Below, one piece after another: positions 1-64,000 of a DNA stretch of 64,000 nucleotides (position 1 is the first letter of the stretch; each line of letters opens with the position of its first letter). Origin of the DNA: Flavihumibacter cheonanensis. Its GTDB lineage: Bacteria > Bacteroidota > Bacteroidia > Chitinophagales > Chitinophagaceae. The stretch spans positions 1,240,001-1,304,000 of the forward strand of contig NZ_JAKRWF010000001.1 in the NCBI RefSeq assembly GCF_022352215.1, given 5' to 3'. The position numbers and the translations under genes were made by a program. Under the pieces are notes generated by a model. The model searched no databases and had not been told where the DNA came from. It was given only the letters and a program-made list of their open reading frames with translations.

Positions 1-321
1 AGTTCTTTCCTCAATTCTTGCAGGATTATCTGCGATTTCAGAGATAGGAACAAGTTTTTTGTTTGAAAGAGCTCCTCCAAATGCTGGCTTCACTCCATTA
101 GCTCCGTATCCAAGTACGCCAACATGATAGTAGTCTCTCACTCCTTCTGATTTTGCACATTTTATTACAAGCTGTTGAAGCATTCGGTTGATGACGTCGG
201 CAAGTGCTTCAGATTTGGGTTTGCCAACACTTACATAATTGTCAGACATAGAACCTGACTGGTCAATTACGAAAAGAAAACAACTAGGATTTGTTCTACT
301 AATTTCTGCTGTGTATGCCAT
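1..321 (-). CDS. VWA-domain protein, N-terminal part (3' end outside window)
   Basis: The first 107 codons of a minus-strand gene are visible; the reading frame is open to the window edge. Residues 15-26 carry the metal-ion-dependent adhesion site start FLFVIDQSGSMS (DxSxS at 20-24), the hallmark of von Willebrand factor A domains. The N-terminus (MAYTAEISRTNPSC) and the following helix with NRMLQQLVIKCAKSEG match, from memory, a stand-alone cytoplasmic VWA family often found beside PP2C phosphatases and Ser/Thr kinases; the neighbours are outside the window, so this context is not tested. No signal peptide is seen. The start is the ATG at 319-321; a long non-coding stretch lies upstream. Confidence 0.85.
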   Translation of the reverse strand, partial: MAYTAEISRTNPSCFLFVIDQSGSMSDNYVSVGKPKSEALADVINRMLQQLVIKCAKSEGVRDYYHVGVLGYGANGVKPAFGGALSNKKLVPISEIADNPARIEERT

Positions 322-396
322 TTCAGTTTTGGTTTTAAGATTGGGTTGTGAATATAAGGTTTTAGAATTTGTCGGACTGTCTCCCTGTGCGTCGGC

Positions 397-460
397 GCAA
401 AAGCAAATGTGGTGCATTAGCATCGCCTTGTGTGTTGGCTTGCACCTCTTTTGCTTTTGC
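397..460. repeat. Imperfect 20-bp inverted repeat (hairpin)
   Basis: Arms 397-416 and 441-460 are complementary at 18 of 20 positions around a 24-nt loop. Both arms carry GCAAAAGCAAA at their outer end. No reading frame of note covers it. It is not followed by a T-run on either side, so it does not look like an ordinary terminator. It may be part of an intergenic repeat family with the inverted repeat at 488-523. Confidence 0.7.
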
Positions 461-487
461 TGAAGCGTTGGCAGTTGGGGTCGTCGT

Positions 488-523
488 CCTGTTTGCCAGA
501 ACTTGCAGGGTGTGTCAAACAGG
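488..523. repeat. 8-bp inverted repeat CCTGTTTG / CAAACAGG
   Basis: Arms 488-495 and 516-523 are perfectly complementary, with a 20-nt loop. It lies 27 bp after the larger hairpin at 397-460. The two hairpins together could form one structured intergenic unit of about 150 bp. Function unknown. Confidence 0.55.
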
Positions 524-540
524 GTGACGTACAACACATT

Positions 541-832
541 TGTTTACGCAATTAGATGTGCAAATCGATAATAAATACTCAAAACTAATTGCATTCTTCG
601 CGTTCAGATTGATTGAATGTGTGTCAATACATTGTTTGAAATATTAAGACTGAAACTTACCCTTTCGTTTAAACGGATTTCTCTTAAAGACTTGAATCCC
701 CCCCATTGCTTCGCCACATGAGTCCCATGGCTGGGAATCACAGGACAAGTAACACCAATATAATAATTCTTAAACAGTTTCGCTTACGGGAAACCGTAAT
801 TTGTAAATTTTGAGTTGGGAAACCAGGCTGGA
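541..832. other. Non-coding stretch with small hairpins
   Basis: I see no convincing gene here. Two small stem-loops stand out: TCCCA/TGGGA at 723-727/732-736 with a TGGC loop, and TTACGG/CCGTAA at 784-789/794-799 closed by a GAAA tetraloop (GNRA type). They could belong to a small RNA or be chance. The stretch leads directly into the 11-bp array. Confidence 0.4.
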
Positions 833-964
833 GCGGTTGCTGAACGGTTCACTGACGGTTGAAGAACGGTGATGGAACGGTGAAACAACGGTGGTTGAAC
901 GATGCCGGAACGGTGACACAACGCTTGCAAATACCCGAATGGACGATCAAACATACCCGAACGG
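833..964. repeat. Tandem array, twelve units of exactly 11 bp
   Basis: Units start at 833, 844, 855, 866, 877, 888, 899, 910, 921, 932, 943 and 954 with no insertion or deletion. Units 1-9 follow the pattern aCGGTknnnna (for example ACGGTGATGGA, ACGGTGAAACA, ACGGTGACACA). Units 10 and 12 are near-identical (TACCCGAATGG and TACCCGAACGG) and flank unit 11, giving a 22-bp sub-period. The sequence before 833 (ACCAGGCTGGA at 822) may be a decayed extra unit. An 11-bp period is close to one helical turn. It is not a coding repeat in any frame I can support. Confidence 0.8.
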
Positions 965-970
965 TATAAT

Positions 971-1010
971 CAAAAAGTCCGCAAAGGTAGTTTCACCTAT
1001 ACGGACTTTC
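971..1010 (-). terminator. Rho-independent terminator of tRNA-Cys
   Basis: Arms AAAGTCCG (974-981) and CGGACTTT (1002-1009) enclose a second short stem AGGT/ACCT (985-988/995-998). Read on the minus strand the hairpin ends in a run of T residues. It lies 11 bp after the 3' end of the tRNA. Confidence 0.75.
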
Positions 1011-1020
1011 TTCTTTTCTG

Positions 1021-1091
1021 AGGTCCCGAGCAGATTCGAACTGCTGTAGAAGCTTTTGCAGAGCTCTGCCTAACCACTCGGCCACAGGACC
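1021..1091 (-). tRNA. tRNA-Cys (anticodon GCA)
   Basis: A full cloverleaf folds on the minus strand. The acceptor stem is GGTCCTG/CGGGACC, and the D-arm is GCCGAGTGGTTAGGC. The anticodon stem is GAGCT/AGCTT with loop CTGCAAA, so the anticodon is GCA. The T-arm is AGCAG/CTGCT with loop TTCGAAT. The discriminator base is T (U73), as usual for tRNA-Cys. The 3' CCA is not encoded. Length 71 nt. Confidence 0.95.
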
Positions 1092-1176
1092 ATTTTTGAA
1101 TCGGGCACGAATGTAGGATTTTTATACATTCGTTACAAATTCCACCATAAAAAATTCTTTCTAATAACGCCACCGA

Positions 1177-2052
1177 ATGAAACCTATTGCCCCCTCCGAA
1201 TTAATTATTACCAACCGCGGCGCAATCTATCACCTCGACCTCCACCCCGATGAGCTCGCCCCTATCGTGCTCACGGTTGGTGATCCCGATCGCGTCAAGG
1301 TAGTCAGCAAATATTTTGACAAAATCGAGGTTCAAAGACAGCACCGAGAATTTGTCACCCATACCGGCACCCTCGGCAAGAAACGCATCTCGGTTGTCTC
1401 CACCGGCATCGGCCCAGATAATATAGATATCGTGCTCAATGAACTCGATGCCCTGGTCAATATCGATTTCTCTACCCGTACCATTAAACCCAACTTATCC
1501 AGCCTCTCCATCCTGCGGCTCGGTACCAGTGGTTCCCTCCAGGCCGATATCCCGGTCGACTCCTTTGTGGCCGGCACCCATGGCCTCGGGCTCGATAACC
1601 TCCTGCACTTCTATCGCCTCGAACAAAATGAAGAGGAACAGGAACTGCTCCAGTCCTTCCTTACCCAAACCCAGATCCACCATTCCATCACCCAGCCCTA
1701 TATTTCCGCCGCTGCCCCTTCCCTGCTCAAACATTTTACCGAGGGTTATCACCAGGGTATCACTGTTACCTGTCCCGGCTTCTATGGTCCCCAGGGCAGA
1801 ATCCTCCGCCTCGGCCTGGCTGCCCCCCAACTGGTAGATCGCCTCACAGATTTTCAGTACGGTCAGCATAGGATCACTAACTTTGAAATGGAAACCTCCG
1901 CCATCTATGGGTTGAGTCGTTTACTGGGGCACCATTGCCTGAGCCTCAATGTAATCGTCGCCAACCGGGTCAACAAAACCTTTTCATTAGATGGACAGGC
2001 AGCCGTAGAAAAATTGATTGTGCGCTCACTTGAAATTATCGCTGGTACTTAA
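1177..2052 (+). CDS. Nucleoside phosphorylase (uridine phosphorylase-like)
   Basis: A 291-residue cytoplasmic enzyme of the PNP/UDP phosphorylase superfamily, which splits nucleosides with phosphate for salvage. Visible motifs are VGDPDR (34-39, phosphate binding), HREF (56-59), STGIG (75-79), LGTSGSLQ and the C-terminal NFEMETSAIYGL, which matches the NYEMES motif that binds the ribose in uridine phosphorylases. Length is a little above the usual 250 residues. It heads an operon: dapF starts 4 bp after its stop. Substrate preference (uridine or a purine nucleoside) cannot be fixed from sequence alone, so no symbol is given. Confidence 0.88.
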   Translation: MKPIAPSELIITNRGAIYHLDLHPDELAPIVLTVGDPDRVKVVSKYFDKIEVQRQHREFVTHTGTLGKKRISVVSTGIGPDNIDIVLNELDALVNIDFSTRTIKPNLSSLSILRLGTSGSLQADIPVDSFVAGTHGLGLDNLLHFYRLEQNEEEQELLQSFLTQTQIHHSITQPYISAAAPSLLKHFTEGYHQGITVTCPGFYGPQGRILRLGLAAPQLVDRLTDFQYGQHRITNFEMETSAIYGLSRLLGHHCLSLNVIVANRVNKTFSLDGQAAVEKLIVRSLEIIAGT

Positions 2053-2056
2053 CCCC

Positions 2057-2842
2057 ATGGAGATCAACTTCTATAAATATCAGGGCACGGGTAATGATTT
2101 TGTCATCCTCGATAACCGCGAGGGTGTTTACAACCACCTTACCCAGGAACAGATCCACTTTCTCTGCGATCGCCGCTTTGGCATCGGTGCCGATGGCCTC
2201 ATGCTGCTTAATGCCGCCAACGGCTACGATTTTGAAATGAAATATTTCAATGCCGATGGCCGCGAAAGCACCATGTGTGGTAATGGGGGCCGCTGCCTTA
2301 CCATGTTCGCCTACCACCAGGGTATTGTGCGTACGGTTTATAAATTCATTGCGATCGACGGTCCGCATGAAGCAGAGATCGATGCACGCGGACTGGTTCG
2401 CCTCAAAATGCAGGATGTGCCTTCCATTGAGGAGAGCGCCGGCGATTATATCCTCAATACCGGTTCCCCGCATTATGTGAAAATGGTTAATCGCCTCGAT
2501 GAATACAATGCTTTCACGAAGGGGCGGGAGATCCGCAACAAGGAAGCCTTCCAGCCCTCCGGTATCAATGTCAATTTTGTAGAGGTGGAAGATGAACACG
2601 AAATCGCGGTACGCACCTATGAACGCGGCGTAGAGGATGAAACCCTGAGCTGTGGCACCGGTGTTACGGCCAGCGCCCTGGTGAATTACCACAATGAACA
2701 GGGCTTTAATGAGGTCACGGTGCAAACCCGCGGCGGCAAACTCTCTGTTGAATTTGATCGCAATCCCAATGGCGCCTATTCCAATATCTGGTTGGTTGGT
2801 CCCGCCGAAAAAGTATTTACCGGTACCCTTTTACTTCCCTAA
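2057..2842 (+). CDS. dapF: Diaminopimelate epimerase
   Basis: Converts LL- to meso-diaminopimelate for lysine and peptidoglycan synthesis in the cytoplasm. The 261-residue protein has the full family signature: GTGNDFV (10-16), the first catalytic cysteine in STMCGNGGR (C74) and the second in LSCGTGVTA (C199). I chose the ATG at 2057 rather than an upstream in-frame ATG at 2018, because the family begins with a short strand followed by YQGTGND and the upstream start would overlap the phosphorylase gene. It sits 4 bp behind that gene and 12 bp before corA, so the three are probably cotranscribed. Confidence 0.95.
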   Translation: MEINFYKYQGTGNDFVILDNREGVYNHLTQEQIHFLCDRRFGIGADGLMLLNAANGYDFEMKYFNADGRESTMCGNGGRCLTMFAYHQGIVRTVYKFIAIDGPHEAEIDARGLVRLKMQDVPSIEESAGDYILNTGSPHYVKMVNRLDEYNAFTKGREIRNKEAFQPSGINVNFVEVEDEHEIAVRTYERGVEDETLSCGTGVTASALVNYHNEQGFNEVTVQTRGGKLSVEFDRNPNGAYSNIWLVGPAEKVFTGTLLLP

Positions 2843-2854
2843 AAAACGAGCGGA

Positions 2855-3793
2855 GTGATTCAATACTTCAAAAATATCAACCATCAGACTGTATCGATCC
2901 ACAAACCAGAAGATGGCGTTTGGGTGAATGTGCTCCCGCCACTGAAACAGGAAGAGTTTACCGAGCTCTCGGAGGAACTGGATATTCCCCTCGACTTCCT
3001 GACCGACTCCCTGGATATCGATGAACGTACCCGCTTCGAGGAAGAGGACAATGTGAAGCTGATTGTGATCAAAACCCCTACGGAGAACAATTCCTTCAAC
3101 GACAGCGATGCCTTTTATATCACTATCCCGATCTGTATTATCCTTACCCACAACCAGATCGTTACGGTGAACTCCTTTGAGAACGATGCCATCAAGAAAT
3201 TCCTGAATACCTTCCAGAATCGCCATCCCGATAACCGGAAAATGATGGTGCTCAAGATCATCGAGAAAGTGGTGCAGAACTATATGGAATTCCTCAAGGA
3301 AATCAACCACAAGCGCAACCTGCTGGAACAAAAACTCTACGATGCCAACCGGAACGAGGAACTGCTCCAGCTCATGCGGATCCAGAAAAGCCTGGTGTAT
3401 TTTGTGACCGCCCTGCGCAGCAACGAACTCCTGCTGATCAAACTGGAACGCACCAATTTCATGGGCCTCAATGAAGAGGAACGCGAATTCCTGAACGATT
3501 TAATTGTAGACAATTCCCAGGCCCTGGAAATGGCGAATATTTATACCAATATCCTTTCCAGTACCCTGGATGCGTTTGCCAGTATCATCGCCAATAACCA
3601 GAACGAAGTGTTGAAGCGCCTTTCGGTGATCACCATCACCCTGAGTTTCCCGGTACTGGTGGCCAGTATCTATGGGATGAATGTGCCCATCCCCTACGCC
3701 AATTCGCCCTTCGCTTTTTATATTCCGGTCTTTTTGTCCCTGGCGATTTCCCTGGTCATCGGCTGGTTCTTTCTCAAGAAAAAATTATTCTGA
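2855..3793 (+). CDS. corA: CorA-type Mg2+/divalent cation transporter
   Basis: A 312-residue inner-membrane channel of the CorA family. The long N-terminal cytoplasmic part is rich in acidic and helical sequence. The C-terminus holds two membrane segments, one just before and one just after the family motif YGMN (GMN at 274-276), and ends with the basic tail KKKLF. The GMN loop forms the ion selectivity site in characterised CorA. The start is a GTG at 2855 with a purine-rich GAGCGGA just upstream. It lies within the operon that starts at 1177; the next gene begins 3 bp after its stop. Confidence 0.92.
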   Translation: MIQYFKNINHQTVSIHKPEDGVWVNVLPPLKQEEFTELSEELDIPLDFLTDSLDIDERTRFEEEDNVKLIVIKTPTENNSFNDSDAFYITIPICIILTHNQIVTVNSFENDAIKKFLNTFQNRHPDNRKMMVLKIIEKVVQNYMEFLKEINHKRNLLEQKLYDANRNEELLQLMRIQKSLVYFVTALRSNELLLIKLERTNFMGLNEEEREFLNDLIVDNSQALEMANIYTNILSSTLDAFASIIANNQNEVLKRLSVITITLSFPVLVASIYGMNVPIPYANSPFAFYIPVFLSLAISLVIGWFFLKKKLF

Positions 3794-3796
3794 TCT

Positions 3797-4264
3797 ATGT
3801 TTACGATTCGGGTTTATGGTATTCTTTTAAATGAGCTAAACCAGGTATTGGTGAGTGATGAAAAGATTCGCGGCGATTTTTTTACCAAATTCCCTGGGGG
3901 CGGACTCGAATTTGGAGAAGGCACCCGCGATTGCCTGCGCCGTGAATTCCTGGAAGAGATGAATCTCAAGGTAGAAGTGGGGGATCATATTTATACCACC
4001 GACTTTTACCAGATGAGTGCGTTCAATCCCACCCAGCAGATCATTTCCATTTATTATTATGCCAAAGCCCTGGAGCCGATTGCGGTGCCCCTTCGCCTGA
4101 CGCCTTTTGAATTTGATGAGGACCAGCACAAGCTCTATGAAACCACCCAGGAGATTGAATCCTTCCGGTTTATCGACTGGGACCAGTTTGGTGAAGACGC
4201 TGTACACTTACCGATCGATAAAGTTGTGGCCAAACTGTTAAAAAATGGCGGAATCCCTGTGTAA
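3797..4264 (+). CDS. NUDIX hydrolase
   Basis: A 155-residue NUDIX-fold hydrolase that cleaves nucleoside diphosphates linked to another group. The NUDIX box (GX5EX7REUXEEXGU) lies at residues 35-57: G35, E41, R49-E50 and E53-E54 are all present, while the last glycine is replaced by N56. The metal-binding glutamates are intact, so activity is expected. It is the last gene of the operon starting with the nucleoside phosphorylase, which fits a role in nucleotide clean-up or salvage, though the substrate is unknown. No terminator is visible before the ahcY promoter. Confidence 0.88.
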   Translation: MFTIRVYGILLNELNQVLVSDEKIRGDFFTKFPGGGLEFGEGTRDCLRREFLEEMNLKVEVGDHIYTTDFYQMSAFNPTQQIISIYYYAKALEPIAVPLRLTPFEFDEDQHKLYETTQEIESFRFIDWDQFGEDAVHLPIDKVVAKLLKNGGIPV

Positions 4265-4302
4265 CCTACTGATAAGCAAGGATATAACAAGTTACACAAA
4301 GG

Positions 4303-4333
4303 TTTCAGATAAAAATCCTTTATTGTATCTTTG
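4303..4333 (+). promoter_or_regulatory. Promoter of ahcY (Bacteroidota type)
   Basis: TTTC at 4303-4306, a 19-bp spacer, then TATCTTTG at 4326-4333. This fits the Bacteroidota sigma factor consensus TTTG-N19-TAnnTTTG with one mismatch in the -33 box. The start codon of ahcY follows 21 nt after the -7 box. Confidence 0.7.
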
Positions 4334-4354
4334 CACCCAAATAAAAGTATAAGC

Positions 4355-5683
4355 ATGTCTACTGTCACAAAATCAGTTATTGATTTTACTCTTCCCTATA
4401 AAGTGGCGGATATCAGCCTGGCTGAATGGGGACGTAAAGAAATCCGTTTAGCCGAAGCTGAAATGCCCGGTTTAATGGCATTGAGAGAAGAATACGGCGC
4501 CAGCCAGCCCCTGAAAGGTGCGCGCATTGCCGGTTGTTTGCACATGACCATTCAAACGGCTGTGTTGATTGAAACCCTGGTTGCCCTGGGTGCGGAAGTG
4601 AAATGGAGTTCTTGTAATATCTTCTCTACACAGGACCATGCCGCTGCTGCTATTGCTGCTGCCGGTATTGGTGTTTATGCCTGGAAAGGCCAGACCCTCG
4701 AAGAAGCAGACTGGTGCATTGAGCAGACCCTGTTCTTCGGTAGTCCCGAGCGTCCGTTGAATATGATCCTCGACGATGGTGGTGATCTGACCAATATCGT
4801 ATTTGATAAATATCCCGAGCTGATTCAGCATATCAAGGGACTGAGTGAAGAAACTACTACTGGTGTGCATCGTCTGTATGAGCGCATGGCCAATGGCACC
4901 CTTCCTGTTCCTGCTTTCAACGTGAACGATTCTGTTACCAAGAGCAAGTTCGACAACAAATATGGTTGTAAAGAATCATTGGTGGATGCTATTCGTCGCG
5001 CTACTGATATCATGCTGGCCGGTAAGGTAGCTGTGGTTGGTGGTTACGGTGATGTAGGTAAGGGTTCTGCTGCTTCCCTGGCTGGTGCCGGTTGCCGCGT
5101 AATCGTTACAGAAATTGATCCGATCTGTGCCCTGCAGGCTGCGATGGATGGTTTCGAAGTGAAGAAGATGATTGATGCTGTGAAAGAAGCTGATATTGTT
5201 GTTACTGCTTCCGGTTGTCGTGATCTGATCACTGGCGAACATTTCAAACTGATGAAGGACAAAGCGATCGTTTGTAATATCGGTCACTTTGATATCGAAA
5301 TTGATGTGGCCTGGTTGAACGACAATTACGGTCATACCAAAGACACCATCAAACCCCAGGTTGATATCTACAATGTAGATGGTAAAGACATCATCCTGTT
5401 GGCTGAAGGTCGCCTCGTAAACCTGGGTTGCGCTACTGGTCACCCCAGCTTTGTAATGAGTAACTCTTTCACCAACCAGACCCTGGCTCAGATTGAACTC
5501 TGGACCAATACCAGTGCCTACGAAAACAAAGTGTATGTGTTGCCGAAGCACCTGGATGAGAAAGTAGCTCGTCTGCACCTGGCGAAAATTGGAGTGGTAT
5601 TGGATGAGTTGACTACTGCTCAGTCTGAGTACCTGGGTATTCCAAAAGAAGGTCCGTTTAAGCCGGAAATGTATCGTTATTAA
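4355..5683 (+). CDS. ahcY: Adenosylhomocysteinase (SAH hydrolase)
   Basis: Splits S-adenosylhomocysteine into adenosine and homocysteine, clearing the product of methylation reactions. The 442-residue protein shows the NAD-binding GYGDVGKG (230-237), HMTIQTAV near the N-terminus, the [11 protein letters not shown] motif, and the C-terminal KPEMYRY that ends in the conserved tyrosine region contacting NAD of the neighbouring subunit. An in-frame TTG at 4331 would lengthen it by eight residues, but that TTG is part of the promoter -7 box, so the ATG at 4355 is the start. Transcribed alone, with a strong terminator after it. Confidence 0.97.
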
Positions 5684-5703
5684 TAGTTGAAGGTTATCGC
5701 AAT

Positions 5704-5736
5704 AAAAAAATCCTGGTCTTGTACCAGGATTTTTTA
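5704..5736. terminator. Bidirectional terminator between ahcY and 5743-6249
   Basis: Arms TCCTGGT (5711-5717) and ACCAGGA (5723-5729) are flanked by A-run and T-run on the two sides, giving a symmetric hairpin that can end transcription of both convergent genes. Confidence 0.85.
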
Positions 5737-5742
5737 TTTGTC

Positions 5743-6249
5743 TTACTTACCCAATGTTTTAGCTTCTTTAGCGATGCAGTCTGCCATCTTCATGAGCAGA
5801 TCCTGCTCTTCCGGCCGCAAACTTACAATGGTTTTTTTATCGTTGCGATCACTGAAACTGATGGTGACTACTTTTTTGGTAGCCAGTTTGGTGAGGTTGG
5901 CCGGCGTGAATTGTCCGCCACGTAGTATGATGTGAAAAAATCCATTGCAATTATCGCCGCCGGTATTTCTGATTTCCATTTTCTGTTTGCCACCTTCGAA
6001 TACAAAGAGGGCCTCGGATTCTTCACCAATACAGTTGGCAGCCGGATTGTTGATGATGAAAAAGAGATCAAATTCTTTACCATTGGCATCGATATTCAAT
6101 TGCACGTTTTGCAGTTGTACGAAACCGGTAGAAAGTTTGGGTGCATTGCTGAATTCATCGTTGCCTATGATGAGTTTGCAATCGGATTGTTGTGCGCTGA
6201 GGGTATTGCCTGCTAGTACAAATAAAATTCCGAAGAGTATATTTCGCAT
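5743..6249 (-). CDS. Secreted protein of unknown function
   Basis: A 168-residue protein with a clear signal peptide (MRNILFGILFVLAGNTLSAQ, cleavage expected after SAQ). The mature part carries three well-spaced cysteines plus CIAKEAKTLGK at the end, and reads as a mixed alpha/beta periplasmic domain. I recognise no family. It stands alone, convergent with ahcY and divergent from the hexosaminidase gene at 6325; a shared link to that gene is possible but not shown. Confidence 0.75.
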   Translation of the reverse strand: MRNILFGILFVLAGNTLSAQQSDCKLIIGNDEFSNAPKLSTGFVQLQNVQLNIDANGKEFDLFFIINNPAANCIGEESEALFVFEGGKQKMEIRNTGGDNCNGFFHIILRGGQFTPANLTKLATKKVVTISFSDRNDKKTIVSLRPEEQDLLMKMADCIAKEAKTLGK

Positions 6250-6324
6250 ACGGTTGGATTTCTGTTGCTTTTGGGGTCAAGTTAAGAAAATAGCCAGTAA
6301 TTTTCAGGCTTAAACAGTTTTGAA

Positions 6325-8217
6325 ATGGTTAAAGGTTATGGATTGCTGGGCCTGCTGTTGCTGGCAGTTGCTTCTTTTGCGCAGGTTGCAGAACCGGCAT
6401 TGATTCCGGTTCCGGTGGAAGCAAGGTACAGTGCAGGTAGGTATAGTTTGCCTGCTACTCTCAATGTTTCTTTTGATGCAGGGATTAAGGATAAAAGCTT
6501 TTTGCTGCAGCAGTTGGGCGCTAAATTCTCTACGGCAGCGGGGATCAGTGTAAAAGAAAGTTCGGCCGACCAGGCGCAGCTCCAGATTAAACTAACCAAA
6601 TCAGCTGGTTCTCCGGAGTCCTATCAGTTAACTGTAAATGAGAAGGGCGTGTTGATTGAAGCCCCTTCTTCAGCGGGATTATTCTATGGTTTGCAAACGC
6701 TCTGGCAATTATTACCGCCTGCTATTGAAGGCAAATCAAAAGTAACTGGTGTAAATTATTGGTCGCTCCCCTATTGCAGCATCAAAGATGCGCCCCGTGT
6801 TGGCTGGCGCGGACTGATGCTGGATGTGGCTCGCCATTTCTTCACCAAGCAGCAGGTGAAGGATTTCATCGATCATATGGCGGCCTACAAATACAATCGT
6901 CTGCACCTGCATTTAACCGACGACCAGGGCTGGCGTTTAGAAATTAAGGCCCTGCCGAAGTTAACGGAAGTAGGTGCTTTCAGAGGTGAACGTACTGGCC
7001 GTTGGGGAGAGTTCGGCAAGCAGGATCCTAAAGAAGCTAAGACCTATGGAGGTTTTTATACCCAGGAAGATATCAAGGAACTGCTGGCTTATGCAGCAGC
7101 GCGACATATTTCCATTCTGCCGGAGATTGATATACCGGGGCATAGCATGGCGATCTTAGCTGCTTACCCAGACCTTAGTTGTACTCCCGGCACCGAATAC
7201 CAGGTGAATGGCGGCGATCGGTTTATGCACTGGCCCGGTGGTGGCAAGTTTTACAGTGATATCGATAATAATTTATGTCCGGCTAATGAAAGAGTCTACG
7301 CCCTCCTGGATACCATCTTCACAGAAGTAGCAGCCCTCTTCCCGATGGAATACATCCACATGGGTGGTGATGAAGCCTACAAGGGCTGGTGGGAGAAATC
7401 GCCGGCAATAAAAGCCCTCATGCAGCGCGAAAAACTGAAAGACATGCACGAAGTGCAGAGTTATTTTGTGAAGCGCGTGGGCAAGATCATCGCCTCCAAG
7501 GGCAAGAAGATGATGGGCTGGGATGAGATCATGGAAGGCGGACTCGCACCTGGTGCGGCAGTAATGAGCTGGCAGGGTGAGAAAGGAGGCATAACAGCTT
7601 CCAAAATGAAACATCCGGTGGTGATGTCTCCCAATAGTTATACCTATGTGGATTTGTACCAGGGTGATCCACTGTCGGAGCCGCCTACCTATGGCATGCT
7701 GCGGTTGAAAAAAACCTATGAATTCAACCCAGTTCCGGAGGGCGCTGATCCGGCTTATGTATTAGGCGGACAAGCCAATCTCTGGAGTGAACGCTTGCAT
7801 ACGGTACGGCATGCTGAGTACATGTTATGGCCTCGAGCTTTTGCGGTGGCGGAATCAGTTTGGAGTCCGCAGCAGAAAAAAGACTGGACCAGTTTTGTGA
7901 ACAGAATAGAAAAACATTTTGATCGCTTTGACCAGGCAGGCATCAATTATTCCACCAGTATGTATGACCCCATAGTTTCAGTGCGTTTGAAGGATACGTC
8001 TGTGGAAGTAAGCATGCAAACAGAAGTACCCAATCTGAACATTCATTACAGTTTTGATGAATTTCCGCCCGATAATTATTATCCGGAATACAAGAGTCCG
8101 ATTGTTTTTCCTGCTGGTGCCAGCACCTTGCGCGTTCAAACTTATCGCAATGGAAAACCAATTGGCAAGCTGATGATCTTACCACTCGCAGACCTGAGAA
8201 AACGCATTCGCAAATAA
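6325..8217 (+). CDS. Beta-N-acetylhexosaminidase (GH20)
   Basis: Removes terminal N-acetylglucosamine or N-acetylgalactosamine from glycans, chitin fragments or peptidoglycan pieces. The 630-residue protein has a signal peptide (cleavage near ASFAQ, residue 20), an N-terminal GH20b domain (about 25-150) and the catalytic barrel (about 157-510). The catalytic pair D349-E350 lies in HMGGDEA, and DIPGHSMA and WRGLMLDVARHF are typical. The last about 80 residues look like the small C-terminal beta domain of chitobiases. Expected in the periplasm or at the outer membrane. It is not in an evident operon and meets the next, convergent gene at adjacent bases. Confidence 0.95.
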   Translation: MVKGYGLLGLLLLAVASFAQVAEPALIPVPVEARYSAGRYSLPATLNVSFDAGIKDKSFLLQQLGAKFSTAAGISVKESSADQAQLQIKLTKSAGSPESYQLTVNEKGVLIEAPSSAGLFYGLQTLWQLLPPAIEGKSKVTGVNYWSLPYCSIKDAPRVGWRGLMLDVARHFFTKQQVKDFIDHMAAYKYNRLHLHLTDDQGWRLEIKALPKLTEVGAFRGERTGRWGEFGKQDPKEAKTYGGFYTQEDIKELLAYAAARHISILPEIDIPGHSMAILAAYPDLSCTPGTEYQVNGGDRFMHWPGGGKFYSDIDNNLCPANERVYALLDTIFTEVAALFPMEYIHMGGDEAYKGWWEKSPAIKALMQREKLKDMHEVQSYFVKRVGKIIASKGKKMMGWDEIMEGGLAPGAAVMSWQGEKGGITASKMKHPVVMSPNSYTYVDLYQGDPLSEPPTYGMLRLKKTYEFNPVPEGADPAYVLGGQANLWSERLHTVRHAEYMLWPRAFAVAESVWSPQQKKDWTSFVNRIEKHFDRFDQAGINYSTSMYDPIVSVRLKDTSVEVSMQTEVPNLNIHYSFDEFPPDNYYPEYKSPIVFPAGASTLRVQTYRNGKPIGKLMILPLADLRKRIRK

Positions 8218-8676
8218 TCAGGCTTCGAACTGGAATTTTACCAGTCGCCAGAATTGGTCGAGTGCAATGAGGCGCGCTTTGAAAAAGCTGATCAGCTCGG
8301 GCCAGTCTGCTTTGTTCAGCACGGAAGCGCGTTCAAGGCTTACGAAAATGCGACTGATTTCCTGTCCGGTTTGATTGTAGGTTATTGGCTCCCAGCTCCA
8401 GTCCTCAAAGACCGTAGTTTCGTTTAAAATGCCCTGCAATTGCTGCAACTGTTCATACACCTGCAGGCGGGCTACAGGATCCGGATCTGTTAATACGATG
8501 CCAATACTGGCACCCCGGTTTGGGGTATCCATGCGAATATGAATATGTTTGACACCGGTTTTGTAATTGATCCAGTTCTGCGGTTCGGCATCCGCCGATA
8601 AAACCGGTGCCATATAAGCCCCAAATGCAGTGTAGAATGCCTGTCGCAGTGCCGATGCTTCCTGTTTTGAATACAT
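8218..8676 (-). CDS. DUF4268 family protein
   Basis: A 152-residue cytoplasmic protein. The opening MYSKQEASALRQAFYTAFGAYM and the following NWINYKTGVKHIHIRMD match what I know of the DUF4268 family, which is also found fused to nuclease-like domains. Function unknown. Its stop codon abuts that of the hexosaminidase gene. A TATTTTTG element ends 4 bp before the ATG, suggesting its transcript may start at or very near the start codon. Confidence 0.75.
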   Translation of the reverse strand: MYSKQEASALRQAFYTAFGAYMAPVLSADAEPQNWINYKTGVKHIHIRMDTPNRGASIGIVLTDPDPVARLQVYEQLQQLQGILNETTVFEDWSWEPITYNQTGQEISRIFVSLERASVLNKADWPELISFFKARLIALDQFWRLVKFQFEA

Positions 8677-8680
8677 GCGG

Positions 8681-8688
8681 CAAAAATA
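8681..8688 (-). promoter_or_regulatory. -7 element of the DUF4268 gene
   Basis: TATTTTTG on the minus strand matches TAnnTTTG. It ends 4 bp before the start codon at 8676. No good -33 TTTG is seen at the expected distance. Confidence 0.45.
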
Positions 8689-8768
8689 AATGCGGAAATG
8701 GGGAAAAAAAGCAGGAAATTAGCAGGGTGTTAGAAATACTTAGCACGGGAATTGCTTACTGAAATCAT

Positions 8769-9035
8769 ATGCAGCAGATACAATTTGTGAAAAATATTCA
8801 ATTCACCCGTCTGATCAAGGCGGATGGCCGCCTACGTGAATTCAATTTCAGAAAAATGAGGGTGTTGCAGGAAACCTTGTTTTCCATTGATGTGGTAGAT
8901 GATCGCGGCAACCGGATCATGTTCCGCATGCGCAAGGACGACCAGCACTGGACCATCATACCTCAACCCCTTCCTCAATGGATTACCGACCAGGAAAAAC
9001 GCATGAGCGAGATGATTGAAGAGGAATTGGCCTAA
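8769..9035 (+). CDS. Small protein of unknown function
   Basis: An 88-residue protein without signal peptide or membrane segment. It reads as strands followed by an acidic helix (EKRMSEMIEEELA). It precedes cysM on the same strand by 40 bp and may share its transcript. The pattern KADGRLREFNFRKM and a buried-looking FSIDVVDDRGNRIMFRM suggests a compact beta fold. I recognise no family. Confidence 0.65.
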   Translation: MQQIQFVKNIQFTRLIKADGRLREFNFRKMRVLQETLFSIDVVDDRGNRIMFRMRKDDQHWTIIPQPLPQWITDQEKRMSEMIEEELA

Positions 9036-9075
9036 GTTTTATAACTTTCCAGTCTGCAAATCACAAATACAAGCA

Positions 9076-9963
9076 ATGGCTGGAATCCTGGACCTGGTAG
9101 GGAATACTCCCCTCGTTGAACTGAAGCACGTTATCGTTAATCCCAATGTAACCATCCTCGCCAAACTCGAAGGCAACAACCCGGGTGGCAGTGTGAAAGA
9201 CAGAGCCGCCTATGGCATGATCAAGGGTGCACTCGACCGTGGAGAAATAAAACCCGGCATCAAATTAATTGAAGCAACCAGTGGTAACACCGGTATTGCA
9301 CTGGCTATGATTGCCAGTTTATTCAATGTAGAGATTGAACTCGTGATGCCCGAAGATGCCACGCGTGAACGCGTGCTGGGCATGGAAGCCTTTGGTGCCA
9401 AAGTGATTCTTACCCCCAAAGAAAAATCTATGGAAGGCGCGATTGATTATGCCAATGCGCGCGTAGCAGAAGGTGGTTACCTAATGTTGAATCAGTTCGC
9501 CAATCCGGATAATTACAATATGCATTATCGCACTACCGGTCCGGAGATCTGGAGAGATACCAATGGTACCGTAACGCATTTTGTTTCCGCGATGGGCACT
9601 ACCGGTACCATCATGGGGGTTTCAAGATATCTGAAAGAACAAAATCCCGCTGTACAGATAGTAGGTTGTCAGCCTACAGATGGTTCAAGAATTCCCGGCA
9701 TCCGCAAATGGCCGGAAGCCTATCTGCCTAAAATCTTTGATCGCAGCCGAGTGGATCGCATCATTGAATTAGCAGAAACAGATGCGCGTAAAATGGCCAT
9801 CCGCCTGGCACGAGAAGAAGCCATCTTCAGTGGCATGAGTAGTGGTGGTGCAGTACATGCGGCCATTGAATTATCCAAAGAAATAAACGCTGGTGTTATT
9901 GTTTGTATCATCTGCGATCGGGGCGATCGTTATCTCTCATCTGATCTCTTTGATAAGAAATGA
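9076..9963 (+). CDS. cysM: Cysteine synthase B
   Basis: Makes cysteine from O-acetylserine (or O-phosphoserine) and a sulfur donor, using PLP. The 295-residue protein has the cofactor lysine K41 in GGSVKDRA, the substrate loop TSGNTG (68-73), GTTGT for phosphate binding, and the CysM-type end SGMSSGGA and CDRGDRYLS. I start at the ATG at 9076; an upstream in-frame ATG at 9016 would overlap the previous gene and add 20 residues not seen in the family. Its stop overlaps the next gene by four bases (ATGA), so the two are translated in coupling. Confidence 0.94.
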   Translation: MAGILDLVGNTPLVELKHVIVNPNVTILAKLEGNNPGGSVKDRAAYGMIKGALDRGEIKPGIKLIEATSGNTGIALAMIASLFNVEIELVMPEDATRERVLGMEAFGAKVILTPKEKSMEGAIDYANARVAEGGYLMLNQFANPDNYNMHYRTTGPEIWRDTNGTVTHFVSAMGTTGTIMGVSRYLKEQNPAVQIVGCQPTDGSRIPGIRKWPEAYLPKIFDRSRVDRIIELAETDARKMAIRLAREEAIFSGMSSGGAVHAAIELSKEINAGVIVCIICDRGDRYLSSDLFDKK

Positions 9964-10361
9964 TTCGTTTTAAGGTAGAAAATCATAAAAGCAATATCGA
10001 CGGTACCGGATGTTTTGCTGCGCAGCGCATTCCTGCCAGAAAAAAAATCGGTCAGTTGGGTGGTGAAATTGTTTCAGTGCGTGTAGCAAGACAACGCATC
10101 AAACAACAAAAGAAAGTGGCGATGGTGGAATTCGGCGATGGCTTTGCACTCGATGCCTCCATCAATGCCAATGCCCTACGTTTTGTGAATCATTCCTGCG
10201 CGCCGAATACCTACATGCGCTGCTGTTATCAGAAAGTAGAATTCTACAGCTTGAGGCCGATCAAAAAAGGCGAAGAACTCACCTGCAATTATGGCGAAAC
10301 ACATCACGAAGGAAAACGCCGCTGCACTTGTGGCGCACCCAATTGCATCGGAAAGATTTGA
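9960..10361 (+). CDS. SET-domain protein, putative lysine methyltransferase
   Basis: A 133-residue stand-alone SET domain. Visible are GTGCFA near the start, the SAM-binding RFVNHSCAPN (NHSC 77-80), the catalytic-type tyrosine Y111 in CNYGE, and a post-SET-like cysteine set (C122, C124, C129) that would bind zinc with C80. SET enzymes transfer a methyl group from SAM to protein lysines; bacterial members are known but their targets are mostly unknown. The ATG overlaps the cysM stop codon, so it is made together with cysteine synthase. A link between sulfur/SAM supply and methylation is only an inference. Confidence 0.88.
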   Translation: MIRFKVENHKSNIDGTGCFAAQRIPARKKIGQLGGEIVSVRVARQRIKQQKKVAMVEFGDGFALDASINANALRFVNHSCAPNTYMRCCYQKVEFYSLRPIKKGEELTCNYGETHHEGKRRCTCGAPNCIGKI

Positions 10362-10392
10362 AGAATTAACATATCCACAATCTGTGTATAAG

Positions 10393-10400
10393 TAACTTTG
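10393..10400 (+). promoter_or_regulatory. Possible -7 element before phoH
   Basis: TAACTTTG fits TAnnTTTG, 47 nt before the phoH start codon. I find no -33 match at the right distance. Confidence 0.4.
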
Positions 10401-10447
10401 TTTTTCCTTGAGGGAAACTTAAATTGTGAAACATAAACCTGTGTGCA

Positions 10448-11419
10448 TTGACTGAAAAAATAATCAACCTCGAAACCGTTAACCCAATTGAATTCTTCGG
10501 TGTTAACAATGGTAAACTGGATATCCTAAAAAAGAAATTTCCTCTCCTCAAAATATTATCACGCGGAACTCAGATCAAATTAAGCGGCGCTCCTGAACAG
10601 GTAGATACAGCGAAAGAAAAAATTGATCTCATTGTGCAATACTTAGAGCGCAATGGCCACATGAGTGAAAATTATTTTGAGCAGATTTTAGGTGGCGATG
10701 ATGCTGAGACTGTAGACAATTTTGTTGACCGCAATCCCAATGATATTCTGGTATTCGGTCCGAATGGAAAAACAGTGCGCGCGCGTACAGCCAACCAGAA
10801 GAAGATGGTGGTAGGTGCCGACAAGAATGATATCCTCTTTGCGATTGGTCCGGCTGGTACGGGTAAAACCTATACCGCAGTTGCCCTGGCAGTGCGTGCC
10901 TTGAAGAACAAGATCGTCAAGAAAATCATTCTGACCCGTCCGGCTGTGGAAGCGGGAGAAAGCCTGGGTTTCTTACCCGGTGATCTCAAAGAAAAGATCG
11001 ACCCTTACTTACGCCCATTATACGATGCCCTGGATGATATGATTCCGGCAGACAAGCTTGGTTACTACATGAGTAACAGAACCATTGAGATTGCGCCCCT
11101 CGCCTACATGCGCGGACGTACACTCGACAATGCTTTCATAATTCTGGATGAAGCCCAGAATGCCACCGACCTGCAGCTCAAAATGTTTTTGACGCGGATT
11201 GGTGCCAATGCAAAAGCTATTATCACCGGCGATTTGACCCAGGTAGATCTTCCCAAGAATCAGAAAAGCGGACTGGAAAAAGCAGTCCGCATTCTGAAAA
11301 ACGTGGATGGCATCTCCCATGTCGCCCTGGATGAGGAGGATGTGGTACGTCACCGCCTGGTGAAAGCCATTATCCGGGCTTATGACAGAGAAAAAGAGCG
11401 GGAACAGCAAGCTCAGTAA
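10448..11419 (+). CDS. phoH: PhoH family ATPase
   Basis: A 323-residue cytoplasmic ATPase of the PhoH family, linked to RNA metabolism and phosphate starvation. The N-terminal about 110 residues form a KH-like region; the ATPase domain follows with Walker A GPAGTGKT (134-141) and Walker B IILDEAQNA. The start is a TTG at 10448, which gives the usual family N-terminus; no ATG lies nearby. A perfect stem-loop terminator follows directly after the stop codon, so the transcript ends here. Confidence 0.93.
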   Translation: MTEKIINLETVNPIEFFGVNNGKLDILKKKFPLLKILSRGTQIKLSGAPEQVDTAKEKIDLIVQYLERNGHMSENYFEQILGGDDAETVDNFVDRNPNDILVFGPNGKTVRARTANQKKMVVGADKNDILFAIGPAGTGKTYTAVALAVRALKNKIVKKIILTRPAVEAGESLGFLPGDLKEKIDPYLRPLYDALDDMIPADKLGYYMSNRTIEIAPLAYMRGRTLDNAFIILDEAQNATDLQLKMFLTRIGANAKAIITGDLTQVDLPKNQKSGLEKAVRILKNVDGISHVALDEEDVVRHRLVKAIIRAYDREKEREQQAQ

Positions 11420-11426
11420 ACCTTTG

Positions 11427-11456
11427 GGCGCCAGTTTCGCAACTGGCGCCTTTTCT
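11427..11456 (+). terminator. Terminator of phoH
   Basis: A perfect 10-bp stem (GGCGCCAGTT 11427-11436, AACTGGCGCC 11441-11450) with a TCGC loop, followed by TTTTCTTT. Confidence 0.9.
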
Positions 11457-11465
11457 TTATGTTTG
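11435..11465 (+). promoter_or_regulatory. Promoter of the lipoprotein gene 11471-11878
   Basis: TTTC at 11435-11438, a 19-bp spacer and TATGTTTG at 11458-11465. The -33 box lies in the loop region of the phoH terminator, and the -7 box ends 5 nt before the start codon. Confidence 0.5.
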
Positions 11466-11470
11466 CAGCT

Positions 11471-11878
11471 ATGAAAAAAACAATCCTGGCTCAAGTTTTC
11501 ATGGCCTGTGCCATTTTTATGGCAGCCTGTTCCGATGAAACCAGTTTCACCCCGGCAGAAGATGCGCAGGATGCTGGTCGCGAGTTTATCCGCGCCTCCC
11601 TGGATGGCAATATGCGCAAAGCAGAGTTTTATCTCCTGAAAGACTCTTCCAATAACATGCTGTTTGAAAAATGGAAAAAGGATTACTACAATAAGCTTTC
11701 CACCGAAGAGCGGGTCTCCTTCAAGAACGCGAATATCCTGCCGATCAAGATTGAGAATGAAAACGACTCTACGGTTCACTATTCCTTTTCCAATTCTTAC
11801 AAAAGCAAGGACACTACTGTCATCAAAATTGTAAAAGTAAATGGCATCTGGCAGGTAGATCTGAAAGAATTACATTAA
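11471..11878 (+). CDS. Lipoprotein of unknown function (DUF4878-like)
   Basis: A 135-residue lipoprotein. The signal peptide ends in the lipobox MAAC with the lipidated cysteine at residue 20. The mature part ([22 protein letters not shown], then a strand-rich region ending IWQVDLKEL) resembles DUF4878-type domains of the NTF2-like fold; this is from overall pattern only. I chose the ATG at 11471 because the upstream ATG at 11459 lies inside the TATGTTTG promoter element. Likely anchored to the periplasmic side of a membrane. Confidence 0.75.
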
Positions 11879-11907
11879 GCAAACCAACTGAAACAAAAAC
11901 AACAAAG

Positions 11908-12453
11908 ATGTTAACTGTATCACACCCATGGCATGGTATTCCTACCGGTGAAAATGCCCCCAGAGTGGTAACTGCGGTAATTGAAATTCCACAGGGTTCA
12001 AGAGCCAAATACGAAATCGATAAAGAAAGCGGTTTATTAAAACTGGACCGGATCATTTACTCTTCTTTCTATTATCCCTGTAACTACGGGTTTATTCCCA
12101 AGACCTATGGCGATGATAAGGATCCCCTGGATATCCTCGTGATTACCAGTCAGCCCGTACAAGCCATGTGCCTGATGGAAGCCAAGGTAATTGGGGTGAT
12201 GCGCATGATCGACAGCGGCGATGCAGATGATAAAATCATCGCGGTAGCAGCCCATGATCCCAGTGTGAATTATTACAACAATATTGAAGAGCTGCCCAAA
12301 CATTTCTTTGATGAACTGCGGCATTTCTTTGAAGAATACAAGCGCCTGGAAAACAAGAGTGTGGTGGTGAATGAATTCCAGGATAAAGCGACTGCCCTGA
12401 AGATCATCCAGGATGGTATCGCCTTTTACAAAGAAACTTTCCAAAAATCATAA
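11908..12453 (+). CDS. ppa: Inorganic pyrophosphatase (soluble, family I)
   Basis: Splits pyrophosphate to phosphate and so drives biosynthetic reactions. The 181-residue protein has the family's [29 protein letters not shown] and the metal-binding KDPLDILV motif. Cytoplasmic. Its stop codon overlaps the start of the following membrane protein (TAATG), so translation is coupled. Confidence 0.96.
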
Positions 12454-12872
12454 TGCCCGCTTCCGAACTCATATTGATTATTGGGATCGGTTTGCTGGCT
12501 GGCGTTTTAAGCGGACTGGTAGGCATCGGTGGAGGAATCGTGCTGGTGCCTGCCCTTGTTTATTTTTTGAAATACAGCCAGCACCAGGCCCAGGGCACTT
12601 CCCTCGGTGTACTGATGTTGCCGGTGGTGTTTTTGGGCTTCTATCAATACTACAAATATGCCCTGGCCCAGGGCACTCCGATTGATTTGAAAGTGGTGGG
12701 CTTGCTGGCTATTGGTTTTATCTTAGGCGGACTGCTAGGCGGAAAAATTGCTACCCGCATTGATGGGGAGCTGATGAAGAAAATCTTCGCAGTGCTGATG
12801 TTGTACTCAGCGGTTAAATTACTGCATTGGGACCAGGTAGTGATACGCTGGATCAAATCTGTCTTTAGCTGA
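12453..12872 (+). CDS. Half-length TauE/SafE-like membrane protein
   Basis: A 139-residue membrane protein with about four hydrophobic segments. The opening LLAGVLSGLVGIGGGIVLVPAL, with GxGGG and a following P, is the hallmark of the TauE/SafE family of sulfite/anion exporters, and the GGLLGGKIATRID motif closes the first repeat. Full-length members have about 250 residues built from two such repeats; here only one is present, so the protein would have to pair to form a full transporter. There is no sign of a frameshift: the frame ends normally and overlaps the convergent NlpC/P60 gene by eight bases. Confidence 0.8.
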   Translation: MPASELILIIGIGLLAGVLSGLVGIGGGIVLVPALVYFLKYSQHQAQGTSLGVLMLPVVFLGFYQYYKYALAQGTPIDLKVVGLLAIGFILGGLLGGKIATRIDGELMKKIFAVLMLYSAVKLLHWDQVVIRWIKSVFS

Positions 12873-13626
12873 AATATCGTTTGATGATTCTTAACTTATG
12901 GGTTCTTTTCTTTTGGTCGCGACTGATAATTCCCTGGTGATCGATATCGTCAATTCTTACTTTGCCCGATGAATGAATGATTTCATGATCATTCAGCAAA
13001 ATACCAACATGGGTAATGCGGCCATCCGGTTCATCAAAGAAGGCAAGATCGCCGGGTTGTGCTTCCTGCAGGAAACCAACGGACTCTCCTTCTGCTGCCT
13101 GCATCCAGGCATCGCGTTGCATGTGGATACCGAGTTGGCGGTAGACCATCTGCACGAAGCCACTGCAATCAATGCCTGCAAAGGTTCTGCCACCCCAGAG
13201 ATAGGGTGTGTTCAGGTATTGTAAGGCAATTTCGGCTACCTGTACCTGTTTGTCTTCGTCGGTTGTGTTGGTAGTGAGCCCAGTGAAGGAAATAGAAAAC
13301 ACACCGGCCTGGATGGTTTCTTTGTGTACTGGCGTGCCCATGAATACCGGCATCGGTTGTCCGTTTACGTTAGCAAAGCCGAGTTCGTGATCGTAATAAC
13401 CAATTGGTTCGGTTGGGTTTACCAGTTCTGCGAGTTGAATGGCCTGGCACCAGCCTTCGTACCCATCGTGCAGGGAACGGATTTGCAACCAGCCATCTAC
13501 AGCGTTATCCAGCACATGCACCTGTTCTCCCAGGAGCAACTGGCTGGTCATTTCACTGCGATGGTTAGGTGCTTCCCGCACGGGGCAAACAGATACAACT
13601 GGGATATAAATCGCTTCGCTAAACAT
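12865..13626 (-). CDS. NlpC/P60 peptidoglycan peptidase with SH3 domains
   Basis: A gamma-D-glutamyl-diamino acid endopeptidase type enzyme that cuts or recycles peptidoglycan stem peptides. With the ATG at 13626 it has 253 residues: an SH3-like domain (about 5-70), a second beta domain (about 75-120) and the NlpC/P60 domain with Cys154 in GIDCSGFV, His206 in THVGI and His218. No signal peptide is visible, so it may act in the cytoplasm on recycled muropeptides, as known for dipeptidyl-peptidase VI. An in-frame GTG nine bases upstream (13635) is a possible alternative start. Confidence 0.88.
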   Translation of the reverse strand: MFSEAIYIPVVSVCPVREAPNHRSEMTSQLLLGEQVHVLDNAVDGWLQIRSLHDGYEGWCQAIQLAELVNPTEPIGYYDHELGFANVNGQPMPVFMGTPVHKETIQAGVFSISFTGLTTNTTDEDKQVQVAEIALQYLNTPYLWGGRTFAGIDCSGFVQMVYRQLGIHMQRDAWMQAAEGESVGFLQEAQPGDLAFFDEPDGRITHVGILLNDHEIIHSSGKVRIDDIDHQGIISRDQKKRTHKLRIIKRYFS

Positions 13627-13689
13627 ATTCCGCACAAATTATGGAAAACGCGCCAACTGGCATCTCTATAAAAATGATAAATTGTACCA

Positions 13690-14268
13690 GTGAATAACGA
13701 CAAGTACAACCATATCAGCGAACAGGAACTACTGCGCCGCTATTACCAGGAGGGTAATAAGGAATGGCTGGGTATCCTGTTGCAGCGGTACACTCTCCTA
13801 CTCTTAGGTGTGTGTATGAAGTACCTGAAGAACGAAGAAGCAGCCCGCGATGCCGTGCAGCAGATCTTTCTGAAAGCCATTACGGAGCTGGAGAAATACG
13901 AGGTGGAATTTATCAAGTCGTGGTTGTATATGATCGCGAAAAACCATTGCCTGATGCAGTTCCGGGATAAAAACCGGCAGTTGGTAGAGTTATCAGAACA
14001 AATGGCGGAGACTGAGGACAGTGATGAGAAATTATCGATCAAAGAAAAAGACCAGATGCTCGACTGGATGCACGAGAGTATAAAAAACCTGAATCCGGAG
14101 CAGCAGCAATGTGTAACTTTATTCTACCTGGAAAAGAAAAGTTATCAGCAGGTGGCGGAGGAAACGGGGTACAGCATTTTGCAGGTGAAGAGCAGTATTC
14201 AAAATGGCAAACGGAACCTGCGGTTGATGATACAGCGCAAGCGGAAGGAAAATGAAAGCAGCAAATGA
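13690..14268 (+). CDS. ECF-type RNA polymerase sigma factor
   Basis: A 192-residue sigma-70 family factor with region 2 (about 20-90: EEAARDAVQQIFLKAI, WLYMIAKNHC) and region 4 (about 120-180: LNPEQQQCVTLFYLEKKSYQQVAEETGYS), and no regions 1 or 3. It would direct RNA polymerase to a small regulon in response to an envelope or other signal. The start is a GTG at 13690. Its stop codon overlaps the next gene by four bases, a typical arrangement for a sigma factor and its partner. Confidence 0.9.
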   Translation: MNNDKYNHISEQELLRRYYQEGNKEWLGILLQRYTLLLLGVCMKYLKNEEAARDAVQQIFLKAITELEKYEVEFIKSWLYMIAKNHCLMQFRDKNRQLVELSEQMAETEDSDEKLSIKEKDQMLDWMHESIKNLNPEQQQCVTLFYLEKKSYQQVAEETGYSILQVKSSIQNGKRNLRLMIQRKRKENESSK

Positions 14269-14621
14269 GCAATTTACTCAACATATTAGCCAATAGCAAT
14301 AAGGATATCGACAATCAGTTGCTGATGGATTATATCAGTGGGAAATTGTCGCATTCCGATCGCCATCTCGTAGAAGCCTGGCTGCAGGAAAACGAATTTG
14401 AATCCGATGCATTGGAAGGACTGGAAGCCTTTGGCAACAAGGAAGAATTGCAGCGCTATGTGAACCAGCTCAATAAGGAATTGAAGCTCTACCTGCAAAG
14501 CAAAAAACAACGCCGGGAAAAGAAAAGGATCAGGGAAAATCCCTGGACTTACCTGGCGATTCTCCTGATCCTTGCCTTTCTTATTTTAGCCTATGTAGTG
14601 CTTCAATTATTGAATCGCTAA
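14265..14621 (+). CDS. Membrane-anchored anti-sigma-like protein
   Basis: A 118-residue protein. The first about 85 residues are charged and helical (LLMDYISGKLSHSDRHLVEAWL resembles the N-terminus of anti-sigma factors); residues about 93-115 form one membrane segment, leaving only LLNR outside. It overlaps the ECF sigma gene by four bases. I infer that it holds that sigma factor at the membrane. With almost no periplasmic part it would need another protein to sense the signal. No zinc-binding motif (HxxxCxxC) is seen. Confidence 0.7.
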   Translation: MSNLLNILANSNKDIDNQLLMDYISGKLSHSDRHLVEAWLQENEFESDALEGLEAFGNKEELQRYVNQLNKELKLYLQSKKQRREKKRIRENPWTYLAILLILAFLILAYVVLQLLNR

Positions 14622-15103
14622 TAGAGGGTTTTATTCTCCATCGCTTTCCATTTCTCGAATACAGAGCCCGCTTCAGGATGTATTACATGAATGAAAGGAA
14701 TCTGTCGTTCTGCATGAGGGATTGCGATCTCTTCATAAATGAAAGAATCATCAAAACCCGCTGCAGCAGCATCCTGTTTGGAAGCCGCGTACACGATGCG
14801 TTCCGGCCTTGCCCAATAGAGTGCACCCATGCACATGGGACAGGGTTCACAAGAAGCATAGACTGTGCAGCCGGTTAACTGAAAATCATTCAGTGCTTTA
14901 CAGGCTTCGCGGATGGCTACCACTTCAGCGTGAGCTGTGGGGTCATTGGTACAGAGCACCCGGTTATGAGCGCGCACCAATACTTCATTGTCTTTCACGA
15001 TCACACAACCAAAGGGGCCGCCTTCTCCGGCTTCCATGCCCTTTATGGCTTCTTCAATCGCCAGCTCCAGAAAAAACAGATCGTTGTTCCCGGTTAACTC
15101 CAT
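14618..15103 (-). CDS. Guanine deaminase-like cytidine deaminase-fold enzyme
   Basis: A 161-residue zinc-dependent deaminase. The zinc site is H58-A-E60 and PCPMC (C88, C91). The C-terminal part (FDDSFIYEEIAIP, with a long tail) resembles the small guanine deaminases of the GuaD type that convert guanine to xanthine. tRNA adenosine deaminase (TadA) is a less likely alternative. The gene follows the lipoprotein gene at 15106 by 2 bp on the minus strand and overlaps the convergent anti-sigma-like gene by four bases. Confidence 0.82.
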   Translation of the reverse strand: MELTGNNDLFFLELAIEEAIKGMEAGEGGPFGCVIVKDNEVLVRAHNRVLCTNDPTAHAEVVAIREACKALNDFQLTGCTVYASCEPCPMCMGALYWARPERIVYAASKQDAAAAGFDDSFIYEEIAIPHAERQIPFIHVIHPEAGSVFEKWKAMENKTLY

Positions 15104-15105
15104 GT

Positions 15106-16152
15106 TTACTGGTATTGAATATAGAGCGGACGTGGTTTCAACTTCATCAGTTCTTCGGCTGTCAGTAACCGTGAGGGTGTTTCTTTCAGGTCGTTTTTAT
15201 AGAAGATTTTGAAGCCGGTGTATTCAACCGGTTCGGTGTAGATAAAATGTTTGTAGGTGCCGATCTTTCTGGCAGGTGCGCCCCAGCCATCCATATGCAT
15301 TACAATTTGCACTTCCGGACGGGTTTTGATCTGCTGATAGTTTTTCACCATTGGGCGGGTGAAACGATGTACCACCAGCACTTTAGGAGGCAGGTTGTAT
15401 TTCTTCACCATATTGGCCAGGTACTCGGTTGCATAGTTGATATCGGCGGCATCAAAAGAGCCGATTACCTTGCCAGGTGCCTGTCCGCCTTTCATGGAGA
15501 ACTCGGGATCAATACCCAGGTGTACATTCGGCATGGCGAGGTATTTTTCCAGTTCGGGGATTTCTTCCTGCAGGGTACCTAATCCCACCTGGATATCCAG
15601 GAACACGATGGCATCAATCATCTTGGCGATGTTCAATACCGAATCGATTTGTTTGAAAGGCATGCGCAGGCGGTATTTGCCAGCAGCACCGGGACTACCC
15701 TGTGCCGTAACACAGATATAATGCAAGGCAGGTTGAACAGGGGTTTTGGGATCCGCTGCTTCCCAGTTTTTGATTTCCACTTTGAGGCGGTCGATCATTT
15801 GTTTGGGAGGTAATTCTCCCAGGATACCCATCCGGGTACTATAGAGGTTGCCATAATAGGCGATGATGCGTTTGAAAGGAAGGATCGCCCCTGCTTTAGG
15901 GTAATCCGTTTTAGCGGGCCATTTGCCAGAGCTATCGCCATTTACCATGTGTTGGATATGCTCATTGTAAAGGGCAGTATCCAGGGTGAGTGCTGCAGGA
16001 GCTGGTTCAGCTGCCTGTGCTGTTGCGGGAACTTTGGTAGTATCACCGGTTGCTGCAATGGCAGCGGTTGTAGTGGGAGCGCTATCACAGGCAAATAAGC
16101 TGGCTGCAATAGAAATACTTGCGATGGTTGTAAACAGGTTATTAGATTTCAT
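15106..16152 (-). CDS. Lipoprotein of unknown function
   Basis: A 348-residue lipoprotein with lipobox SLFAC (Cys22). After an Ala/Thr/Pro-rich linker (about 23-55) comes a domain with alternating strands and helices, for example KVIGSFDAADINYATEYLANMV and PPKVLVVHRFTRPMV, which would suit a TIM-barrel-like fold; several acidic residues (DIQVGLG, GIDPEFS) could form a site. No enzyme family is recognised with confidence. The ATG at 16152 is chosen over an upstream frame start at 16182, which would lie in a terminator hairpin. Probably cotranscribed with the deaminase gene behind it. Confidence 0.75.
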   Translation of the reverse strand: MKSNNLFTTIASISIAASLFACDSAPTTTAAIAATGDTTKVPATAQAAEPAPAALTLDTALYNEHIQHMVNGDSSGKWPAKTDYPKAGAILPFKRIIAYYGNLYSTRMGILGELPPKQMIDRLKVEIKNWEAADPKTPVQPALHYICVTAQGSPGAAGKYRLRMPFKQIDSVLNIAKMIDAIVFLDIQVGLGTLQEEIPELEKYLAMPNVHLGIDPEFSMKGGQAPGKVIGSFDAADINYATEYLANMVKKYNLPPKVLVVHRFTRPMVKNYQQIKTRPEVQIVMHMDGWGAPARKIGTYKHFIYTEPVEYTGFKIFYKNDLKETPSRLLTAEELMKLKPRPLYIQYQ

Positions 16153-16177
16153 AAACACTTTATTCAGGGTCTTTAAA

Positions 16178-16208
16178 CACAAGCCTTCAACGTTGTTGAA
16201 GGCTTGTT
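16178..16208 (-). terminator. Terminator after the 106-residue gene
   Basis: A perfect 12-bp stem CAAGCCTTCAAC (16180-16191) / GTTGAAGGCTTG (16195-16206) with a 3-nt loop, placed between two minus-strand genes. The T-run on the minus side is short, so it could also be a partial attenuator. Confidence 0.6.
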
Positions 16209-16215
16209 TAGTATT

Positions 16216-16536
16216 TTATTTGGGCGTCTCATCACCATCGAACTTGTCCTTCAGCTTTGCCCACCAGCCACTGGCCTTGGTTTTAAGCTCTTCCCACTTT
16301 TCTTTTGCTTCATCATCCCAGGTGTCCACTTCTGCACTTAACTCATCAATTTTCGTGCTGGCTTTTGTTTTTAGCTCAGCAATTTTTTCATCACTGAATC
16401 CTGTCTTGGCCTGGAACTGCTTCCAGAGCGCCTCTGCCTTGTCTTCGATCTTGTCCCAGCCTTCTTCTACATTGTCCTCAAATTTCTCCCAGGCATTTTC
16501 TGCCTTGTCTTTCAGGTTCTCTGCATTTGTGCTCAT
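16216..16536 (-). CDS. Amphipathic helical protein with 11-residue Trp spacing
   Basis: A 106-residue, highly charged protein predicted to be almost all helix, with no signal peptide and no cysteine. Tryptophans lie at 16, 27 and 38 and again at 81 and 92, each 11 residues apart, in repeats such as AWEKFEDNVEE / GWDKIEDKAEA / LWKQFQAKTGF. Such 11-residue periods are typical of LEA-like and membrane-surface helices. A stress or membrane-binding role is plausible but unproven. Transcribed on the minus strand downstream of queD, and followed by a terminator. Confidence 0.75.
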   Translation of the reverse strand: MSTNAENLKDKAENAWEKFEDNVEEGWDKIEDKAEALWKQFQAKTGFSDEKIAELKTKASTKIDELSAEVDTWDDEAKEKWEELKTKASGWWAKLKDKFDGDETPK

Positions 16537-16616
16537 AGATACTATTTTAACGGTTACTGTTTTTGGTCTGCTTTAAATTACTGAATTTTCAGGCTACCAG
16601 CAACAATAATTAATCG

Positions 16617-16973
16617 TTAAGCACCTGTGTAAATCACCCCGGAGGTAGGGGTTTCATGCAGTTCAATTTTTGCCAGCAGGGGCAGCAGAGGTTTCACCTC
16701 ATCCCAGATATACACTGCGATGCGTTCGCAGGTAGGATTTTCAAGTCCTTTTATGTTATTCAGGCATTTGTGATCCAGCCTGTTAACTACAGGCTTTACC
16801 ACTTTCTTGAGGTCAGCGAAATCCATTACCCAGCCCAGCACCGGGTCCAGCGGTCCTTCTACCCAAACCCGCAGGCGATAGGTATGTCCGTGCATTTCCT
16901 TGCACTTATGTCCTTCCGGTACATTGGGCAAAAAATGCGCGGAATCAAATGTAAACTCCTTAAACAGCAACAT
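16617..16973 (-). CDS. queD: 6-carboxytetrahydropterin synthase (QueD)
   Basis: Makes 6-carboxy-5,6,7,8-tetrahydropterin from dihydroneopterin triphosphate, the first dedicated step toward the queuosine base. The 118-residue protein has the zinc ligands H13 (DSAHFLP), H28 and H30 (MHGH), the catalytic Cys24 (GHKCKE), the LDHKCLN motif and the substrate-binding glutamate in ELHETPTSG. Length fits the family. queG, for the last step of the pathway, is also in this window at 27648-28589, but the other que genes are not. Confidence 0.94.
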   Translation of the reverse strand: MLLFKEFTFDSAHFLPNVPEGHKCKEMHGHTYRLRVWVEGPLDPVLGWVMDFADLKKVVKPVVNRLDHKCLNNIKGLENPTCERIAVYIWDEVKPLLPLLAKIELHETPTSGVIYTGA

Positions 16974-17002
16974 ATTCTTCGAAATATGCCGCGAAGTTAG
17001 GA

Positions 17003-17182
17003 TTAATGAAGCATTTCAAATTCCTTTAGTATTTCTAAAGAATCCTCTCCTATCAATTTTGCCTCTTTAGCAAGTTGTTTTTTAAGCATCCGACGTCTGT
17101 CCCGGGCAGCCTTCATTTTAGAAGTTTTTTCTTCTGCCTTCAGGAAGATCTCATCTTTTGATTTTAATGAACATCTTTTCAT
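17003..17182 (-). CDS. Small basic protein, 59 residues
   Basis: An open frame of 59 codons from the ATG at 17182 to the TAA at 17003. The protein starts MKRCSLKSKDEIFLKAEEK and ends with an amphipathic, lysine-rich helix (RRRMLKKQLAKEAKL). The pattern of charged and small hydrophobic residues is protein-like, and the frame fills the gap between queD and the 17192 gene exactly (9 bp after the latter). No family is recognised; it may be a small nucleic-acid-binding protein. Confidence 0.5.
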   Translation of the reverse strand: MKRCSLKSKDEIFLKAEEKTSKMKAARDRRRMLKKQLAKEAKLIGEDSLEILKEFEMLH

Positions 17183-17191
17183 ACCTAAACT

Positions 17192-17881
17192 TTATTGACT
17201 ATTCAGCACCCTCACCATCACTGCCATGCTTTCTGCGTCCTTGGGATTGGGACTTTTGCTTTTGATATAGGCTGCCAACGCAGGCGATAATCCATTCACC
17301 GCCTGTGCCAGGTCTTTTTTCGACTTGGGTAGCTTAATCAGTTTTCCGGCGGCGGCATCAAAGAGGTACCATTCTTCCTGCTGCACAAATTTCTTTTCAT
17401 ATACGGCGATGGTGACCATCTCCTGGTACACCACTTTTTCCAGCAACTGGAGCAGCTGAAACTTCGGACCGTCTTCTTCCACCCGGTAGTAAAAGGTTTT
17501 ATCCTGGTTGCCAACAGGCGGATATTCATTTCTGAATATCATGGTTTTGGGCTTGCCATTGAGCTCAGCTTCATACCGGATTTCGCGTACAGGGTCCCTG
17601 AAATGAAAGAAACCATCCCCTTCGCGGAAAGTGGGTTTGTTGCTGTACAAATCAAAATTGAGCATGCCGACTTTAGCTGATATCCCATTGCTGTACACCA
17701 CCGAGCCATCATACCAGTTTTCACCCACATAAGGCGAGCCCTGGATTTCTTTGGCACTCATGATCATGCCGCGTCCATCGCGATCGGTTGCCAGCACCGC
17801 CTGTACGCCTACTATTTTCACCTGGCCTGCCAGGCTTGCGGAGAAGAGCAGGCATAAAAAAAGGAACCATGAATTTTTCAT
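17192..17881 (-). CDS. Secreted protein of unknown function
   Basis: A 229-residue protein with a signal peptide (cleavage after SLAGQ, about residue 20). The mature part is rich in strands and aromatic residues (GSPYVGENWYDGSVVYSNG, YYRVEEDG) and has a helical C-terminus. There is a single-domain look but no family that I recognise. It is part of the minus-strand gene run below clpB. Confidence 0.75.
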   Translation of the reverse strand: MKNSWFLFLCLLFSASLAGQVKIVGVQAVLATDRDGRGMIMSAKEIQGSPYVGENWYDGSVVYSNGISAKVGMLNFDLYSNKPTFREGDGFFHFRDPVREIRYEAELNGKPKTMIFRNEYPPVGNQDKTFYYRVEEDGPKFQLLQLLEKVVYQEMVTIAVYEKKFVQQEEWYLFDAAAGKLIKLPKSKKDLAQAVNGLSPALAAYIKSKSPNPKDAESMAVMVRVLNSQ

Positions 17882-17917
17882 GATTCCAATATAGTTTTTT
17901 TTGATTGATCCTTCTTG

Positions 17918-18466
17918 TCAGGCTCTCTTTTTCTTGGCAGGCAGGTATTCCTGCAAATGCTTGACGAGTGCGGAATGCGTAGGCTTGCCTTCATAGCGCT
18001 CATCGTTGATAAAGATGGCAGGCACATCCCGCACGCCTTTGTCAACGCCTTCCAATAAATCAGCTCTTACTGTCCAGCCATAGACAGAATCTACCAGTTT
18101 GGGGATCAGGTTTTTATCCATTACGCCGGCTTCCCTGGCATATTCTTTCAGGCTGATCGGTCCCAGTCTTCTGCGATGCGCAAACAACAGGTGATGCATC
18201 TCCCAGAATTTGCCTTCCTGTACGGCTGCTACTGCTGCCTCGGCGGCTTTATGAGAATGCTGGTGCACCCTGGTTAAAGGAAAGTGGCGGTATTGAAACC
18301 GGATCTGCTCAGGATACTGTTTCAATAACAAATCGATTGCTTCCTGGGCTTTGGCACAGGCTTCACTTTCATAATCGCCGTACATGATGACGCGCACGGG
18401 GGCCTTTTCATTACCTATCCAGATGGTCCGGGGTTCGATAATTTCTATCTTGTTCTGTATTGACAT
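17918..18466 (-). CDS. DsbA-like thioredoxin-fold protein lacking the first active-site Cys
   Basis: A 182-residue protein of the DsbA/Thioredoxin_4 family, closest in style to the soluble DsbA-type domains (DYExxxC, RHFPL, FWEMHHLLFAH). In active members the motif is CxxC; here residues 34-37 are S-E-A-C, so the nucleophilic cysteine is a serine and Cys37 is the only cysteine in the protein. The cis-proline loop (VPAIFIN) is kept. No signal peptide is seen, so the protein is probably cytoplasmic. It may work as a one-cysteine thiol protein, a binding protein, or have another role. Confidence 0.85.
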   Translation of the reverse strand: MSIQNKIEIIEPRTIWIGNEKAPVRVIMYGDYESEACAKAQEAIDLLLKQYPEQIRFQYRHFPLTRVHQHSHKAAEAAVAAVQEGKFWEMHHLLFAHRRRLGPISLKEYAREAGVMDKNLIPKLVDSVYGWTVRADLLEGVDKGVRDVPAIFINDERYEGKPTHSALVKHLQEYLPAKKKRA

Positions 18467-18517
18467 ATTGCTCCTTTTTTTAATGGAGCAGTTAGTTGGT
18501 ATATGTATAAGACAATC

Positions 18518-19033
18518 TTACTTGTCAAATAGTTGTTTCTTGTTGGCGCGAATCATCTGGCCATAATCCCACTGCTTCACCAAAGCATCCACCGCCTGGG
18601 CGATTCGTTTGGCCCGGGTGGTCTCTGTTTTGGCATCCGATATCCATTTGCTGAAATAGCGCTGGTGTCCCGGAGTTAATGAATTAAACCATTGATAAGC
18701 AGCTGGTTCATCTTCCAAACAGGCCAGCAGATCGGGGTCCAATTCAGGATCTGCGGGGTCCCATTCCAGGTTCAGGTGGACCCTTGCCCCTTTTTGCTTT
18801 CCCAGTTTTTTGCGAATATCGGCTTTTAAAGGGAGAATAAATGCACCTTCCCCCATGGGGATCAATGCCTGCCCGGTTATGGCCAGCTCATCCAGCTTGC
18901 CCTTTACCCGGAAAGATACCCTGCAGCCCGGGTTAAGCTTTTCTGCCATCTCTTTTGAGATAGCCAGGTACGACCAGCCGGTTTTTTCTCCCTGCTGCCC
19001 GAATTTTTCAATTGTAAGGGTTGCTTTGATCAT
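18518..19033 (-). CDS. DUF1905/YdeI-like protein
   Basis: A 171-residue cytoplasmic protein. The N-terminal half (about 1-95; GWSYLAISKEMAEKL, PMGEGAFILPLKADIRKKLG) matches the DUF1905 beta-barrel domain, and the C-terminal half (FNSLTPGHQRYFSKWISDAKTETTRAKRI) matches the YdeI/OmpD-associated helical domain. Function in the cell is unknown; YdeI of Escherichia coli is linked to stress and peptide protection. It follows the SRAP gene by 9 bp in the operon below clpB. Confidence 0.85.
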   Translation of the reverse strand: MIKATLTIEKFGQQGEKTGWSYLAISKEMAEKLNPGCRVSFRVKGKLDELAITGQALIPMGEGAFILPLKADIRKKLGKQKGARVHLNLEWDPADPELDPDLLACLEDEPAAYQWFNSLTPGHQRYFSKWISDAKTETTRAKRIAQAVDALVKQWDYGQMIRANKKQLFDK

Positions 19034-19042
19034 GTTGTGTAT

Positions 19043-19783
19043 CTAAAGAGCAGGTAATCCCTCCACCTCTACTTTCTCCACCGGGTCCAGTGCCTGCCGG
19101 AAATCTTTTGGAATCGTATACGTTTCCATCAGCTCCGAATCCAGCTGGTAATGGGTCAATTCCTTCAGTCGCTTCAGATTCAAATCAGGCTGCATCCATT
19201 CCAGGGCCAGCTCATCCGGCAGGATCAAAGGCATGCGTTGCTTCTTGTTATGCACCCTGCTCATCAGGTCATTCGCTGCGGTAGTTACAATCGCAAATGA
19301 CACTATATGCTCTCCCGTTTCTCTGTCTGTCCAGTCTTGCCAGATGCCCCCCATATAAAAAACCGGTTGGTCCGGAAGGTATACAAAATAAGGCACTGCG
19401 GTTTCTTTTTTCGCACCTTCCAGCCTTACATGTCGCCATTCATAAAACCCTGAAGAGGGCACCAGGCAGCGACGTTTCATCGCCGCCTCCTTATACAGGT
19501 TGGAGGCCAGCATTTTTTCCCCGATCGCATTGAGGGTAGTATATTTCTGGCGCGCCGTCTCTACATCTTTCCAGCTCTTCACCCAGGGCGCCAAAAATTC
19601 CCAATGTGCCTGCACGATTTCCAGTCCGCCTGTTTCAGCTGCCCGCACAATCGGCCAGCTTCCATATTCGAACCCACTCTGCATGGCATAGGTTAAGGCC
19701 GACTGATCCGGCAAGCTCAGGGTCATATCACCTATCGTGAACACCCTGCTTTCCGGAACAATCAGCCTGTTATAGTAACACAT
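19043..19783 (-). CDS. SOS response-associated peptidase (SRAP, YedK/HMCES)
   Basis: Forms a stable thiazolidine crosslink with abasic sites in single-stranded DNA, shielding them during replication. The 246-residue protein keeps the catalytic Cys2 at the very N-terminus (MCYYN, after removal of Met1), Glu115 in SGFYEW and His178 in MSRVHNKKQRMPLIL. It starts 12 bp after clpB on the same strand, so DNA-lesion and protein-damage functions are probably cotranscribed here. Confidence 0.95.
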   Translation of the reverse strand: MCYYNRLIVPESRVFTIGDMTLSLPDQSALTYAMQSGFEYGSWPIVRAAETGGLEIVQAHWEFLAPWVKSWKDVETARQKYTTLNAIGEKMLASNLYKEAAMKRRCLVPSSGFYEWRHVRLEGAKKETAVPYFVYLPDQPVFYMGGIWQDWTDRETGEHIVSFAIVTTAANDLMSRVHNKKQRMPLILPDELALEWMQPDLNLKRLKELTHYQLDSELMETYTIPKDFRQALDPVEKVEVEGLPAL

Positions 19784-19795
19784 ACCGGAATTTAC

Positions 19796-22396
19796 TTATT
19801 CATTTCGAAATACCACTACTCCATCAAATACATCTACCAGTACGGTTTTATTTTTCTCAATATCTCCCATCAGGATGCGTTTGCTCAACTGGTTCACAAT
19901 TTCCTTCTGGATCAGGCGCTTCAGTGGCCTTGCACCAAATACGGGATCAAATCCATGCTCGGCCAGGTAATCAATTGCATATTCACTGAACTTGAGTTCT
20001 ATGCCATTTTTAGCAATGAGCTGGCGCAGGTTCTCCAGTTGGATCTTAATGATGTTCCGGATATCATTGCGCATCAGCGGCTGGAACATGATGATTTCAT
20101 CTACCCGGTTCAAAAACTCCGGACGAATCGTCTGCTTCAGCAATTCCATTACTTCCACCCGCGTGCGGTCTACGATCTCCTCTTTATTGTCTTCGTCTAC
20201 AGTTTCAAAATTGTGCTGGATAATATGACTACCAATATTGCTGGTCATGATGATGATGGTGTTCTTGAAATCCACTACCCTGCCCTTGTTATCGGTAAGG
20301 CGACCATCATCCAATACCTGCAGCATCACGTTCCAAACATCCGGATGCGCTTTTTCAATTTCATCCAGCAATACCACACTATAAGGTTTGCGTCTAACCG
20401 CTTCCGTTAGTTGTCCGCCTTCATCGTATCCAACATAACCGGGAGGTGCACCCACAAGGCGGGACACCGTATGCTTCTCCTGGTATTCACTCATGTCGAT
20501 CCGCGTCATCATGTGTTCATCATCAAAGAGGTAAGCAGCTAATGCTTTTGCCAACTCCGTTTTACCCACACCGGTAGTTCCCAGGAAGATGAAGGATCCG
20601 ATTGGTTTTTTAGGATCACTCAACCCGGCCCTGCTTCTGCGGATGGCATCAGCTACTGCTGTGATGGCTTCTTCCTGTCCCACTACCCGCTCATGCAGAT
20701 GATCTTCCAATTGCAGCAGTTTTTCTCTTTCACTCTGCAGCATTTTTGCTACCGGAATACCGGTTGCTTTTGCTACTGACTCAGCAATATCTTCAGCATC
20801 TACTTCTTCTTTCATGAGGCGACTGCTATGCTTACCGTAGGCTTCGAGTTCTGCGGATAAATCAGCAATGATTTTTTCCTGCTCCTGGATTTTTCCATAG
20901 CGGATCTCAGCAACTTTCCCATAATCACCATTCCGTTCGGCTTTCTCAGCTTCCAGTTTGTAATTTTCAATGGTTGCCTTGGCAGTCTGCACTTTCTCCA
21001 CCATTTCTTTCTCCTGTTGCCATTTGGCTTTCAGGGTATCGCGCTCCACACTGAGGTTGCCTATTTCGATACTTAATTCTTTTAGTTTTTCTTCATCGTT
21101 CTCCCGTTTGATGGCTTCGCGTTCAATTTCCAACTGACGAATCTGACGATCCAGTTTATCCAGCTCTTCCGGCATGGAATTCATTTCCAGCCTGAGTTTG
21201 GCGGCGCTTTCATCTATCAGGTCAATCGCCTTATCTGGCAGGAACCGATCACTGATATAGCGATGTGATAATTCCACGGCAGCAATAATTGCTTCATCTT
21301 TAATTCGTACATGGTGGTGGGTTTCATACCGATCCTTGATACCACGCAGAATAGAGATCGCATCTTCCACACTTGGCTCATCAATGATCACTTTCTGGAA
21401 GCGACGTTCGAGTGCCTTATCTTTTTCAAAATATTTCTGGTATTCATTTAAGGTAGTGGCACCGATCGCACGCAACTCTCCTCTTGCCAATGCAGGCTTC
21501 AAAATGTTGGCGGCATCCATGGCACCTTCACCACCACCGGCTCCAATCAAAGTGTGGATTTCATCAATGAAGAGAATGATCTCTCCATCACTTTTAGCAA
21601 CTTCATTCACGACTCCTTTCAAGCGTTCTTCAAACTCCCCTTTATATTTGGCACCTGCGATCAGTTGTCCCATATCGAGTGCAAAAATGATTTTACTTTT
21701 CAGGTTCTCGGGCACATCACCATTTACGATACGCATGGCCAATCCTTCCGCGATAGCTGTTTTACCAACGCCCGGTTCACCTACGAGGATGGGGTTGTTT
21801 TTACTTCTGCGGGAAAGGATGTGCAGGGTTCTGCGAATCTCTTCATCGCGTCCAATTACCGGGTCGAGTTTGCCATTGCGGCCCATCTCGTTGAGGTTCT
21901 TCGCGTATTTGCTTAAGGTATTAAACTGTGTTTCCTGTGTCTGAGACGTGATGCTGCCACCTTTTCTCAATTCTTTAATGGCGGCAATCAATCCTTTTTC
22001 AGTGAGGCCGGCATCTTTCAGGAGTTTGGCTGTACTATCATTTCCTTGTTGGATGGCCAGTAATAAATGTTCAGGCGTTACGAATTCATCACCAAAGGAT
22101 TTGAGGGCTGCACCTGCACGCAGGATGACATTGTTGGCATCCCGACTAATAGACTGGGCCGGTTCACCGCCCTGGGCAGCAGGTAATTTGGACAACAACT
22201 GATCCAGCTGTTGCGAGAGCTGATTCACCGCCACTGCATTTTTTTTCAGCAGGTATTCAATAGGAGAATCCTGCTGCTCCAGCAAGGCTTTTAACAGGTG
22301 TTCTGTTTCAATATTCGTATGCTGGGCATTGAAGGCCAACTGCTGGGCCTGTTGTATGATTTCCGCGGCTTTGACGGTAAAATTGTTCAGGTTCAT
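19796..22396 (-). CDS. clpB: ClpB disaggregase
   Basis: An 866-residue Hsp100 chaperone that works with DnaK to pull proteins out of aggregates. It has the Clp_N repeats (about 1-145), a first AAA+ domain with GEPGVGKT and FIDEIHTL, the long middle coiled coil (about 405-525) that marks ClpB rather than ClpA/C, and a second AAA+ domain with GTTGVGKT and [11 protein letters not shown]. Length is the family norm. No CIRCE-type heat-shock operator is visible upstream. It heads a minus-strand run of genes that includes SRAP and the YdeI-like gene. Confidence 0.98.
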
Positions 22397-22443
22397 ATTT
22401 TTTTCTTTTCAAGGTTCTCTTCTCTCCTTCAAATCCTAAACCA

Positions 22444-22458
22444 GCCTGAAAATCAGGC
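22444..22458. repeat. Small stem-loop in the clpB upstream region
   Basis: GCCTGA (22444-22449) and TCAGGC (22453-22458) form a 6-bp stem with an AAA loop about 50 bp before the clpB start. It might affect clpB mRNA, or be chance. Confidence 0.3.
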
Positions 22459-22604
22459 AATAATGACAGTAAATTTTAATATATGCTGACGAATACGCCG
22501 GTTCTGTAGAAAAAAGCTGAAAATTTTTCAGGTTATAAACTCAGAAGGGAATTTTAACGTTAAGACTTCGAATCCCTTTGATAATTTAGACATTATTCAA
22601 TTCT

Positions 22605-23663
22605 ATGCGATCCATTCTATTATCCTCTTTTGCGCTCCTGATGGCAGCTTCAAGTTCTGCACAAACGCCCGCCGCACAGGCAAAACCGCTTCGCAACAAC
22701 CAGGTTGATATCCCCGCAATCACAGAGGGACTTGAGAAGTATAAAAAAGACCTGGGCAATGATTTTGTAGTAATTGTGCACAAAGATGGAAAGGATGTAT
22801 ACCGAAGAGAATTTGGCGAGTTAAGAGCAGCCAGCCAGGAACCGATCGGTGCTGCAAGTCAGTGGCTCACAGCTGCCCTCGTAATGAGTTATGTGGATGA
22901 AGGCAAACTTTCCCTGGATGATAAACTGGGCGATTTCCTACCTATTTATCAAAGTTATTCCAAGGGTTATATCACCCTGCGCATGTGCCTTTCGCATACA
23001 ACCACCATTGAATCTGATTTACCGGTTTTCCGAACCGCGTTGAAAAAGAAAAAATTCGATACCCTGGAAGATGAAGTGGCCAGTTATGCAAAAGACCGGA
23101 ATATGAAAGGTCGCCAGGGCACCCAGTTTTATTATGGAAATATTGGTCCCAATATCGCCGGCCGTGTACTCGAGCTGGTGGCAAAGCGTCCTTTTGATCG
23201 CGTGATGCGCGATCGCCTGGGCAAACAGCTGGGCTGGAAAAGAACCAATTTCATGAGTGATGGTGTATATGCTGAAAACCCTTCTGCAGGTGCCAAATCA
23301 TCTGCGGATGACTACATGAAGTTTCTGACCATGTTGCTGAACAATGGTAAGGTAGGTACTGTACAGGTGCTCAAGGAAGCTTCAGTAAATGAGATATTGA
23401 AAAAACAAACCGGTGCTGCCAGCATCGCTTATGCCTCTCCTATTTCACAAGGCAACGATTATGGTTTTGGTTGCTGGATCCAGGAAAAAGATGCTGCCGG
23501 AAACGGGACATTGGTGAACTGTCCGGGTATCAATGGAACCTGGCCCTGGATCAACAAATCAAAAGGATATGCTGCCATTGTCTTCACCAAAGGAGAACTG
23601 CCCGATCAGAAGCGGATGGTCTTTGAAGAGATCCGGGAACTGATCGAGCAGCATATTAATTAA
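22605..23663 (+). CDS. Beta-lactamase-fold protein without catalytic Ser/Lys (pseudoenzyme)
   Basis: A 352-residue secreted protein (signal peptide up to SSAQ, residue 20) with the overall pattern of class C beta-lactamase/serine hydrolase proteins: IGxxSxWLTAALVM, YVDEGKLSLDDKLGDFLP, MCLSHTT and the YxN-type motif YGN (177-179). The catalytic SxxK box is replaced: the serine position is Ala83 and the lysine position is Gln86 (IGAASQW). It should not cleave beta-lactams or esters, but may bind peptidoglycan-like ligands. It is transcribed divergently from clpB and stands alone. Confidence 0.88.
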   Translation: MRSILLSSFALLMAASSSAQTPAAQAKPLRNNQVDIPAITEGLEKYKKDLGNDFVVIVHKDGKDVYRREFGELRAASQEPIGAASQWLTAALVMSYVDEGKLSLDDKLGDFLPIYQSYSKGYITLRMCLSHTTTIESDLPVFRTALKKKKFDTLEDEVASYAKDRNMKGRQGTQFYYGNIGPNIAGRVLELVAKRPFDRVMRDRLGKQLGWKRTNFMSDGVYAENPSAGAKSSADDYMKFLTMLLNNGKVGTVQVLKEASVNEILKKQTGAASIAYASPISQGNDYGFGCWIQEKDAAGNGTLVNCPGINGTWPWINKSKGYAAIVFTKGELPDQKRMVFEEIRELIEQHIN

Positions 23664-23674
23664 GCTTCTTTCTT

Positions 23675-25585
23675 TTAAGCTTCTTCCTTTACGAACACCA
23701 GTTTGGATCTGTCTGCGTTGTAGATTTTTTCGTAGAAGAGCAAGAGTTCGTTATACATTTTGGCAGGAAATCTTCCTTTCGACAATTCCAGCCGGCGGAT
23801 GTATAAAATGGTATTGTTCTGGATCTGGGTGCTTACTTCATAGCTTCCAAAAGGAGTATTGAGTTGGTTCACTTTAAGATCCCGTTCAATTTTATATCCT
23901 TCCGGCAAATTGATGCGCACCGTATCGATCTCTATCTTTTCTTCATTAAGGATGATTTCAAACTGGCGGTTGGTATCGGCGGTTAGTTTGTGCTCCCACT
24001 TGTTTAATACATTGGGAACAATGAACAGGCGTTTGCCCGTAAACTGCGCATAATGATCAGCGGTAATGCTCAGCTGTTCATCAATGAAAGGAATATCACC
24101 CGGCGTTTCCTTGTAATCAAAAGCGCGGATGGTATATTGAGGCAGATCCAGCGCCCGCTGAAGTACTTTTTGTTTTTCCTCATTGGAATAGCCATGCACA
24201 AACTGATGCAGGTCATCTCCCACCATCGCCTTGTACCGGTTGTTTGCAGTGATGGATAACTGGCCCTCTTTGTTAAGCGTAGCTTCTATGCTAGAATGAT
24301 ACTGGTTGGCTGTTTTATCGTACTTCGGAGTTTTAACCAACACACCTCCATTTTCCGTAATCAGCAAGGCGTGCCGGTTGCCGGTAAAACTTCCCATATA
24401 ACCAGGTGCAGTAGTCTGGCTTGTGCACTCCAGCCAGGCAGTATCTTTACCCAGCGGAACAGCACAAATGGCGTGATTAAACTGAGAAGATGGAAAATCA
24501 AGAGGAATATCACGTTCATCCTTACCCGCACGGATCAATACATAATAAGATTTGATGCCAACTTCTTTTAATATGGCCACCATATAATTACTGAGGGCCT
24601 TACAATCGCCGTATCCTTTGCTCGCAACGTATTTGGCAGGAAAGGGAACCCATCCACCAACACCTAACTGTATACCTACATAGTGTGTTTTGGATTGCAT
24701 ATAGCGATACAACTTATCTACCTTTTCACGATCGGTTTTGCAGGCAGCAGCGATTGCCTTTACTTTTTGTTTTTCTTCTTCCGGAAGTTCATCCTGTCCG
24801 TCTATCAGTGTTTTTACAAACTTTCCGAAATCTTCCCAGGTAGACATATCGCCTTTGAAATTCCCCAGTTTAAAAGTTGAAGCACCTAAAGCAATATAAG
24901 GAGCTACTTCATGGATTGGAGGCGCACCATATTCAGACGGCACCGCACTCAACTGAGTCACTTCCCATTTTTCTGTTTTCTTCTTTCCATTACTGGTAGA
25001 AATTCCTTTGCCTGAAATGTTCCAGGTCTTGGTACGATAGGTATAAACCGGATCTGAAATGATAACAAAACTGCTGTTTTCCACTGCCATACCTCTTCCC
25101 CGGATCGGGCTCCAGCCTGGCAGAAACATAGTTTGATTATTGGTGGTTTCAGAGATATACTCAATCGTGTAAGGGTATTCCCGGTGTTCGAATGAATGAT
25201 ACTTTACCCTGTCATCTACAATCATTTGTCCGGCTCCCTGCACAGGCAAATCCGTGATTTCTGATTTTTTCAGACTCCGGATTTTTTGTCCCATGGCATT
25301 GTACAGGTTGCCTTCAATCTTGTCGATGCTGGACATTTTATCATAGGTATCACTCCAGTACGCATACCTGCTGCCGGCTTCATTCAGCACAGTCAATACA
25401 AAATGTTCCCTGATGGTTACTTTTTTTTCTGAGTGAATTTCCAGGATGGTTTCCTGTTTCCGGATCACGGAATTGGCATATTTGAGCAATCCTTTGGGAA
25501 TAGTAAAAGAAGGGTATTCATCTGCCCAGGCTGTTCCGGCTAGTACCAGTTGAACCAGCAGCAGGAGTGTTAATCTGTTTTTCAT
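23675..25585 (-). CDS. DUF3857/transglutaminase-like protein (active-site Cys kept)
   Basis: A 636-residue secreted protein (signal peptide to about residue 21, TAWADE). It has a DUF3857 beta domain (about 50-215), a transglutaminase-like core (about 280-400) and a C-terminal beta domain. The core keeps Cys328 (YGDCKA) and His371 (FNHAIC); the third position is Glu386 (LECTS) instead of the usual Asp. The role in the periplasm is unknown; such proteins may process or bind peptides. The start overlaps the stop of the paralogue at 25582 by four bases, so the pair is translated together. Confidence 0.9.
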   Translation of the reverse strand: MKNRLTLLLLVQLVLAGTAWADEYPSFTIPKGLLKYANSVIRKQETILEIHSEKKVTIREHFVLTVLNEAGSRYAYWSDTYDKMSSIDKIEGNLYNAMGQKIRSLKKSEITDLPVQGAGQMIVDDRVKYHSFEHREYPYTIEYISETTNNQTMFLPGWSPIRGRGMAVENSSFVIISDPVYTYRTKTWNISGKGISTSNGKKKTEKWEVTQLSAVPSEYGAPPIHEVAPYIALGASTFKLGNFKGDMSTWEDFGKFVKTLIDGQDELPEEEKQKVKAIAAACKTDREKVDKLYRYMQSKTHYVGIQLGVGGWVPFPAKYVASKGYGDCKALSNYMVAILKEVGIKSYYVLIRAGKDERDIPLDFPSSQFNHAICAVPLGKDTAWLECTSQTTAPGYMGSFTGNRHALLITENGGVLVKTPKYDKTANQYHSSIEATLNKEGQLSITANNRYKAMVGDDLHQFVHGYSNEEKQKVLQRALDLPQYTIRAFDYKETPGDIPFIDEQLSITADHYAQFTGKRLFIVPNVLNKWEHKLTADTNRQFEIILNEEKIEIDTVRINLPEGYKIERDLKVNQLNTPFGSYEVSTQIQNNTILYIRRLELSKGRFPAKMYNELLLFYEKIYNADRSKLVFVKEEA

Positions 25586-27609
25586 GGAGTGGCTTTTTTC
25601 AATACGATTTGTTCAGCTTGTTTATTAATTACATAACCAAAAAACTCGCGCAGTGATTCATATTCCTCCGGTGTAAAATAAGCTTTTGCCAACACCACAC
25701 GGGTTCTCAATTGAATGCGACCAGGCTCTGTAGATACCAGGTATTCAAAATAACCATCGCCATCATTGAGTCCCACTTTGGCCGATTTAGGCATTTCATC
25801 CACTTTATAACCTTCCGGAATTTCAAAATTCAACAGGTAGGTTTCGTCAATGCGACTGGGCATCTCTACAGGATAAAAGCGGTTGGGTGATTTGAAAGGA
25901 TTCTCTTTACTGAATGGTTCTAATACGGGATCTATGTAAAGCACCTCCGCTTCTTCATTTTTAGCAACAAAATCATAGGTGATTTTAATCGGCAATTCCT
26001 TTTTCTTTAAAGAATCTATGTGCGTATTGCTGATTTCATATGCTGAGCCAAATCTGGTTTTTATGGAATTGAAAACCGCGTCCTCTCCTTTTTCACGCAC
26101 CAGATTACGATAACTGGTAGAGCTGATATATCCCAGACTGGATTGTATACTTCCTTTTAGATCCTGGGGTGAAGCTACCAGAGTAGCGAGGGTAACTTTT
26201 CTTTCCAGCAGGGAGTCGGCAGCCAGGCTGATGGGAAGTGGATCTTGCATCAGTACCCGTGCATGTCCATTATAACATTTGGAAGGAAGGTAGCCAAAAC
26301 CCAGGTCGGGATCTGAGGCATCCAGCAGGTAATCACTATCGCCAATCAATACAGCACAAACCACATAGTTAAAGCGATCCATAAGTGGATAGAGTTCATG
26401 GGTATAACCCCTGCTACGTGTACTCAGAATGATCGGGTATGCCGTATAACCGAAAGATTTCAGTGCGGCTATTAACATCAGGTTAATATCACCCACCGTG
26501 CCTGTTTTTGTTTTGATCACATTTTTAAGATTGCCACTGGCAGTAAATCCGTTTGTACCATTCCAGGAAAAATTATCCCGGAAATATTCATAGATGCGTT
26601 TGGCTTTTTCAGTTGGATCATTGATTCCGGCAACATGTGGTTTGATCAGGTCTTCCAGGCTACCATCCACCCGCTCCATGGCTTGTCCAAAATCCTCGGA
26701 CTTCAGCAGATCGGAAGATACTTTTTGCCAGTTCTCCATTACCAGTTTGGGTGCCTGATTGGGAAACCTGATACTGGATAACTGGAACTCAATTTTACTT
26801 CTGTAATTTTCCAGCGTTGTAATATAACTCTCAGATTTCAAGGCCGGAATATCTTTCATTACCCAGCGTTTCATTTTGGCCAATCCTGTTAACACAATAT
26901 CGTTTCTGGTGCCACCAATGAATTCCGTTCTTCCTACATTGATCCGGTAGGTACGGGAAACATCTTTAGTGGTATTGATATGATAGCGATGATATCCTTG
27001 CGTCAGGTACACATAGTCAAAATATTCTGGTATCTCCACTTCGTATTCACTCCACAAGGTTGGATACTCATTCTGAAATGCCCAGTCACGGAATTGAAAC
27101 AGGTAATCCGATTTAAGCATGTAGCTTAATTCAAATATGGACCCTTCGCGTAAAGCAGGAAGCGAAAACTTTTTAAGACTGACATTTTTTGAGAACTTTT
27201 CAGTAAATACCTGGTTGTTTTCAAGTTGGGTTTCTACCACCTTCCCATTCTCCAGGTTATAGGTAACGCCATTGAAGCGCCGGATTTCTTCCTTCATATC
27301 ATTGCTCGCACTGGAATAAAGGGGGATTAAATATTTCCCGGCATCAATACCATTTTTATCTACAATATAAACCCGAATTTTACGCTCGAATTCATAACCA
27401 AATCCTCCATCATTGTTGGGAACAACGCGAGAATAGCCAACATCGCCCAGGATAATGGCATGTGCACCGGTATCGAAAGATGGAAGGGATTGTTTGAAAT
27501 CTTCGGGACTAACTTTACCGAATTTAAAGGCGACTTTGTCTTGAGCAAGTGCAGAAAAACTGAATACGGATAGCACAAAAAGCGCCAGATAATGGACTTT
27601 AGATAGCAT
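25582..27609 (-). CDS. DUF3857/transglutaminase-like protein (active-site residues lost)
   Basis: A 675-residue secreted paralogue of the next gene (signal peptide up to ALAQ, residue 23). Domain order is the same: DUF3857 (about 60-240), transglutaminase-like core (about 320-440), C-terminal beta domain. The catalytic cysteine position reads Val372 (TGTVGDINLML) and the histidine position Tyr415 (RFNYVVC); only Asp430 is kept. It therefore looks like an inactive partner of the Cys-containing protein made from the same transcript. It is probably periplasmic or on the outer membrane. Confidence 0.9.
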   Translation of the reverse strand: MLSKVHYLALFVLSVFSFSALAQDKVAFKFGKVSPEDFKQSLPSFDTGAHAIILGDVGYSRVVPNNDGGFGYEFERKIRVYIVDKNGIDAGKYLIPLYSSASNDMKEEIRRFNGVTYNLENGKVVETQLENNQVFTEKFSKNVSLKKFSLPALREGSIFELSYMLKSDYLFQFRDWAFQNEYPTLWSEYEVEIPEYFDYVYLTQGYHRYHINTTKDVSRTYRINVGRTEFIGGTRNDIVLTGLAKMKRWVMKDIPALKSESYITTLENYRSKIEFQLSSIRFPNQAPKLVMENWQKVSSDLLKSEDFGQAMERVDGSLEDLIKPHVAGINDPTEKAKRIYEYFRDNFSWNGTNGFTASGNLKNVIKTKTGTVGDINLMLIAALKSFGYTAYPIILSTRSRGYTHELYPLMDRFNYVVCAVLIGDSDYLLDASDPDLGFGYLPSKCYNGHARVLMQDPLPISLAADSLLERKVTLATLVASPQDLKGSIQSSLGYISSTSYRNLVREKGEDAVFNSIKTRFGSAYEISNTHIDSLKKKELPIKITYDFVAKNEEAEVLYIDPVLEPFSKENPFKSPNRFYPVEMPSRIDETYLLNFEIPEGYKVDEMPKSAKVGLNDGDGYFEYLVSTEPGRIQLRTRVVLAKAYFTPEEYESLREFFGYVINKQAEQIVLKKATP

Positions 27610-27647
27610 AAGGTTTAGCGTTTAAAATCCGAAAAATATAAAATTTA

Positions 27648-28589
27648 GTGAAAATTCAAAATAGGGCTGCAAAAATTCGTGAGATTTCTACAGAGCTGGG
27701 ATTCAGTTATTGTGGCATTTCACCCGCTAAATTTTTAAACGAGGATGCGCGGCGACTGGAAAACTGGTTGAACAAAGGCTATCATGGCAGCATGCACTAC
27801 ATGGCCAATCATTTTGACTTGCGGGTAGATCCTTCCAAACTGGTTCCGGGTGCCAAATCTGTTATCACCTTACTGATGAATTATTATCCGGCAACCCAAC
27901 AACCTGCTGAGTTGCCCAAAGTTTCCAAATATGCGTATGGTCAGGATTATCACGAGGTTATCCGGGCGAAACTGAACCTGTTCCTGGAGCGCATCCGGGA
28001 AGAAATTGGAGCGGTAGAAGGAAGAGGTTTTGTGGACTCTGCTCCTGTGTTGGAAAGAGCCTGGGCCAGAGAATCCGGAATTGGCTGGATAGGCAAAAAC
28101 GGGAACCTGATTACCCGAAAGTCCGGCTCCTTTTTTTTCATTGCCACCCTGATTACCGACCTGGAACTGGATCAATACGATGATCCTTATGCGAAAGATT
28201 ATTGCGGCACCTGCACCAAATGTATTGATGCCTGCCCGACAGATGCGATTGAACCCAATAAGGTCATCAATGGCAGCAAATGCATTTCCTATTTTACGAT
28301 TGAATTAAAAGCGGAGTTGATACCAGAAGAACAGAAGGGTAGCTACCAGGACTGGATATTTGGTTGTGATATCTGCCAGGATGTTTGTCCCTGGAATCGT
28401 TTTTCAGCTCCTGCTAAAGAACCTGCCTTCCAGCCCATACATGAGTTATTCGAGTTGACTGCTGCAGACTGGGAGCAATTAGGAGAAGAAAAATTCCGGA
28501 ACATCTTTCGTCATTCGCCCATCAAGAGAGCAAAATACAAAGGTTTACTCCGGAATCTTCGGTTTATAAATAACCAGGGTGATCAATAG
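27648..28589 (+). CDS. queG: Epoxyqueuosine reductase
   Basis: Reduces epoxyqueuosine to queuosine in tRNA, the last step of the pathway, using cobalamin and two 4Fe-4S clusters. The 313-residue protein has the catalytic Asp130 (FVDSAPVLERAWA), one ferredoxin cluster C186xxC189xxC192xxxC196, Cys212, and the second set C240xxC243xxxC247. Length fits the short bacterial form without HEAT repeats. The start is the GTG at 27648. It is divergent from the DUF3857 pair and overlaps the convergent LVIVD gene by seven bases. Confidence 0.95.
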   Translation: MKIQNRAAKIREISTELGFSYCGISPAKFLNEDARRLENWLNKGYHGSMHYMANHFDLRVDPSKLVPGAKSVITLLMNYYPATQQPAELPKVSKYAYGQDYHEVIRAKLNLFLERIREEIGAVEGRGFVDSAPVLERAWARESGIGWIGKNGNLITRKSGSFFFIATLITDLELDQYDDPYAKDYCGTCTKCIDACPTDAIEPNKVINGSKCISYFTIELKAELIPEEQKGSYQDWIFGCDICQDVCPWNRFSAPAKEPAFQPIHELFELTAADWEQLGEEKFRNIFRHSPIKRAKYKGLLRNLRFINNQGDQ

Positions 28590-29824
28590 CCATAGCGGCT
28601 CAGGAAAGCAAGTTTACCATCCGCCTGGATTTTGTACTGGGACAATCCTTTCTTTCCAACCACCAGGGCCAGGTTTTCGCGGATGATGATATCAAATGCA
28701 TCCTCAACATCCAGTTGTTGTTTTAATTGAATGGACTGTTTGTTGGAAACATTGTACACTTTCAACCCGGATTTTCCATCGCAGATATAAAGGAAGGGAT
28801 CTTTTAAAGCGAGTCCGTGTGGATTGCTTAAAGGATAGGTTTTAATCAGTTTAGGTTGCATTACATTGCTGACATCCAGGATATCCAACTGATTTGAATT
28901 GCCTGCACAAAAATTACCGGTACGTAGGGTAACATAGGCATAGTTATCATCCGCCACCACCGGATCACAGGCAGTAGCGTGTATGAACGAACCTAAGAGT
29001 TGCGGACTGGCAGGATTTTGAATATCGGTGATATACATGCCATTGCTGGAACCAATAAATAATTTGTCCTTGAAAGGATACAATGTTTCAATTCCCCAGC
29101 CTAATACAAGATCTCCCTGGATTGTTGGATTCAGGTAATTGGAGAGGGAATAGGACATCAGTTTACCAGTATTTACAACAAATAGATTGTCATTGACGAT
29201 GGAGAGTCGCGCCATTGAACCAGCTTTCCCATCCTGACTCTTACCTGCTCCTGCATTCAGTTCTGCAAAAGAGCAATTGATACAACCGAAACCAGGCATA
29301 GGCCTTGAACCATCTTCAATATCAACGGTGGTATCTTTTTTGATCCAGTCCACAATTACCTTAGTAGAATCCAGGTAATAACCATTTACCCAGGCTCTTT
29401 CCGGGAAAACATCTTTAATTGTTTTTTTCAGTTCTGGGTTCAGGGGATTGCTAATATCCAACACCAGTAAATCGGTAAACAGATCAGCATACAGCGTATT
29501 GCCTTTCACTGCAATATCAATGTTACCTGGCAGCGCGATAAAGGCTTCGGGTTTTGGAGCAGCCGGATTACTGTTATTGATGATATGAATGCCGCGTGCA
29601 GGATCGCTCATGAAAATCCAGCTGCCCAACCAGAATATTTTTCCGGTTTCTTTGATCTCCCTGGCTGGTGCCGCGGAAATACCTGCGAGCACGGAAGCTT
29701 TGGAAGCAAATACCGGCGTCTGAATCGTGTAGGTCCTGGTTACTTTGTCCTTGATACAGGCGCTAAAGGACAGGCAGGCGATTAGAGCAAGGAAGATTTT
29801 TCCTTTTACCATAAGCAGTTTCAT
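28583..29824 (-). CDS. LVIVD-repeat lipoprotein
   Basis: A 413-residue lipoprotein (lipobox FSAC, Cys23). The mature part is made of repeats of the type LLVLDISNPLNPELKKTI, MYITDIQNPASPQLLGSF, LDILDVSNVMQPKLIKTY and LKVYNVSN, typical of LVIVD repeats that fold as a beta-propeller. Such proteins sit on the cell surface or in the periplasm; the ligand is unknown. The ATG at 29824 is chosen because it places the lipobox at the right distance. It follows the membrane-spanning protein at 29832 by 7 bp, so it belongs to the sigma-factor operon. Confidence 0.88.
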   Translation of the reverse strand: MKLLMVKGKIFLALIACLSFSACIKDKVTRTYTIQTPVFASKASVLAGISAAPAREIKETGKIFWLGSWIFMSDPARGIHIINNSNPAAPKPEAFIALPGNIDIAVKGNTLYADLFTDLLVLDISNPLNPELKKTIKDVFPERAWVNGYYLDSTKVIVDWIKKDTTVDIEDGSRPMPGFGCINCSFAELNAGAGKSQDGKAGSMARLSIVNDNLFVVNTGKLMSYSLSNYLNPTIQGDLVLGWGIETLYPFKDKLFIGSSNGMYITDIQNPASPQLLGSFIHATACDPVVADDNYAYVTLRTGNFCAGNSNQLDILDVSNVMQPKLIKTYPLSNPHGLALKDPFLYICDGKSGLKVYNVSNKQSIQLKQQLDVEDAFDIIIRENLALVVGKKGLSQYKIQADGKLAFLSRYGY

Positions 29825-29831
29825 AAGCCAT

Positions 29832-31325
29832 CTATTTTTGTTTATTGAACAGGAACCGGGCATTCAGACCAACTGTCAGCAGTCGTTTGTTGCCGGCGGT
29901 TTTATCAATATTGGAAAGCTGATAATTCAGGAAGGGACCAGCAGAGAGGTTTCCACTTCCGAGATTAAACAAGCGATAATTCAAACTGGTTTGGGCACTG
30001 GTCTGGAATTTATTCACCAGGTCGTTGTTCTGGTAATAAGCGCCTGCTGCCTGGTCATAATGCAGGGCATCGGTGCGCAGTAGTATACCAAACAGGAATC
30101 CATTATTCCAGGAGAACCGTTTGCGATTGTCGAGGTACCATCCGATTTCAACAGGCACCTGCAGGTAATGGTAAGCGTTATAATAAGCTTTTCCTTCGTT
30201 GCCTGCACCTGTGTAGGCAGTAGTTGCTGCTATATTCTGAAGGCGGAAATTAGAGAAGAGCGCACTGCTGTCCATCTTGCGGCCTACTTCAATCCGGTTG
30301 GAAAAATACGCATACTGAAGGCCCGTAATGAAATTCAGTTTACGGCTGATGGGTTTACTAACACCAATGCTTGCCTGAAAAGATGGACCTGCTTTCACAT
30401 CGGAGGGTCTTGGATCAAGGGTTGTGGCGGTACCGGGTGGTTGCAAAGCAATATTGCCGGAAAAATTTTCAGCTACCGGGGAATAGGCGGAAGTCAATCC
30501 ATCTCGCATGGATCCGGATCCTCCTCCAATTTGCATGGCCAGGTTCCAGGGTTCTTTTGTTTTTGAAGGCTTGGCTACAGCTGCTAATAAATCAGCATTG
30601 AGTTTGGTATCACCGGCTGTTGCATCATTGGGTTCTATCTCTCCGGGTTCGGGTGCATTGTTATTGCCGGCGATTGTTTTTCCAAAGAGTTCTTTTTCAG
30701 TTGCTTCAACTATAGCAGGAGATTGAGTTGGCTGTTCAGTTGGTTCTGTTGCGATGGCAGTTTTCTCAGTTTTTTTATCTTTTTGAACTTTTGCAAGCTG
30801 GCGCTGCTGCTGACCCTGAGCTTTGATTGCATAGGATGCGTTATCAGTTGGGGCAATGCGCTTTTCGGGGGAGGTTGGATTTTTACTTTTGGTTTCAGTA
30901 GAAAAACTGGTATTCTCCGATTTTTTGTTGGCTGTTATAACTGGCTGGGAACTTTTTAGCGGATCACCATTTGCAACAGACACTGTTTCCTCTTTTGCAG
31001 GCCGCTCCTGTTGGGCTGAAGCGATATCGTTATTATTCTTATTATTCTCTAAACTGTTTGAAACTGATGGAGTAGCATTCGAATCATTGATAGTTGTTTG
31101 AGTTACGGTTGTGGGTACAGATTTGTTGAATAAATCCGGGCTTAAAAACCAGATAGACAGACCTCCGGCCAGCATGGCTGCAGCCAGCCAGTACCAGGCG
31201 AAACCTCTTCTGCGGTCTTTTTCCTTTATTTGCGCAGCCACCTTTTCCCAAACCTCGGGGGATGGCTCCAGGCGAAGTTCATTTGCCTTACGCTGAATGG
31301 ATTTATCAAATTCACGATCGGGCAT
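29832..31325 (-). CDS. Probable dual-membrane-spanning anti-sigma factor with outer-membrane beta-barrel
   Basis: A 497-residue protein with an unusual build. Residues 1-40 are charged and cytoplasmic (PSPEVWEKVAAQIKEKDRRR), 41-61 form one membrane segment, about 65-260 are a long low-complexity stretch rich in Ser, Thr, Asn, Lys and Gln, and about 275-497 alternate in the way of an outer-membrane barrel, ending in a strand with FLFNKQK. It overlaps the ECF sigma gene (31312-31884) by 14 bases. The layout fits the dual membrane-spanning anti-sigma (Dma) type reported from Bacteroides (from memory). The N-terminus would hold the sigma factor while the barrel senses the outer membrane. Confidence 0.82.
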   Translation of the reverse strand: MPDREFDKSIQRKANELRLEPSPEVWEKVAAQIKEKDRRRGFAWYWLAAAMLAGGLSIWFLSPDLFNKSVPTTVTQTTINDSNATPSVSNSLENNKNNNDIASAQQERPAKEETVSVANGDPLKSSQPVITANKKSENTSFSTETKSKNPTSPEKRIAPTDNASYAIKAQGQQQRQLAKVQKDKKTEKTAIATEPTEQPTQSPAIVEATEKELFGKTIAGNNNAPEPGEIEPNDATAGDTKLNADLLAAVAKPSKTKEPWNLAMQIGGGSGSMRDGLTSAYSPVAENFSGNIALQPPGTATTLDPRPSDVKAGPSFQASIGVSKPISRKLNFITGLQYAYFSNRIEVGRKMDSSALFSNFRLQNIAATTAYTGAGNEGKAYYNAYHYLQVPVEIGWYLDNRKRFSWNNGFLFGILLRTDALHYDQAAGAYYQNNDLVNKFQTSAQTSLNYRLFNLGSGNLSAGPFLNYQLSNIDKTAGNKRLLTVGLNARFLFNKQK

Positions 31326-31884
31326 AGTGAGTTGATTTTACTGATTCGGATTCTTTTTGCAGCCAGGTCATCAGCAGGCTGCGGGCACGTGCATATTGCG
31401 AGCGGGAAGTTCCTTCATGGATTCCCAGCATGGTACTGATTTCCACATGCGTATATCCTTCAATTGCATGCAGGTTAAATATTGCCTGGTATCCTGGTGG
31501 CAATTGTCTTACAAGGTCAGCGAGCTGCTTGGCATCCAGCCTTACTTCCGGGTTATCAGGCGATACCGGGTGCAAATGGCCGGTTTGATCAGAGCTGAAG
31601 GACAGGTCGTACTGATAGCGACTGTTTTTCTTCAGGTAATTGATCGCCGTGGTAACCATAATTCGTCTGATCCAGGCTCCCAGGTCTCCCTCTCCCCTGA
31701 ACTGCGCAAGGTAATGGAAGACCTTTACAAATCCTTCCTGCAGAACATCTTCTGCATCACTCATGGATTTGGTGTACCGGTAACAGACCCCCAGCATTTG
31801 TGCAGCAAACTGCTCGTACAGCGCTTTTTGCGCGGCCGGCTTCCCTTTCAGGCAGTCCCTCACCAGTTGGTGTTCATTGGTCAT
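31312..31884 (-). CDS. ECF-type RNA polymerase sigma factor
   Basis: A 190-residue sigma factor with region 2 (about 10-85; SMSDAEDVLQEGFVKVFHYLAQF, LGAWIRRIMVTTAINYL) and region 4 (about 120-180; LPPGYQAIFNLHAIEGYTHVEISTMLGI). The ATG at 31884 is used; a longer frame up to 32019 would run into a terminator hairpin and adds residues unlike sigma factors. The end overlaps the anti-sigma/barrel gene, which points to coupled translation of sigma factor and inhibitor. Confidence 0.92.
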   Translation of the reverse strand: MTNEHQLVRDCLKGKPAAQKALYEQFAAQMLGVCYRYTKSMSDAEDVLQEGFVKVFHYLAQFRGEGDLGAWIRRIMVTTAINYLKKNSRYQYDLSFSSDQTGHLHPVSPDNPEVRLDAKQLADLVRQLPPGYQAIFNLHAIEGYTHVEISTMLGIHEGTSRSQYARARSLLMTWLQKESESVKSTHYARS

Positions 31885-32002
31885 ATCCTTACAATAAAGC
31901 TGACAAGGTACTGTCCGCCTTCGTTGCATCCCTGTTAAAACTATTTTATCATGATATTCCCTACCGGGATGGCTTTTAAAGAGGATAACCGGTTTGCCGG
32001 AA

Positions 32003-32036
32003 ATGAAAAAAGCCCCCATTTCGTGGAGGCTTTCTT
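32003..32036 (-). terminator. Terminator of the sppA operon
   Basis: A hairpin with arms AAAGCCCCCA and TGGAGGCTTT (one mismatch), followed on the minus strand by a run of six T. It lies just after the DUF2911 gene. Confidence 0.8.
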
Positions 32037-32051
32037 ATAAGTTCTTGTCAA

Positions 32052-32540
32052 TCAGGAAACAGGAATGGATGCCTGGGTGGTATCCCACTCCATGATCAGC
32101 TTTCCGCCAGCTATACGTATGGTGAAATTTTCTACCGGCGCACTGGTTTTGCCTACCGGGGCAGCTACTTTCAACACATCTTTATCCTTGTGCTTCTCGT
32201 ATTCATAGGCACCCCACTGCTTCAGCTGACTGTTCAGGATGAGGGTCCATTCTTTTTCATTTGGTATTACAAACAGCGTATAGGTACCTGCCTTTACCGG
32301 CTGGCCACCCAGGGTGCCATCTTTCTTAAAAGTGATTTCGGTTGCTTCATCAGCACCGGCTCTCCAAACTTTTCCATAAGGAACCAGGGCACCAAAGATA
32401 TCTCTGCCTTTTTTAGCAGGCCTGCCATAGGTTACACTAACGTTGTCTGAACTAACCGTTTCATGCGGACTTTTCCGGTTTTGTGCACAGGCGGGAAGCA
32501 TAAAACTAACTGCTACCAATGCCAATAGTAAGGATTTCAT
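32052..32540 (-). CDS. DUF2911 secreted protein
   Basis: A 162-residue protein with a signal peptide that ends LPACAQ; the cysteine in this segment could be a lipobox (LPAC), so a lipoprotein is possible. The domain with SVTYGRPAKKGRDIFG, LVPYGKVWRAGADEATEITF and AGTYTLFVIPNEKEWTLI is the DUF2911 signature, common in Bacteroidota and of unknown function. The ATG at 32540 is chosen because it gives a proper signal peptide. It is the last gene of the sppA operon, 19 bp after the SRPBCC gene. Confidence 0.88.
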   Translation of the reverse strand: MKSLLLALVAVSFMLPACAQNRKSPHETVSSDNVSVTYGRPAKKGRDIFGALVPYGKVWRAGADEATEITFKKDGTLGGQPVKAGTYTLFVIPNEKEWTLILNSQLKQWGAYEYEKHKDKDVLKVAAPVGKTSAPVENFTIRIAGGKLIMEWDTTQASIPVS

Positions 32541-32559
32541 ATAAATGCTTTTATTAAAA

Positions 32560-33015
32560 TTAAGGATTCGATTCCACAAGCTTTCTTAAATTTCCAAGGC
32601 TTTCTTCCATAACCGGGCCCATCTGCTTATCATATACAATGCTGCCCAGCTTTTCCCAGGGATACCAGGCCAGTTCAAATTCAAAATACCATTGAACAGT
32701 GGTGGTGCCTTCTCTTACTTCATATAACATATAATTACTGGTGAACTGGCGATCGCCGGCTGCCCATTGATATTGCAGACTGGAATCTGTTTGTTCCCTG
32801 AATTGCACTTCAATTTTGATAGCACTGTCCTGAAACCAGCGATTCCATTCCGGCCAGCGTTGCTCCTCCTGCAAATAAGGCAGTACCTGTTCTTTTGAGC
32901 CTAGGATATCAACCGCCCTGGAAATTCTTACAGACGAGGGTATGAGGCTGGTAAAGGCAGTGAGCAGAAGAAAAAAGAATACAATACTGATGAGCAGTAA
33001 CTTGATCAGGCGCAT
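32560..33015 (-). CDS. SRPBCC-fold protein with N-terminal membrane anchor
   Basis: A 151-residue protein: residues about 5-25 are a membrane segment, followed by a START/polyketide-cyclase-like (SRPBCC) domain with WPEWNRWFQDS near its start and VQWYFEFEL in the middle strands. Such domains bind lipid-like or hydrophobic ligands. It lies 17 bp after sppA and before the DUF2911 gene on the same transcript. A role near the membrane with SppA is possible but only inferred from position. Confidence 0.8.
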   Translation of the reverse strand: MRLIKLLLISIVFFFLLLTAFTSLIPSSVRISRAVDILGSKEQVLPYLQEEQRWPEWNRWFQDSAIKIEVQFREQTDSSLQYQWAAGDRQFTSNYMLYEVREGTTTVQWYFEFELAWYPWEKLGSIVYDKQMGPVMEESLGNLRKLVESNP

Positions 33016-33032
33016 GCCGGTGCTCGAATTGA

Positions 33033-34790
33033 TTAATGAAAAATAAGTTCAAAGGGTAGTCTGGCCTGCACGGTACCAATGCCTTCCTGCAGTGATTGCC
33101 ATTGCTCATATACCCGATGCCAATCCTCCCCAATAGTTTTACGAATGGATTTCGCAGAAACATCTTTTGAGATGTTTCCGGTGAGTCGCTCCAGCCAGTT
33201 CACACGTTCCGGAAACTGCCTGATGCGATAGCCATCCAGCTTTGCCAGTTTCGCTGCTGCAGCCAGGGCATCTTCCATACCTCCCATGCGATCTACCAGT
33301 CCCAGTTTAAGGGCCTGGGTACCGGTCCAGATTCTACCCTGACCAATACTGTCAACAGCAGCAACCGGCATCTTTCTGCCCTCTGCTACCCTGCTCAAAA
33401 AAGTCTGATAGATACTGTCAACGCCTTCCTGGAAGAATTTTTTCTGGAGGGGACTCAAGGGTTCCGTTACAGAGGGGGAATTGGCATATGGCCCGGTTTT
33501 CACCCCATCAAAGGTTACCCCCAGTTTATCTGAGAAAAAGCCCTGCATATTGGGCACTATGGAAAAAACACCAATGGAGCCGGTGATGGTATTGGGCTGT
33601 GCAAAAATACTGTCTGCTCCGCATGCCATATAATAGCCACCGGATGCAGCTACATCACCAAAGCTGACAATTACCGGTTTATCTTTTTTAGCCAGTTCGA
33701 TTTCTCTCCACATATTCTCACTTGCCATGGCACTGCCACCACCCGAATTGATCCGGATCACAATGGCCTTGGTTTTGGCATCCAATCTGGCTTTGCGGAT
33801 ATAATTCATGAATTTCTTACCGCCGATTTGTCCCTCGTCTCCTTCACCATCAACAATATTTCCCTCTGCATAAATTACAGTAATACGATCTGTACCCTTT
33901 CCTGCTAAGGCAGATACTGCTTCGGCATATTTAGCAAGGGAAACAAATTTTATCTTATCGATGGATGCAGCACCGGTCTTGCGGCGAATCTCTTCTTTTA
34001 CTTCATCTTCATAACGCATGCCATCCAGCAAGCCCAGTTTTTCAGCATCGGAAGCAGTTCTTACCAGGTTACTATCGGCCAGGTTTCTCAACCTTGCAAC
34101 TTCCAGTTTCCTGCGATCACCAATTGTCTCCAGCATATGGCCATAGATTCCTTCGAGCAACTCGCGACTTTGAATTTTATTCGGCTCCGTCATCTTTTCC
34201 TCCCGGAAAGGCTCTGTTGCACTTTTGAATTTACCAGCATAAAAGATCTGAGGTTCAATATCGAGGCGATCCAATGCTTTTTTGAAGAATACATATTCCA
34301 TTCCAAGCCCCGTCCATTCAAGTCCGCCTTTTGGATGGCAGTACAATTTCTCTGCTGCAGATGCCACATAAAAAGCTTGTTGCGGAATTACTTCTCCATA
34401 GGCTATTACAAATTTTCCTGCTTCTTTAAACTCTGCAATGGCTTTCCGGATTTCAGCATTGGTTGCAAATCCATTGGCATTACTTCCTGCTTTCAGATAG
34501 AGTCCGTCTACCTGATCATTATTAGCCGCATGTTTCAACAGTTGCACCATATCGTATACACCTGGCTGAGAGTAGGGCTCCTCGCCTTCCAGCAATGCAA
34601 AGGGATCTTCTTTGGTTTGCTCTTTCAATGCCTTGCCAAGATCAAGATAAAGGACAGAATGTGCTTCTAACTGTACTGCTTCCTTACTGGCAACTGCACC
34701 TGCAATTCCAATCAGCACGAAAAAAGCCAGCACACTGAAAACAAACAAAGCAAGTAATGCAGCAAAAAAGTATTTAAAGAATTGTGCCAT
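33033..34790 (-). CDS. sppA: Signal peptide peptidase SppA (long form)
   Basis: A 585-residue membrane protease that degrades leftover signal peptides. An N-terminal membrane anchor (about 8-34) is followed by two tandem S49 domains. The catalytic dyad is split between them as in the Escherichia coli 67K form: Lys189 in KSATEPF and Ser383 in AASGGYY. Length fits this double-domain type. It is the first gene of an operon with the SRPBCC and DUF2911 genes. Confidence 0.95.
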   Translation of the reverse strand: MAQFFKYFFAALLALFVFSVLAFFVLIGIAGAVASKEAVQLEAHSVLYLDLGKALKEQTKEDPFALLEGEEPYSQPGVYDMVQLLKHAANNDQVDGLYLKAGSNANGFATNAEIRKAIAEFKEAGKFVIAYGEVIPQQAFYVASAAEKLYCHPKGGLEWTGLGMEYVFFKKALDRLDIEPQIFYAGKFKSATEPFREEKMTEPNKIQSRELLEGIYGHMLETIGDRRKLEVARLRNLADSNLVRTASDAEKLGLLDGMRYEDEVKEEIRRKTGAASIDKIKFVSLAKYAEAVSALAGKGTDRITVIYAEGNIVDGEGDEGQIGGKKFMNYIRKARLDAKTKAIVIRINSGGGSAMASENMWREIELAKKDKPVIVSFGDVAASGGYYMACGADSIFAQPNTITGSIGVFSIVPNMQGFFSDKLGVTFDGVKTGPYANSPSVTEPLSPLQKKFFQEGVDSIYQTFLSRVAEGRKMPVAAVDSIGQGRIWTGTQALKLGLVDRMGGMEDALAAAAKLAKLDGYRIRQFPERVNWLERLTGNISKDVSAKSIRKTIGEDWHRVYEQWQSLQEGIGTVQARLPFELIFH

Positions 34791-34849
34791 ACGAACGCTT
34801 GGTTAAAAAACGGATTAACTGATATTTGAGCCTGTAAAGTACAGAATCT

Positions 34850-35335
34850 ATGCATACAGCCTACCTGTTGATGGGGGGGAATATTGGAAACCGGGAAGAA
34901 TACCTTCAACAGGCAAGCCAATTGATCAGTCAATTGGCCGGCAGGGTGGAAAAAAGTTCCTCCATCTATGAAACCGCCGCCTGGGGAAATACCAACCAGT
35001 CTGCTTTCCTGAACCAGGCCGTACAAATCAATACCCTTCTGACTGCACCTGAACTCATGACCACCTTATTGCTGATTGAGGAAAAAATGGGCAGAAAGCG
35101 ACTCGATAAATACGGGCCCCGGGTTATTGATATTGATATATTGTTATATGATCAGGAAGTACATGCAACGCCGCATGTGCGGATTCCACATCCCGAATTG
35201 CCCAACCGGCGCTTTGCTTTGGAGCCCTTGCAAGAACTGGCACCTATGCTGATGCATCCTATCTTGCATCAAACGATACGTGAATTATTAACGAATTGCG
35301 AGGATCCGCTGCCTGTGACTAAACTGACAACATGA
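34850..35335 (+). CDS. folK: HPPK (folate biosynthesis kinase)
   Basis: 2-amino-4-hydroxy-6-hydroxymethyldihydropteridine pyrophosphokinase, which activates the pterin with ATP in folate synthesis. The 161-residue protein has YLLMGGNIGNREEYL, SSIYETAAWG and the signature RKRLDKYGPRVIDIDILLYD. The stop overlaps the start of the nucleoside kinase by four bases, and an MFS gene follows, giving a three-gene operon. Divergent from sppA. Confidence 0.95.
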   Translation: MHTAYLLMGGNIGNREEYLQQASQLISQLAGRVEKSSSIYETAAWGNTNQSAFLNQAVQINTLLTAPELMTTLLLIEEKMGRKRLDKYGPRVIDIDILLYDQEVHATPHVRIPHPELPNRRFALEPLQELAPMLMHPILHQTIRELLTNCEDPLPVTKLTT

Positions 35336-35964
35336 AGTATCACTATATAACGATCGAAGGAAATATTGGTGCCGGGAAAACAACACTGGCGCATTTACTG
35401 GCTAAACAGTACAATGCGCGACTGGTACTGGAAGAGTTTGCAGACAATCCCTTTCTGCCTAAGTTTTATGAGAATCCCGGACAATTTGCTTTTCCCCTGG
35501 AGTTGTTTTTCATGGCCGAGCGATACAAACAATTAAAGGATTTAATTCATACCAAGGATCTCTTTCATTCCGTAACTATATCCGATTATCTATTTACCAA
35601 ATGCCTGCTTTTTGCCAAGGTAAACCTGCCGGAAGAAGAGTTTCGTTTGTATCAGCGTTTGTTTGAAATCATTCACCAGCAGATGATTCAGCCGGAAATC
35701 CTGATTTATCTGCATGCGCCGGTTCAAAAATTGCAGAAAAATATCCGCAAACGCAACCGGCCATATGAGCAGCAGATACCGGATGAATACTTGTTTAATA
35801 TCCAGGAAACCTATACGCATTATATCAAACAGCACAATATCAAAACACTATTTGTGGATGCTTCCAATGCGGATTTCCTGGGTAATGAAAAACATTTGAA
35901 AGCAATTCTGGATGCCCTGGATAAAGAATATGATGAGGGACAGCATTTTATTGCATTACCCTAA
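35332..35964 (+). CDS. Deoxynucleoside kinase
   Basis: A 210-residue kinase of the dNK/dGK/dCK family that phosphorylates deoxynucleosides for salvage. It has the P-loop GNIGAGKTT near the N-terminus, the substrate motif EEFADNPFLPKFY, FFMAERYKQL, and the lid region RKRNRPYEQQIPDEYL. The exact base preference cannot be read. It overlaps folK by four bases; the pairing of folK with a dNK gene is common in Bacteroidota to my knowledge. Confidence 0.93.
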   Translation: MKYHYITIEGNIGAGKTTLAHLLAKQYNARLVLEEFADNPFLPKFYENPGQFAFPLELFFMAERYKQLKDLIHTKDLFHSVTISDYLFTKCLLFAKVNLPEEEFRLYQRLFEIIHQQMIQPEILIYLHAPVQKLQKNIRKRNRPYEQQIPDEYLFNIQETYTHYIKQHNIKTLFVDASNADFLGNEKHLKAILDALDKEYDEGQHFIALP

Positions 35965-35973
35965 CAGCAGCGT

Positions 35974-37230
35974 ATGACCGAACTTCAATCCATTGAACAG
36001 GCAAAACAGGATCCACTCGCCAGCATGCGGCTACCCGAATTCAGGTTCCTGATGGCAGGGCGCTTTACTTTTATCATGGCGCTGAGAATGATGGCAACCC
36101 TGGTAGGCTGGTGGCTCTATGAACTCACCGGCGATCCCTTTGCGATAGGCCTGGTGGGATTGTCGGAAGCCATTCCTGCCATCTCACTGGCTTTGTATGC
36201 TGGTCATGTTATTGACTTATCCGATAAACGAAGCTTGCTATTAAAAGGGGTATCCTTTTACCTGGCCTGTGGTGCAGCATTGTTAACACTATCCTATTTG
36301 CTGGGTAATACGGGTCAAAATAAACTGTTGATAGCAGGGATCTATACCATTATATTCTGTACCGGTATCATACGATCCTTTACAGGTCCCTCTTTTTCTG
36401 CCATTCTTGCCCAGATGGTGCCCCGCCCCCTATTGGCCAATGCCATCACCTGGAACCAGGGTGTTTGGCTGACCGCCTCTGTAACAGGTCATGCTGCAGG
36501 TGGATTCATCATTGCAACAGTGCATGCCAGTGGTACCCTTTGGGTGATTTGCAGTTTGATTTTAATCGCCCTCATTTCCTTGTTTCAATTGCTTCCAAAA
36601 CCAGCTTCCATCAAAGCGGGACAACAAAAAACACTGGAGAGTGTAAAGGAAGGGTTGAGGTTTGTGTTTCGTACCAAGGAAGTGTTGGGTGCCATGACAC
36701 TGGATCTCTTTGCCGTATTGTTCGGAGGCTTGGTAGCAATGGTACCAGTATTTGCGAAAGATATTCTGAAAGTGGGTCCCATTGGTTTTGGCTGGTTGAA
36801 TGCTGCCGCTGATATCGGGGCCATCATCATTATACTTACTCTAACTTTTTTCCCGATGAAAAAGAATCAGGGACGGACCTTGTTTTTTGCAGTGGGCGGA
36901 TTTGGCTTGTGTATTATTCTATTTGCCCTCTCCAGAACATTCTGGATTTCCTTTACGGCATTGTTATTATCAGGTGTATTGGATGGAATTAGTGTAGTGA
37001 TTCGGGGTACTATTTTGCAATTGAAAACGCCCGATGAAATGCGGGGGCGTGTGATGAGTGTGAATAGTATGTTCATCAACAGCAGCAATGAAATCGGTCA
37101 ATTTGAAAGTGGAGTGGCGGCACGTTTTCTGGGAGTTGTACCCTCTGTGATTTTTGGTGGAACCATGACCTTACTGGTCGTATTCATTACCTGGTTTAAG
37201 GCACCCTCCCTTAGGAAAATGCACTATTAG
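35974..37230 (+). CDS. MFS transporter
   Basis: A 418-residue inner-membrane protein with about 12 membrane segments in two halves. The first half has YAGHVIDLSDKRSLL, the loop motif between segments 2 and 3 of the major facilitator superfamily. The sequence resembles the MFS_3/enterobactin-exporter (EntS) type (SFTGPSFSAILAQMVP and DEMRGRVMSVNSMF are typical). The substrate is unknown. Third gene of the folK operon, and it overlaps the convergent antiporter gene by four bases. Confidence 0.9.
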   Translation: MTELQSIEQAKQDPLASMRLPEFRFLMAGRFTFIMALRMMATLVGWWLYELTGDPFAIGLVGLSEAIPAISLALYAGHVIDLSDKRSLLLKGVSFYLACGAALLTLSYLLGNTGQNKLLIAGIYTIIFCTGIIRSFTGPSFSAILAQMVPRPLLANAITWNQGVWLTASVTGHAAGGFIIATVHASGTLWVICSLILIALISLFQLLPKPASIKAGQQKTLESVKEGLRFVFRTKEVLGAMTLDLFAVLFGGLVAMVPVFAKDILKVGPIGFGWLNAAADIGAIIIILTLTFFPMKKNQGRTLFFAVGGFGLCIILFALSRTFWISFTALLLSGVLDGISVVIRGTILQLKTPDEMRGRVMSVNSMFINSSNEIGQFESGVAARFLGVVPSVIFGGTMTLLVVFITWFKAPSLRKMHY

Positions 37231-39464
37231 GATCCGGGTTCAGCCTGAATTAATTCCATGATTTTTTCGCGTTCTCCTACGATCCAGATAATATCATCCC
37301 ATTCAAATACTGTTTGGGAATCCGGGTTCAGGATACGATTGCCGGCGCGTTCAATGCCTACTACCAGTCCGTTTGTTTTTTCCCGGATGCCAGAGTTGCG
37401 AATGGTTTTTCCTTTCAAAAGATTGTGTTCATCCACACGGATTTTCATCAGGCGGATTTCTTCTTCCTCTTCAAGCTGTGGCAGGGACTCCGGTTCAACA
37501 ATTGGCCGGAATAGTTGCAATTGCTGGTCGGTACCAATCACCGCCAACTTATCATAGGGATAGATTTTTTCAGTACGTTGAGGGGCCATGATTGTTTTTT
37601 TCCCTCTTTCAATTGACGCGATATTGATGCCATAGCGCTCCCGCCAGGCCAGTGTTTCCAGGTCTTTTCCGAGGCAGGCAGCTTCCGGACTAATAGTGAA
37701 ATAAGCGAGGTGCGCATCCCAGGGACTAAGGGTACTGGTGGCACCGGTATTGGCCACCATTTCACGATGATTCAGGTTGGTCATAAAGCGGCGTTCAATC
37801 CGGGCATAAAAAGATTGCAATCGTTTTGAAAAAATAAACAATACCACTGCTAACACAAGGATGGCACCTATCAATGCAATTAATCCGGAAAACAACTGGC
37901 TCAATAACAAGAACAGATAAAAAACTGCCAGCAGGTTTCGTAACACTTCCACCATAACCAACGGACCATGGTTCACCTGCTCATTTAACCAGAGACTGGT
38001 ATAGGCACCACGTTGTGGCTTTTTGATGGTAAGCGCCCAGATAAAAGGAGAAGCAACCAATAGAGTCAGAAGAACCGTCAGGATATGCGCAGTAATTGTT
38101 TGCTCCAGCATATTCACCAGCCAGGGATCCACAAATTTTACTGCCAGGAAAATGGCAGCCAGAATGATCACCGAATTAAGAACGATGATGTTGAAATAAG
38201 TTCGGAATACCATTTTCCAATCGGCATCCGCTGGTATTTGTTGTGCTCCGGAACTGTATCGGTTGAGGCGGTTTCTCCACCTGGGAGGCAGTGTTTGATC
38301 AATCCATTTATAGAGCGGCACTGCTGCCTTGATCATAAAGGGAGTAGAGAAGGTTGTAATAACCGAAACGCCCACTGCTATCGGGTATAAAAAATCTGAC
38401 GTAACACCCAAGCTTACCCCAAGGGTGGCAATAATGAATGAAAATTCACCAATTTGAGACATACTCATCCCTGCCTGCAAACTTTGTTTTAAGGGCTGGC
38501 CGGAGATAAAGGAACCGATGGTAATATTGATGGTTTTTCCAAAAATAACTGCCAGGGTTATGATCAGTACGGGAATGCGATATTCCCATAGCAGTTTGGG
38601 ATCGATCAACATACCAACCGATACAAAGAACACCGCACCAAATAAATTTTTGACTGGCTGCATCTGGTGTTCAATATCTTCCGCCTGGGTAGTTTCTGCC
38701 AGCACGGATCCCATAATGAAAGCACCTAAGGCAGCAGAAAATCCTACATAGGTGGCGAGTATCACCATACCCAAACACATGCCGAGAGAAATAATCAGCA
38801 GGGTTTCATTATTCAGCCATCGGTTGACCCATCTGAAAAAACTGGGAATAACCAGGATGCCAAAGAGGAACCAAAGGCTAAGGAAAAACACCAGTTTTAC
38901 CACTTCGATCATGAGGTCGAGGCCTGAAAACTGCTGGCTGACAGCTACGGTAGAGAGCAATACCATTAATAGTACAGCCACAATGTCTTCTATCACCAGC
39001 ATGCCCATTACCATACTGGCGAAACTGGTAGATTTGAGTCCCTGTTCTTCAAAGGCTCTTATGATAATGGTAGTAGAAGAAATGGAAATGATCCCGCCCA
39101 GAAAAATACAGTTCATTGTGGACCATCCTAAAATACTGCCGGTAGTATAACCGAGCAGAAACATACCTGTTATTTCAAAAATACCTGCTATGGAGGCCGA
39201 CCCTCCTACCCGCATGAGTTTTTTAAAACTGAATTCCAGTCCCAGGTTGAACAACAATACAACCACTCCGATCTCCGCCCAGATTTTGATATTGTCCAGG
39301 TCTCCAATGGTAGGAAAAAAATTAAAATTTGGACCAACGAGTAAACCAGCAATAATATAACCTAATACAAGTGGTTGTTTTAAGCGTTTGAATAAAAGGG
39401 TGGTTATGGCAGCCGCCCCAAGAATCAGTGCCAGGTCTTTAATTAAAACAGGTAAATGCGCCAT
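37227..39464 (-). CDS. KefB/CPA2-type cation:proton antiporter with regulatory C-domains
   Basis: A 745-residue protein. About residues 5-395 form the CPA2 exchanger core of about 12 membrane segments, with LGYIIAGLLVGPN and FLGGIISISSTTIIIRAF. A second membrane block follows (about 425-560). The C-terminus has two TrkA-C-like ligand-binding domains (about 590-655 and 665-740; the second with IRVDEHNLLKGKTIRNSGI). It probably exchanges K+ or Na+ for protons. No NAD-binding TrkA-N domain is visible between the membrane part and the C-domains. Confidence 0.92.
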   Translation of the reverse strand: MAHLPVLIKDLALILGAAAITTLLFKRLKQPLVLGYIIAGLLVGPNFNFFPTIGDLDNIKIWAEIGVVVLLFNLGLEFSFKKLMRVGGSASIAGIFEITGMFLLGYTTGSILGWSTMNCIFLGGIISISSTTIIIRAFEEQGLKSTSFASMVMGMLVIEDIVAVLLMVLLSTVAVSQQFSGLDLMIEVVKLVFFLSLWFLFGILVIPSFFRWVNRWLNNETLLIISLGMCLGMVILATYVGFSAALGAFIMGSVLAETTQAEDIEHQMQPVKNLFGAVFFVSVGMLIDPKLLWEYRIPVLIITLAVIFGKTINITIGSFISGQPLKQSLQAGMSMSQIGEFSFIIATLGVSLGVTSDFLYPIAVGVSVITTFSTPFMIKAAVPLYKWIDQTLPPRWRNRLNRYSSGAQQIPADADWKMVFRTYFNIIVLNSVIILAAIFLAVKFVDPWLVNMLEQTITAHILTVLLTLLVASPFIWALTIKKPQRGAYTSLWLNEQVNHGPLVMVEVLRNLLAVFYLFLLLSQLFSGLIALIGAILVLAVVLFIFSKRLQSFYARIERRFMTNLNHREMVANTGATSTLSPWDAHLAYFTISPEAACLGKDLETLAWRERYGINIASIERGKKTIMAPQRTEKIYPYDKLAVIGTDQQLQLFRPIVEPESLPQLEEEEEIRLMKIRVDEHNLLKGKTIRNSGIREKTNGLVVGIERAGNRILNPDSQTVFEWDDIIWIVGEREKIMELIQAEPGS

Positions 39465-39507
39465 ACGCGCAAATATCGGGTAGTGAAACCGTTTTTATAT
39501 ATCTGGC

Positions 39508-39990
39508 TTATTTTAATTTGAGGTAAAGATTTTCCAATACAAAAAACACAGCCGGACAAAAACTGCTGTTTTTCAGGGTGAGTGGAATTCTTTTAAATAG
39601 CACATCTTCATCGGTATAGGGGAAGCGAGCACAATCCGATGGCCGGTTTTCATAGACACTGCAGGCATTGTCTGATCCTAAAAATGGACAGGGAGAAGAT
39701 TTGGTCACATAATCGCCGTCCTGGTCGAGCCGTAGGTACTGCTCGATAAACTGGCTTTCTTTCATTCCCAGCAGTTTGCTGAGCCGCTTGATATCAGTTG
39801 TTTTAAACCGGGGTGAATAGTTTTTACAACAGGCAGCGCAATCCAGGCAATTGATCTTTTCAAATGCCTGCTCGTGTAAATCAGGAATTAATTTTAGCAG
39901 CTTGTTTTTGGGCGCGGTTTCCAGCAGGCGTTTGTATGCCTTTTGCCGCTCAGCCGATAACTTCTTCCAATTAGGCGCTATGCTGTCCAT
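39508..39990 (-). CDS. YkgJ-type cysteine cluster protein
   Basis: A 160-residue protein with a metal-binding cysteine set: CLDCAACCKN (C48, C51, C54, C55) and, further on, PCPFLGSDNACSVYENRPSDC. This CxxCxxCC pattern marks the YkgJ (zinc- or iron-chelating) family of unknown function. The first 45 residues are helical and basic. A TACCTTTG element ends 4 bp before the ATG, and a strong palindrome lies just beyond it, in the space shared with gcvP. Confidence 0.88.
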   Translation of the reverse strand: MDSIAPNWKKLSAERQKAYKRLLETAPKNKLLKLIPDLHEQAFEKINCLDCAACCKNYSPRFKTTDIKRLSKLLGMKESQFIEQYLRLDQDGDYVTKSSPCPFLGSDNACSVYENRPSDCARFPYTDEDVLFKRIPLTLKNSSFCPAVFFVLENLYLKLK

Positions 39991-39994
39991 TTGT

Positions 39995-40002
39995 CAAAGG
40001 TA
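39995..40002 (-). promoter_or_regulatory. -7 element of the YkgJ-type gene
   Basis: TACCTTTG on the minus strand, ending 4 bp before the ATG at 39990. The palindrome at 40008-40036 covers the place where a -33 box would be. Confidence 0.5.
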
Positions 40003-40007
40003 CTGCT

Positions 40008-40036
40008 TCCACCCGTCGGGTTACCCGACGGGTGGA
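40008..40036. repeat. Perfect 13-bp palindrome between divergent genes
   Basis: Arms 40008-40020 and 40024-40036 (TCCACCCGTCGGG / CCCGACGGGTGGA) with a TTA centre. No gene ends here and there is no T-run, so it is not a terminator. It could be an operator for the YkgJ-type gene or gcvP, or a stable RNA hairpin in a leader. Confidence 0.75.
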
Positions 40037-40100
40037 GAAAAGGTGCACAAACGATTGAGTAATGCTTACACAAACAAGTGTTCGTCTGGTTTCCAAATTG

Positions 40101-40108
40101 TAACTTTG
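40101..40108 (+). promoter_or_regulatory. -7 element before gcvP
   Basis: TAACTTTG fits TAnnTTTG and lies 29 nt before the gcvP start codon. The -33 box is not convincing. Confidence 0.45.
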
Positions 40109-40137
40109 CACATCCAAAAAGCTTAACCGCACACATT

Positions 40138-43020
40138 ATGAATTTATTCCAAGCACAGTCGAATGAATTTCTTGGCCGTCATATTGGAACGCTGGCAGAT
40201 ACAGATAAAATGCTGGCGGCAATTGGTATGGGGTCATTGGAAGAACTTATTGATAAAACCATTCCAGGCAGTATCCGGAAAAAGGATACACTAGCTGTTC
40301 CGGATGCTGTAAGCGAAGCACAATACCTGCGTGAGCTGAAAAACATCTCCATGAAAAACCAGGTGTTCCGGAACTATATCGGACAAGGTTACTATGATAC
40401 CATCACCCCAAGTGTGATTTTACGCAACCTCTTTGAAAATCCGGGATGGTATACCCAATACACGCCTTACCAGGCGGAGATTTCTCAAGGGCGACTGGAA
40501 AGTTTGCTGAATTTTCAAACCATGGTGTCGGATCTGACAGGATTGCCGCTGGCAAACGCCTCCCTGCTGGATGAAGCAACTGCTGCTGCGGAAGCCATGA
40601 ACATGTTTTTTCATCATGTGAACCGTACCGATGATATTCAAAAGCCCTGCTTCTTTGTAGACAGCGCCATCTTTACACAAACACTTGATCTGATTTACAC
40701 CAGGGCTTTACCCCTGGGAATTGAAGTAGTGGTGGGTGATTATAAAAAAGCAACTACAGATGACCGTTATTTCGGTGCGCTGGTTCAGTATCCGAATAAT
40801 GAGGGTAGTATTGAAGATTATCGTTCCTTTATAAAGGAGATTCACTCCAAAGGCGGTTTTGTTGCAATGGCAACTGATCTATTGGCACTTACCTTACTTA
40901 CTCCTCCCGGAGAATTGGGTGCAGATGTGGCCCTCGGTTCTGCCCAGCGATTTGGAGTTCCCCTGGGGTATGGCGGTCCGCATGCTGCCTTTTTCAGTTC
41001 ACAGGAAGAATTCAAACGTGCGCTTCCAGGCAGGATCATTGGAGTAAGCATTGATGCCAAAGGCAATCGGGCACTTCGTATGGCACTTCAGACCAGGGAA
41101 CAACATATCAAAAGAGAAAAAGCAACTTCCAATATCTGTACCGCACAGGCACTGCTTGCCAATATGGCTGCCATGTATGCGGTATATCATGGTCCGGATG
41201 GCCTTCGCGCCATTGCTAAAAGGGTTGCCTTGCTGACGAAAACACTGGCAGAGTCTTTAACGGAACTGGGGTATCAGTTAAAAACAACCAGCTATTTCGA
41301 CACATTGGCTGTTGCTGTGAAAGATGCTTCCACAATTCGCGAACTGGCTGAACAACAAACTATCAATTTTCATTACCAGCCTGGCCAGGTAGGAATTTCC
41401 CTTGATGAAACTACCACACAACATGATTTGCTGGATATTCTCCATGTATTTGCCAATGCAGCGGGGAAAGACAGTTCAAGCCTGACATTCAATTACGACA
41501 GCATCCTGGATACGATACCGGCTACGCTCACCCGAACTTCTGAGTTTCTTACCCACCCGGTATTCAACACGCATCACAGTGAATCACAAATGATGCGGTA
41601 TATGAAATCACTGGAAAACAAAGATCTTTCTCTCAATACTTCCATGATTTCTCTCGGCAGCTGTACCATGAAACTGAATGCAGCTACTGAAATGATTCCC
41701 TTAAGCTGGGCTCACTGGAGCAAGATGCATCCTTTCGCCCCTGCAAACCAGGCAGGTGGATACCAACAGATCATAAAAGAATTGTCCGACTTCCTTTGTT
41801 CTGTTACCGGCTTTGATGCCTGCAGCATGCAACCGAACAGTGGAGCTCAAGGAGAATACGCCGGACTGCTCACCATTCGTCGTTATCACCTGGCTAACGG
41901 TGATACACATAGGAATGTTTGTCTCATTCCAATTTCTGCCCATGGAACCAATCCTGCATCTGCAGTAATGGCCGGTATGAAAGTGGTAGTAGTTAAAGCG
42001 TTGGAAAACGGCTATATTGATCTGGCTGATTTCAAAGCTAAGGCCGAACAATACAAAGATGTCTTGGCCGGCACCATGATTACCTACCCTAGCACCTACG
42101 GTGTTTTTGAAGAAACTGTGAAAGAGATTTGTGATATCGTACACGCATATGGCGGACAGGTATATATGGATGGCGCTAATATGAATGCACAGGTGGGACT
42201 TACTTCTCCCGGCTTGATTGGGGCGGATGTTTGCCACCTGAACCTGCACAAAACTTTTGCGATTCCGCATGGTGGCGGTGGCCCTGGAATGGGTCCCATT
42301 TGCGTGAAGGCACACCTGGCAAATTACCTGCCCGGACATTGGTCAACGGATACCACCAGTTCAAATAACAATGGCGCTGTTTCTGCAGCTCCCTACGGAT
42401 CTGCTTCTATTCTGCTCATCAGCTACGCTTACTGCAGAATGTTAGGTGCTCACGGATTGAAACTTGCTACTGAGTATGCTATCCTAAATGCCAATTACAT
42501 GAAGGCGAGACTCGAGCAGGCTTATCCGATTCTGTATACCGGTGAAAATGGAACCTGCGCACATGAATTCATTGTAGACCTGAGACCCTTTAAAACATCT
42601 GCCGGAATTGAAGCGGAAGATGTTGCCAAGCGCCTGATGGATTATGGATTCCATGCGCCTACCATGAGTTTCCCTGTTCCCGGTACGATCATGATTGAAC
42701 CAACAGAAAGTGAAGACAAAGCAGAACTGGATCGTTTCTGTGATGCCCTGCTTTCCATTCGCGAAGAAATTGCAGCGATTGAAGAAGGAAAAGCAGACCG
42801 TACCAGCAATGTGCTGAAACATGCTCCGCATACCCAGCATATAATTACAGCGGATGAATGGAATCTTCCCTACAGCCGTCAGCAGGCAGCTTATCCGTTG
42901 CCTTATGTAAAAGAAAATAAATTCTGGCCTTCTGTAAGCCGGGTAAACAATACCCATGGAGATCGTAACCTGATTTGCACCTGCGAACCGGTTAGCTCCT
43001 ATGCGGAAGAAACAGCCTGA
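40138..43020 (+). CDS. gcvP: Glycine dehydrogenase (decarboxylating), P protein
   Basis: The PLP-dependent P protein of the glycine cleavage system, which decarboxylates glycine and hands the aminomethyl group to GcvH. The 960-residue protein is the fused form with both halves. The cofactor lysine is K705 in [16 protein letters not shown]. The N-terminal [16 protein letters not shown] and [15 protein letters not shown] are typical. I use the ATG at 40138; a longer frame from 40078 would add 20 residues across the promoter. gcvT and gcvH are not in this window. No glycine riboswitch is visible upstream. Confidence 0.97.
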
Positions 43021-43881
43021 TTAAAAACTTGATTGCATTCTTGTCAGAAGCTGGGTACCTGTCCAGGTACCCGGCACTATGATACGCCGGATGGTATACA
43101 TGGGATCATTTTGATCCCGCGTAGTGGAAAGAATAAAAGCCGATTTCATACCCCTGGTTTTAAGCTGAGGTATGGCTTCAGGGTTCCACAAGCCAAAGGG
43201 ATAGGCAAAATGCTCCACCGGTTTTCCAATAATTTTCTCCAGGGCAGTTTTGGGTTTTTCAATCTGCTTAACCCAATCCTCGCCCTGGTATTTTTTTACA
43301 TTGTTATGATCCCAGGTATGAAGCCCAATGCTATGCCCTTCGTCTGATAAGGCTTTTATCTGTTCCGCTTTCATGTAATTGGGACGGTTGATCGCAACCG
43401 TCATAATGAAATAAGCTGCCTTCATCTTATAAGGATCCAATACCTCTTTGGTAACATCAAATTGTTCATCACAGCCATCATCAAAACTGATCAGTACTGA
43501 TTTTTCTGGAAGTTCTTCACCTGATAACAGATAGTTTCTCAACTGGTCAGGAAGAATGGTTTGATAGCCACTATCATGCAGGGCCTTCATCTGGTCTTTA
43601 AACACATCCGGGGGAACGATATAGGGTTTTGCAGTGGGACTATCATCCGGTTTATACGGCCTGATCTGGTGATAGCATAATATGGGAATTTGTTTTCTAT
43701 TAAAAACAGATGTCGCACTGCTATCCAGCTTGGGAGCTGGCAAAGGAGCCGGTGCTACTGCAACAGCCTTCGCCGAAGGCTTATCCTGCACTTTTGTATC
43801 CGTTGTACTTTGTACATTATTGCAGGCTGATAATCCCGCTGCAGCCATACAAATACTTACTGATATCCACCAGTTCTTCAT
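43021..43881 (-). CDS. Polysaccharide deacetylase lipoprotein
   Basis: A 286-residue lipoprotein (lipobox LSAC, Cys20) with an Ala/Pro/Lys-rich linker (about 25-60) and a NodB-type deacetylase domain (about 65-286). The metal and catalytic residues are D134-D135 in ISFDDGC and H188/H192 in HTWDH; AYPFGLW is motif 3. It would remove N-acetyl groups from a cell-surface or environmental glycan such as peptidoglycan, chitin or poly-GlcNAc. The stop codon lies directly against that of gcvP. Confidence 0.92.
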   Translation of the reverse strand: MKNWWISVSICMAAAGLSACNNVQSTTDTKVQDKPSAKAVAVAPAPLPAPKLDSSATSVFNRKQIPILCYHQIRPYKPDDSPTAKPYIVPPDVFKDQMKALHDSGYQTILPDQLRNYLLSGEELPEKSVLISFDDGCDEQFDVTKEVLDPYKMKAAYFIMTVAINRPNYMKAEQIKALSDEGHSIGLHTWDHNNVKKYQGEDWVKQIEKPKTALEKIIGKPVEHFAYPFGLWNPEAIPQLKTRGMKSAFILSTTRDQNDPMYTIRRIIVPGTWTGTQLLTRMQSSF

Positions 43882-43968
43882 GTTCTTGGTTTTTCATTCT
43901 TATGGATCCTAACAATAACGATTCGGGCCTGTTATTCTTATCCCGGTGGATAAAAAAGGGGAAACCTT

Positions 43969-43976
43969 TATCTTCG
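43969..43976 (+). promoter_or_regulatory. Possible -7 element of the J-domain gene
   Basis: TATCTTCG, one mismatch from TAnnTTTG, ends 5 nt before the ATG at 43982. Confidence 0.35.
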
Positions 43977-43981
43977 TTCGC

Positions 43982-44632
43982 ATGCCGGTTAAAGATTATT
44001 ACCAGGTGTTGGAAATACCCTATACTGCCAGGGAAGATGAGATTAAAAAAGCCTATCGGCGACTGGCAATGAGGTATCACCCGGACAAAAATACGGGGAA
44101 TCCTTTTGCTGTTCAACATTTCAGGGAGATCCAGGAAGCCTATGATGTGTTGTCTAACCCGGTTAAAAGAAGTGAATACCACCAGTTAAGATGGCATAAT
44201 TCCGGTCAGACCTCGCGTTTTGCTTCCCCTGTTCCTCCCAGTGCAGAATTAATTTACCAGGAAGCAGTAAAAATTAAAAATTATGTGCGCCAGTTGGACG
44301 TATTCAGAATGAACCAGGAGGCACTGGCGACACAGTTATCACAATTACTCAATGAACGACATCTGTCTATTTTAGTGGATTGCGGTAAACCGGTATTGAT
44401 CAGAGACCTGGTGGACGCCATCTTGTTTTCTATGCACCCACTTGCTTTCCCCTATTGGAAAAAACTGGTGCCGGACCTGGTACGAATCGCCGGAACCAAT
44501 AACCAGTTGTTACAGGAGATACGGACTGCGGAAAAAAATAAACAACGGGAATTTAACTGGAACCGGTTTCAACCCTGGATCATCTTATTGATTGTAACAG
44601 TAATTTGCCTCCTCATTTATATTATTGCCTAA
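43982..44632 (+). CDS. J-domain protein with C-terminal membrane anchor
   Basis: A 216-residue protein. The J-domain fills residues 3-65 (KDYYQVLEIPYTAREDEIKKAY; HPD at 33-35) and would stimulate the ATPase of a DnaK partner. After a middle helical domain, residues about 195-215 form one membrane segment, so it may recruit DnaK to the membrane. The J-domain begins directly after the ATG at 43982; a GTG at 43946 would add 12 residues and is less likely. The lactonase gene follows after 9 bp. Confidence 0.9.
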   Translation: MPVKDYYQVLEIPYTAREDEIKKAYRRLAMRYHPDKNTGNPFAVQHFREIQEAYDVLSNPVKRSEYHQLRWHNSGQTSRFASPVPPSAELIYQEAVKIKNYVRQLDVFRMNQEALATQLSQLLNERHLSILVDCGKPVLIRDLVDAILFSMHPLAFPYWKKLVPDLVRIAGTNNQLLQEIRTAEKNKQREFNWNRFQPWIILLIVTVICLLIYIIA

Positions 44633-44641
44633 ATTACCACT

Positions 44642-45772
44642 ATGAAAAAACAGGTATTCTTAGCATTCATCACCTTATTCCTATCTTCTATGGCAAGCGC
44701 ACAGGACTACTATCTATATACCGGCACTTATACCAAAGGCAGTAAAGATGGTATTCATATATTCAAAATTTCTGTTCCATCCGGACAAACAACCCTGGTT
44801 GATATTGTTAAAGACATAGAGAACCCCTCTTACCTGGCGGTATCAAAGGATGGACGTTTTCTGTATGCTGTTTCCGAAATGGCCAGTGATCACAAAGGCA
44901 TGATCTATGCATTCCAACTGGATCCGCAAACCGGAAAAGCACAATTGCTGAATCAGAAAGAGAGTCGCGGTGAAGCCCCCTGTTACATCTCCATTTCTGA
45001 AAACAGAAAATGGATTACCGTAGGAAATTATAGTGGTGGTAACCTTATCGCCTATGCAATTGATAAGGACGGAAAACTGACAGATCAGTACCAGCTGGTA
45101 CATCATGAGGGCAAGGGAATCAATCCCAAGCGGCAGGAAAAACCACATGTGCACTCCACTGTTTTTACCCCGGATAATAAATACCTGCTGGTTCCGGATC
45201 TGGGTACTGATAAGGTGATGATTTATTCTTTCAACGAGAAAAAAAATCTCCCCATTGGCGGCACCCAGCAAGGCTTTGCAAAAATCACCGATGGCAGTGG
45301 TCCAAGGCATTTGGACTTTCATCCCAATGGAAAATGGGTGTATGTGATTGAAGAGATGGGAGGAACTATCAGTGGATGGAAATACAGCAGTGGCACCATG
45401 GAAAAATTTCAGCACATCGATGCGCATCCTGAAAATTACCAGGGCTCCAGGGGCAGTGCAGATATCCATATTTCTCCAGATGGGAAATTTCTCTATGCCT
45501 CGAACCGCTATGAGGCCAATAACCTGGTCATCTATTCTATTGATGCGAAAACCGGGATGCTGAAACTGCTGGGTTTCCAGGATTTACCAGGTAAAAAGCC
45601 AAGGAATTTTGCCATCGACCCAACCGGGCAACTCTTGCTGGTTGCCAATCAGGATTCAGATTCGGTTACCGTATTTCAGCGGAACCAGGAGACCGGTTTG
45701 CTTCAGGTACTACCTGTTGAAATCAAAGCAGGAAGCCCGGTTTGCCTGAAATTTGTTCCTGTTGGCAAATGA
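44642..45772 (+). CDS. Secreted lactonase (6-phosphogluconolactonase/YbhE type)
   Basis: A 376-residue protein with a signal peptide (cleavage near ASAQ, residue 21) and a seven-bladed beta-propeller of the lactonase family. Blade repeats end in patterns like FLYAVSEM, KYLLVPDLGTD and KFLYASNRYEANNLVIYSID; GSGPRHLDFHPNGKWVYVIEEM is typical. Cytoplasmic homologues hydrolyse 6-phosphogluconolactone; with a signal peptide the substrate here is more likely another lactone. It is 9 bp behind the J-domain gene. Confidence 0.9.
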   Translation: MKKQVFLAFITLFLSSMASAQDYYLYTGTYTKGSKDGIHIFKISVPSGQTTLVDIVKDIENPSYLAVSKDGRFLYAVSEMASDHKGMIYAFQLDPQTGKAQLLNQKESRGEAPCYISISENRKWITVGNYSGGNLIAYAIDKDGKLTDQYQLVHHEGKGINPKRQEKPHVHSTVFTPDNKYLLVPDLGTDKVMIYSFNEKKNLPIGGTQQGFAKITDGSGPRHLDFHPNGKWVYVIEEMGGTISGWKYSSGTMEKFQHIDAHPENYQGSRGSADIHISPDGKFLYASNRYEANNLVIYSIDAKTGMLKLLGFQDLPGKKPRNFAIDPTGQLLLVANQDSDSVTVFQRNQETGLLQVLPVEIKAGSPVCLKFVPVGK

Positions 45773-45773
45773 G

Positions 45774-47168
45774 TTATTGAAGCGCTGTAAGAATTCTATT
45801 TACAAAAGTTTCTGTATCAAACCACTGACTGTTGGCTGTTTGACCAAGCCGAACAATTACCAGTTCTTTGGAGGGGATCATCAATACCTGTTGTCCTTCA
45901 TATCCGCTGAAATAATACAGATCTGCAGGCAGGTTTGGATATTTCCGGTTAGAAGAGCCTATAGGATTGCCGGCATTCAACCAGATCTGAAAACCGTATT
46001 CCCCCTGAGGAGCAACGGGTACTGGCTGAGTAGCCAGTTGAACCCAATTTTCCGGTAGCAACTGTTCATTGTTCCAGTTTCCATTTTGCAGGTACAACAA
46101 GCCGAGCCTTGCCCAGTCGCGCGGAGAGGCAAATACATACGAAGAGCCTACAAAATTCCCCGATGCATCTGTTTCCATCACAGCACTGTACATGCCCAAT
46201 TTATAAAACAGCTTTTCATAGGGATATCGATGATAGAGGGAATCACCTAATGCATTGCGGAGAATTCCTGAAAGGATATTACTGTTTCCACTGCTATAAT
46301 AAAAGTTGGAGCCGGGCTCAACTTTCAACGCATGTGATGCAGTATAGGAAGCCATATCCGCTTTGCGAAACAGCATATTGGTAGCATCGGTTGCCTTACT
46401 GTAATTCTCTTCGAAATCTAGTCCGCTTGTTTGCTGCAGCAGATGACGAAGCGTGATTTCAGCTCTACCATCCGTAGCAGTTTTCCAGGAAGCTACAGGG
46501 GCCGGTTGATTCAGGGAAAGTTTTCCTTCTTTTACCAGCATGCCAATTAAGGTACCGGTAATGGATTTGGCCATCGACCAGCTCAGCTGCCGGTGATGCC
46601 GGTCGAATCCGGGTGCGTACTGTTCTGCCACCAGTTCTCCTTTATGAACCACCACAACTGCCCTTGTTCTCACTGGCTGTTCTTCCCGCAGATTCACAAA
46701 TGCGGCCTGAACAGCTTGCTGCAGGAGTAGTTTCCTTTGATTTGGCATTGCTGAATCTAGATTGCGAACAGGAATCCGATCTCCCATGGGCCAGTCGATG
46801 GTATCGGGATCCAACCTGGGTACGCTTGGTAATTGCCATACCTGCTTTTTCAATGCTTCCTTGGTGATTTCATTCACCAGTGTACAGCCAAGTCCGGGTC
46901 TGTAAACAGCAATTTGTTTTGCCATACCGGCAACCGTAGCAACTACAGAACTATCGGGCAACACTTCAACAGAAGCCAGTTTCAGCGGAAAATTACCCAG
47001 CTCCTGTTCCTCCACCGATTTCAAGGTCCGGTCTCCCAGGTACATACAGGAGCAGGCCATTTTTGCACTATAGCCTGTTAAGATCGGAAAGGCATTCCAG
47101 CAATAATAGACCAGGTAGGAAAGGGTAATAACTAATAAAACAGCAGCTATTCTTTTTATGCGGTTCAT
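45774..47168 (-). CDS. Serine hydrolase, beta-lactamase class C family
   Basis: A 464-residue protein with an N-terminal membrane segment (about 5-25) and a serine hydrolase domain in which the catalytic SxxK is intact (Ser198, Lys201 in WSMAKSITG); YSSGNSNILSGIL gives the second motif. Likely substrates are peptidoglycan peptides or small esters and amides; resistance to beta-lactams cannot be concluded. The ATG at 47168 is chosen since it gives the membrane anchor a usual length. It starts 4 bp after the DUF4421 gene. Confidence 0.88.
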   Translation of the reverse strand: MNRIKRIAAVLLVITLSYLVYYCWNAFPILTGYSAKMACSCMYLGDRTLKSVEEQELGNFPLKLASVEVLPDSSVVATVAGMAKQIAVYRPGLGCTLVNEITKEALKKQVWQLPSVPRLDPDTIDWPMGDRIPVRNLDSAMPNQRKLLLQQAVQAAFVNLREEQPVRTRAVVVVHKGELVAEQYAPGFDRHHRQLSWSMAKSITGTLIGMLVKEGKLSLNQPAPVASWKTATDGRAEITLRHLLQQTSGLDFEENYSKATDATNMLFRKADMASYTASHALKVEPGSNFYYSSGNSNILSGILRNALGDSLYHRYPYEKLFYKLGMYSAVMETDASGNFVGSSYVFASPRDWARLGLLYLQNGNWNNEQLLPENWVQLATQPVPVAPQGEYGFQIWLNAGNPIGSSNRKYPNLPADLYYFSGYEGQQVLMIPSKELVIVRLGQTANSQWFDTETFVNRILTALQ

Positions 47169-47172
47169 GTTC

Positions 47173-48231
47173 TCATTCTTTTGGATCAAAAAATTTCAAC
47201 TGGCGTTTAAATCTTCCATAAGGCATTATGCGCCTTGCCAGGGTGAAACGATAATTACCTGTATTAAAGCGATAATCATTTTTGGAACTCGCCCCCCGCA
47301 CCAGGATCGTATTTCCGACTATTGAAAAGTTCAGGTTCCAGTCGTTGCTGTTATATCCTGCTACTGCGCGATAAATAAAATTGGGGCTAATGGTCAGTTT
47401 ATCACTGCTCCTGTCATTTTTAAATTCCCTGGATAAGCCAAGATCCATATTAAGCGTTGCCGCACCTGTTAGAAAAAAATGTTTTTTGACCACCAGCGTG
47501 TACGCATACCCTGCACCCGGACCAAACTCGAGGAACCGGACCCGCCAGATATCGCGTTGAGGATAATCAGCAGCAAGTGCAGTTGGTACGATGGCTGAAT
47601 CACCGGAAACAGATCCTGCATAGATTTCGCCACCAAATAAAAAAGTGCCGGCTGATTTTTTTTGCCATTCACTCTGCAGGAAGGCGGCGCGATAGGAGAA
47701 TTTTTCACCATTGCGCAGGTTATAAACAGCCAGGCCGAATAAGGAAATCCCAAGATCAGGACGTAAATAATAGGATTGCGGATCAGCATGTCCTAGTCCC
47801 TTTGGATTCAGGTAATAACCTTTATAAAACTGTCCGAAAAAATCGATGGTCCAGTTGCGGGTATAAATATGACTTTGCAAATCCAGGTACCTCGTTTTAC
47901 CCCTACCCCTTTCCGGATTTAAAAAGGGGAACCCATAGGCCAGGTTGAGGGTAAACCAACGATAGGTAGCACCAACACCCATATTCAGGGTGGAATTGGG
48001 TCGATATTTTAGATTGGCCAGATTACCCGGCCCTCCTACTAATATGGAAGTGTATTTGCGGGAAAAAAAGAAACGACTCGTTATGAGGCTGTCGTAGGTT
48101 TGAATATAACTGGAATCCGCACGCTCCGCAATAGAAACCAGTTGTGAATGTTGTTGTGCCAGTACAGCAGGGCAGGAAGCAAGCAGTGCGCAACATAAAA
48201 TCCAGGTATGAAATCGGGCAATCAAATGCAT
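47173..48231 (-). CDS. DUF4421 outer-membrane protein
   Basis: A 352-residue protein with a signal peptide (ending VLAQ, about residue 26). Long runs of alternating strands (RYLDLQSHIYTRNWTIDFFGQFYKGYYL, TGNYRFTLARRIMPYG) fit a beta-barrel of the DUF4421 family, which is common in Bacteroidota and has no known function. The following serine hydrolase gene is 4 bp downstream, so the two are likely to be cotranscribed. Confidence 0.85.
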   Translation of the reverse strand: MHLIARFHTWILCCALLASCPAVLAQQHSQLVSIAERADSSYIQTYDSLITSRFFFSRKYTSILVGGPGNLANLKYRPNSTLNMGVGATYRWFTLNLAYGFPFLNPERGRGKTRYLDLQSHIYTRNWTIDFFGQFYKGYYLNPKGLGHADPQSYYLRPDLGISLFGLAVYNLRNGEKFSYRAAFLQSEWQKKSAGTFLFGGEIYAGSVSGDSAIVPTALAADYPQRDIWRVRFLEFGPGAGYAYTLVVKKHFFLTGAATLNMDLGLSREFKNDRSSDKLTISPNFIYRAVAGYNSNDWNLNFSIVGNTILVRGASSKNDYRFNTGNYRFTLARRIMPYGRFKRQLKFFDPKE

Positions 48232-48275
48232 AGAAGAACTACAAATTTGCAGGAATTAGTTGGTTCTCCCCTGCT

Positions 48276-48283
48276 TATCTTTG
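48276..48283 (+). promoter_or_regulatory. -7 element of the ABC-F gene
   Basis: TATCTTTG ends 4 nt before the ATG at 48288. No -33 box at the right distance. Confidence 0.5.
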
Positions 48284-48287
48284 CAAA

Positions 48288-50180
48288 ATGCATTATGTTT
48301 CAGCAGAAGGATTGGGGAAAAGTTATGGCATCAAACCCTTGTTTGAAAATATTTCCTTTCACATAGAAGAGGGTGATAAGATCGCACTGATCGCCCGCAA
48401 TGGCTCCGGAAAATCAACCTTACTTAAAATATTGGCTGGAAGGGAAACTCCGGATAGCGGTACCTGCTGGATTCACAAGGATGTGACAGTAGCATTATTT
48501 GACCAGGAACCGGAGTTTAGAGAAAAGGATTCTATTCTGGATAATATATTCCATCATGAACATCCAACACTCAATGCGATCAAAGCTTATGAAGCTGCCA
48601 GCGAATTGGAGAATGCTGATTTACTAAATGCTGCTATCGAAAAAATGGATGAAACCGGGGGCTGGGATTTCGAAGCCAAAGTGAAGCAGATTCTTGGTAA
48701 ACTGAATATTCATCAGTTGAACCAGGTTGTGGGCACTTTATCAGGCGGACAGCGGAAAAGAGTTGCTCTCGCAAGAACCCTTATTGATATTGGGTTTGAT
48801 CATAAACACACTTTGTTGATCATGGATGAGCCTACCAACCACCTCGATATTCAAACCGTGGAATGGCTGGAACATTTTCTTAACCAGGAAAAAGTAACCC
48901 TGTTACTGGTGACGCACGATCGTTATTTCCTGGATGCTGTATGTGAGGAAATCTGGGAACTGGATGGCTCGGAGTTATATACTTATAAGGGCGATTACGA
49001 AACCTATATGGAACGCAAAGCCGCCCGTATAGAGCAGCAGGCTGCAAGCGTAGATAAAGCCAGGAATGTTTATCGGAAAGAATTAGAATGGATGCGGAAG
49101 CAACCCAAAGCCCGGACCACCAAATCAAAAAGCCGGATTGATGCATTTGCGGATGTGGAAGCCAAAGCCAAACAAAAATTGGAAGAGCAGGCATTGCAAT
49201 TGCAAATGAAAATGAACCGGCTGGGTGGAAAAGTAATTGAACTAAAAAAACTGTACAAGAAATACGGTGATCAGGAGATCCTGAAAGGGTTTGATTATAC
49301 TTTCAAAAAAGGAGACCGGATCGGAATTGTAGGACCTAACGGTGTGGGTAAAACGACCTTTCTGAATATCCTGCAAGGTGTTGAGGAAGCTGATAGCGGT
49401 AAGGTAAATATTGGTGAAACCATCGTATTCGGTTATTTTTCTCAACAGGGATTAACCTATAAGGAAGACATGCGCGTGATTGAGTATGTCAAAACCTTTG
49501 CAGAGAATTTTCCCCTGGCGAATGGTGGGAGTCTGAGCGCAGCTCAGTTCCTGCAATTGTTCCTGTTTACGCCGGATCAGCAATACAGTTACATTAGTGC
49601 CCTGAGTGGTGGAGAAAAGAAGCGATTGTTATTATTAACAATCCTCTTTCGTAATCCAAACTTTCTGATATTGGATGAACCTACCAACGACCTGGATTTG
49701 CCCACTCTGGCTGTATTGGAGAATTTCTTATCAGAGTTTCAGGGATGTTTGCTCATCGTATCACACGACCGGTATTTTATGGATCGGTTGGTGGACCACC
49801 TCTTCGTGTTTGAAGGTAACGGACAGATTCGCGATTTCCCGGGCAACTATACTATTTACCGGATCTGGCAAAAAGAACAGGAACAGAAAAGCATTACGGA
49901 AACAGTTGAAACTGTATCGAAACAAGCTTTACAAGAAACAGCAGCAACGCAACCTGCCAAAAAGAAATTATCGTTTAATGAAAAGCGTGAGTTTGAACAG
50001 TTGGAGAAGGACATTCCCAAACTCGAGAAAGAAAAAGCGGAGTTGAGTGAAAAATTGGCTTCCGGGCAACTTGAATTCCAGGAACTGCAGGATATCTCCC
50101 TCAAAATTGGAAAGATCAGTGAGGAACTGGAAGAAAAAGAAATGCGCTGGCTGGAATTAAGTGAATTGACGGGAGCCTGA
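48288..50180 (+). CDS. ABC-F ATPase (Uup-like)
   Basis: A 630-residue soluble protein with two ABC domains and no membrane part. First domain: Walker A ARNGSGKST, signature LSGGQRKRVALA; second: GPNGVGKTT, signature LSGGEKKRLLLL. The linker between them (about 235-320) is a charged helix pair. The C-terminal about 90 residues are a coiled coil (FNEKREFEQLEKDIPKLEKEK) that in Uup binds DNA or the ribosome. ABC-F proteins act on the ribosome to ease stalled translation. Confidence 0.94.
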   Translation: MHYVSAEGLGKSYGIKPLFENISFHIEEGDKIALIARNGSGKSTLLKILAGRETPDSGTCWIHKDVTVALFDQEPEFREKDSILDNIFHHEHPTLNAIKAYEAASELENADLLNAAIEKMDETGGWDFEAKVKQILGKLNIHQLNQVVGTLSGGQRKRVALARTLIDIGFDHKHTLLIMDEPTNHLDIQTVEWLEHFLNQEKVTLLLVTHDRYFLDAVCEEIWELDGSELYTYKGDYETYMERKAARIEQQAASVDKARNVYRKELEWMRKQPKARTTKSKSRIDAFADVEAKAKQKLEEQALQLQMKMNRLGGKVIELKKLYKKYGDQEILKGFDYTFKKGDRIGIVGPNGVGKTTFLNILQGVEEADSGKVNIGETIVFGYFSQQGLTYKEDMRVIEYVKTFAENFPLANGGSLSAAQFLQLFLFTPDQQYSYISALSGGEKKRLLLLTILFRNPNFLILDEPTNDLDLPTLAVLENFLSEFQGCLLIVSHDRYFMDRLVDHLFVFEGNGQIRDFPGNYTIYRIWQKEQEQKSITETVETVSKQALQETAATQPAKKKLSFNEKREFEQLEKDIPKLEKEKAELSEKLASGQLEFQELQDISLKIGKISEELEEKEMRWLELSELTGA

Positions 50181-50184
50181 GGAT

Positions 50185-51405
50185 TTAAAAATAAGCCCTG
50201 CGTTTTAGTTGCAGGAAGATAACTGCCACCACTAAACAAATGGTCCCATTTACAAACCAGGTAAACCGGAATCCCGCCGTTTCTGCTAGTTGGGAAGAGA
50301 GCAGTGGTCCCAGTGTTTGAGCTGCCGACCAGGCCATGGTATAAAGAGCGGCGTATTGTCCCCGGTTATGTGCACTGCTTCGGTTGATCCAGAAACTATT
50401 CATAAAGGGCATCGACAACATCTCCCCTGCGGTAATAACAAGGATCAAAGCAAAAGCCATTGGAAGGGCAATGGTTCCAAATCCCATCAGCAGGTAAAAA
50501 ACTCCTACCAGTCCAACCCCAATAGCAATATACGTGAGTTGATTCCGGCGACCTTCCAATTGATAGATAAGGATCATTTCAACCAGTACAATCAACATGC
50601 CATTGAATGCCATGAGCATGCCAATCTGGGGTTCGGTGAAATGCAATACCTGCTTGAAATACACAGACAAGGTGGTGAATAGCTGAAAGAAACAGGCTGC
50701 AAAAAGCGTTACAAGGATAATAAAAACATAATAGGGATAATCTCTGTAAACGGATGGGCCTTCTGGAGGACGTTCAGTTTTTTGCACTTCTTTTCGTTCC
50801 TCCGTGTGACGGGCAGCTGCCTGCTTTAAAAATACCACCATCAGAACAGCCGCAATGAAATTGGAAATTCCATCCACCCAGAACAACCATTGGTAACTGA
50901 ATTTAGCAATAATACCACCCATGGCACTGCCCACCGCCCAACCCAGGTTTACTGCTAACCGGTTGAGAGAATAAGAACGGGTACGGTTCTCAGGCGTACT
51001 GTAAAAAGCAATAGCAGTAGAGTTCGCCGGACGAAAGGCTTCATTTACAAAACTCAGTAGAAAGGTAAAGAGGCATATTAGATAAAAGGACTGAATAAAA
51101 CTAAGCACAAAGAATAGTACGGCACCCCCACCTAAAGCTGCCAATTGCACTTTATAAAATCCGATTTTATCAGTAAGACGGCCACCGACAAACGCACCTG
51201 CAAAAGCGCCCGCACCAAAACAACCAAAAACCAAACCTGCATCACCGATGGAATAACCCATACCCGGACTGGTAAGATAAAGTGTCAGGAATGGAACCAC
51301 CATGGTACCACTCCGATTGATCAGCATGATCAGGGATAGCAGCCAGGTTTCTTTGGAGAGACCTGTGTACGCAATTTTATAGGATGAAATTGTTCTGGAA
51401 AGCAT
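50185..51405 (-). CDS. MFS transporter
   Basis: A 406-residue inner-membrane protein with about 12 membrane segments; LTDKIGFYKVQLAAL gives the MFS loop motif, and LINRSGTMVVPFLTLYL opens the first segment. A long charged loop in the middle (RHTEERKEVQKTERPPEG) separates the halves. Probably a drug or metabolite exporter (MdtH/YajR-like) but the substrate is unknown. The ATG at 51405 is taken as start; an in-frame TTG at 51417 lies inside a hairpin. Its stop is 4 bp from that of the ABC-F gene. Confidence 0.88.
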   Translation of the reverse strand: MLSRTISSYKIAYTGLSKETWLLSLIMLINRSGTMVVPFLTLYLTSPGMGYSIGDAGLVFGCFGAGAFAGAFVGGRLTDKIGFYKVQLAALGGGAVLFFVLSFIQSFYLICLFTFLLSFVNEAFRPANSTAIAFYSTPENRTRSYSLNRLAVNLGWAVGSAMGGIIAKFSYQWLFWVDGISNFIAAVLMVVFLKQAAARHTEERKEVQKTERPPEGPSVYRDYPYYVFIILVTLFAACFFQLFTTLSVYFKQVLHFTEPQIGMLMAFNGMLIVLVEMILIYQLEGRRNQLTYIAIGVGLVGVFYLLMGFGTIALPMAFALILVITAGEMLSMPFMNSFWINRSSAHNRGQYAALYTMAWSAAQTLGPLLSSQLAETAGFRFTWFVNGTICLVVAVIFLQLKRRAYF

Positions 51406-51436
51406 AAGGCGGCACAAAATTATTCTGTGCCGCCTT
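51406..51436 (-). promoter_or_regulatory. Perfect 11-bp hairpin directly before the MFS start codon
   Basis: Arms AAGGCGGCACA (51406-51416) and TGTGCCGCCTT (51426-51436) with a 9-nt loop. On the minus strand the stem ends at the base before the ATG, so the whole initiation region is in the stem. There is no T-run after it, which speaks against a plain terminator of the DUF4197 gene upstream. It could hold down translation or be an attenuator. Confidence 0.6.
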
Positions 51437-51470
51437 TCAGCAATTACCGTTTAAAAAGTTTGTAGGGAAA

Positions 51471-52205
51471 TTAACTACCAAATACTTTTTTCAAAATATC
51501 ATTTACCCTTGCTGCCGGGTTGGTTCTGATTTTTTTCTCCTCCTCTGCTACATAATAAAAGATTCCATCAATGGCTTTGCCGGTTACATAACTGGAAAGA
51601 TCCGGATTCACTTTTTTCAGACTGACTTTATTATAGGCGTCGAACACGGCAGACCAATATTTAGTAGCACCGGTTTTCTCCAGTGAAGATTCAATAACCG
51701 GACGAAAGGCACTGATTAATTCAGGGGAAGTTGATTTTCTAAGATAACCCGTTGCGGCTGTATCTGCACCACGTAAAATAGTGAGCCCATCCTGAACAGT
51801 CATTTGCTTAACTGCACTCACGAAAATGGGAGCGGCTGATTTGGAGGCATCTTCTGCAGCACGATTGATGCTCAAAATAGCATCGTCTACCAGTTTCCCC
51901 ATGCCCAGCGCCCTGAGTTTTTGTTCAACCTGCCGGGCTTCCTCCGGTAGCAGTACTTTTACTGCAGCGTCTTTAAAAAAGCCATCAGCTGCCGACAATC
52001 TCTCTGCACTGTTTTGGGTACCAACAGCCAGTGCTTCCTTTAAACCAGCAATAATTTCGTCGGAGGAAAGACCTGATCCGGATTTGTTTTTATTTAGAAG
52101 TCCGCCTGCCTTTTTCAGTATCCCACCAGCACCATTTTCATTCGTTTGTGCCTGTGCGGCGTTAATTAGGGAAATAGCCAGGATAGAAAGTAATAGTTTT
52201 CGCAT
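51471..52205 (-). CDS. DUF4197 secreted protein
   Basis: A 244-residue protein with a signal peptide (cleavage after AQAQ, residue 20). The mature part is helical: LSSDEIIAGLKEALAVGTQNSAERLSAADGFFKD and the end TGKAIDGIFYYVAEEEKKIRTNPAARVNDILKKVFG are the DUF4197 signature. Function unknown; the family is widespread in Gram-negative bacteria. It stands upstream of the MFS gene on the same strand, separated by the hairpin at 51406-51436. Confidence 0.9.
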   Translation of the reverse strand: MRKLLLSILAISLINAAQAQTNENGAGGILKKAGGLLNKNKSGSGLSSDEIIAGLKEALAVGTQNSAERLSAADGFFKDAAVKVLLPEEARQVEQKLRALGMGKLVDDAILSINRAAEDASKSAAPIFVSAVKQMTVQDGLTILRGADTAATGYLRKSTSPELISAFRPVIESSLEKTGATKYWSAVFDAYNKVSLKKVNPDLSSYVTGKAIDGIFYYVAEEEKKIRTNPAARVNDILKKVFGS

Positions 52206-52320
52206 AGGTGTATTTTTGATTCAGTACTGCTAAAATAAACGTATAAGAAGAAAGAATAGGTGTATACGACCAACAATTAATGTTAAAAAGGATAGTATTT
52301 TCGTTGTTTCAATAGAAACT

Positions 52321-53070
52321 ATGCATAAAATTCTTGTATCCTCCGCTTTACTCCTATGGACAGCCGTATCCATTGGTCAAACAACAAAAAAACCAGCCAC
52401 ACCGTCGCCTGCAAAAAAACCAGCGACTTCGGCAGCTGTGAAGAAACCTGCTGCATCAGCTGCTCCGGTATTGAAAAATGCGAAAGACAGTATGAGTTAT
52501 GCCATCGGCATGAGCCTGGCCAATTTTTATAAAGACCAGGGTATTTCAGACATCAATACCCAACTGGTTTCCAGAGCTTTGAACGATGCATTAAAGAATC
52601 AGAAAACATTACTCACGGAAGAACAAATGAATATGAGTATTACCAATTATTTACAACAGTTAAAGAAAGAGAAAGCAGCTGCTGCCAGAAAAGCAGGTGC
52701 TGAATTCCTGGCTTCCAACAAAAGCAAGCCTGGCGTAATTGAATTGCCTAGTGGGCTCCAGTACCAGGTGATCCAGGAAGGCACTGGTCCTAAACCCGGA
52801 CTTACCGATAAGGTTAAATGCCATTATCATGGAACCCTGATTGATGGCACTGTATTCGACAGTTCTGTGGATCGTGGACAGCCAATTGATTTTCCAGTTA
52901 ACGGGGTTATTCGCGGCTGGATTGAAGCCCTTCAGCTAATGCCTGTTGGCAGTAAGTGGAAGCTGTTTATTCCAGCTGACCTGGCCTATGGTGATCAGCA
53001 GGCCGGAGCAAAAATTGCCCCGGGATCAACGTTGATATTTGATGTGGAGTTGATTGAGATAGTGAAGTGA
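52321..53070 (+). CDS. FKBP-type peptidyl-prolyl isomerase (secreted)
   Basis: A 249-residue protein with a signal peptide (to SIGQ, residue 20), a Lys/Pro/Ala-rich linker with repeats of KKPA (22-50), a helical dimerisation domain (about 55-130; SYAIGMSLANFY, NMSITNYLQQLKKEKAA) and a C-terminal FKBP domain (about 140-249; VKCHYHGTLIDGTVFDSSVDR, PADLAYGD). This is the Mip/FkpA layout: a periplasmic folding helper for exported proteins. The last codons lie inside a long inverted repeat shared with the convergent gene. Confidence 0.93.
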   Translation: MHKILVSSALLLWTAVSIGQTTKKPATPSPAKKPATSAAVKKPAASAAPVLKNAKDSMSYAIGMSLANFYKDQGISDINTQLVSRALNDALKNQKTLLTEEQMNMSITNYLQQLKKEKAAAARKAGAEFLASNKSKPGVIELPSGLQYQVIQEGTGPKPGLTDKVKCHYHGTLIDGTVFDSSVDRGQPIDFPVNGVIRGWIEALQLMPVGSKWKLFIPADLAYGDQQAGAKIAPGSTLIFDVELIEIVK

Positions 53071-53232
53071 AAGGTGAAAGGTGAAAAGTGAAAGAGGGTG
53101 AAAAGATAAAAGTGAAATAAGAAGTACTCTATAAAAAAAGCCCGCAGAATTGCGGGCTTTCCTATTTTCACTTTTGATTTTTCACCTTTCACTTTTTTTC
53201 ACTTCTCACCTTTCACCTTTCACCTACTTCAC
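53062..53232. repeat. Long inverted repeat of GTGAAA units around a terminator
   Basis: The left arm (53062-53117) is made of repeats like GTGAAAGGTGAAAAGTGAAA; the right arm (about 53161-53232) is its imperfect reverse complement. The arms include the last codons and stop codons of both convergent genes. At the centre lies a separate GC-rich terminator hairpin. Confidence 0.8.
53133..53164. terminator. Terminator between the FKBP and PKD-like genes
   Basis: AAAGCCCGCA (53137-53146) and TGCGGGCTTT (53151-53160) with a GAAT loop; an A-run precedes and a short T-run follows, so it can act in both directions. Confidence 0.85.
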
Positions 53233-53556
53233 TTCCATCCTAACCTCATCACTCGAAACTCCACCTTTATCATCCATCACGGTGAGGCGGAAACTGTAGG
53301 AACCTTTTTGAATATTGTTGAGGGCTGTAATAGCAGCACCTGGATTCACTATTTCAACGGGATTACCGGCGGTTTGTACCCAATGATACCTGGAAATAAT
53401 ACCATCCGGTTCTCTTGAAGAAGTTCCATCAAGCTGAATAAACTCAGAGCTGGAAACCACTACATCCTCTCCGGCATTTGCAGTGGGGGGAATATTGTCC
53501 TTTTTTGAAAAGGTAGCAGATAACAACAGCGAAGCTGTCAGAAGGATCAGATTCAT
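53224..53556 (-). CDS. Small secreted PKD-like domain protein
   Basis: A 110-residue protein with a short signal peptide (MNLILLTASLLLSATFS) and one Ig-like domain of the PKD/K319L type: PPTANAGEDVVVSSSEFIQLDG, YHWVQTAG and YSFRLTVMDDKGGVSSDEVRMEV are typical. Such domains usually occur as modules in large surface proteins; a stand-alone copy is small. It ends in VK followed by a stop inside the inverted repeat at 53062-53232. Function unknown. Confidence 0.8.
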   Translation of the reverse strand: MNLILLTASLLLSATFSKKDNIPPTANAGEDVVVSSSEFIQLDGTSSREPDGIISRYHWVQTAGNPVEIVNPGAAITALNNIQKGSYSFRLTVMDDKGGVSSDEVRMEVK

Positions 53557-53633
53557 AGTACGGATTTTTTTCTTTAACGCCCGATCCGTTGCTATTATTA
53601 TGCCAATCCCCCGTTCATATTGCTAAAAGCTTC

Positions 53634-55298
53634 TTAATATCCGGCATTGTACATCAGCTCATAATATTCATGTGCCATGCGGTTGCTTTCAAACTGGTAG
53701 CGAACATCCCGCATCCCATTCTTCACTACCTGCCTCCAGGTATCCCGGTTTTGATAGTACAACGGAAGGATTTGCTCCTCCAATATCCTGTATAACATGT
53801 GAAGGTCGTATTCATCCTGTTCATGCGTATTCATGTTGGCATAGTCTGCCTTTGGAATGACGAATCCGTTATTACCATGATTTACAAATTCCGGGATCCA
53901 GCCATCGTCAGTACTGAAATTCGCGGCTCCGTTCATAGCGGCAGTCATTCCACTGGTTCCGGATGCTTCCCTTGGAACACGGGGATTATTAAGCCAGCAA
54001 TCTGCTGCCTGTTTCATTCTTTTGGATAGGGCCAGTTCGTAACCCACAACAACGGCCATGTTTTTATGCTTCCGGCTTAGATGAACCAGGTGATTGAAAT
54101 CATTGATCGCCGGATAATCCATCGGATAGGGCTTACCTGCCCAGATAATCTGTACCGGATATTTTGAGTTTTCAAGCAGGCGGGTGAAACGTTCGGCATC
54201 CCGGGTAATCAGGTCCGCACGTTTGTATCCTGCAAAACGACGTGCCCAAACAATGGTGAATACATCCGGATTGAATTGCTTACCGGTCTGATCAGCCACA
54301 ATCTCAAATGCACGATGTTTCAGGTAACGTTTCCGGTCGTCCCACATATGATCATTCCCTTCTTCCATAAAACGATACAATTGCTTATCCGCCCAATACC
54401 TCCAGTTCTGCGCATTGGTGATGGAAATGATTGGGCAGGTTCCCGAATGTTTTTCCCACATCGCCCTGGATACATGACCATGCAATTGCGATACACCGTT
54501 TGCTTTACGTGCGAATCTCAATGCCACCAGGGAGTGATTGAACTGATCGTCCTGGATGCCTGTCAGATGTCTGACTTCATCCAGTGATAATCCGCAGAAA
54601 TAACTCATTTTATGACAGAGATAGATATCATGCTTTTCATTGCCGGCCTCTTCAGGGGTATGCGTAGTGAAGACCAACCTTTTACGCACTTCTTCCAGGT
54701 TGTTCCCAAAACGACGGTACAGGTAAAAGGCAGCGCTGATACCATGTGCTTCATTGAGGTGGTAAACTTCCGGACTGAATCCGATTTCATCCAGCAGTTT
54801 TGCACCACCAACTCCTAAAAGAATAAACTGTGCCACTTTGGTTGCCACATTGGCATCGTACAAACGATGCGTAATGGTTTGTGAAACATAATCGTTTTCA
54901 GGAAGGTCGGTGCTCAACAGGAATAAAGGGGCAGTCTGGTAAGTATCTGGGGGCAGGTACCATACTTTCACCCAAACCGGGTGATCGTGAATGGAGATCT
55001 GAAATTTTATCTGGGTATCCTGCAAAAAACTGTATTGTTTTTCCATCCAGGTAACCTGGAGGGTCTGGTCCTGGTTACGGGCCTGATCATAATAGCCGAA
55101 CTTCCAAAGAATTCCGATTCCGATCAGGTTTTGCCTTAACTCATATGCACTCCGCAAATGTGAGCCCGAAAGGAAACCAAGTCCACCACTGTAAATTTTT
55201 AACGGCTGATGAACTGCAAATTCCATGGAGAAATAGGCCACTTTCTTTGAATAACGATCATCTCCCTGGTAGGGAACACTGAAATTTCTAAAACTCAT
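53634..55298 (-). CDS. Alpha-glucan phosphorylase-like protein (GT35) lacking the PLP lysine
   Basis: A 554-residue protein of the short alpha-glucan phosphorylase type: YFSMEFAVHQPLKIYSGGLGFLSG, HLNEAHG, FTTHTPEEAGNEKHD, WARRFAGYKRADL and PREASGTSGM. In known phosphorylases the last motif goes on with the lysine that binds PLP (GTSGMK); here it reads GTSGMT, with Thr452. The rest of the donor site, including GWIPEF, looks intact. It may therefore be a PLP-free glycosyltransferase-like enzyme, a glucan-binding protein, or inactive. It is cytoplasmic, and no other glycogen gene is nearby. Confidence 0.88.
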   Translation of the reverse strand: MSFRNFSVPYQGDDRYSKKVAYFSMEFAVHQPLKIYSGGLGFLSGSHLRSAYELRQNLIGIGILWKFGYYDQARNQDQTLQVTWMEKQYSFLQDTQIKFQISIHDHPVWVKVWYLPPDTYQTAPLFLLSTDLPENDYVSQTITHRLYDANVATKVAQFILLGVGGAKLLDEIGFSPEVYHLNEAHGISAAFYLYRRFGNNLEEVRKRLVFTTHTPEEAGNEKHDIYLCHKMSYFCGLSLDEVRHLTGIQDDQFNHSLVALRFARKANGVSQLHGHVSRAMWEKHSGTCPIISITNAQNWRYWADKQLYRFMEEGNDHMWDDRKRYLKHRAFEIVADQTGKQFNPDVFTIVWARRFAGYKRADLITRDAERFTRLLENSKYPVQIIWAGKPYPMDYPAINDFNHLVHLSRKHKNMAVVVGYELALSKRMKQAADCWLNNPRVPREASGTSGMTAAMNGAANFSTDDGWIPEFVNHGNNGFVIPKADYANMNTHEQDEYDLHMLYRILEEQILPLYYQNRDTWRQVVKNGMRDVRYQFESNRMAHEYYELMYNAGY

Positions 55299-55367
55299 AT
55301 GGCATCAATGATTTGTCGAATGTGTATTAAGTACGCAATTTAAAGTATTCACTGGAATTAAGGTTAT

Positions 55368-56342
55368 TTACTTCTTTTTACGGGAAGCAGGAGGGGTAGC
55401 TTTTTTCTTACGGGTATATCTTCCTTCAAAAAAACATTTGATATCCCTGTAGGAACCACAGCCTTCCAGTTCTTTCATAGTAACCGTATTACCCGAGAAC
55501 GTAAAATCAATAACGCAGGGACCGTTGTTTTCCGTATACCGGGCGGAATTTGCCCCCGTAATTTGTGCATCCCCCTTTAACTCTCCCACACATGTTCCTT
55601 TATCTTTTTCAAAATGAATAAAGAAACTAAGGTATCCCTTTCTATGACTGTCGCGGAAGGAAACCAGATTACGGGTTTCACCCAAATAATCACCCGTATG
55701 TTTATGAGTAGTTGGCAGGGTATCAATCGGATTGATCAATTTTCCTTTTTTGTTTGCCTGGTCATTGGATTCAGTAAGAATCAACATGAAAATTCCTTCC
55801 GGATTGTAGATAAAAACATCTTTTTGGTACAGGACCTGGCCATCAGGTGCGGTACGCTGCCGAACGGTGGTTATGGTATGGCGACTATCAATATTGGCTA
55901 CTTTCTGCTCAGTTCTTGTTGGAGTGGTAGTACTGACCACCAGTGGTAATGCTGACTTGAAAGAATCCTGCTCAAAAACAAGCGCATATGCCGCCCTTTT
56001 GGTGCCCAAAACAGCTTTCACCAGGATATAGGTTTCAGCATCTTTTACTTCAATTTTTCCGATTGGATACAACTGTGGTTTGGTTTTTTTGCCATAAACG
56101 GGCTGCAAAACAGAGTCCGGCACAAATTGGGAAAAGATTTTATTGCCGATCCGGAGAGAATCAGGCGACTTTTTCACCAACATGGTATCAGACAAATGAA
56201 AAGGAAGTTTGATCTCCGGGAAAAAATCAATGAATTCGGAAACGACCACCTCTTCGGTATCCAATAATTGCTTTTTTTTGGAGGTACAGGCAGCCATCCC
56301 AAGCAGTAAACAAACAATAAGCAGACGGTTTTTCCAATGCAT
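55368..56342 (-). CDS. Lipoprotein of unknown function
   Basis: A 324-residue lipoprotein (lipobox MAAC, Cys19). The mature part is strand-rich (YILVKAVLGTKRAAYALVF, SFFIHFEKDKGTCVGELKG) and has paired cysteines near the end (GPCVID, EGCGSYRDIKCF). The C-terminus is a basic tail with RKKK repeats. No family is recognised. It lies upstream of the phosphorylase-like gene on the same strand but 69 bp away. Confidence 0.75.
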   Translation of the reverse strand: MHWKNRLLIVCLLLGMAACTSKKKQLLDTEEVVVSEFIDFFPEIKLPFHLSDTMLVKKSPDSLRIGNKIFSQFVPDSVLQPVYGKKTKPQLYPIGKIEVKDAETYILVKAVLGTKRAAYALVFEQDSFKSALPLVVSTTTPTRTEQKVANIDSRHTITTVRQRTAPDGQVLYQKDVFIYNPEGIFMLILTESNDQANKKGKLINPIDTLPTTHKHTGDYLGETRNLVSFRDSHRKGYLSFFIHFEKDKGTCVGELKGDAQITGANSARYTENNGPCVIDFTFSGNTVTMKELEGCGSYRDIKCFFEGRYTRKKKATPPASRKKK

Positions 56343-56413
56343 TGGTCAGGTTTTCCTTGAGTCGCTAAAATAGTTTATTTCAAATAGCTCCCATTTTTTG
56401 TCCTTTATTTTTT

Positions 56414-56429
56414 TTTAGATTCGCCTAAA
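56414..56429 (+). promoter_or_regulatory. Putative DtxR/MntR-family operator
   Basis: TTTAGATTCGCCTAAA is an interrupted palindrome (TTTAG-N6-CTAAA) 10 bp before the start codon of the DtxR-family gene. DtxR-type boxes known to me have TTAGG and CCTAA half-sites; the right half here is CCTAAA. Autoregulation by metal is likely if this is bound. Confidence 0.55.
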
Positions 56430-56439
56430 ATTTATCCCT

Positions 56440-57114
56440 TTGAAGTACTCCACCAGTAAAGAAAATTACATTAAAGCAATCTATCACCTGGAACAGGAAG
56501 ATCCGGTTGTAAGCACCAATGCACTGGCGAGGCAACTGGCCACCAAACCGGCTTCTGTAACAGATATGCTTAAAAAATTGAATGAGCAGGAACTTATCCA
56601 TTACGAACCATATAAGGGAGTAAAACTGACTGACTCGGGAAATAAACTGGCATTGCAAATCATTCGAAAACACCGCCTGTGGGAATTTTTTCTGGTGGAA
56701 AAACTGGGATTTGGATGGGAAGAAGTGCATGAAATAGCCGAAGAGTTGGAGCATATCAGCAGTAAAAAACTGATCGACCGGCTGGATGAATTTCTTGGCA
56801 AACCAAAGACGGATCCCCATGGTGATCCAATACCAGATGCTGCAGGTATAGTTCCCAAAATAGAAAAACGCTGTTTACTGGACCTTCCGATAGGCGTTTC
56901 TGCTGATCTTATAAGTGTCTCCAACCAGTCTGCCGATATGCTTGATTTACTCAGGCATCACCAGATAGAAATCGGAACCCGTTTGAAAATCACGAACCGG
57001 TTTCGTTTTGATCATTCCTTACAGATAACAGTTCAGGGAGGGCCTCCGGTTACGATCAGCGAACAACTTGCGGCTCATTTATATGTTGCCTGGGCTAAGG
57101 ATGAAACAGACTGA
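56440..57114 (+). CDS. DtxR-family metal-dependent regulator
   Basis: A 224-residue regulator. The winged helix (about 1-70; KENYIKAIYHLEQ, VSTNALARQLATKPASVTDMLKKL) is followed by the metal-binding dimer domain (about 72-140; HRLWEFFLVEKLGFGWEEVHEIAEELEHISS, with DPHGDPIP) and an SH3/FeoA-like C-domain (about 150-224). It represses metal uptake genes when manganese or iron is bound. The start is a TTG at 56440, which gives the usual N-terminus; no ATG fits. Its own promoter carries the putative box at 56414-56429. Confidence 0.92.
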   Translation: MKYSTSKENYIKAIYHLEQEDPVVSTNALARQLATKPASVTDMLKKLNEQELIHYEPYKGVKLTDSGNKLALQIIRKHRLWEFFLVEKLGFGWEEVHEIAEELEHISSKKLIDRLDEFLGKPKTDPHGDPIPDAAGIVPKIEKRCLLDLPIGVSADLISVSNQSADMLDLLRHHQIEIGTRLKITNRFRFDHSLQITVQGGPPVTISEQLAAHLYVAWAKDETD

Positions 57115-57726
57115 TCACTTCCGCTGGCGGACCAGGTGTTTCAGCCTGCTGAAGGTTTCAGGTTTGATATTCAGATAAGAGGCAATGTATTTTTGTGACA
57201 CCCGCTGCATCATGTCGGGGTGCTTGTGGATATATTGTAAAAATCGTTCCCTGGCTGTAAGACGAAAATGAGACAGATCCCGTAGTTCTTTTCGTATATA
57301 CATTTCCGATACCATTAGTCTGGCCAGCTTGTTCAGCACTGGAATTTCAGTATAAAGCTTTTCAAGATCTTCTCTGTGAATGGAAAGAAAAGTACTAGCT
57401 TCAATGGCTTCAATATAACAATCTGCAGGTTTGCCCGTATGAAAGGAAAGCTCAGCATGAATGAAATGTCCTTCTGTTGATAATTGCAGGGTGAATTCTT
57501 TCTTTCCTGCCCTCATGAATTTCCGTACCACTCCCTTTACGATAAAGTTGAAATAATGATCCACTTCTCCAGGCTGAATGAGCAGGCTTTTTTTATCCAG
57601 GTTACGTACAATAAAATAACTGGTCATGATTTTAAACTCTTCTTTTGTAATGCCACAATAGGCATTCATGTAGGCAAAGAGTTCCTGGATTGCCGGTTGG
57701 TAGGGTTGTAAGGATGAAGACTTCAT
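57115..57726 (-). CDS. Crp/Fnr-family regulator
   Basis: A 203-residue regulator with a cNMP-binding beta-roll (about 25-130; LLIQPGEVDHYFNFIVKGVVRKF) and a C-terminal helix-turn-helix (about 165-200; VSQKYIASYLNIKPETFSRLKHL). No cysteines suited to an FeS cluster are seen. The effector is unknown. It follows a paralogue (57731-58324) by 4 bp on the same strand, so both arise from one transcript. Its stop codon lies directly against that of the DtxR-family gene. Confidence 0.9.
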   Translation of the reverse strand: MKSSSLQPYQPAIQELFAYMNAYCGITKEEFKIMTSYFIVRNLDKKSLLIQPGEVDHYFNFIVKGVVRKFMRAGKKEFTLQLSTEGHFIHAELSFHTGKPADCYIEAIEASTFLSIHREDLEKLYTEIPVLNKLARLMVSEMYIRKELRDLSHFRLTARERFLQYIHKHPDMMQRVSQKYIASYLNIKPETFSRLKHLVRQRK

Positions 57727-57730
57727 ACAA

Positions 57731-58324
57731 CTACTCCTCTCCTTTTTGGATGTACTGTTTTTTATACCGGCTGAACGTTTCCGGTTTTACGTCTAACAGG
57801 GATGCCAGGTATTTTTGTGGTACTCGTGAAAGAAGATCCGGATTTTCACTCATAAACCGGGAAAATCGTTCTTTTGGACTGCTAATCATCCTAAAAGTAT
57901 CTGTTTTTTCTTTAAACAACATCCAATCAAGGATAATGAGGCGTCCCATTTTTTCAAAATTGACACTGTATTCATACAAGGTTTCCATTCCGGATTTGGT
58001 AATAAATGCAAGGGTACAGGGCTCCATGGTTTCAATCACAAAATCGGAAGGGACACCGGAAAGAAAGGAAACGGATGAACTGATAAGCTGACCTTCCTTT
58101 GAAATCTGAACTGTAATTTCCTCCTGGCCACGGTAGAAATACTTTCGCACCAGTCCTTTTTCAATAAAATAGGTATGTTGCTCCAGTTCTCCGATATTGG
58201 TCAGCACCTGCTTCGGCACACAGGTCATGATTTGTATCTGTTGACGAAGTACTTTTCGCTCGGCATCAGTCAACTCCACAAACCGGTTTATATAGGCAAA
58301 AACATTCGTCCCCATCAGCTTCAT
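57731..58324 (-). CDS. Crp/Fnr-family regulator (paralogue)
   Basis: A 197-residue regulator with the same build as the next gene: cNMP-binding domain (about 25-125; HTYFIEKGLVRKYFYRGQEEITVQIS) and helix-turn-helix (about 160-190; PQKYLASLLDVKPETFSRYKK). The recognition helices (IKPETFSRLK and VKPETFSRYK) are close, so the two may bind similar sites. A TAATTTTG element lies 7 bp upstream of the ATG on the minus strand (58332-58339). Divergent from icd. Confidence 0.9.
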   Translation of the reverse strand: MKLMGTNVFAYINRFVELTDAERKVLRQQIQIMTCVPKQVLTNIGELEQHTYFIEKGLVRKYFYRGQEEITVQISKEGQLISSSVSFLSGVPSDFVIETMEPCTLAFITKSGMETLYEYSVNFEKMGRLIILDWMLFKEKTDTFRMISSPKERFSRFMSENPDLLSRVPQKYLASLLDVKPETFSRYKKQYIQKGEE

Positions 58325-58368
58325 AACATCACAAAATTACTGGAATCCGGCATTTGATATTTTTATCA

Positions 58369-58399
58369 TTTGAATTTTTACGCATTTGCAGTAGGTTTG
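58369..58399 (+). promoter_or_regulatory. Consensus Bacteroidota promoter of icd
   Basis: TTTG at 58369-58372, a spacer of exactly 19 bp, and TAGGTTTG at 58392-58399: a perfect match to TTTG-N19-TAnnTTTG. The icd start codon is 28 nt downstream. Confidence 0.85.
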
Positions 58400-58427
58400 C
58401 AACCTTGCATACATAAATCAGGCAACC

Positions 58428-59663
58428 ATGACTCAAAAAATTAAAGTAGCCAACCCGGTGGTAGAACTGGATGGCGATGAAATGACCAGGATCATCTGGC
58501 AATTTATTAAGGACAAGCTAATCCTGCCCTACCTGGAACTGGATATTAAATATTATGACCTTGGCGTTGAACACAGGGATGCAACCAATGACCAGGTAAC
58601 CATCGATGCGGCAAATGCAATCAAAGAATACGGTGTAGGTATTAAATGTGCAACCATTACACCGGATGAGGCCCGGGTGAAGGAGTTTAATCTGAAGCAG
58701 ATGTGGAAGAGCCCCAATGGTACCATCCGCAACATTCTCGATGGTACGGTTTTTCGTGAGCCTATTGTAATTAATAATATCCCCAGGCTGGTTACCAACT
58801 GGACTGCCCCGATTATTGTAGGAAGACACGCATTTGGCGATCAATATCGCGCTACGGATACCGTGATTAAAGGAAAAGGTAAACTCACCATGACCTTTAC
58901 TCCGGAAGATGGTGGAGAACCACAGACTTTTGAGGTTTTCAACTTCAAAGGAGATGGTGTGGCTATGTCCATGTACAATACGGATGAAAGTATCAAAGGA
59001 TTTGCACGCAGCTGTTTCAATATGGCACTCAGCAAAAAATGGCCCTTGTACCTATCCACCAAGAATACCATTCTGAAAAAATACGATGGTCGCTTTAAGG
59101 ATATTTTTGAAGAAATCTATCAGAATGAATTTAAAACAGCTTTTGATGCGGCTGGTATTGTGTATGAACACCGTCTGATTGACGATATGGTGGCAAGTGC
59201 GCTGAAGTGGAATGGTAATTTTGTTTGGGCTTGTAAAAATTACGATGGAGATGTACAAAGTGATACGGTTGCACAGGGATTTGGTTCACTCGGACTCATG
59301 ACATCTGTATTGATTACACCGGATGGCAAAACCCTTGAGTCAGAAGCTGCACATGGCACCGTAACTCGTCACTACCGCGACCACCAGGCTGGCAAACCAA
59401 CTTCAACGAATCCAATTGCTTCGATTTTTGCCTGGACCAGAGGACTTGCATTCCGTGGAAAACTGGATAATAACCAGGAATTGATTGATTTTGCCAACAA
59501 ATTGGAAGCTGTTTGTATTGAAACGGTTGAAAGTGGTAAAATGACCAAAGACCTGGCTGTTTGTATCCATGGTAATAAAGTTAAACATGGTGAACACTTC
59601 CTGTACACACAGGAATTCCTGGATGCGATTGATGAAAATCTTCGCAAGAAGCTTGGAGCATAG
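58428..59663 (+). CDS. icd: NADP-dependent isocitrate dehydrogenase
   Basis: Oxidatively decarboxylates isocitrate to 2-oxoglutarate in the citric acid cycle. The 411-residue protein is of the eukaryote-like (type II) NADP form: [34 protein letters not shown] (substrate serine loop), [14 protein letters not shown] and [13 protein letters not shown] (cofactor loop). Length fits the homodimeric type. It has its own strong promoter and terminator, so it is transcribed alone. Confidence 0.96.
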
Positions 59664-59682
59664 GTTTCTTCACGTTACTAAA

Positions 59683-59717
59683 ATAAAAAAGCGCCTGAAT
59701 GATCAGGCGCTTTTTTA
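59683..59717. terminator. Terminator between icd and 59730-59996
   Basis: GCGCCTGA (59691-59698) and TCAGGCGC (59703-59710) with an ATGA loop, with A-run and T-run outside; works in both directions. Confidence 0.9.
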
Positions 59718-59729
59718 TTGCAGGTGAAT

Positions 59730-59996
59730 TTATTCACGATTTCCAACGGATCTTTCCCGTTGCTGGAGTTCCGCTTTCATTCGATCCATTTTGGTCTTAT
59801 TCTCCCGGGCTTCCATTCTGCGTTTTGCTAAAATTGCATCTGCTTCAGCTTTGGTCAGCATTGGCTTTTTATGAGGAAGGTTGGCCTGTTTGGCTTGTAG
59901 TTCAGTCCGGCTCAATCGTCTTTTTTGTTGTGCTGAACTCTCCAAACTAATGCTTATGCAAAGGATTGAAAGACTCAGTATCAGAATATTTTTCAT
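59730..59996 (-). CDS. Small secreted basic protein
   Basis: An 88-residue protein with a signal peptide (ending SSAQ, about residue 22). The rest is a highly charged helix rich in Lys, Arg and Glu (LTKAEADAILAKRRMEARENKTKMDRMKAEL). No family is recognised. It begins 6 bp after the large repeat protein on the same strand, so it is likely made from the same transcript and may accompany that protein. Confidence 0.7.
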   Translation of the reverse strand: MKNILILSLSILCISISLESSAQQKRRLSRTELQAKQANLPHKKPMLTKAEADAILAKRRMEARENKTKMDRMKAELQQRERSVGNRE

Positions 59997-60002
59997 ACGT
60001 TA

Positions 60003-63000
60003 TTATTTTACGCTTACTAATACATTTATTTTACCAATTCCGCTACCAGAATAATCCTGCAGCGCTTTACCAAGCACCTGCCCAACTTTTACCTTTTCTG
60101 GATCTGCTTTCATGGCAACTCCTGGAATGCTGGAGGTAACAATGAGGTCGCCTCTTTTAATGGCACCGCCTTCCATACAAACTTTGGTTGGCAATACACC
60201 AATAACCCCCATCGGAACGCCGAAGCTAAGGTCTCCTTCTGTTGCATTTTCTTCTGTCAGTAACAAACCTGGTTTAGTTGCATAAACGCCTGCAACCAGA
60301 GTAGAATACGCACCACTTGATTTTACCATCTTACGGTCATCCGTAGTTGAAATTTCCAGTACATCACCTGGCTCATACGCATTTCTATTGCCTACAACAG
60401 CGAATAATTCAGCAACATCTGCGCCAGAATTAGTGGTACCGCCATTAAAGAAACCACGGCCGTTTTCATCAATACGTGCTACGTTGGCGCCATTTGTTTC
60501 AAAAATAGCATGGCTGGCAGAACCAGCCTGTCCAATTACAGACTTGATACCAATTCCTCCGGTAAACCCTTCCATATTGGTTTCTGTTTGTATCCCAATA
60601 CCTTGAGGAGCATATCCTAAAATCGCTGCAAAGGTTTCTGTATTCCTTGCATCAATTGCAGCCGCGAAGTCTGAACTGGTTGCCGAATAAACACCCACTC
60701 CATTCGTAAGATTCTGAACTTCAATAGAAGGAGCCGTACTATTTAAATGAAGGATCTTCAATCCAGCTCCTTGTTCGGTAATAACACTAATTCCATCACC
60801 ATACATGTTGTATACATTCAACACTTCTCCCATATTGCTCATTTCTGTATTCTCAAATCTCGCTGCATTATTTCCCTGACTGGTAGCAAAAATTGCAGGT
60901 TCTGAATTACTTCTCGCAACGACACCATAAGTTGAGGTGGATTGTCCGAATACACCTACACCCCCTACCGATTCTCCATAAATGGCTGTACCACCGCCAC
61001 GATGCCTGCCAAATATTGCAAATCCATTATTGGTTGTTGCACTTGACACTTCTCCAAACAGACCTGTGGCAAGAAAACTGGGAGCTGCATTGGTTATACT
61101 ACCAGCTATACCAATAGCTGCAGGGCCTGCTGAATTATTGCTTCCAGCAATAGCAGTACCATTACCTGAATTAGTCAAACCAAACATTTCTCCTGCAACA
61201 TTCGTGGTATTGGTGAAAGGGAATGTCAATCCACCACCACCCGCATTATCAGTTCCCGGAGCCCATTGGGTTCCATTATATTTAAGCACCTGTCCAACTG
61301 TTGGTGCAGTGGTTGATACAGCTACTCCATTGATCCTGCCTACGGTTGGGTTGGGATAGGTACCGGATAGATCACCGCCTGCAGTGCCGCTTACCGGCAA
61401 GGAGGTTGGAATAACACCCGGCGCTATTTTAGCAGCCGTAATTGCACCATCCTGCACATTGGCAGTGGCTACCGAATTAGTTGCCAGTTTTGCATTAGTC
61501 ACTGCACTTGCAGCAATTTTATTGGAGCTAACAGCATTGTCAGCCAGTTTATTAGAGTTAACAGCCGCATCCAAAATCTTTGCTGTACTTACAGCACCAT
61601 CAGCCAGTTTGGTATTGCCCACTGCGCCATCAGCAATCTTTGCAGAACTTACCGCACCATCTGCAATTTTAGTAGCACCTACTGCATTGTTTGCAATGGT
61701 TGGGTTCGGATAAGTTCCCGTTAGATCGCCACCCGCAGTGCCACTAACTGGCAGAGATGTAGGAATCACACCGGGAGCAATCTTGGCAGCCGTAATAGCA
61801 CCATCCTGCACGTTAGCAGTTGCGATGGAGTTAGTTGCCATTTTTGCATTGGTCACTGCACTTGCAGCAATTTTATTGGAGTTGACAGCATTGTCTGCCA
61901 GTTTGGTAGTACCTACAGCACCATCCGCGATTTTAGTAGCACCCACTGCATTGTTTGCTATAGTAGGGTTGGGATAGGTACCTGTTAGGTCACCACCTGC
62001 TGTGCCACTTACCGGCAAGGAGGTAGGAATCACACCCGGTGCAATCTTAGCAGCCGTAATCGCACCATCCTGCACATTAGTAGTTGCTACAGCATTGGTG
62101 GACAGTTTTGCATTTCCTACCGCACCATCGGCGATTTTGGCTGCTCCTACTGCACCATCCGCAATTTTAGTTGCACCTATTGCATTGTTGGCGATGGTTG
62201 GGTTCGGATAGGTACCAGTTAAATCACCACCCGCAGTGCCGCTAACTGGTAAAGAGGAAGGAATTACACCAGGCGCCAGCTTAGCTGCAGTGATCGCACC
62301 ATCCTGCACATTGGCAGTGGCGATAGAGTTGGTTGCCATTTTTGCATTGGTCACTGCACTTGCAGCAATTTTATTGGAGCTGACAGCATTGTCTGCCAGT
62401 TTGGTATTGCTCACTGCACCATCAGCAAGCTTAGCTGCGCCAACCGCACCATCAGCAATTTTAGTTGCACTTACTGCATTGTTTGCAATGGTTGGATTTG
62501 GATAGGTACCAGTTAAATCACCACCCGCTGTACCACTTACTGGAAGCGAGCTTGGAATAACACCAGGCGCCAGCTTGGCAGCTGTAATAGCACCATCCTG
62601 TACATTAGTAGTTGCTACTGCATTAGAAGCGAGTTTGGTATTGCCCACTGCACCATCAGCAATTTTAGTTGCACTTACTGCATTGTTTGCAATGGTTGGG
62701 TTCGGATAGGTACCAGTTAAATCACCACCCGCTGTACCACTTACTGGAAGCGAGCTTGGAATAACACCAGGCGCCAGCTTGGCTGCAGTGATCGCACCAT
62801 CCTGCACATTAGTAGTGGCTACGGAGTTGCTTGCCAGTTTTGCATTGGTCACTGCATTCGCAGCAATTTTATTAGAACTAACAGCATTGTCTGCCAGTTT
62901 ATTGGAGTTCACGGCCGCATCGGTAATCTTAGCAGTGCTAACTGAACCATCAGCCAGTTTGGTATTACCAACCGCACCATCTGCAATTTTAGCTGCACCC

Positions 63001-64000
63001 ACTGCATTGTTGGCGATGGTTGGGTTCGGATAGGTACCAGTCAAGTCTCCACCAGCTGTTCCACTTACAGGAAGTGAGCTGGGTATCACACCAGGCGCAA
63101 GCTTGGCAGCCGTAATTGCACCATCCTGCACATTGGAAGTAGCAACTGCATTGTTTGCCAGTTTTGCATTGGTTACTGCATTTGCAGCAATTTTATTTGT
63201 GTTGATCGCATTATTAGAAATGGTTGGATTGGGGTAAGTACCAGTAAGATCCCCTCCTGCTGTACCACTTACTGGCACTGAAGAAGGAATAACACCCGGA
63301 GCTATTTTGGCTGCCGTAATCGCACCATCCTGCACATTAGCAGTGGCTACCGCATTGTTTGCCAGTTTCGCATTCGTGATTGCATTGGCATCAATTTTAT
63401 TAGTGCTGACAGCATTGTCTGCCAATTTAGTTGTACTTATTGCACCATCCACAATCTTAGAAGTTCCAACTGCATTGTTAGCAATGGTTGGATTTGGATA
63501 GGTACCTGTAAGGTCACCACCAGCTGTTCCACTCACCGGAAGCGAGCTTGGAATAACACCCGGAGCCAGTTTAGCTGCTGTGATCGCACCATCTGCTACT
63601 TTATCCGTACTAATGCTACCAGTTGCAATTTTTGATCCGGATACAGCACCGTCTTTTATTGTTGGATTGGGAAAACTTCCATTCAGATCCCCTCCGGCCG
63701 CACCAACAGGATTGGCAGATTCTGCTCTGAATGCAAAAGGCACACTGGTCAACGGACTAGTACCCATTGCCATAAACTGGTTGCCTCCTTTAGGATCCAT
63801 TTCAACCTGGAGAAACTTGGCAGTACCGGTAGACCAGTTAATACCGTTTAAAGAACCTGAAACCGAGCTGGCGCCTTCACCACCAATTGCGGTAGAAAAA
63901 AGACCAAACTGGTTAGTGGTTACAGAACGGGTTTCCTGGTAAATAACTGCTCCGGTTGCATTAGCTTCCCGGATGGTTAAACGAAGATTAATGGTTTGAT
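60003..64000 (-). CDS. Large fibre-like surface protein with nested decapeptide repeats (5' end outside window)
   Basis: The frame is open to the right window edge: 1331 residues are visible and the true start lies outside. Its first visible part (LTIREANATGAVIYQETRS, then INWSTGTAKFLQVEMDP and SVPFAFRAES) is a domain that often opens Bacteroidota fibre-like proteins. Next come nine blocks. Each has 3 to 9 decapeptides of the type NAVGATKIAD / GAITAAKLAP, followed by a 28-residue spacer with SGTAGGDLTGTYPNPTI. Then follow VGQVLKYNGTQWAPG, a Gly/Ala/Asn-rich region and a C-terminal domain with LVAGVYATKPG and IKRGDLIVTSS. Probably exported and surface-bound. Confidence 0.88.
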   Translation of the reverse strand, partial: QTINLRLTIREANATGAVIYQETRSVTTNQFGLFSTAIGGEGASSVSGSLNGINWSTGTAKFLQVEMDPKGGNQFMAMGTSPLTSVPFAFRAESANPVGAAGGDLNGSFPNPTIKDGAVSGSKIATGSISTDKVADGAITAAKLAPGVIPSSLPVSGTAGGDLTGTYPNPTIANNAVGTSKIVDGAISTTKLADNAVSTNKIDANAITNAKLANNAVATANVQDGAITAAKIAPGVIPSSVPVSGTAGGDLTGTYPNPTISNNAINTNKIAANAVTNAKLANNAVATSNVQDGAITAAKLAPGVIPSSLPVSGTAGGDLTGTYPNPTIANNAVGAAKIADGAVGNTKLADGSVSTAKITDAAVNSNKLADNAVSSNKIAANAVTNAKLASNSVATTNVQDGAITAAKLAPGVIPSSLPVSGTAGGDLTGTYPNPTIANNAVSATKIADGAVGNTKLASNAVATTNVQDGAITAAKLAPGVIPSSLPVSGTAGGDLTGTYPNPTIANNAVSATKIADGAVGAAKLADGAVSNTKLADNAVSSNKIAASAVTNAKMATNSIATANVQDGAITAAKLAPGVIPSSLPVSGTAGGDLTGTYPNPTIANNAIGATKIADGAVGAAKIADGAVGNAKLSTNAVATTNVQDGAITAAKIAPGVIPTSLPVSGTAGGDLTGTYPNPTIANNAVGATKIADGAVGTTKLADNAVNSNKIAASAVTNAKMATNSIATANVQDGAITAAKIAPGVIPTSLPVSGTAGGDLTGTYPNPTIANNAVGATKIADGAVSSAKIADGAVGNTKLADGAVSTAKILDAAVNSNKLADNAVSSNKIAASAVTNAKLATNSVATANVQDGAITAAKIAPGVIPTSLPVSGTAGGDLSGTYPNPTVGRINGVAVSTTAPTVGQVLKYNGTQWAPGTDNAGGGGLTFPFTNTTNVAGEMFGLTNSGNGTAIAGSNNSAGPAAIGIAGSITNAAPSFLATGLFGEVSSATTNNGFAIFGRHRGGGTAIYGESVGGVGVFGQSTSTYGVVARSNSEPAIFATSQGNNAARFENTEMSNMGEVLNVYNMYGDGISVITEQGAGLKILHLNSTAPSIEVQNLTNGVGVYSATSSDFAAAIDARNTETFAAILGYAPQGIGIQTETNMEGFTGGIGIKSVIGQAGSASHAIFETNGANVARIDENGRGFFNGGTTNSGADVAELFAVVGNRNAYEPGDVLEISTTDDRKMVKSSGAYSTLVAGVYATKPGLLLTEENATEGDLSFGVPMGVIGVLPTKVCMEGGAIKRGDLIVTSSIPGVAMKADPEKVKVGQVLGKALQDYSGSGIGKINVLVSVK
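61335..63700 (-). repeat. Two-level repeat: 30-bp units grouped in nine blocks
   Basis: Using one fixed point of the spacer (plus-strand positions 63700, 63526, 63262, 63058, 62734, 62530, 62236, 62002, 61738, 61384), successive distances are 174, 264, 204, 324, 204, 294, 234, 264 and 354 bp. Each equals 84 + 30n with n = 3, 6, 4, 8, 4, 7, 5, 6, 9, that is 52 decapeptides in all. The last two units of each later block (a unit ending NVQD, then GAITAAK-L/I-AP) are constant. Confidence 0.9.

Follow-up and report, generated by a model that had tools for sequence, protein, structure and literature searches.

The mosaic adhesive trimer (MAT) fibers of Bdellovibrio bacteriovorus comprise a signal peptide, a conserved N-terminal domain, a long fiber, and a variable tip, and their defining domain is a conserved, beta-rich stretch of ∼130 amino acids that follows the signal peptide (PMC10769870). 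Phage T4 gp5 is described as a trimeric, triple-stranded beta-helix with a short repeat, VxGxxxxx, the extension of which lets length be changed (PMC4576200).

The window analyzed here, a 64,000-nucleotide stretch of the Flavihumibacter cheonanensis genome, carries a fiber-like protein in a single minus-strand frame (60003-63998). The full-length protein has 1373 amino acids, of which 1331 fall within the window; the start codon falls past the end of the window, and the full open reading frame was located at L002:1004-5125(-). G000:C110 holds the gene as one open frame of 1379 amino acids, the sole match in its own genome. The protein start, outside the window, reads as signal-peptide-like and the fiber is apparently exported, while profile scans of the protein identified no type IX secretion (T9SS) C-terminal sorting domain (Por_Secre_tail). 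With its signal-peptide-like start, N-terminal domain, long fiber, and variable tip, the protein shares the layout described for MATs. It differs in that one MAT_N-like place was found in this genome, compared with 21 MATs in strain HD100, and in that a quantized decapeptide stalk is absent from the portion of the MAT description used (PMC10769870). It also has no Peptidase_S74 match in Pfam and a different C-terminal domain. The likeness to T4 gp5 is one of description, and the gp5 repeat, as described, has 8 residues and lacks a spacer hierarchy (PMC4576200).

Architecture of the repeat array

Ten AGGDL(T/N/S)G motifs were identified in the frame. Nine blocks were parsed, which in N-to-C order contain 3, 6, 4, 8, 4, 7, 5, 6, and 9 decapeptides, each run being followed by a 28-residue spacer (Table 1). 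The block lengths and coordinates of a first-pass annotation of this DNA were thereby reproduced, and the same 28-residue spacer was found to close all nine blocks, as it had claimed. Its statement that each later block ends with the same two units was true of eight of the nine: these end in xxN(A/S)(V/I)ATxNV followed by QDGAITAAK(I/L), from which block 1 deviates. The 52 decapeptides in the window are of 37 kinds; position 5 is V or I and position 10 is I, L, V, or M in all 52, and position 9 is K in 44.

Table 1. Features of the fiber gene within the window
Feature	Position	Strand	Basis
Fiber gene, part within window	60003..63998	(-)	1331 codons + stop; start codon outside window
N-terminal domain, part within window	63699..63998	(-)	NCBIfam NF053851 Bdello_MAT_N, below cutoff; first part outside window
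First motif, AGGDLNGSFPNPTI, opening the array	63657..63698	(-)	Motif parse
Block 1: 3 decapeptides + 28-aa spacer	63483..63656	(-)	Motif parse
Block 2: 6 decapeptides + spacer	63219..63482	(-)	Motif parse
Block 3: 4 decapeptides + spacer	63015..63218	(-)	Motif parse
Block 4: 8 decapeptides + spacer	62691..63014	(-)	Motif parse
Block 5: 4 decapeptides + spacer	62487..62690	(-)	Motif parse
Block 6: 7 decapeptides + spacer	62193..62486	(-)	Motif parse
Block 7: 5 decapeptides + spacer	61959..62192	(-)	Motif parse
Block 8: 6 decapeptides + spacer	61695..61958	(-)	Motif parse
Block 9: 9 decapeptides + spacer with end AGGDLSGTYPNPTV	61341..61694	(-)	Motif parse
Most recent array duplication	62446-62618 + 62650-62822	(-)	173 bp, 95.4% identical, shift 204 bp
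Distal region: GQVLKYNGTQWAP linker, Gly-rich tip, conserved C-terminal domain	60006..61340	(-)	Alignment of 15 sequences
Hypervariable tip zone (distal residues 151-250)	60591..60890	(-)	Identity versus F. fluminis (L083)
Conserved C-terminal domain (VARIDENGRGFFNGG..GADVAEL..VLVSVK)	60006..60482	(-)	Alignments A1, A2

Relation of the repeat unit to described families

Eight stretches of the protein matched Pfam PF19264, DUF5907 ("Repeat of unknown function"; E value, 3.5e−23; 82 bits against a cutoff of 27), and L002:3017-3658 alone scored 33.8 bits, above the 27-bit cutoff. At an E value of 0.001, DUF5907 was found in 20 of 79 sampled relative genomes and in none of 14 control genomes. Among phage families, PHROG 892 was matched over 11 stretches (365.4 bits; E value, 1.4e−108), and the tail-fiber families matched were PHROG 892, 28766, 21412, and 7660. 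Matches at an E value of 1e−5 were obtained in 104 of 50,697 phage records, each at <60% identity, and runs of such decapeptides reach up to 11 in cyanophage NATL2A-133 and up to 10 in S-TIP37. The earlier description of the protein as fiber-like is supported. Its suggestion that the repeat, in this exact hierarchy, falls outside any described family is not: judged by these profiles, the decapeptide brick is already known from DUF5907, PHROG tail-fiber repeats, and phages.

The DUF5907 model represents one 80-position repeat and is silent on the 28-residue spacer hierarchy and the integer block lengths. Literature searches yielded no description of the two-level decapeptide/spacer layout, nor was the term DUF5907 found in the literature searched. 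In a strict-motif scan of 26 viral or phage loci (L099 to L124), at least two PNPT-type anchors and decapeptide runs never occurred together; five of these loci (L114, L115, and L118 to L120) had no frame of >125 amino acids and were hence uninformative. L109 had a single anchor and one two-unit run, and L103 three anchors and zero runs. Searching the PDB with the whole protein sequence gave one match only (E value, 0.12). Matches to Pfam PsaO_TMD (37.3 bits, above the cutoff of 27), to NCBIfam CbpB, to HetL in F. petaseus, and to beta1 designs were judged to reflect composition.

Quantization and duplication across the genus

In the nine genomes parsed from this genus, whole decapeptides made up 92 of the 94 segments between anchors. 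The two that could not be parsed were both from G003 and carry a different, 44-residue linker. As block borders were defined by the motif and not by length, the quantization is not a product of chance. The spacer was 28 amino acids long in 87 of the 92 segments and otherwise 27, 30, or 31. Segments numbered 9 in G000, G001, G004, and G008, 8 in G003, 10 in G014, 11 in G013, 12 in G009, and 17 in G012. The parse left out G006 (frame breaks) and the fragmentary G002, whose parsed blocks were also whole numbers, and the five segments of G057, from the same order, were unparsed. All gaps relative to the sister species G004 (5/5) and G008 (7/7) were multiples of 10 residues and lay inside the array, so that the predicted length change by whole decapeptides held between species in 12 of 12 gaps. 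An assembly artifact, raised in the first-pass annotation as a way in which its reading might fail, is ruled out because separate assemblies, including the single-contig G012, have the same architecture.

Change by whole blocks was also confirmed, as species-specific duplications. Several genomes carry near-identical duplications of their own (e.g., 1091 bp at 91.8% in G008), and 26 of 27 listed duplication shifts equaled k × 84 + m × 30 bp; by comparison, this form fits 228 of 467 multiples of 3. No long near-identical duplication was found in G001 or G003. For the most recent duplication in the window array (Table 1), Tandem Repeats Finder reported a period of 204 with 94% matches. The proposal of a stalk whose length varies by recombination at two scales therefore stands between species, on the quantized gaps and the species-specific duplications; the sole near-identical pair of loci (L090 and L091; 99.2% over 2202 nucleotides) was gap-free and showed no copy-number change.

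The blocks had been described as very similar in their DNA. Taken over the final two units plus spacer, the 36 block pairs in the window had a mean identity of 89% in protein and 78% in DNA, and their third codon positions were only 50% identical, so the claim was too strong, yet the kinship at the DNA level is real: identical residues shared the same codon at 0.524, compared with 0.398 (standard deviation, 0.010) in 300 codon shuffles. Codon sharing exceeded the maximum of 300 shuffles in eight of nine genomes, the exception being G003; this and the block matching covered blocks with at least two units and a 28-residue spacer (4 to 16 per genome). Third positions at 50% identity point to slow turnover in the window array, and because third-position identity between G000 and G004 was no lower (0.51, compared with 0.50 within the window blocks), the array shows no excess similarity over that of its sister. 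Window blocks 1 to 3 matched blocks 1 to 3 of G004 best (0.71, 0.66, and 0.72) and block 9 matched block 9, with blocks 4 to 8 out of place; relative to G008 and G014, block order was not kept.

These third-position identities, the retained places of blocks 1 to 3 in G004, and the lack of long duplications in G001 and G003 would also suit a quantization that reflects structural constraint only, with old blocks, rare in-register indels, and little recombination between blocks. We consider this unlikely, given the long, nearly identical duplications that several genomes each have to themselves, codon sharing above all shuffles in nearly every genome, and segment numbers that vary from 8 to 17.

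N-terminal and distal domains

The N-terminal domain, as a 174-residue fragment, matched NCBIfam NF053851 (Bdello_MAT_N) at 45.4 bits (E value, 7.4e−12) and the whole protein did so at 38.9 bits, both below the cutoff of 60; the match spans model positions 3 to 77 of 162, with the signal-peptide region included. By this profile, the domain appears to resemble weakly that of the Bdellovibrio MAT fibers. A PDB sequence search with the N-terminal domain returned nothing better than an E value of 0.34.

In the distal region, identity to F. fluminis (L083) was 0.32 to 0.52 in the four 25-residue intervals of the tip zone and 0.76 to 1.00 in the other 14, which places a variable zone between conserved parts. 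A Pfam scan of the C-terminal domain of the window copy was empty at an E value of 10. A Peptidase_G2-like C-terminal chaperone found no Pfam support. The AF2 model of the distal region (alignment A2, 15 rows) had a mean pLDDT of 55.4 and a pTM of 0.40, with block means of 70 to 87 pLDDT for residues 141 to 300. Its best Foldseek matches in the PDB were to the streptococcal phage hyaluronidase HylP (6wv2, 6wxa, and 2dp5; E value, 3.1e−4; probability, 0.99), structures that we take to be triple-stranded beta-helix trimers. The top six HylP matches had TM scores of 0.18 (query) and 0.27 (target) at 12 to 14% identity on this model of pTM 0.40, and comparison with 2dp5 gave 0.27/0.35. Against viral models, Foldseek gave weak matches, three at an E value of ≤0.001 with TM scores of ≤0.18. 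The best E value in a PDB sequence search with the distal region was 1.2, and no PHROG match to it was found.

Collagen stalks and gene neighborhood

Twenty relatives carry both the N- and C-terminal domains, and the slot between them holds a decapeptide stalk in 16 and collagen in 4, the latter spread over three genera (Pfam Collagen E value in G020, 1.1e−28). These were retained from 28 loci, of which three (G129, G157, and G169) had no motif frame despite open frames and five had no N-terminal domain in the frame read. That collagen can fill the stalk slot argues for a trimer. It also speaks against the array being a flexible, disordered Ala/Asn/Thr-rich linker rather than a folded stalk, as do the strictly kept register of the units and their fixed residues at positions 5, 9, and 10. 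Such a linker would agree with the AF2 monomer model of two blocks (alignment A3, 12 rows), in which strands were absent (pLDDT, 48.7; pTM, 0.17). However, monomer predictions often fail for intertwined trimers, and this too was counted against a disordered linker, which we regard as quite unlikely.

Eighteen of 20 loci contain a homolog of the 182-residue neighboring protein, each encoded upstream of the fiber gene and on its strand, 23 to 212 nucleotides before the first fiber-gene ATG (27 loci were searched and 20 taken by place, the other seven representing these genomes in a second collection). The 667-residue protein encoded upstream carries Por_Secre_tail (39.1 bits; cutoff, 23), which was marginal in the 182-residue protein (13.1 against 23, and 22.2 against 27 in Pfam). 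When 10 neighboring proteins were compared with PHROG (E value, 0.001), eight had no match and two matched a sigma factor and a trypsin-like protease; no phage structural protein was among them. Pfam matches in the neighborhood were Sigma70_r2, Trypsin_2, 3-keto-disaccharide hydrolase, Iso_dh, cNMP_binding (twice), and an iron-dependent repressor. The PHROG tail-fiber matches and the repeat in 104 phage records would be expected of a phage or tailocin tail-fiber gene, with a prophage-borne array and a protein still acting in a phage-like particle. Set against the signal-peptide-like start, the absence of phage structural proteins from the 10 neighbors, a distal region without PHROG matches, and an upstream partner gene kept in 18 of 20 loci, that origin appears highly improbable.

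Proposed model and implications

The locus probably encodes a secreted, trimeric surface adhesin of the MAT-like or phage-tail-fiber kind, with a ruler-like stalk that changes length at two scales. An N-terminal base domain, a long stalk, a hypervariable triple-beta-helix-like tip, and a conserved C-terminal cap would together form a homotrimeric surface fiber. Its stalk would be the DUF5907-type array, in which the fixed 28-residue GGDLTGTYPNPT element may recur as a register-keeping joint between runs. Fold and frame would admit changes only by complete decapeptides or complete blocks, and repeat recombination would accordingly alter stalk length by 10 or 28+10n residues, and stalk length would in turn set the distance of the variable, putatively ligand-binding tip from the cell.

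Counted on the other side were the sub-cutoff MAT_N match, the weak HylP TM scores, the uninformative array model, and the slow turnover. The lost block order relative to G008 and G014, G001 and G003 without duplications, and the absence of within-species change in L090 and L091 were weighed likewise.

Given the stepwise stalk lengths and the collagen swap, the fiber has the appearance of a modular relative of phage tail fibers and predator adhesive fibers. A broader and more tentative proposal is that Chitinophagaceae possess a so far undescribed MAT-like system in which stalk cassettes, either a decapeptide ladder or collagen, can be swapped between the same base and cap, with a hypervariable trimeric tip, a conserved partner gene upstream, and tuned adhesin reach. 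The GGDLTGTYPNPT spacer might there act as a joint that resets the register, so that stalk length would evolve as on a digital ruler, by increments of 10 residues and of blocks.

Many fibers of phages and bacteria contain repeats of the DUF5907 type, to which Pfam assigns no function. A genus with a strict two-level ladder and a collagen alternative offers a clean system for asking what the repeat does, namely, whether it serves as a stalk, and with how many chains, three if it is able to stand in for collagen. The same genus also allows the evolution of fiber reach to be studied, and it may link Bacteroidota surface fibers with the MAT adhesins that predatory bacteria carry.

Layout of the array and its register across the genus

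The repeat pattern reported in the first-pass annotation is correct. When the minus-strand fibre gene was parsed by its ten AGGDLxG motifs, these bordered nine blocks of 3, 6, 4, 8, 4, 7, 5, 6, and 9 decapeptides, each closed by a 28-residue spacer, reproducing the block counts and spacer length originally proposed. The gene was the sole match in a search of its own genome, and its nearest relative was a MAG fragment (95.0% DNA identity across 978 bases).

Across nine genomes of the genus, whole decapeptides made up 92 of 94 segments between anchors (the motifs bordering the blocks); the remaining two, both from G003, were not parsed. The spacer was 28 residues long in 87 of 92 cases. Unit and segment counts varied from species to species, and exact counts from short-read drafts may be wrong, with matches in G002, G005, G007, and G011 ending at contig ends. 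Codon alignment of the window gene with those of its sister species F. fluminis (G004) and G008 identified 5 and 7 gaps, respectively, and all 12 were multiples of ten residues within the array. Since the architecture is common to separate assemblies, including the single-contig genome G012, the array is not an assembly artefact. In a second single-contig genome, G006, the orthologous array (L070:2795-8791) was found in three frames of 919, 228, and 870 codons, and these breaks are either real or sequencing errors in the repeats.

Features of the fibre locus and of related loci carrying collagen-like stalks
Feature	Location	Strand	Detail
Fibre gene	63998 to 60003 (window)	minus	1373 codons in genome
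Hypervariable zone of fibre tip	60591-60890 (window)	minus	defined by identity to F. fluminis
182-aa protein gene	L002:5152-5700 (full fibre locus)	minus	directly upstream of fibre gene, 26-nt gap
Collagen-like stalk, same N- and C-terminal domains	L076		63 Gly-X-Y triplets
Collagen-like stalk, same N- and C-terminal domains	L153		9 Gly-X-Y triplets
Collagen-like stalk, same N- and C-terminal domains	L154		31 Gly-X-Y triplets
Collagen-like stalk, same N- and C-terminal domains	L156		30 Gly-X-Y triplets

Affiliation of the repeat and gene neighbourhood

The first-pass annotation knew of no described family with this exact hierarchy. Profile searches assigned the array to Pfam DUF5907, a known family of unassigned function, and matched it to PHROG tail-fibre families. 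Using the array as a tblastn query, 104 of 50,697 phage records were matched at an E value of 1e-5, every one below 60% identity. Decapeptide runs were seen in the cyanophages NATL2A-133 (up to 11 units) and S-TIP37 (up to 10), and a few units were present in orf16, solved as chain 9eg4_H (profile E value, 0.0025). Within the family, decapeptides combined with GGxLxGxxPxP motifs also occur outside the genus (G016, G042, G082, G089, and G146), with a less regular layout and spacers of varying length in G082 and G089; a strict motif scan of viral loci did not find the combination. Locus L149 of G146 holds a frame of 2512 codons, in which decapeptides form at least 14 runs, each 3 to 11 units long.

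That the fibre gene is itself a phage fibre gene was already improbable, and this reading is now considered very unlikely because none of ten neighbouring proteins scanned was phage structural. The 182-aa protein carries a marginal T9SS sorting end and is preceded, after a 21-nt gap, by a 667-aa T9SS protein. Of 20 loci, 18 had a homologue of the 182-aa protein, and two of these 18 carry collagen stalks; the two loci in which none was identified, G020 and G150, are both collagen-stalk loci. All 18 lie on the fibre's strand, 23 to 212 nt ahead of its first ATG, and the protein may be a putative anchor or exporter of the fibre.

Stalk exchange and terminal domains

Among 20 relatives in which the N- and C-terminal domains could both be read, 16 had decapeptide stalks and four, from three genera (G020, G150, G128, and G140), had Gly-X-Y stalks. 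The latter occupy the slot of the decapeptide stalk with 9 to 63 triplets, followed by one GGDLxGxYPxP element; that of G020 matched Pfam Collagen (E value, 1.1e-28). A collagen helix needs three chains, which argues that the fibre family is probably trimeric, with the decapeptide array as a trimeric stalk. This exchange is the best argument on fold because monomer structure prediction of the array yielded no fold.

The N-terminal domain weakly matched the NCBIfam model of Bdellovibrio mosaic adhesive trimer (MAT) fibres (45.4 bits; E value, 7.4e-12), below the cut-off of 60. Three congeners scored 29, 35.6, and 36.8 bits, and the model had no match in any of 14 control genomes. MAT fibres are described as secreted and trimeric; a conserved domain follows their signal peptide, and their tips can be exchanged (PMC10769870). 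As far as the literature search reaches, the strict two-level layout, the exchange with collagen, and the link to a MAT-like base are new.

Beyond the array, four 25-residue windows (∼100 residues) of the tip shared 0.32 to 0.52 identity with F. fluminis, whereas each of the 14 remaining distal-region windows had at least 0.76; this zone is a candidate ligand-binding face. The distal-region model was confident at approximately residues 141 to 300 only, and its best structural matches were phage hyaluronidases (E value, 3.1e-4; TM, 0.18/0.27). The final 160 residues were strongly conserved in the alignment and matched no family in a Pfam scan. This C-terminal domain is uncommon, being identified at an E value of 1e-20 in 18 of 147 genomes drawn from Chitinophagaceae; nine of its 17 relatives among named genomes were titled Flavihumibacter, including the two nearest, which makes Flavihumibacter (family Chitinophagaceae) the most likely genus of the window. 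The GADxAE C-terminal domain also closes other frames with different upstream sequence (L094, L095, and L096), from MAGs titled Geobacter, Bacteroidetes, and Acidobacteriaceae, and is perhaps a mobile cap module.

Turnover of the array

For the core common to the window's blocks, identity between blocks was 89% at the protein level, 78% at the DNA level, and 50% when only third positions were compared. The last value compares with 51% between the window and G004; most blocks are thus close in age to the divergence from that species. Codon sharing at identical residues in the window (0.524; shuffle mean, 0.398) was above every one of 300 shuffles, as it was in seven of eight other genomes, the exception being G003 with four blocks. 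Genome-specific near-identical duplications were identified in the window (173 bp, 95.4%), G008 (1091 bp, 91.8%), G012 (776 bp, 93.6%), and G014 (632 bp, 92.6%), and the same scan revealed no long one of note in G001 or G003. Taking the best three shifts per genome, 26 of 27 had the form k × 84 + m × 30 bp, versus 228 of 467 multiples of 3 generally.

Window blocks 1 to 3 and 9 had the G004 block of the same number as best match, whereas blocks 4 to 8 did not, and block-to-block comparison with G008 and G014 revealed no kept order. The sole near-identical pair, loci L090 and L091, had no gap over 2202 nt in common. Between species, gap lengths and genome-specific duplications uphold the length-variable stalk first proposed, and the comparisons fit a tandem array that would have been turned over by recombination, at the scale of both unit and block, over species time.
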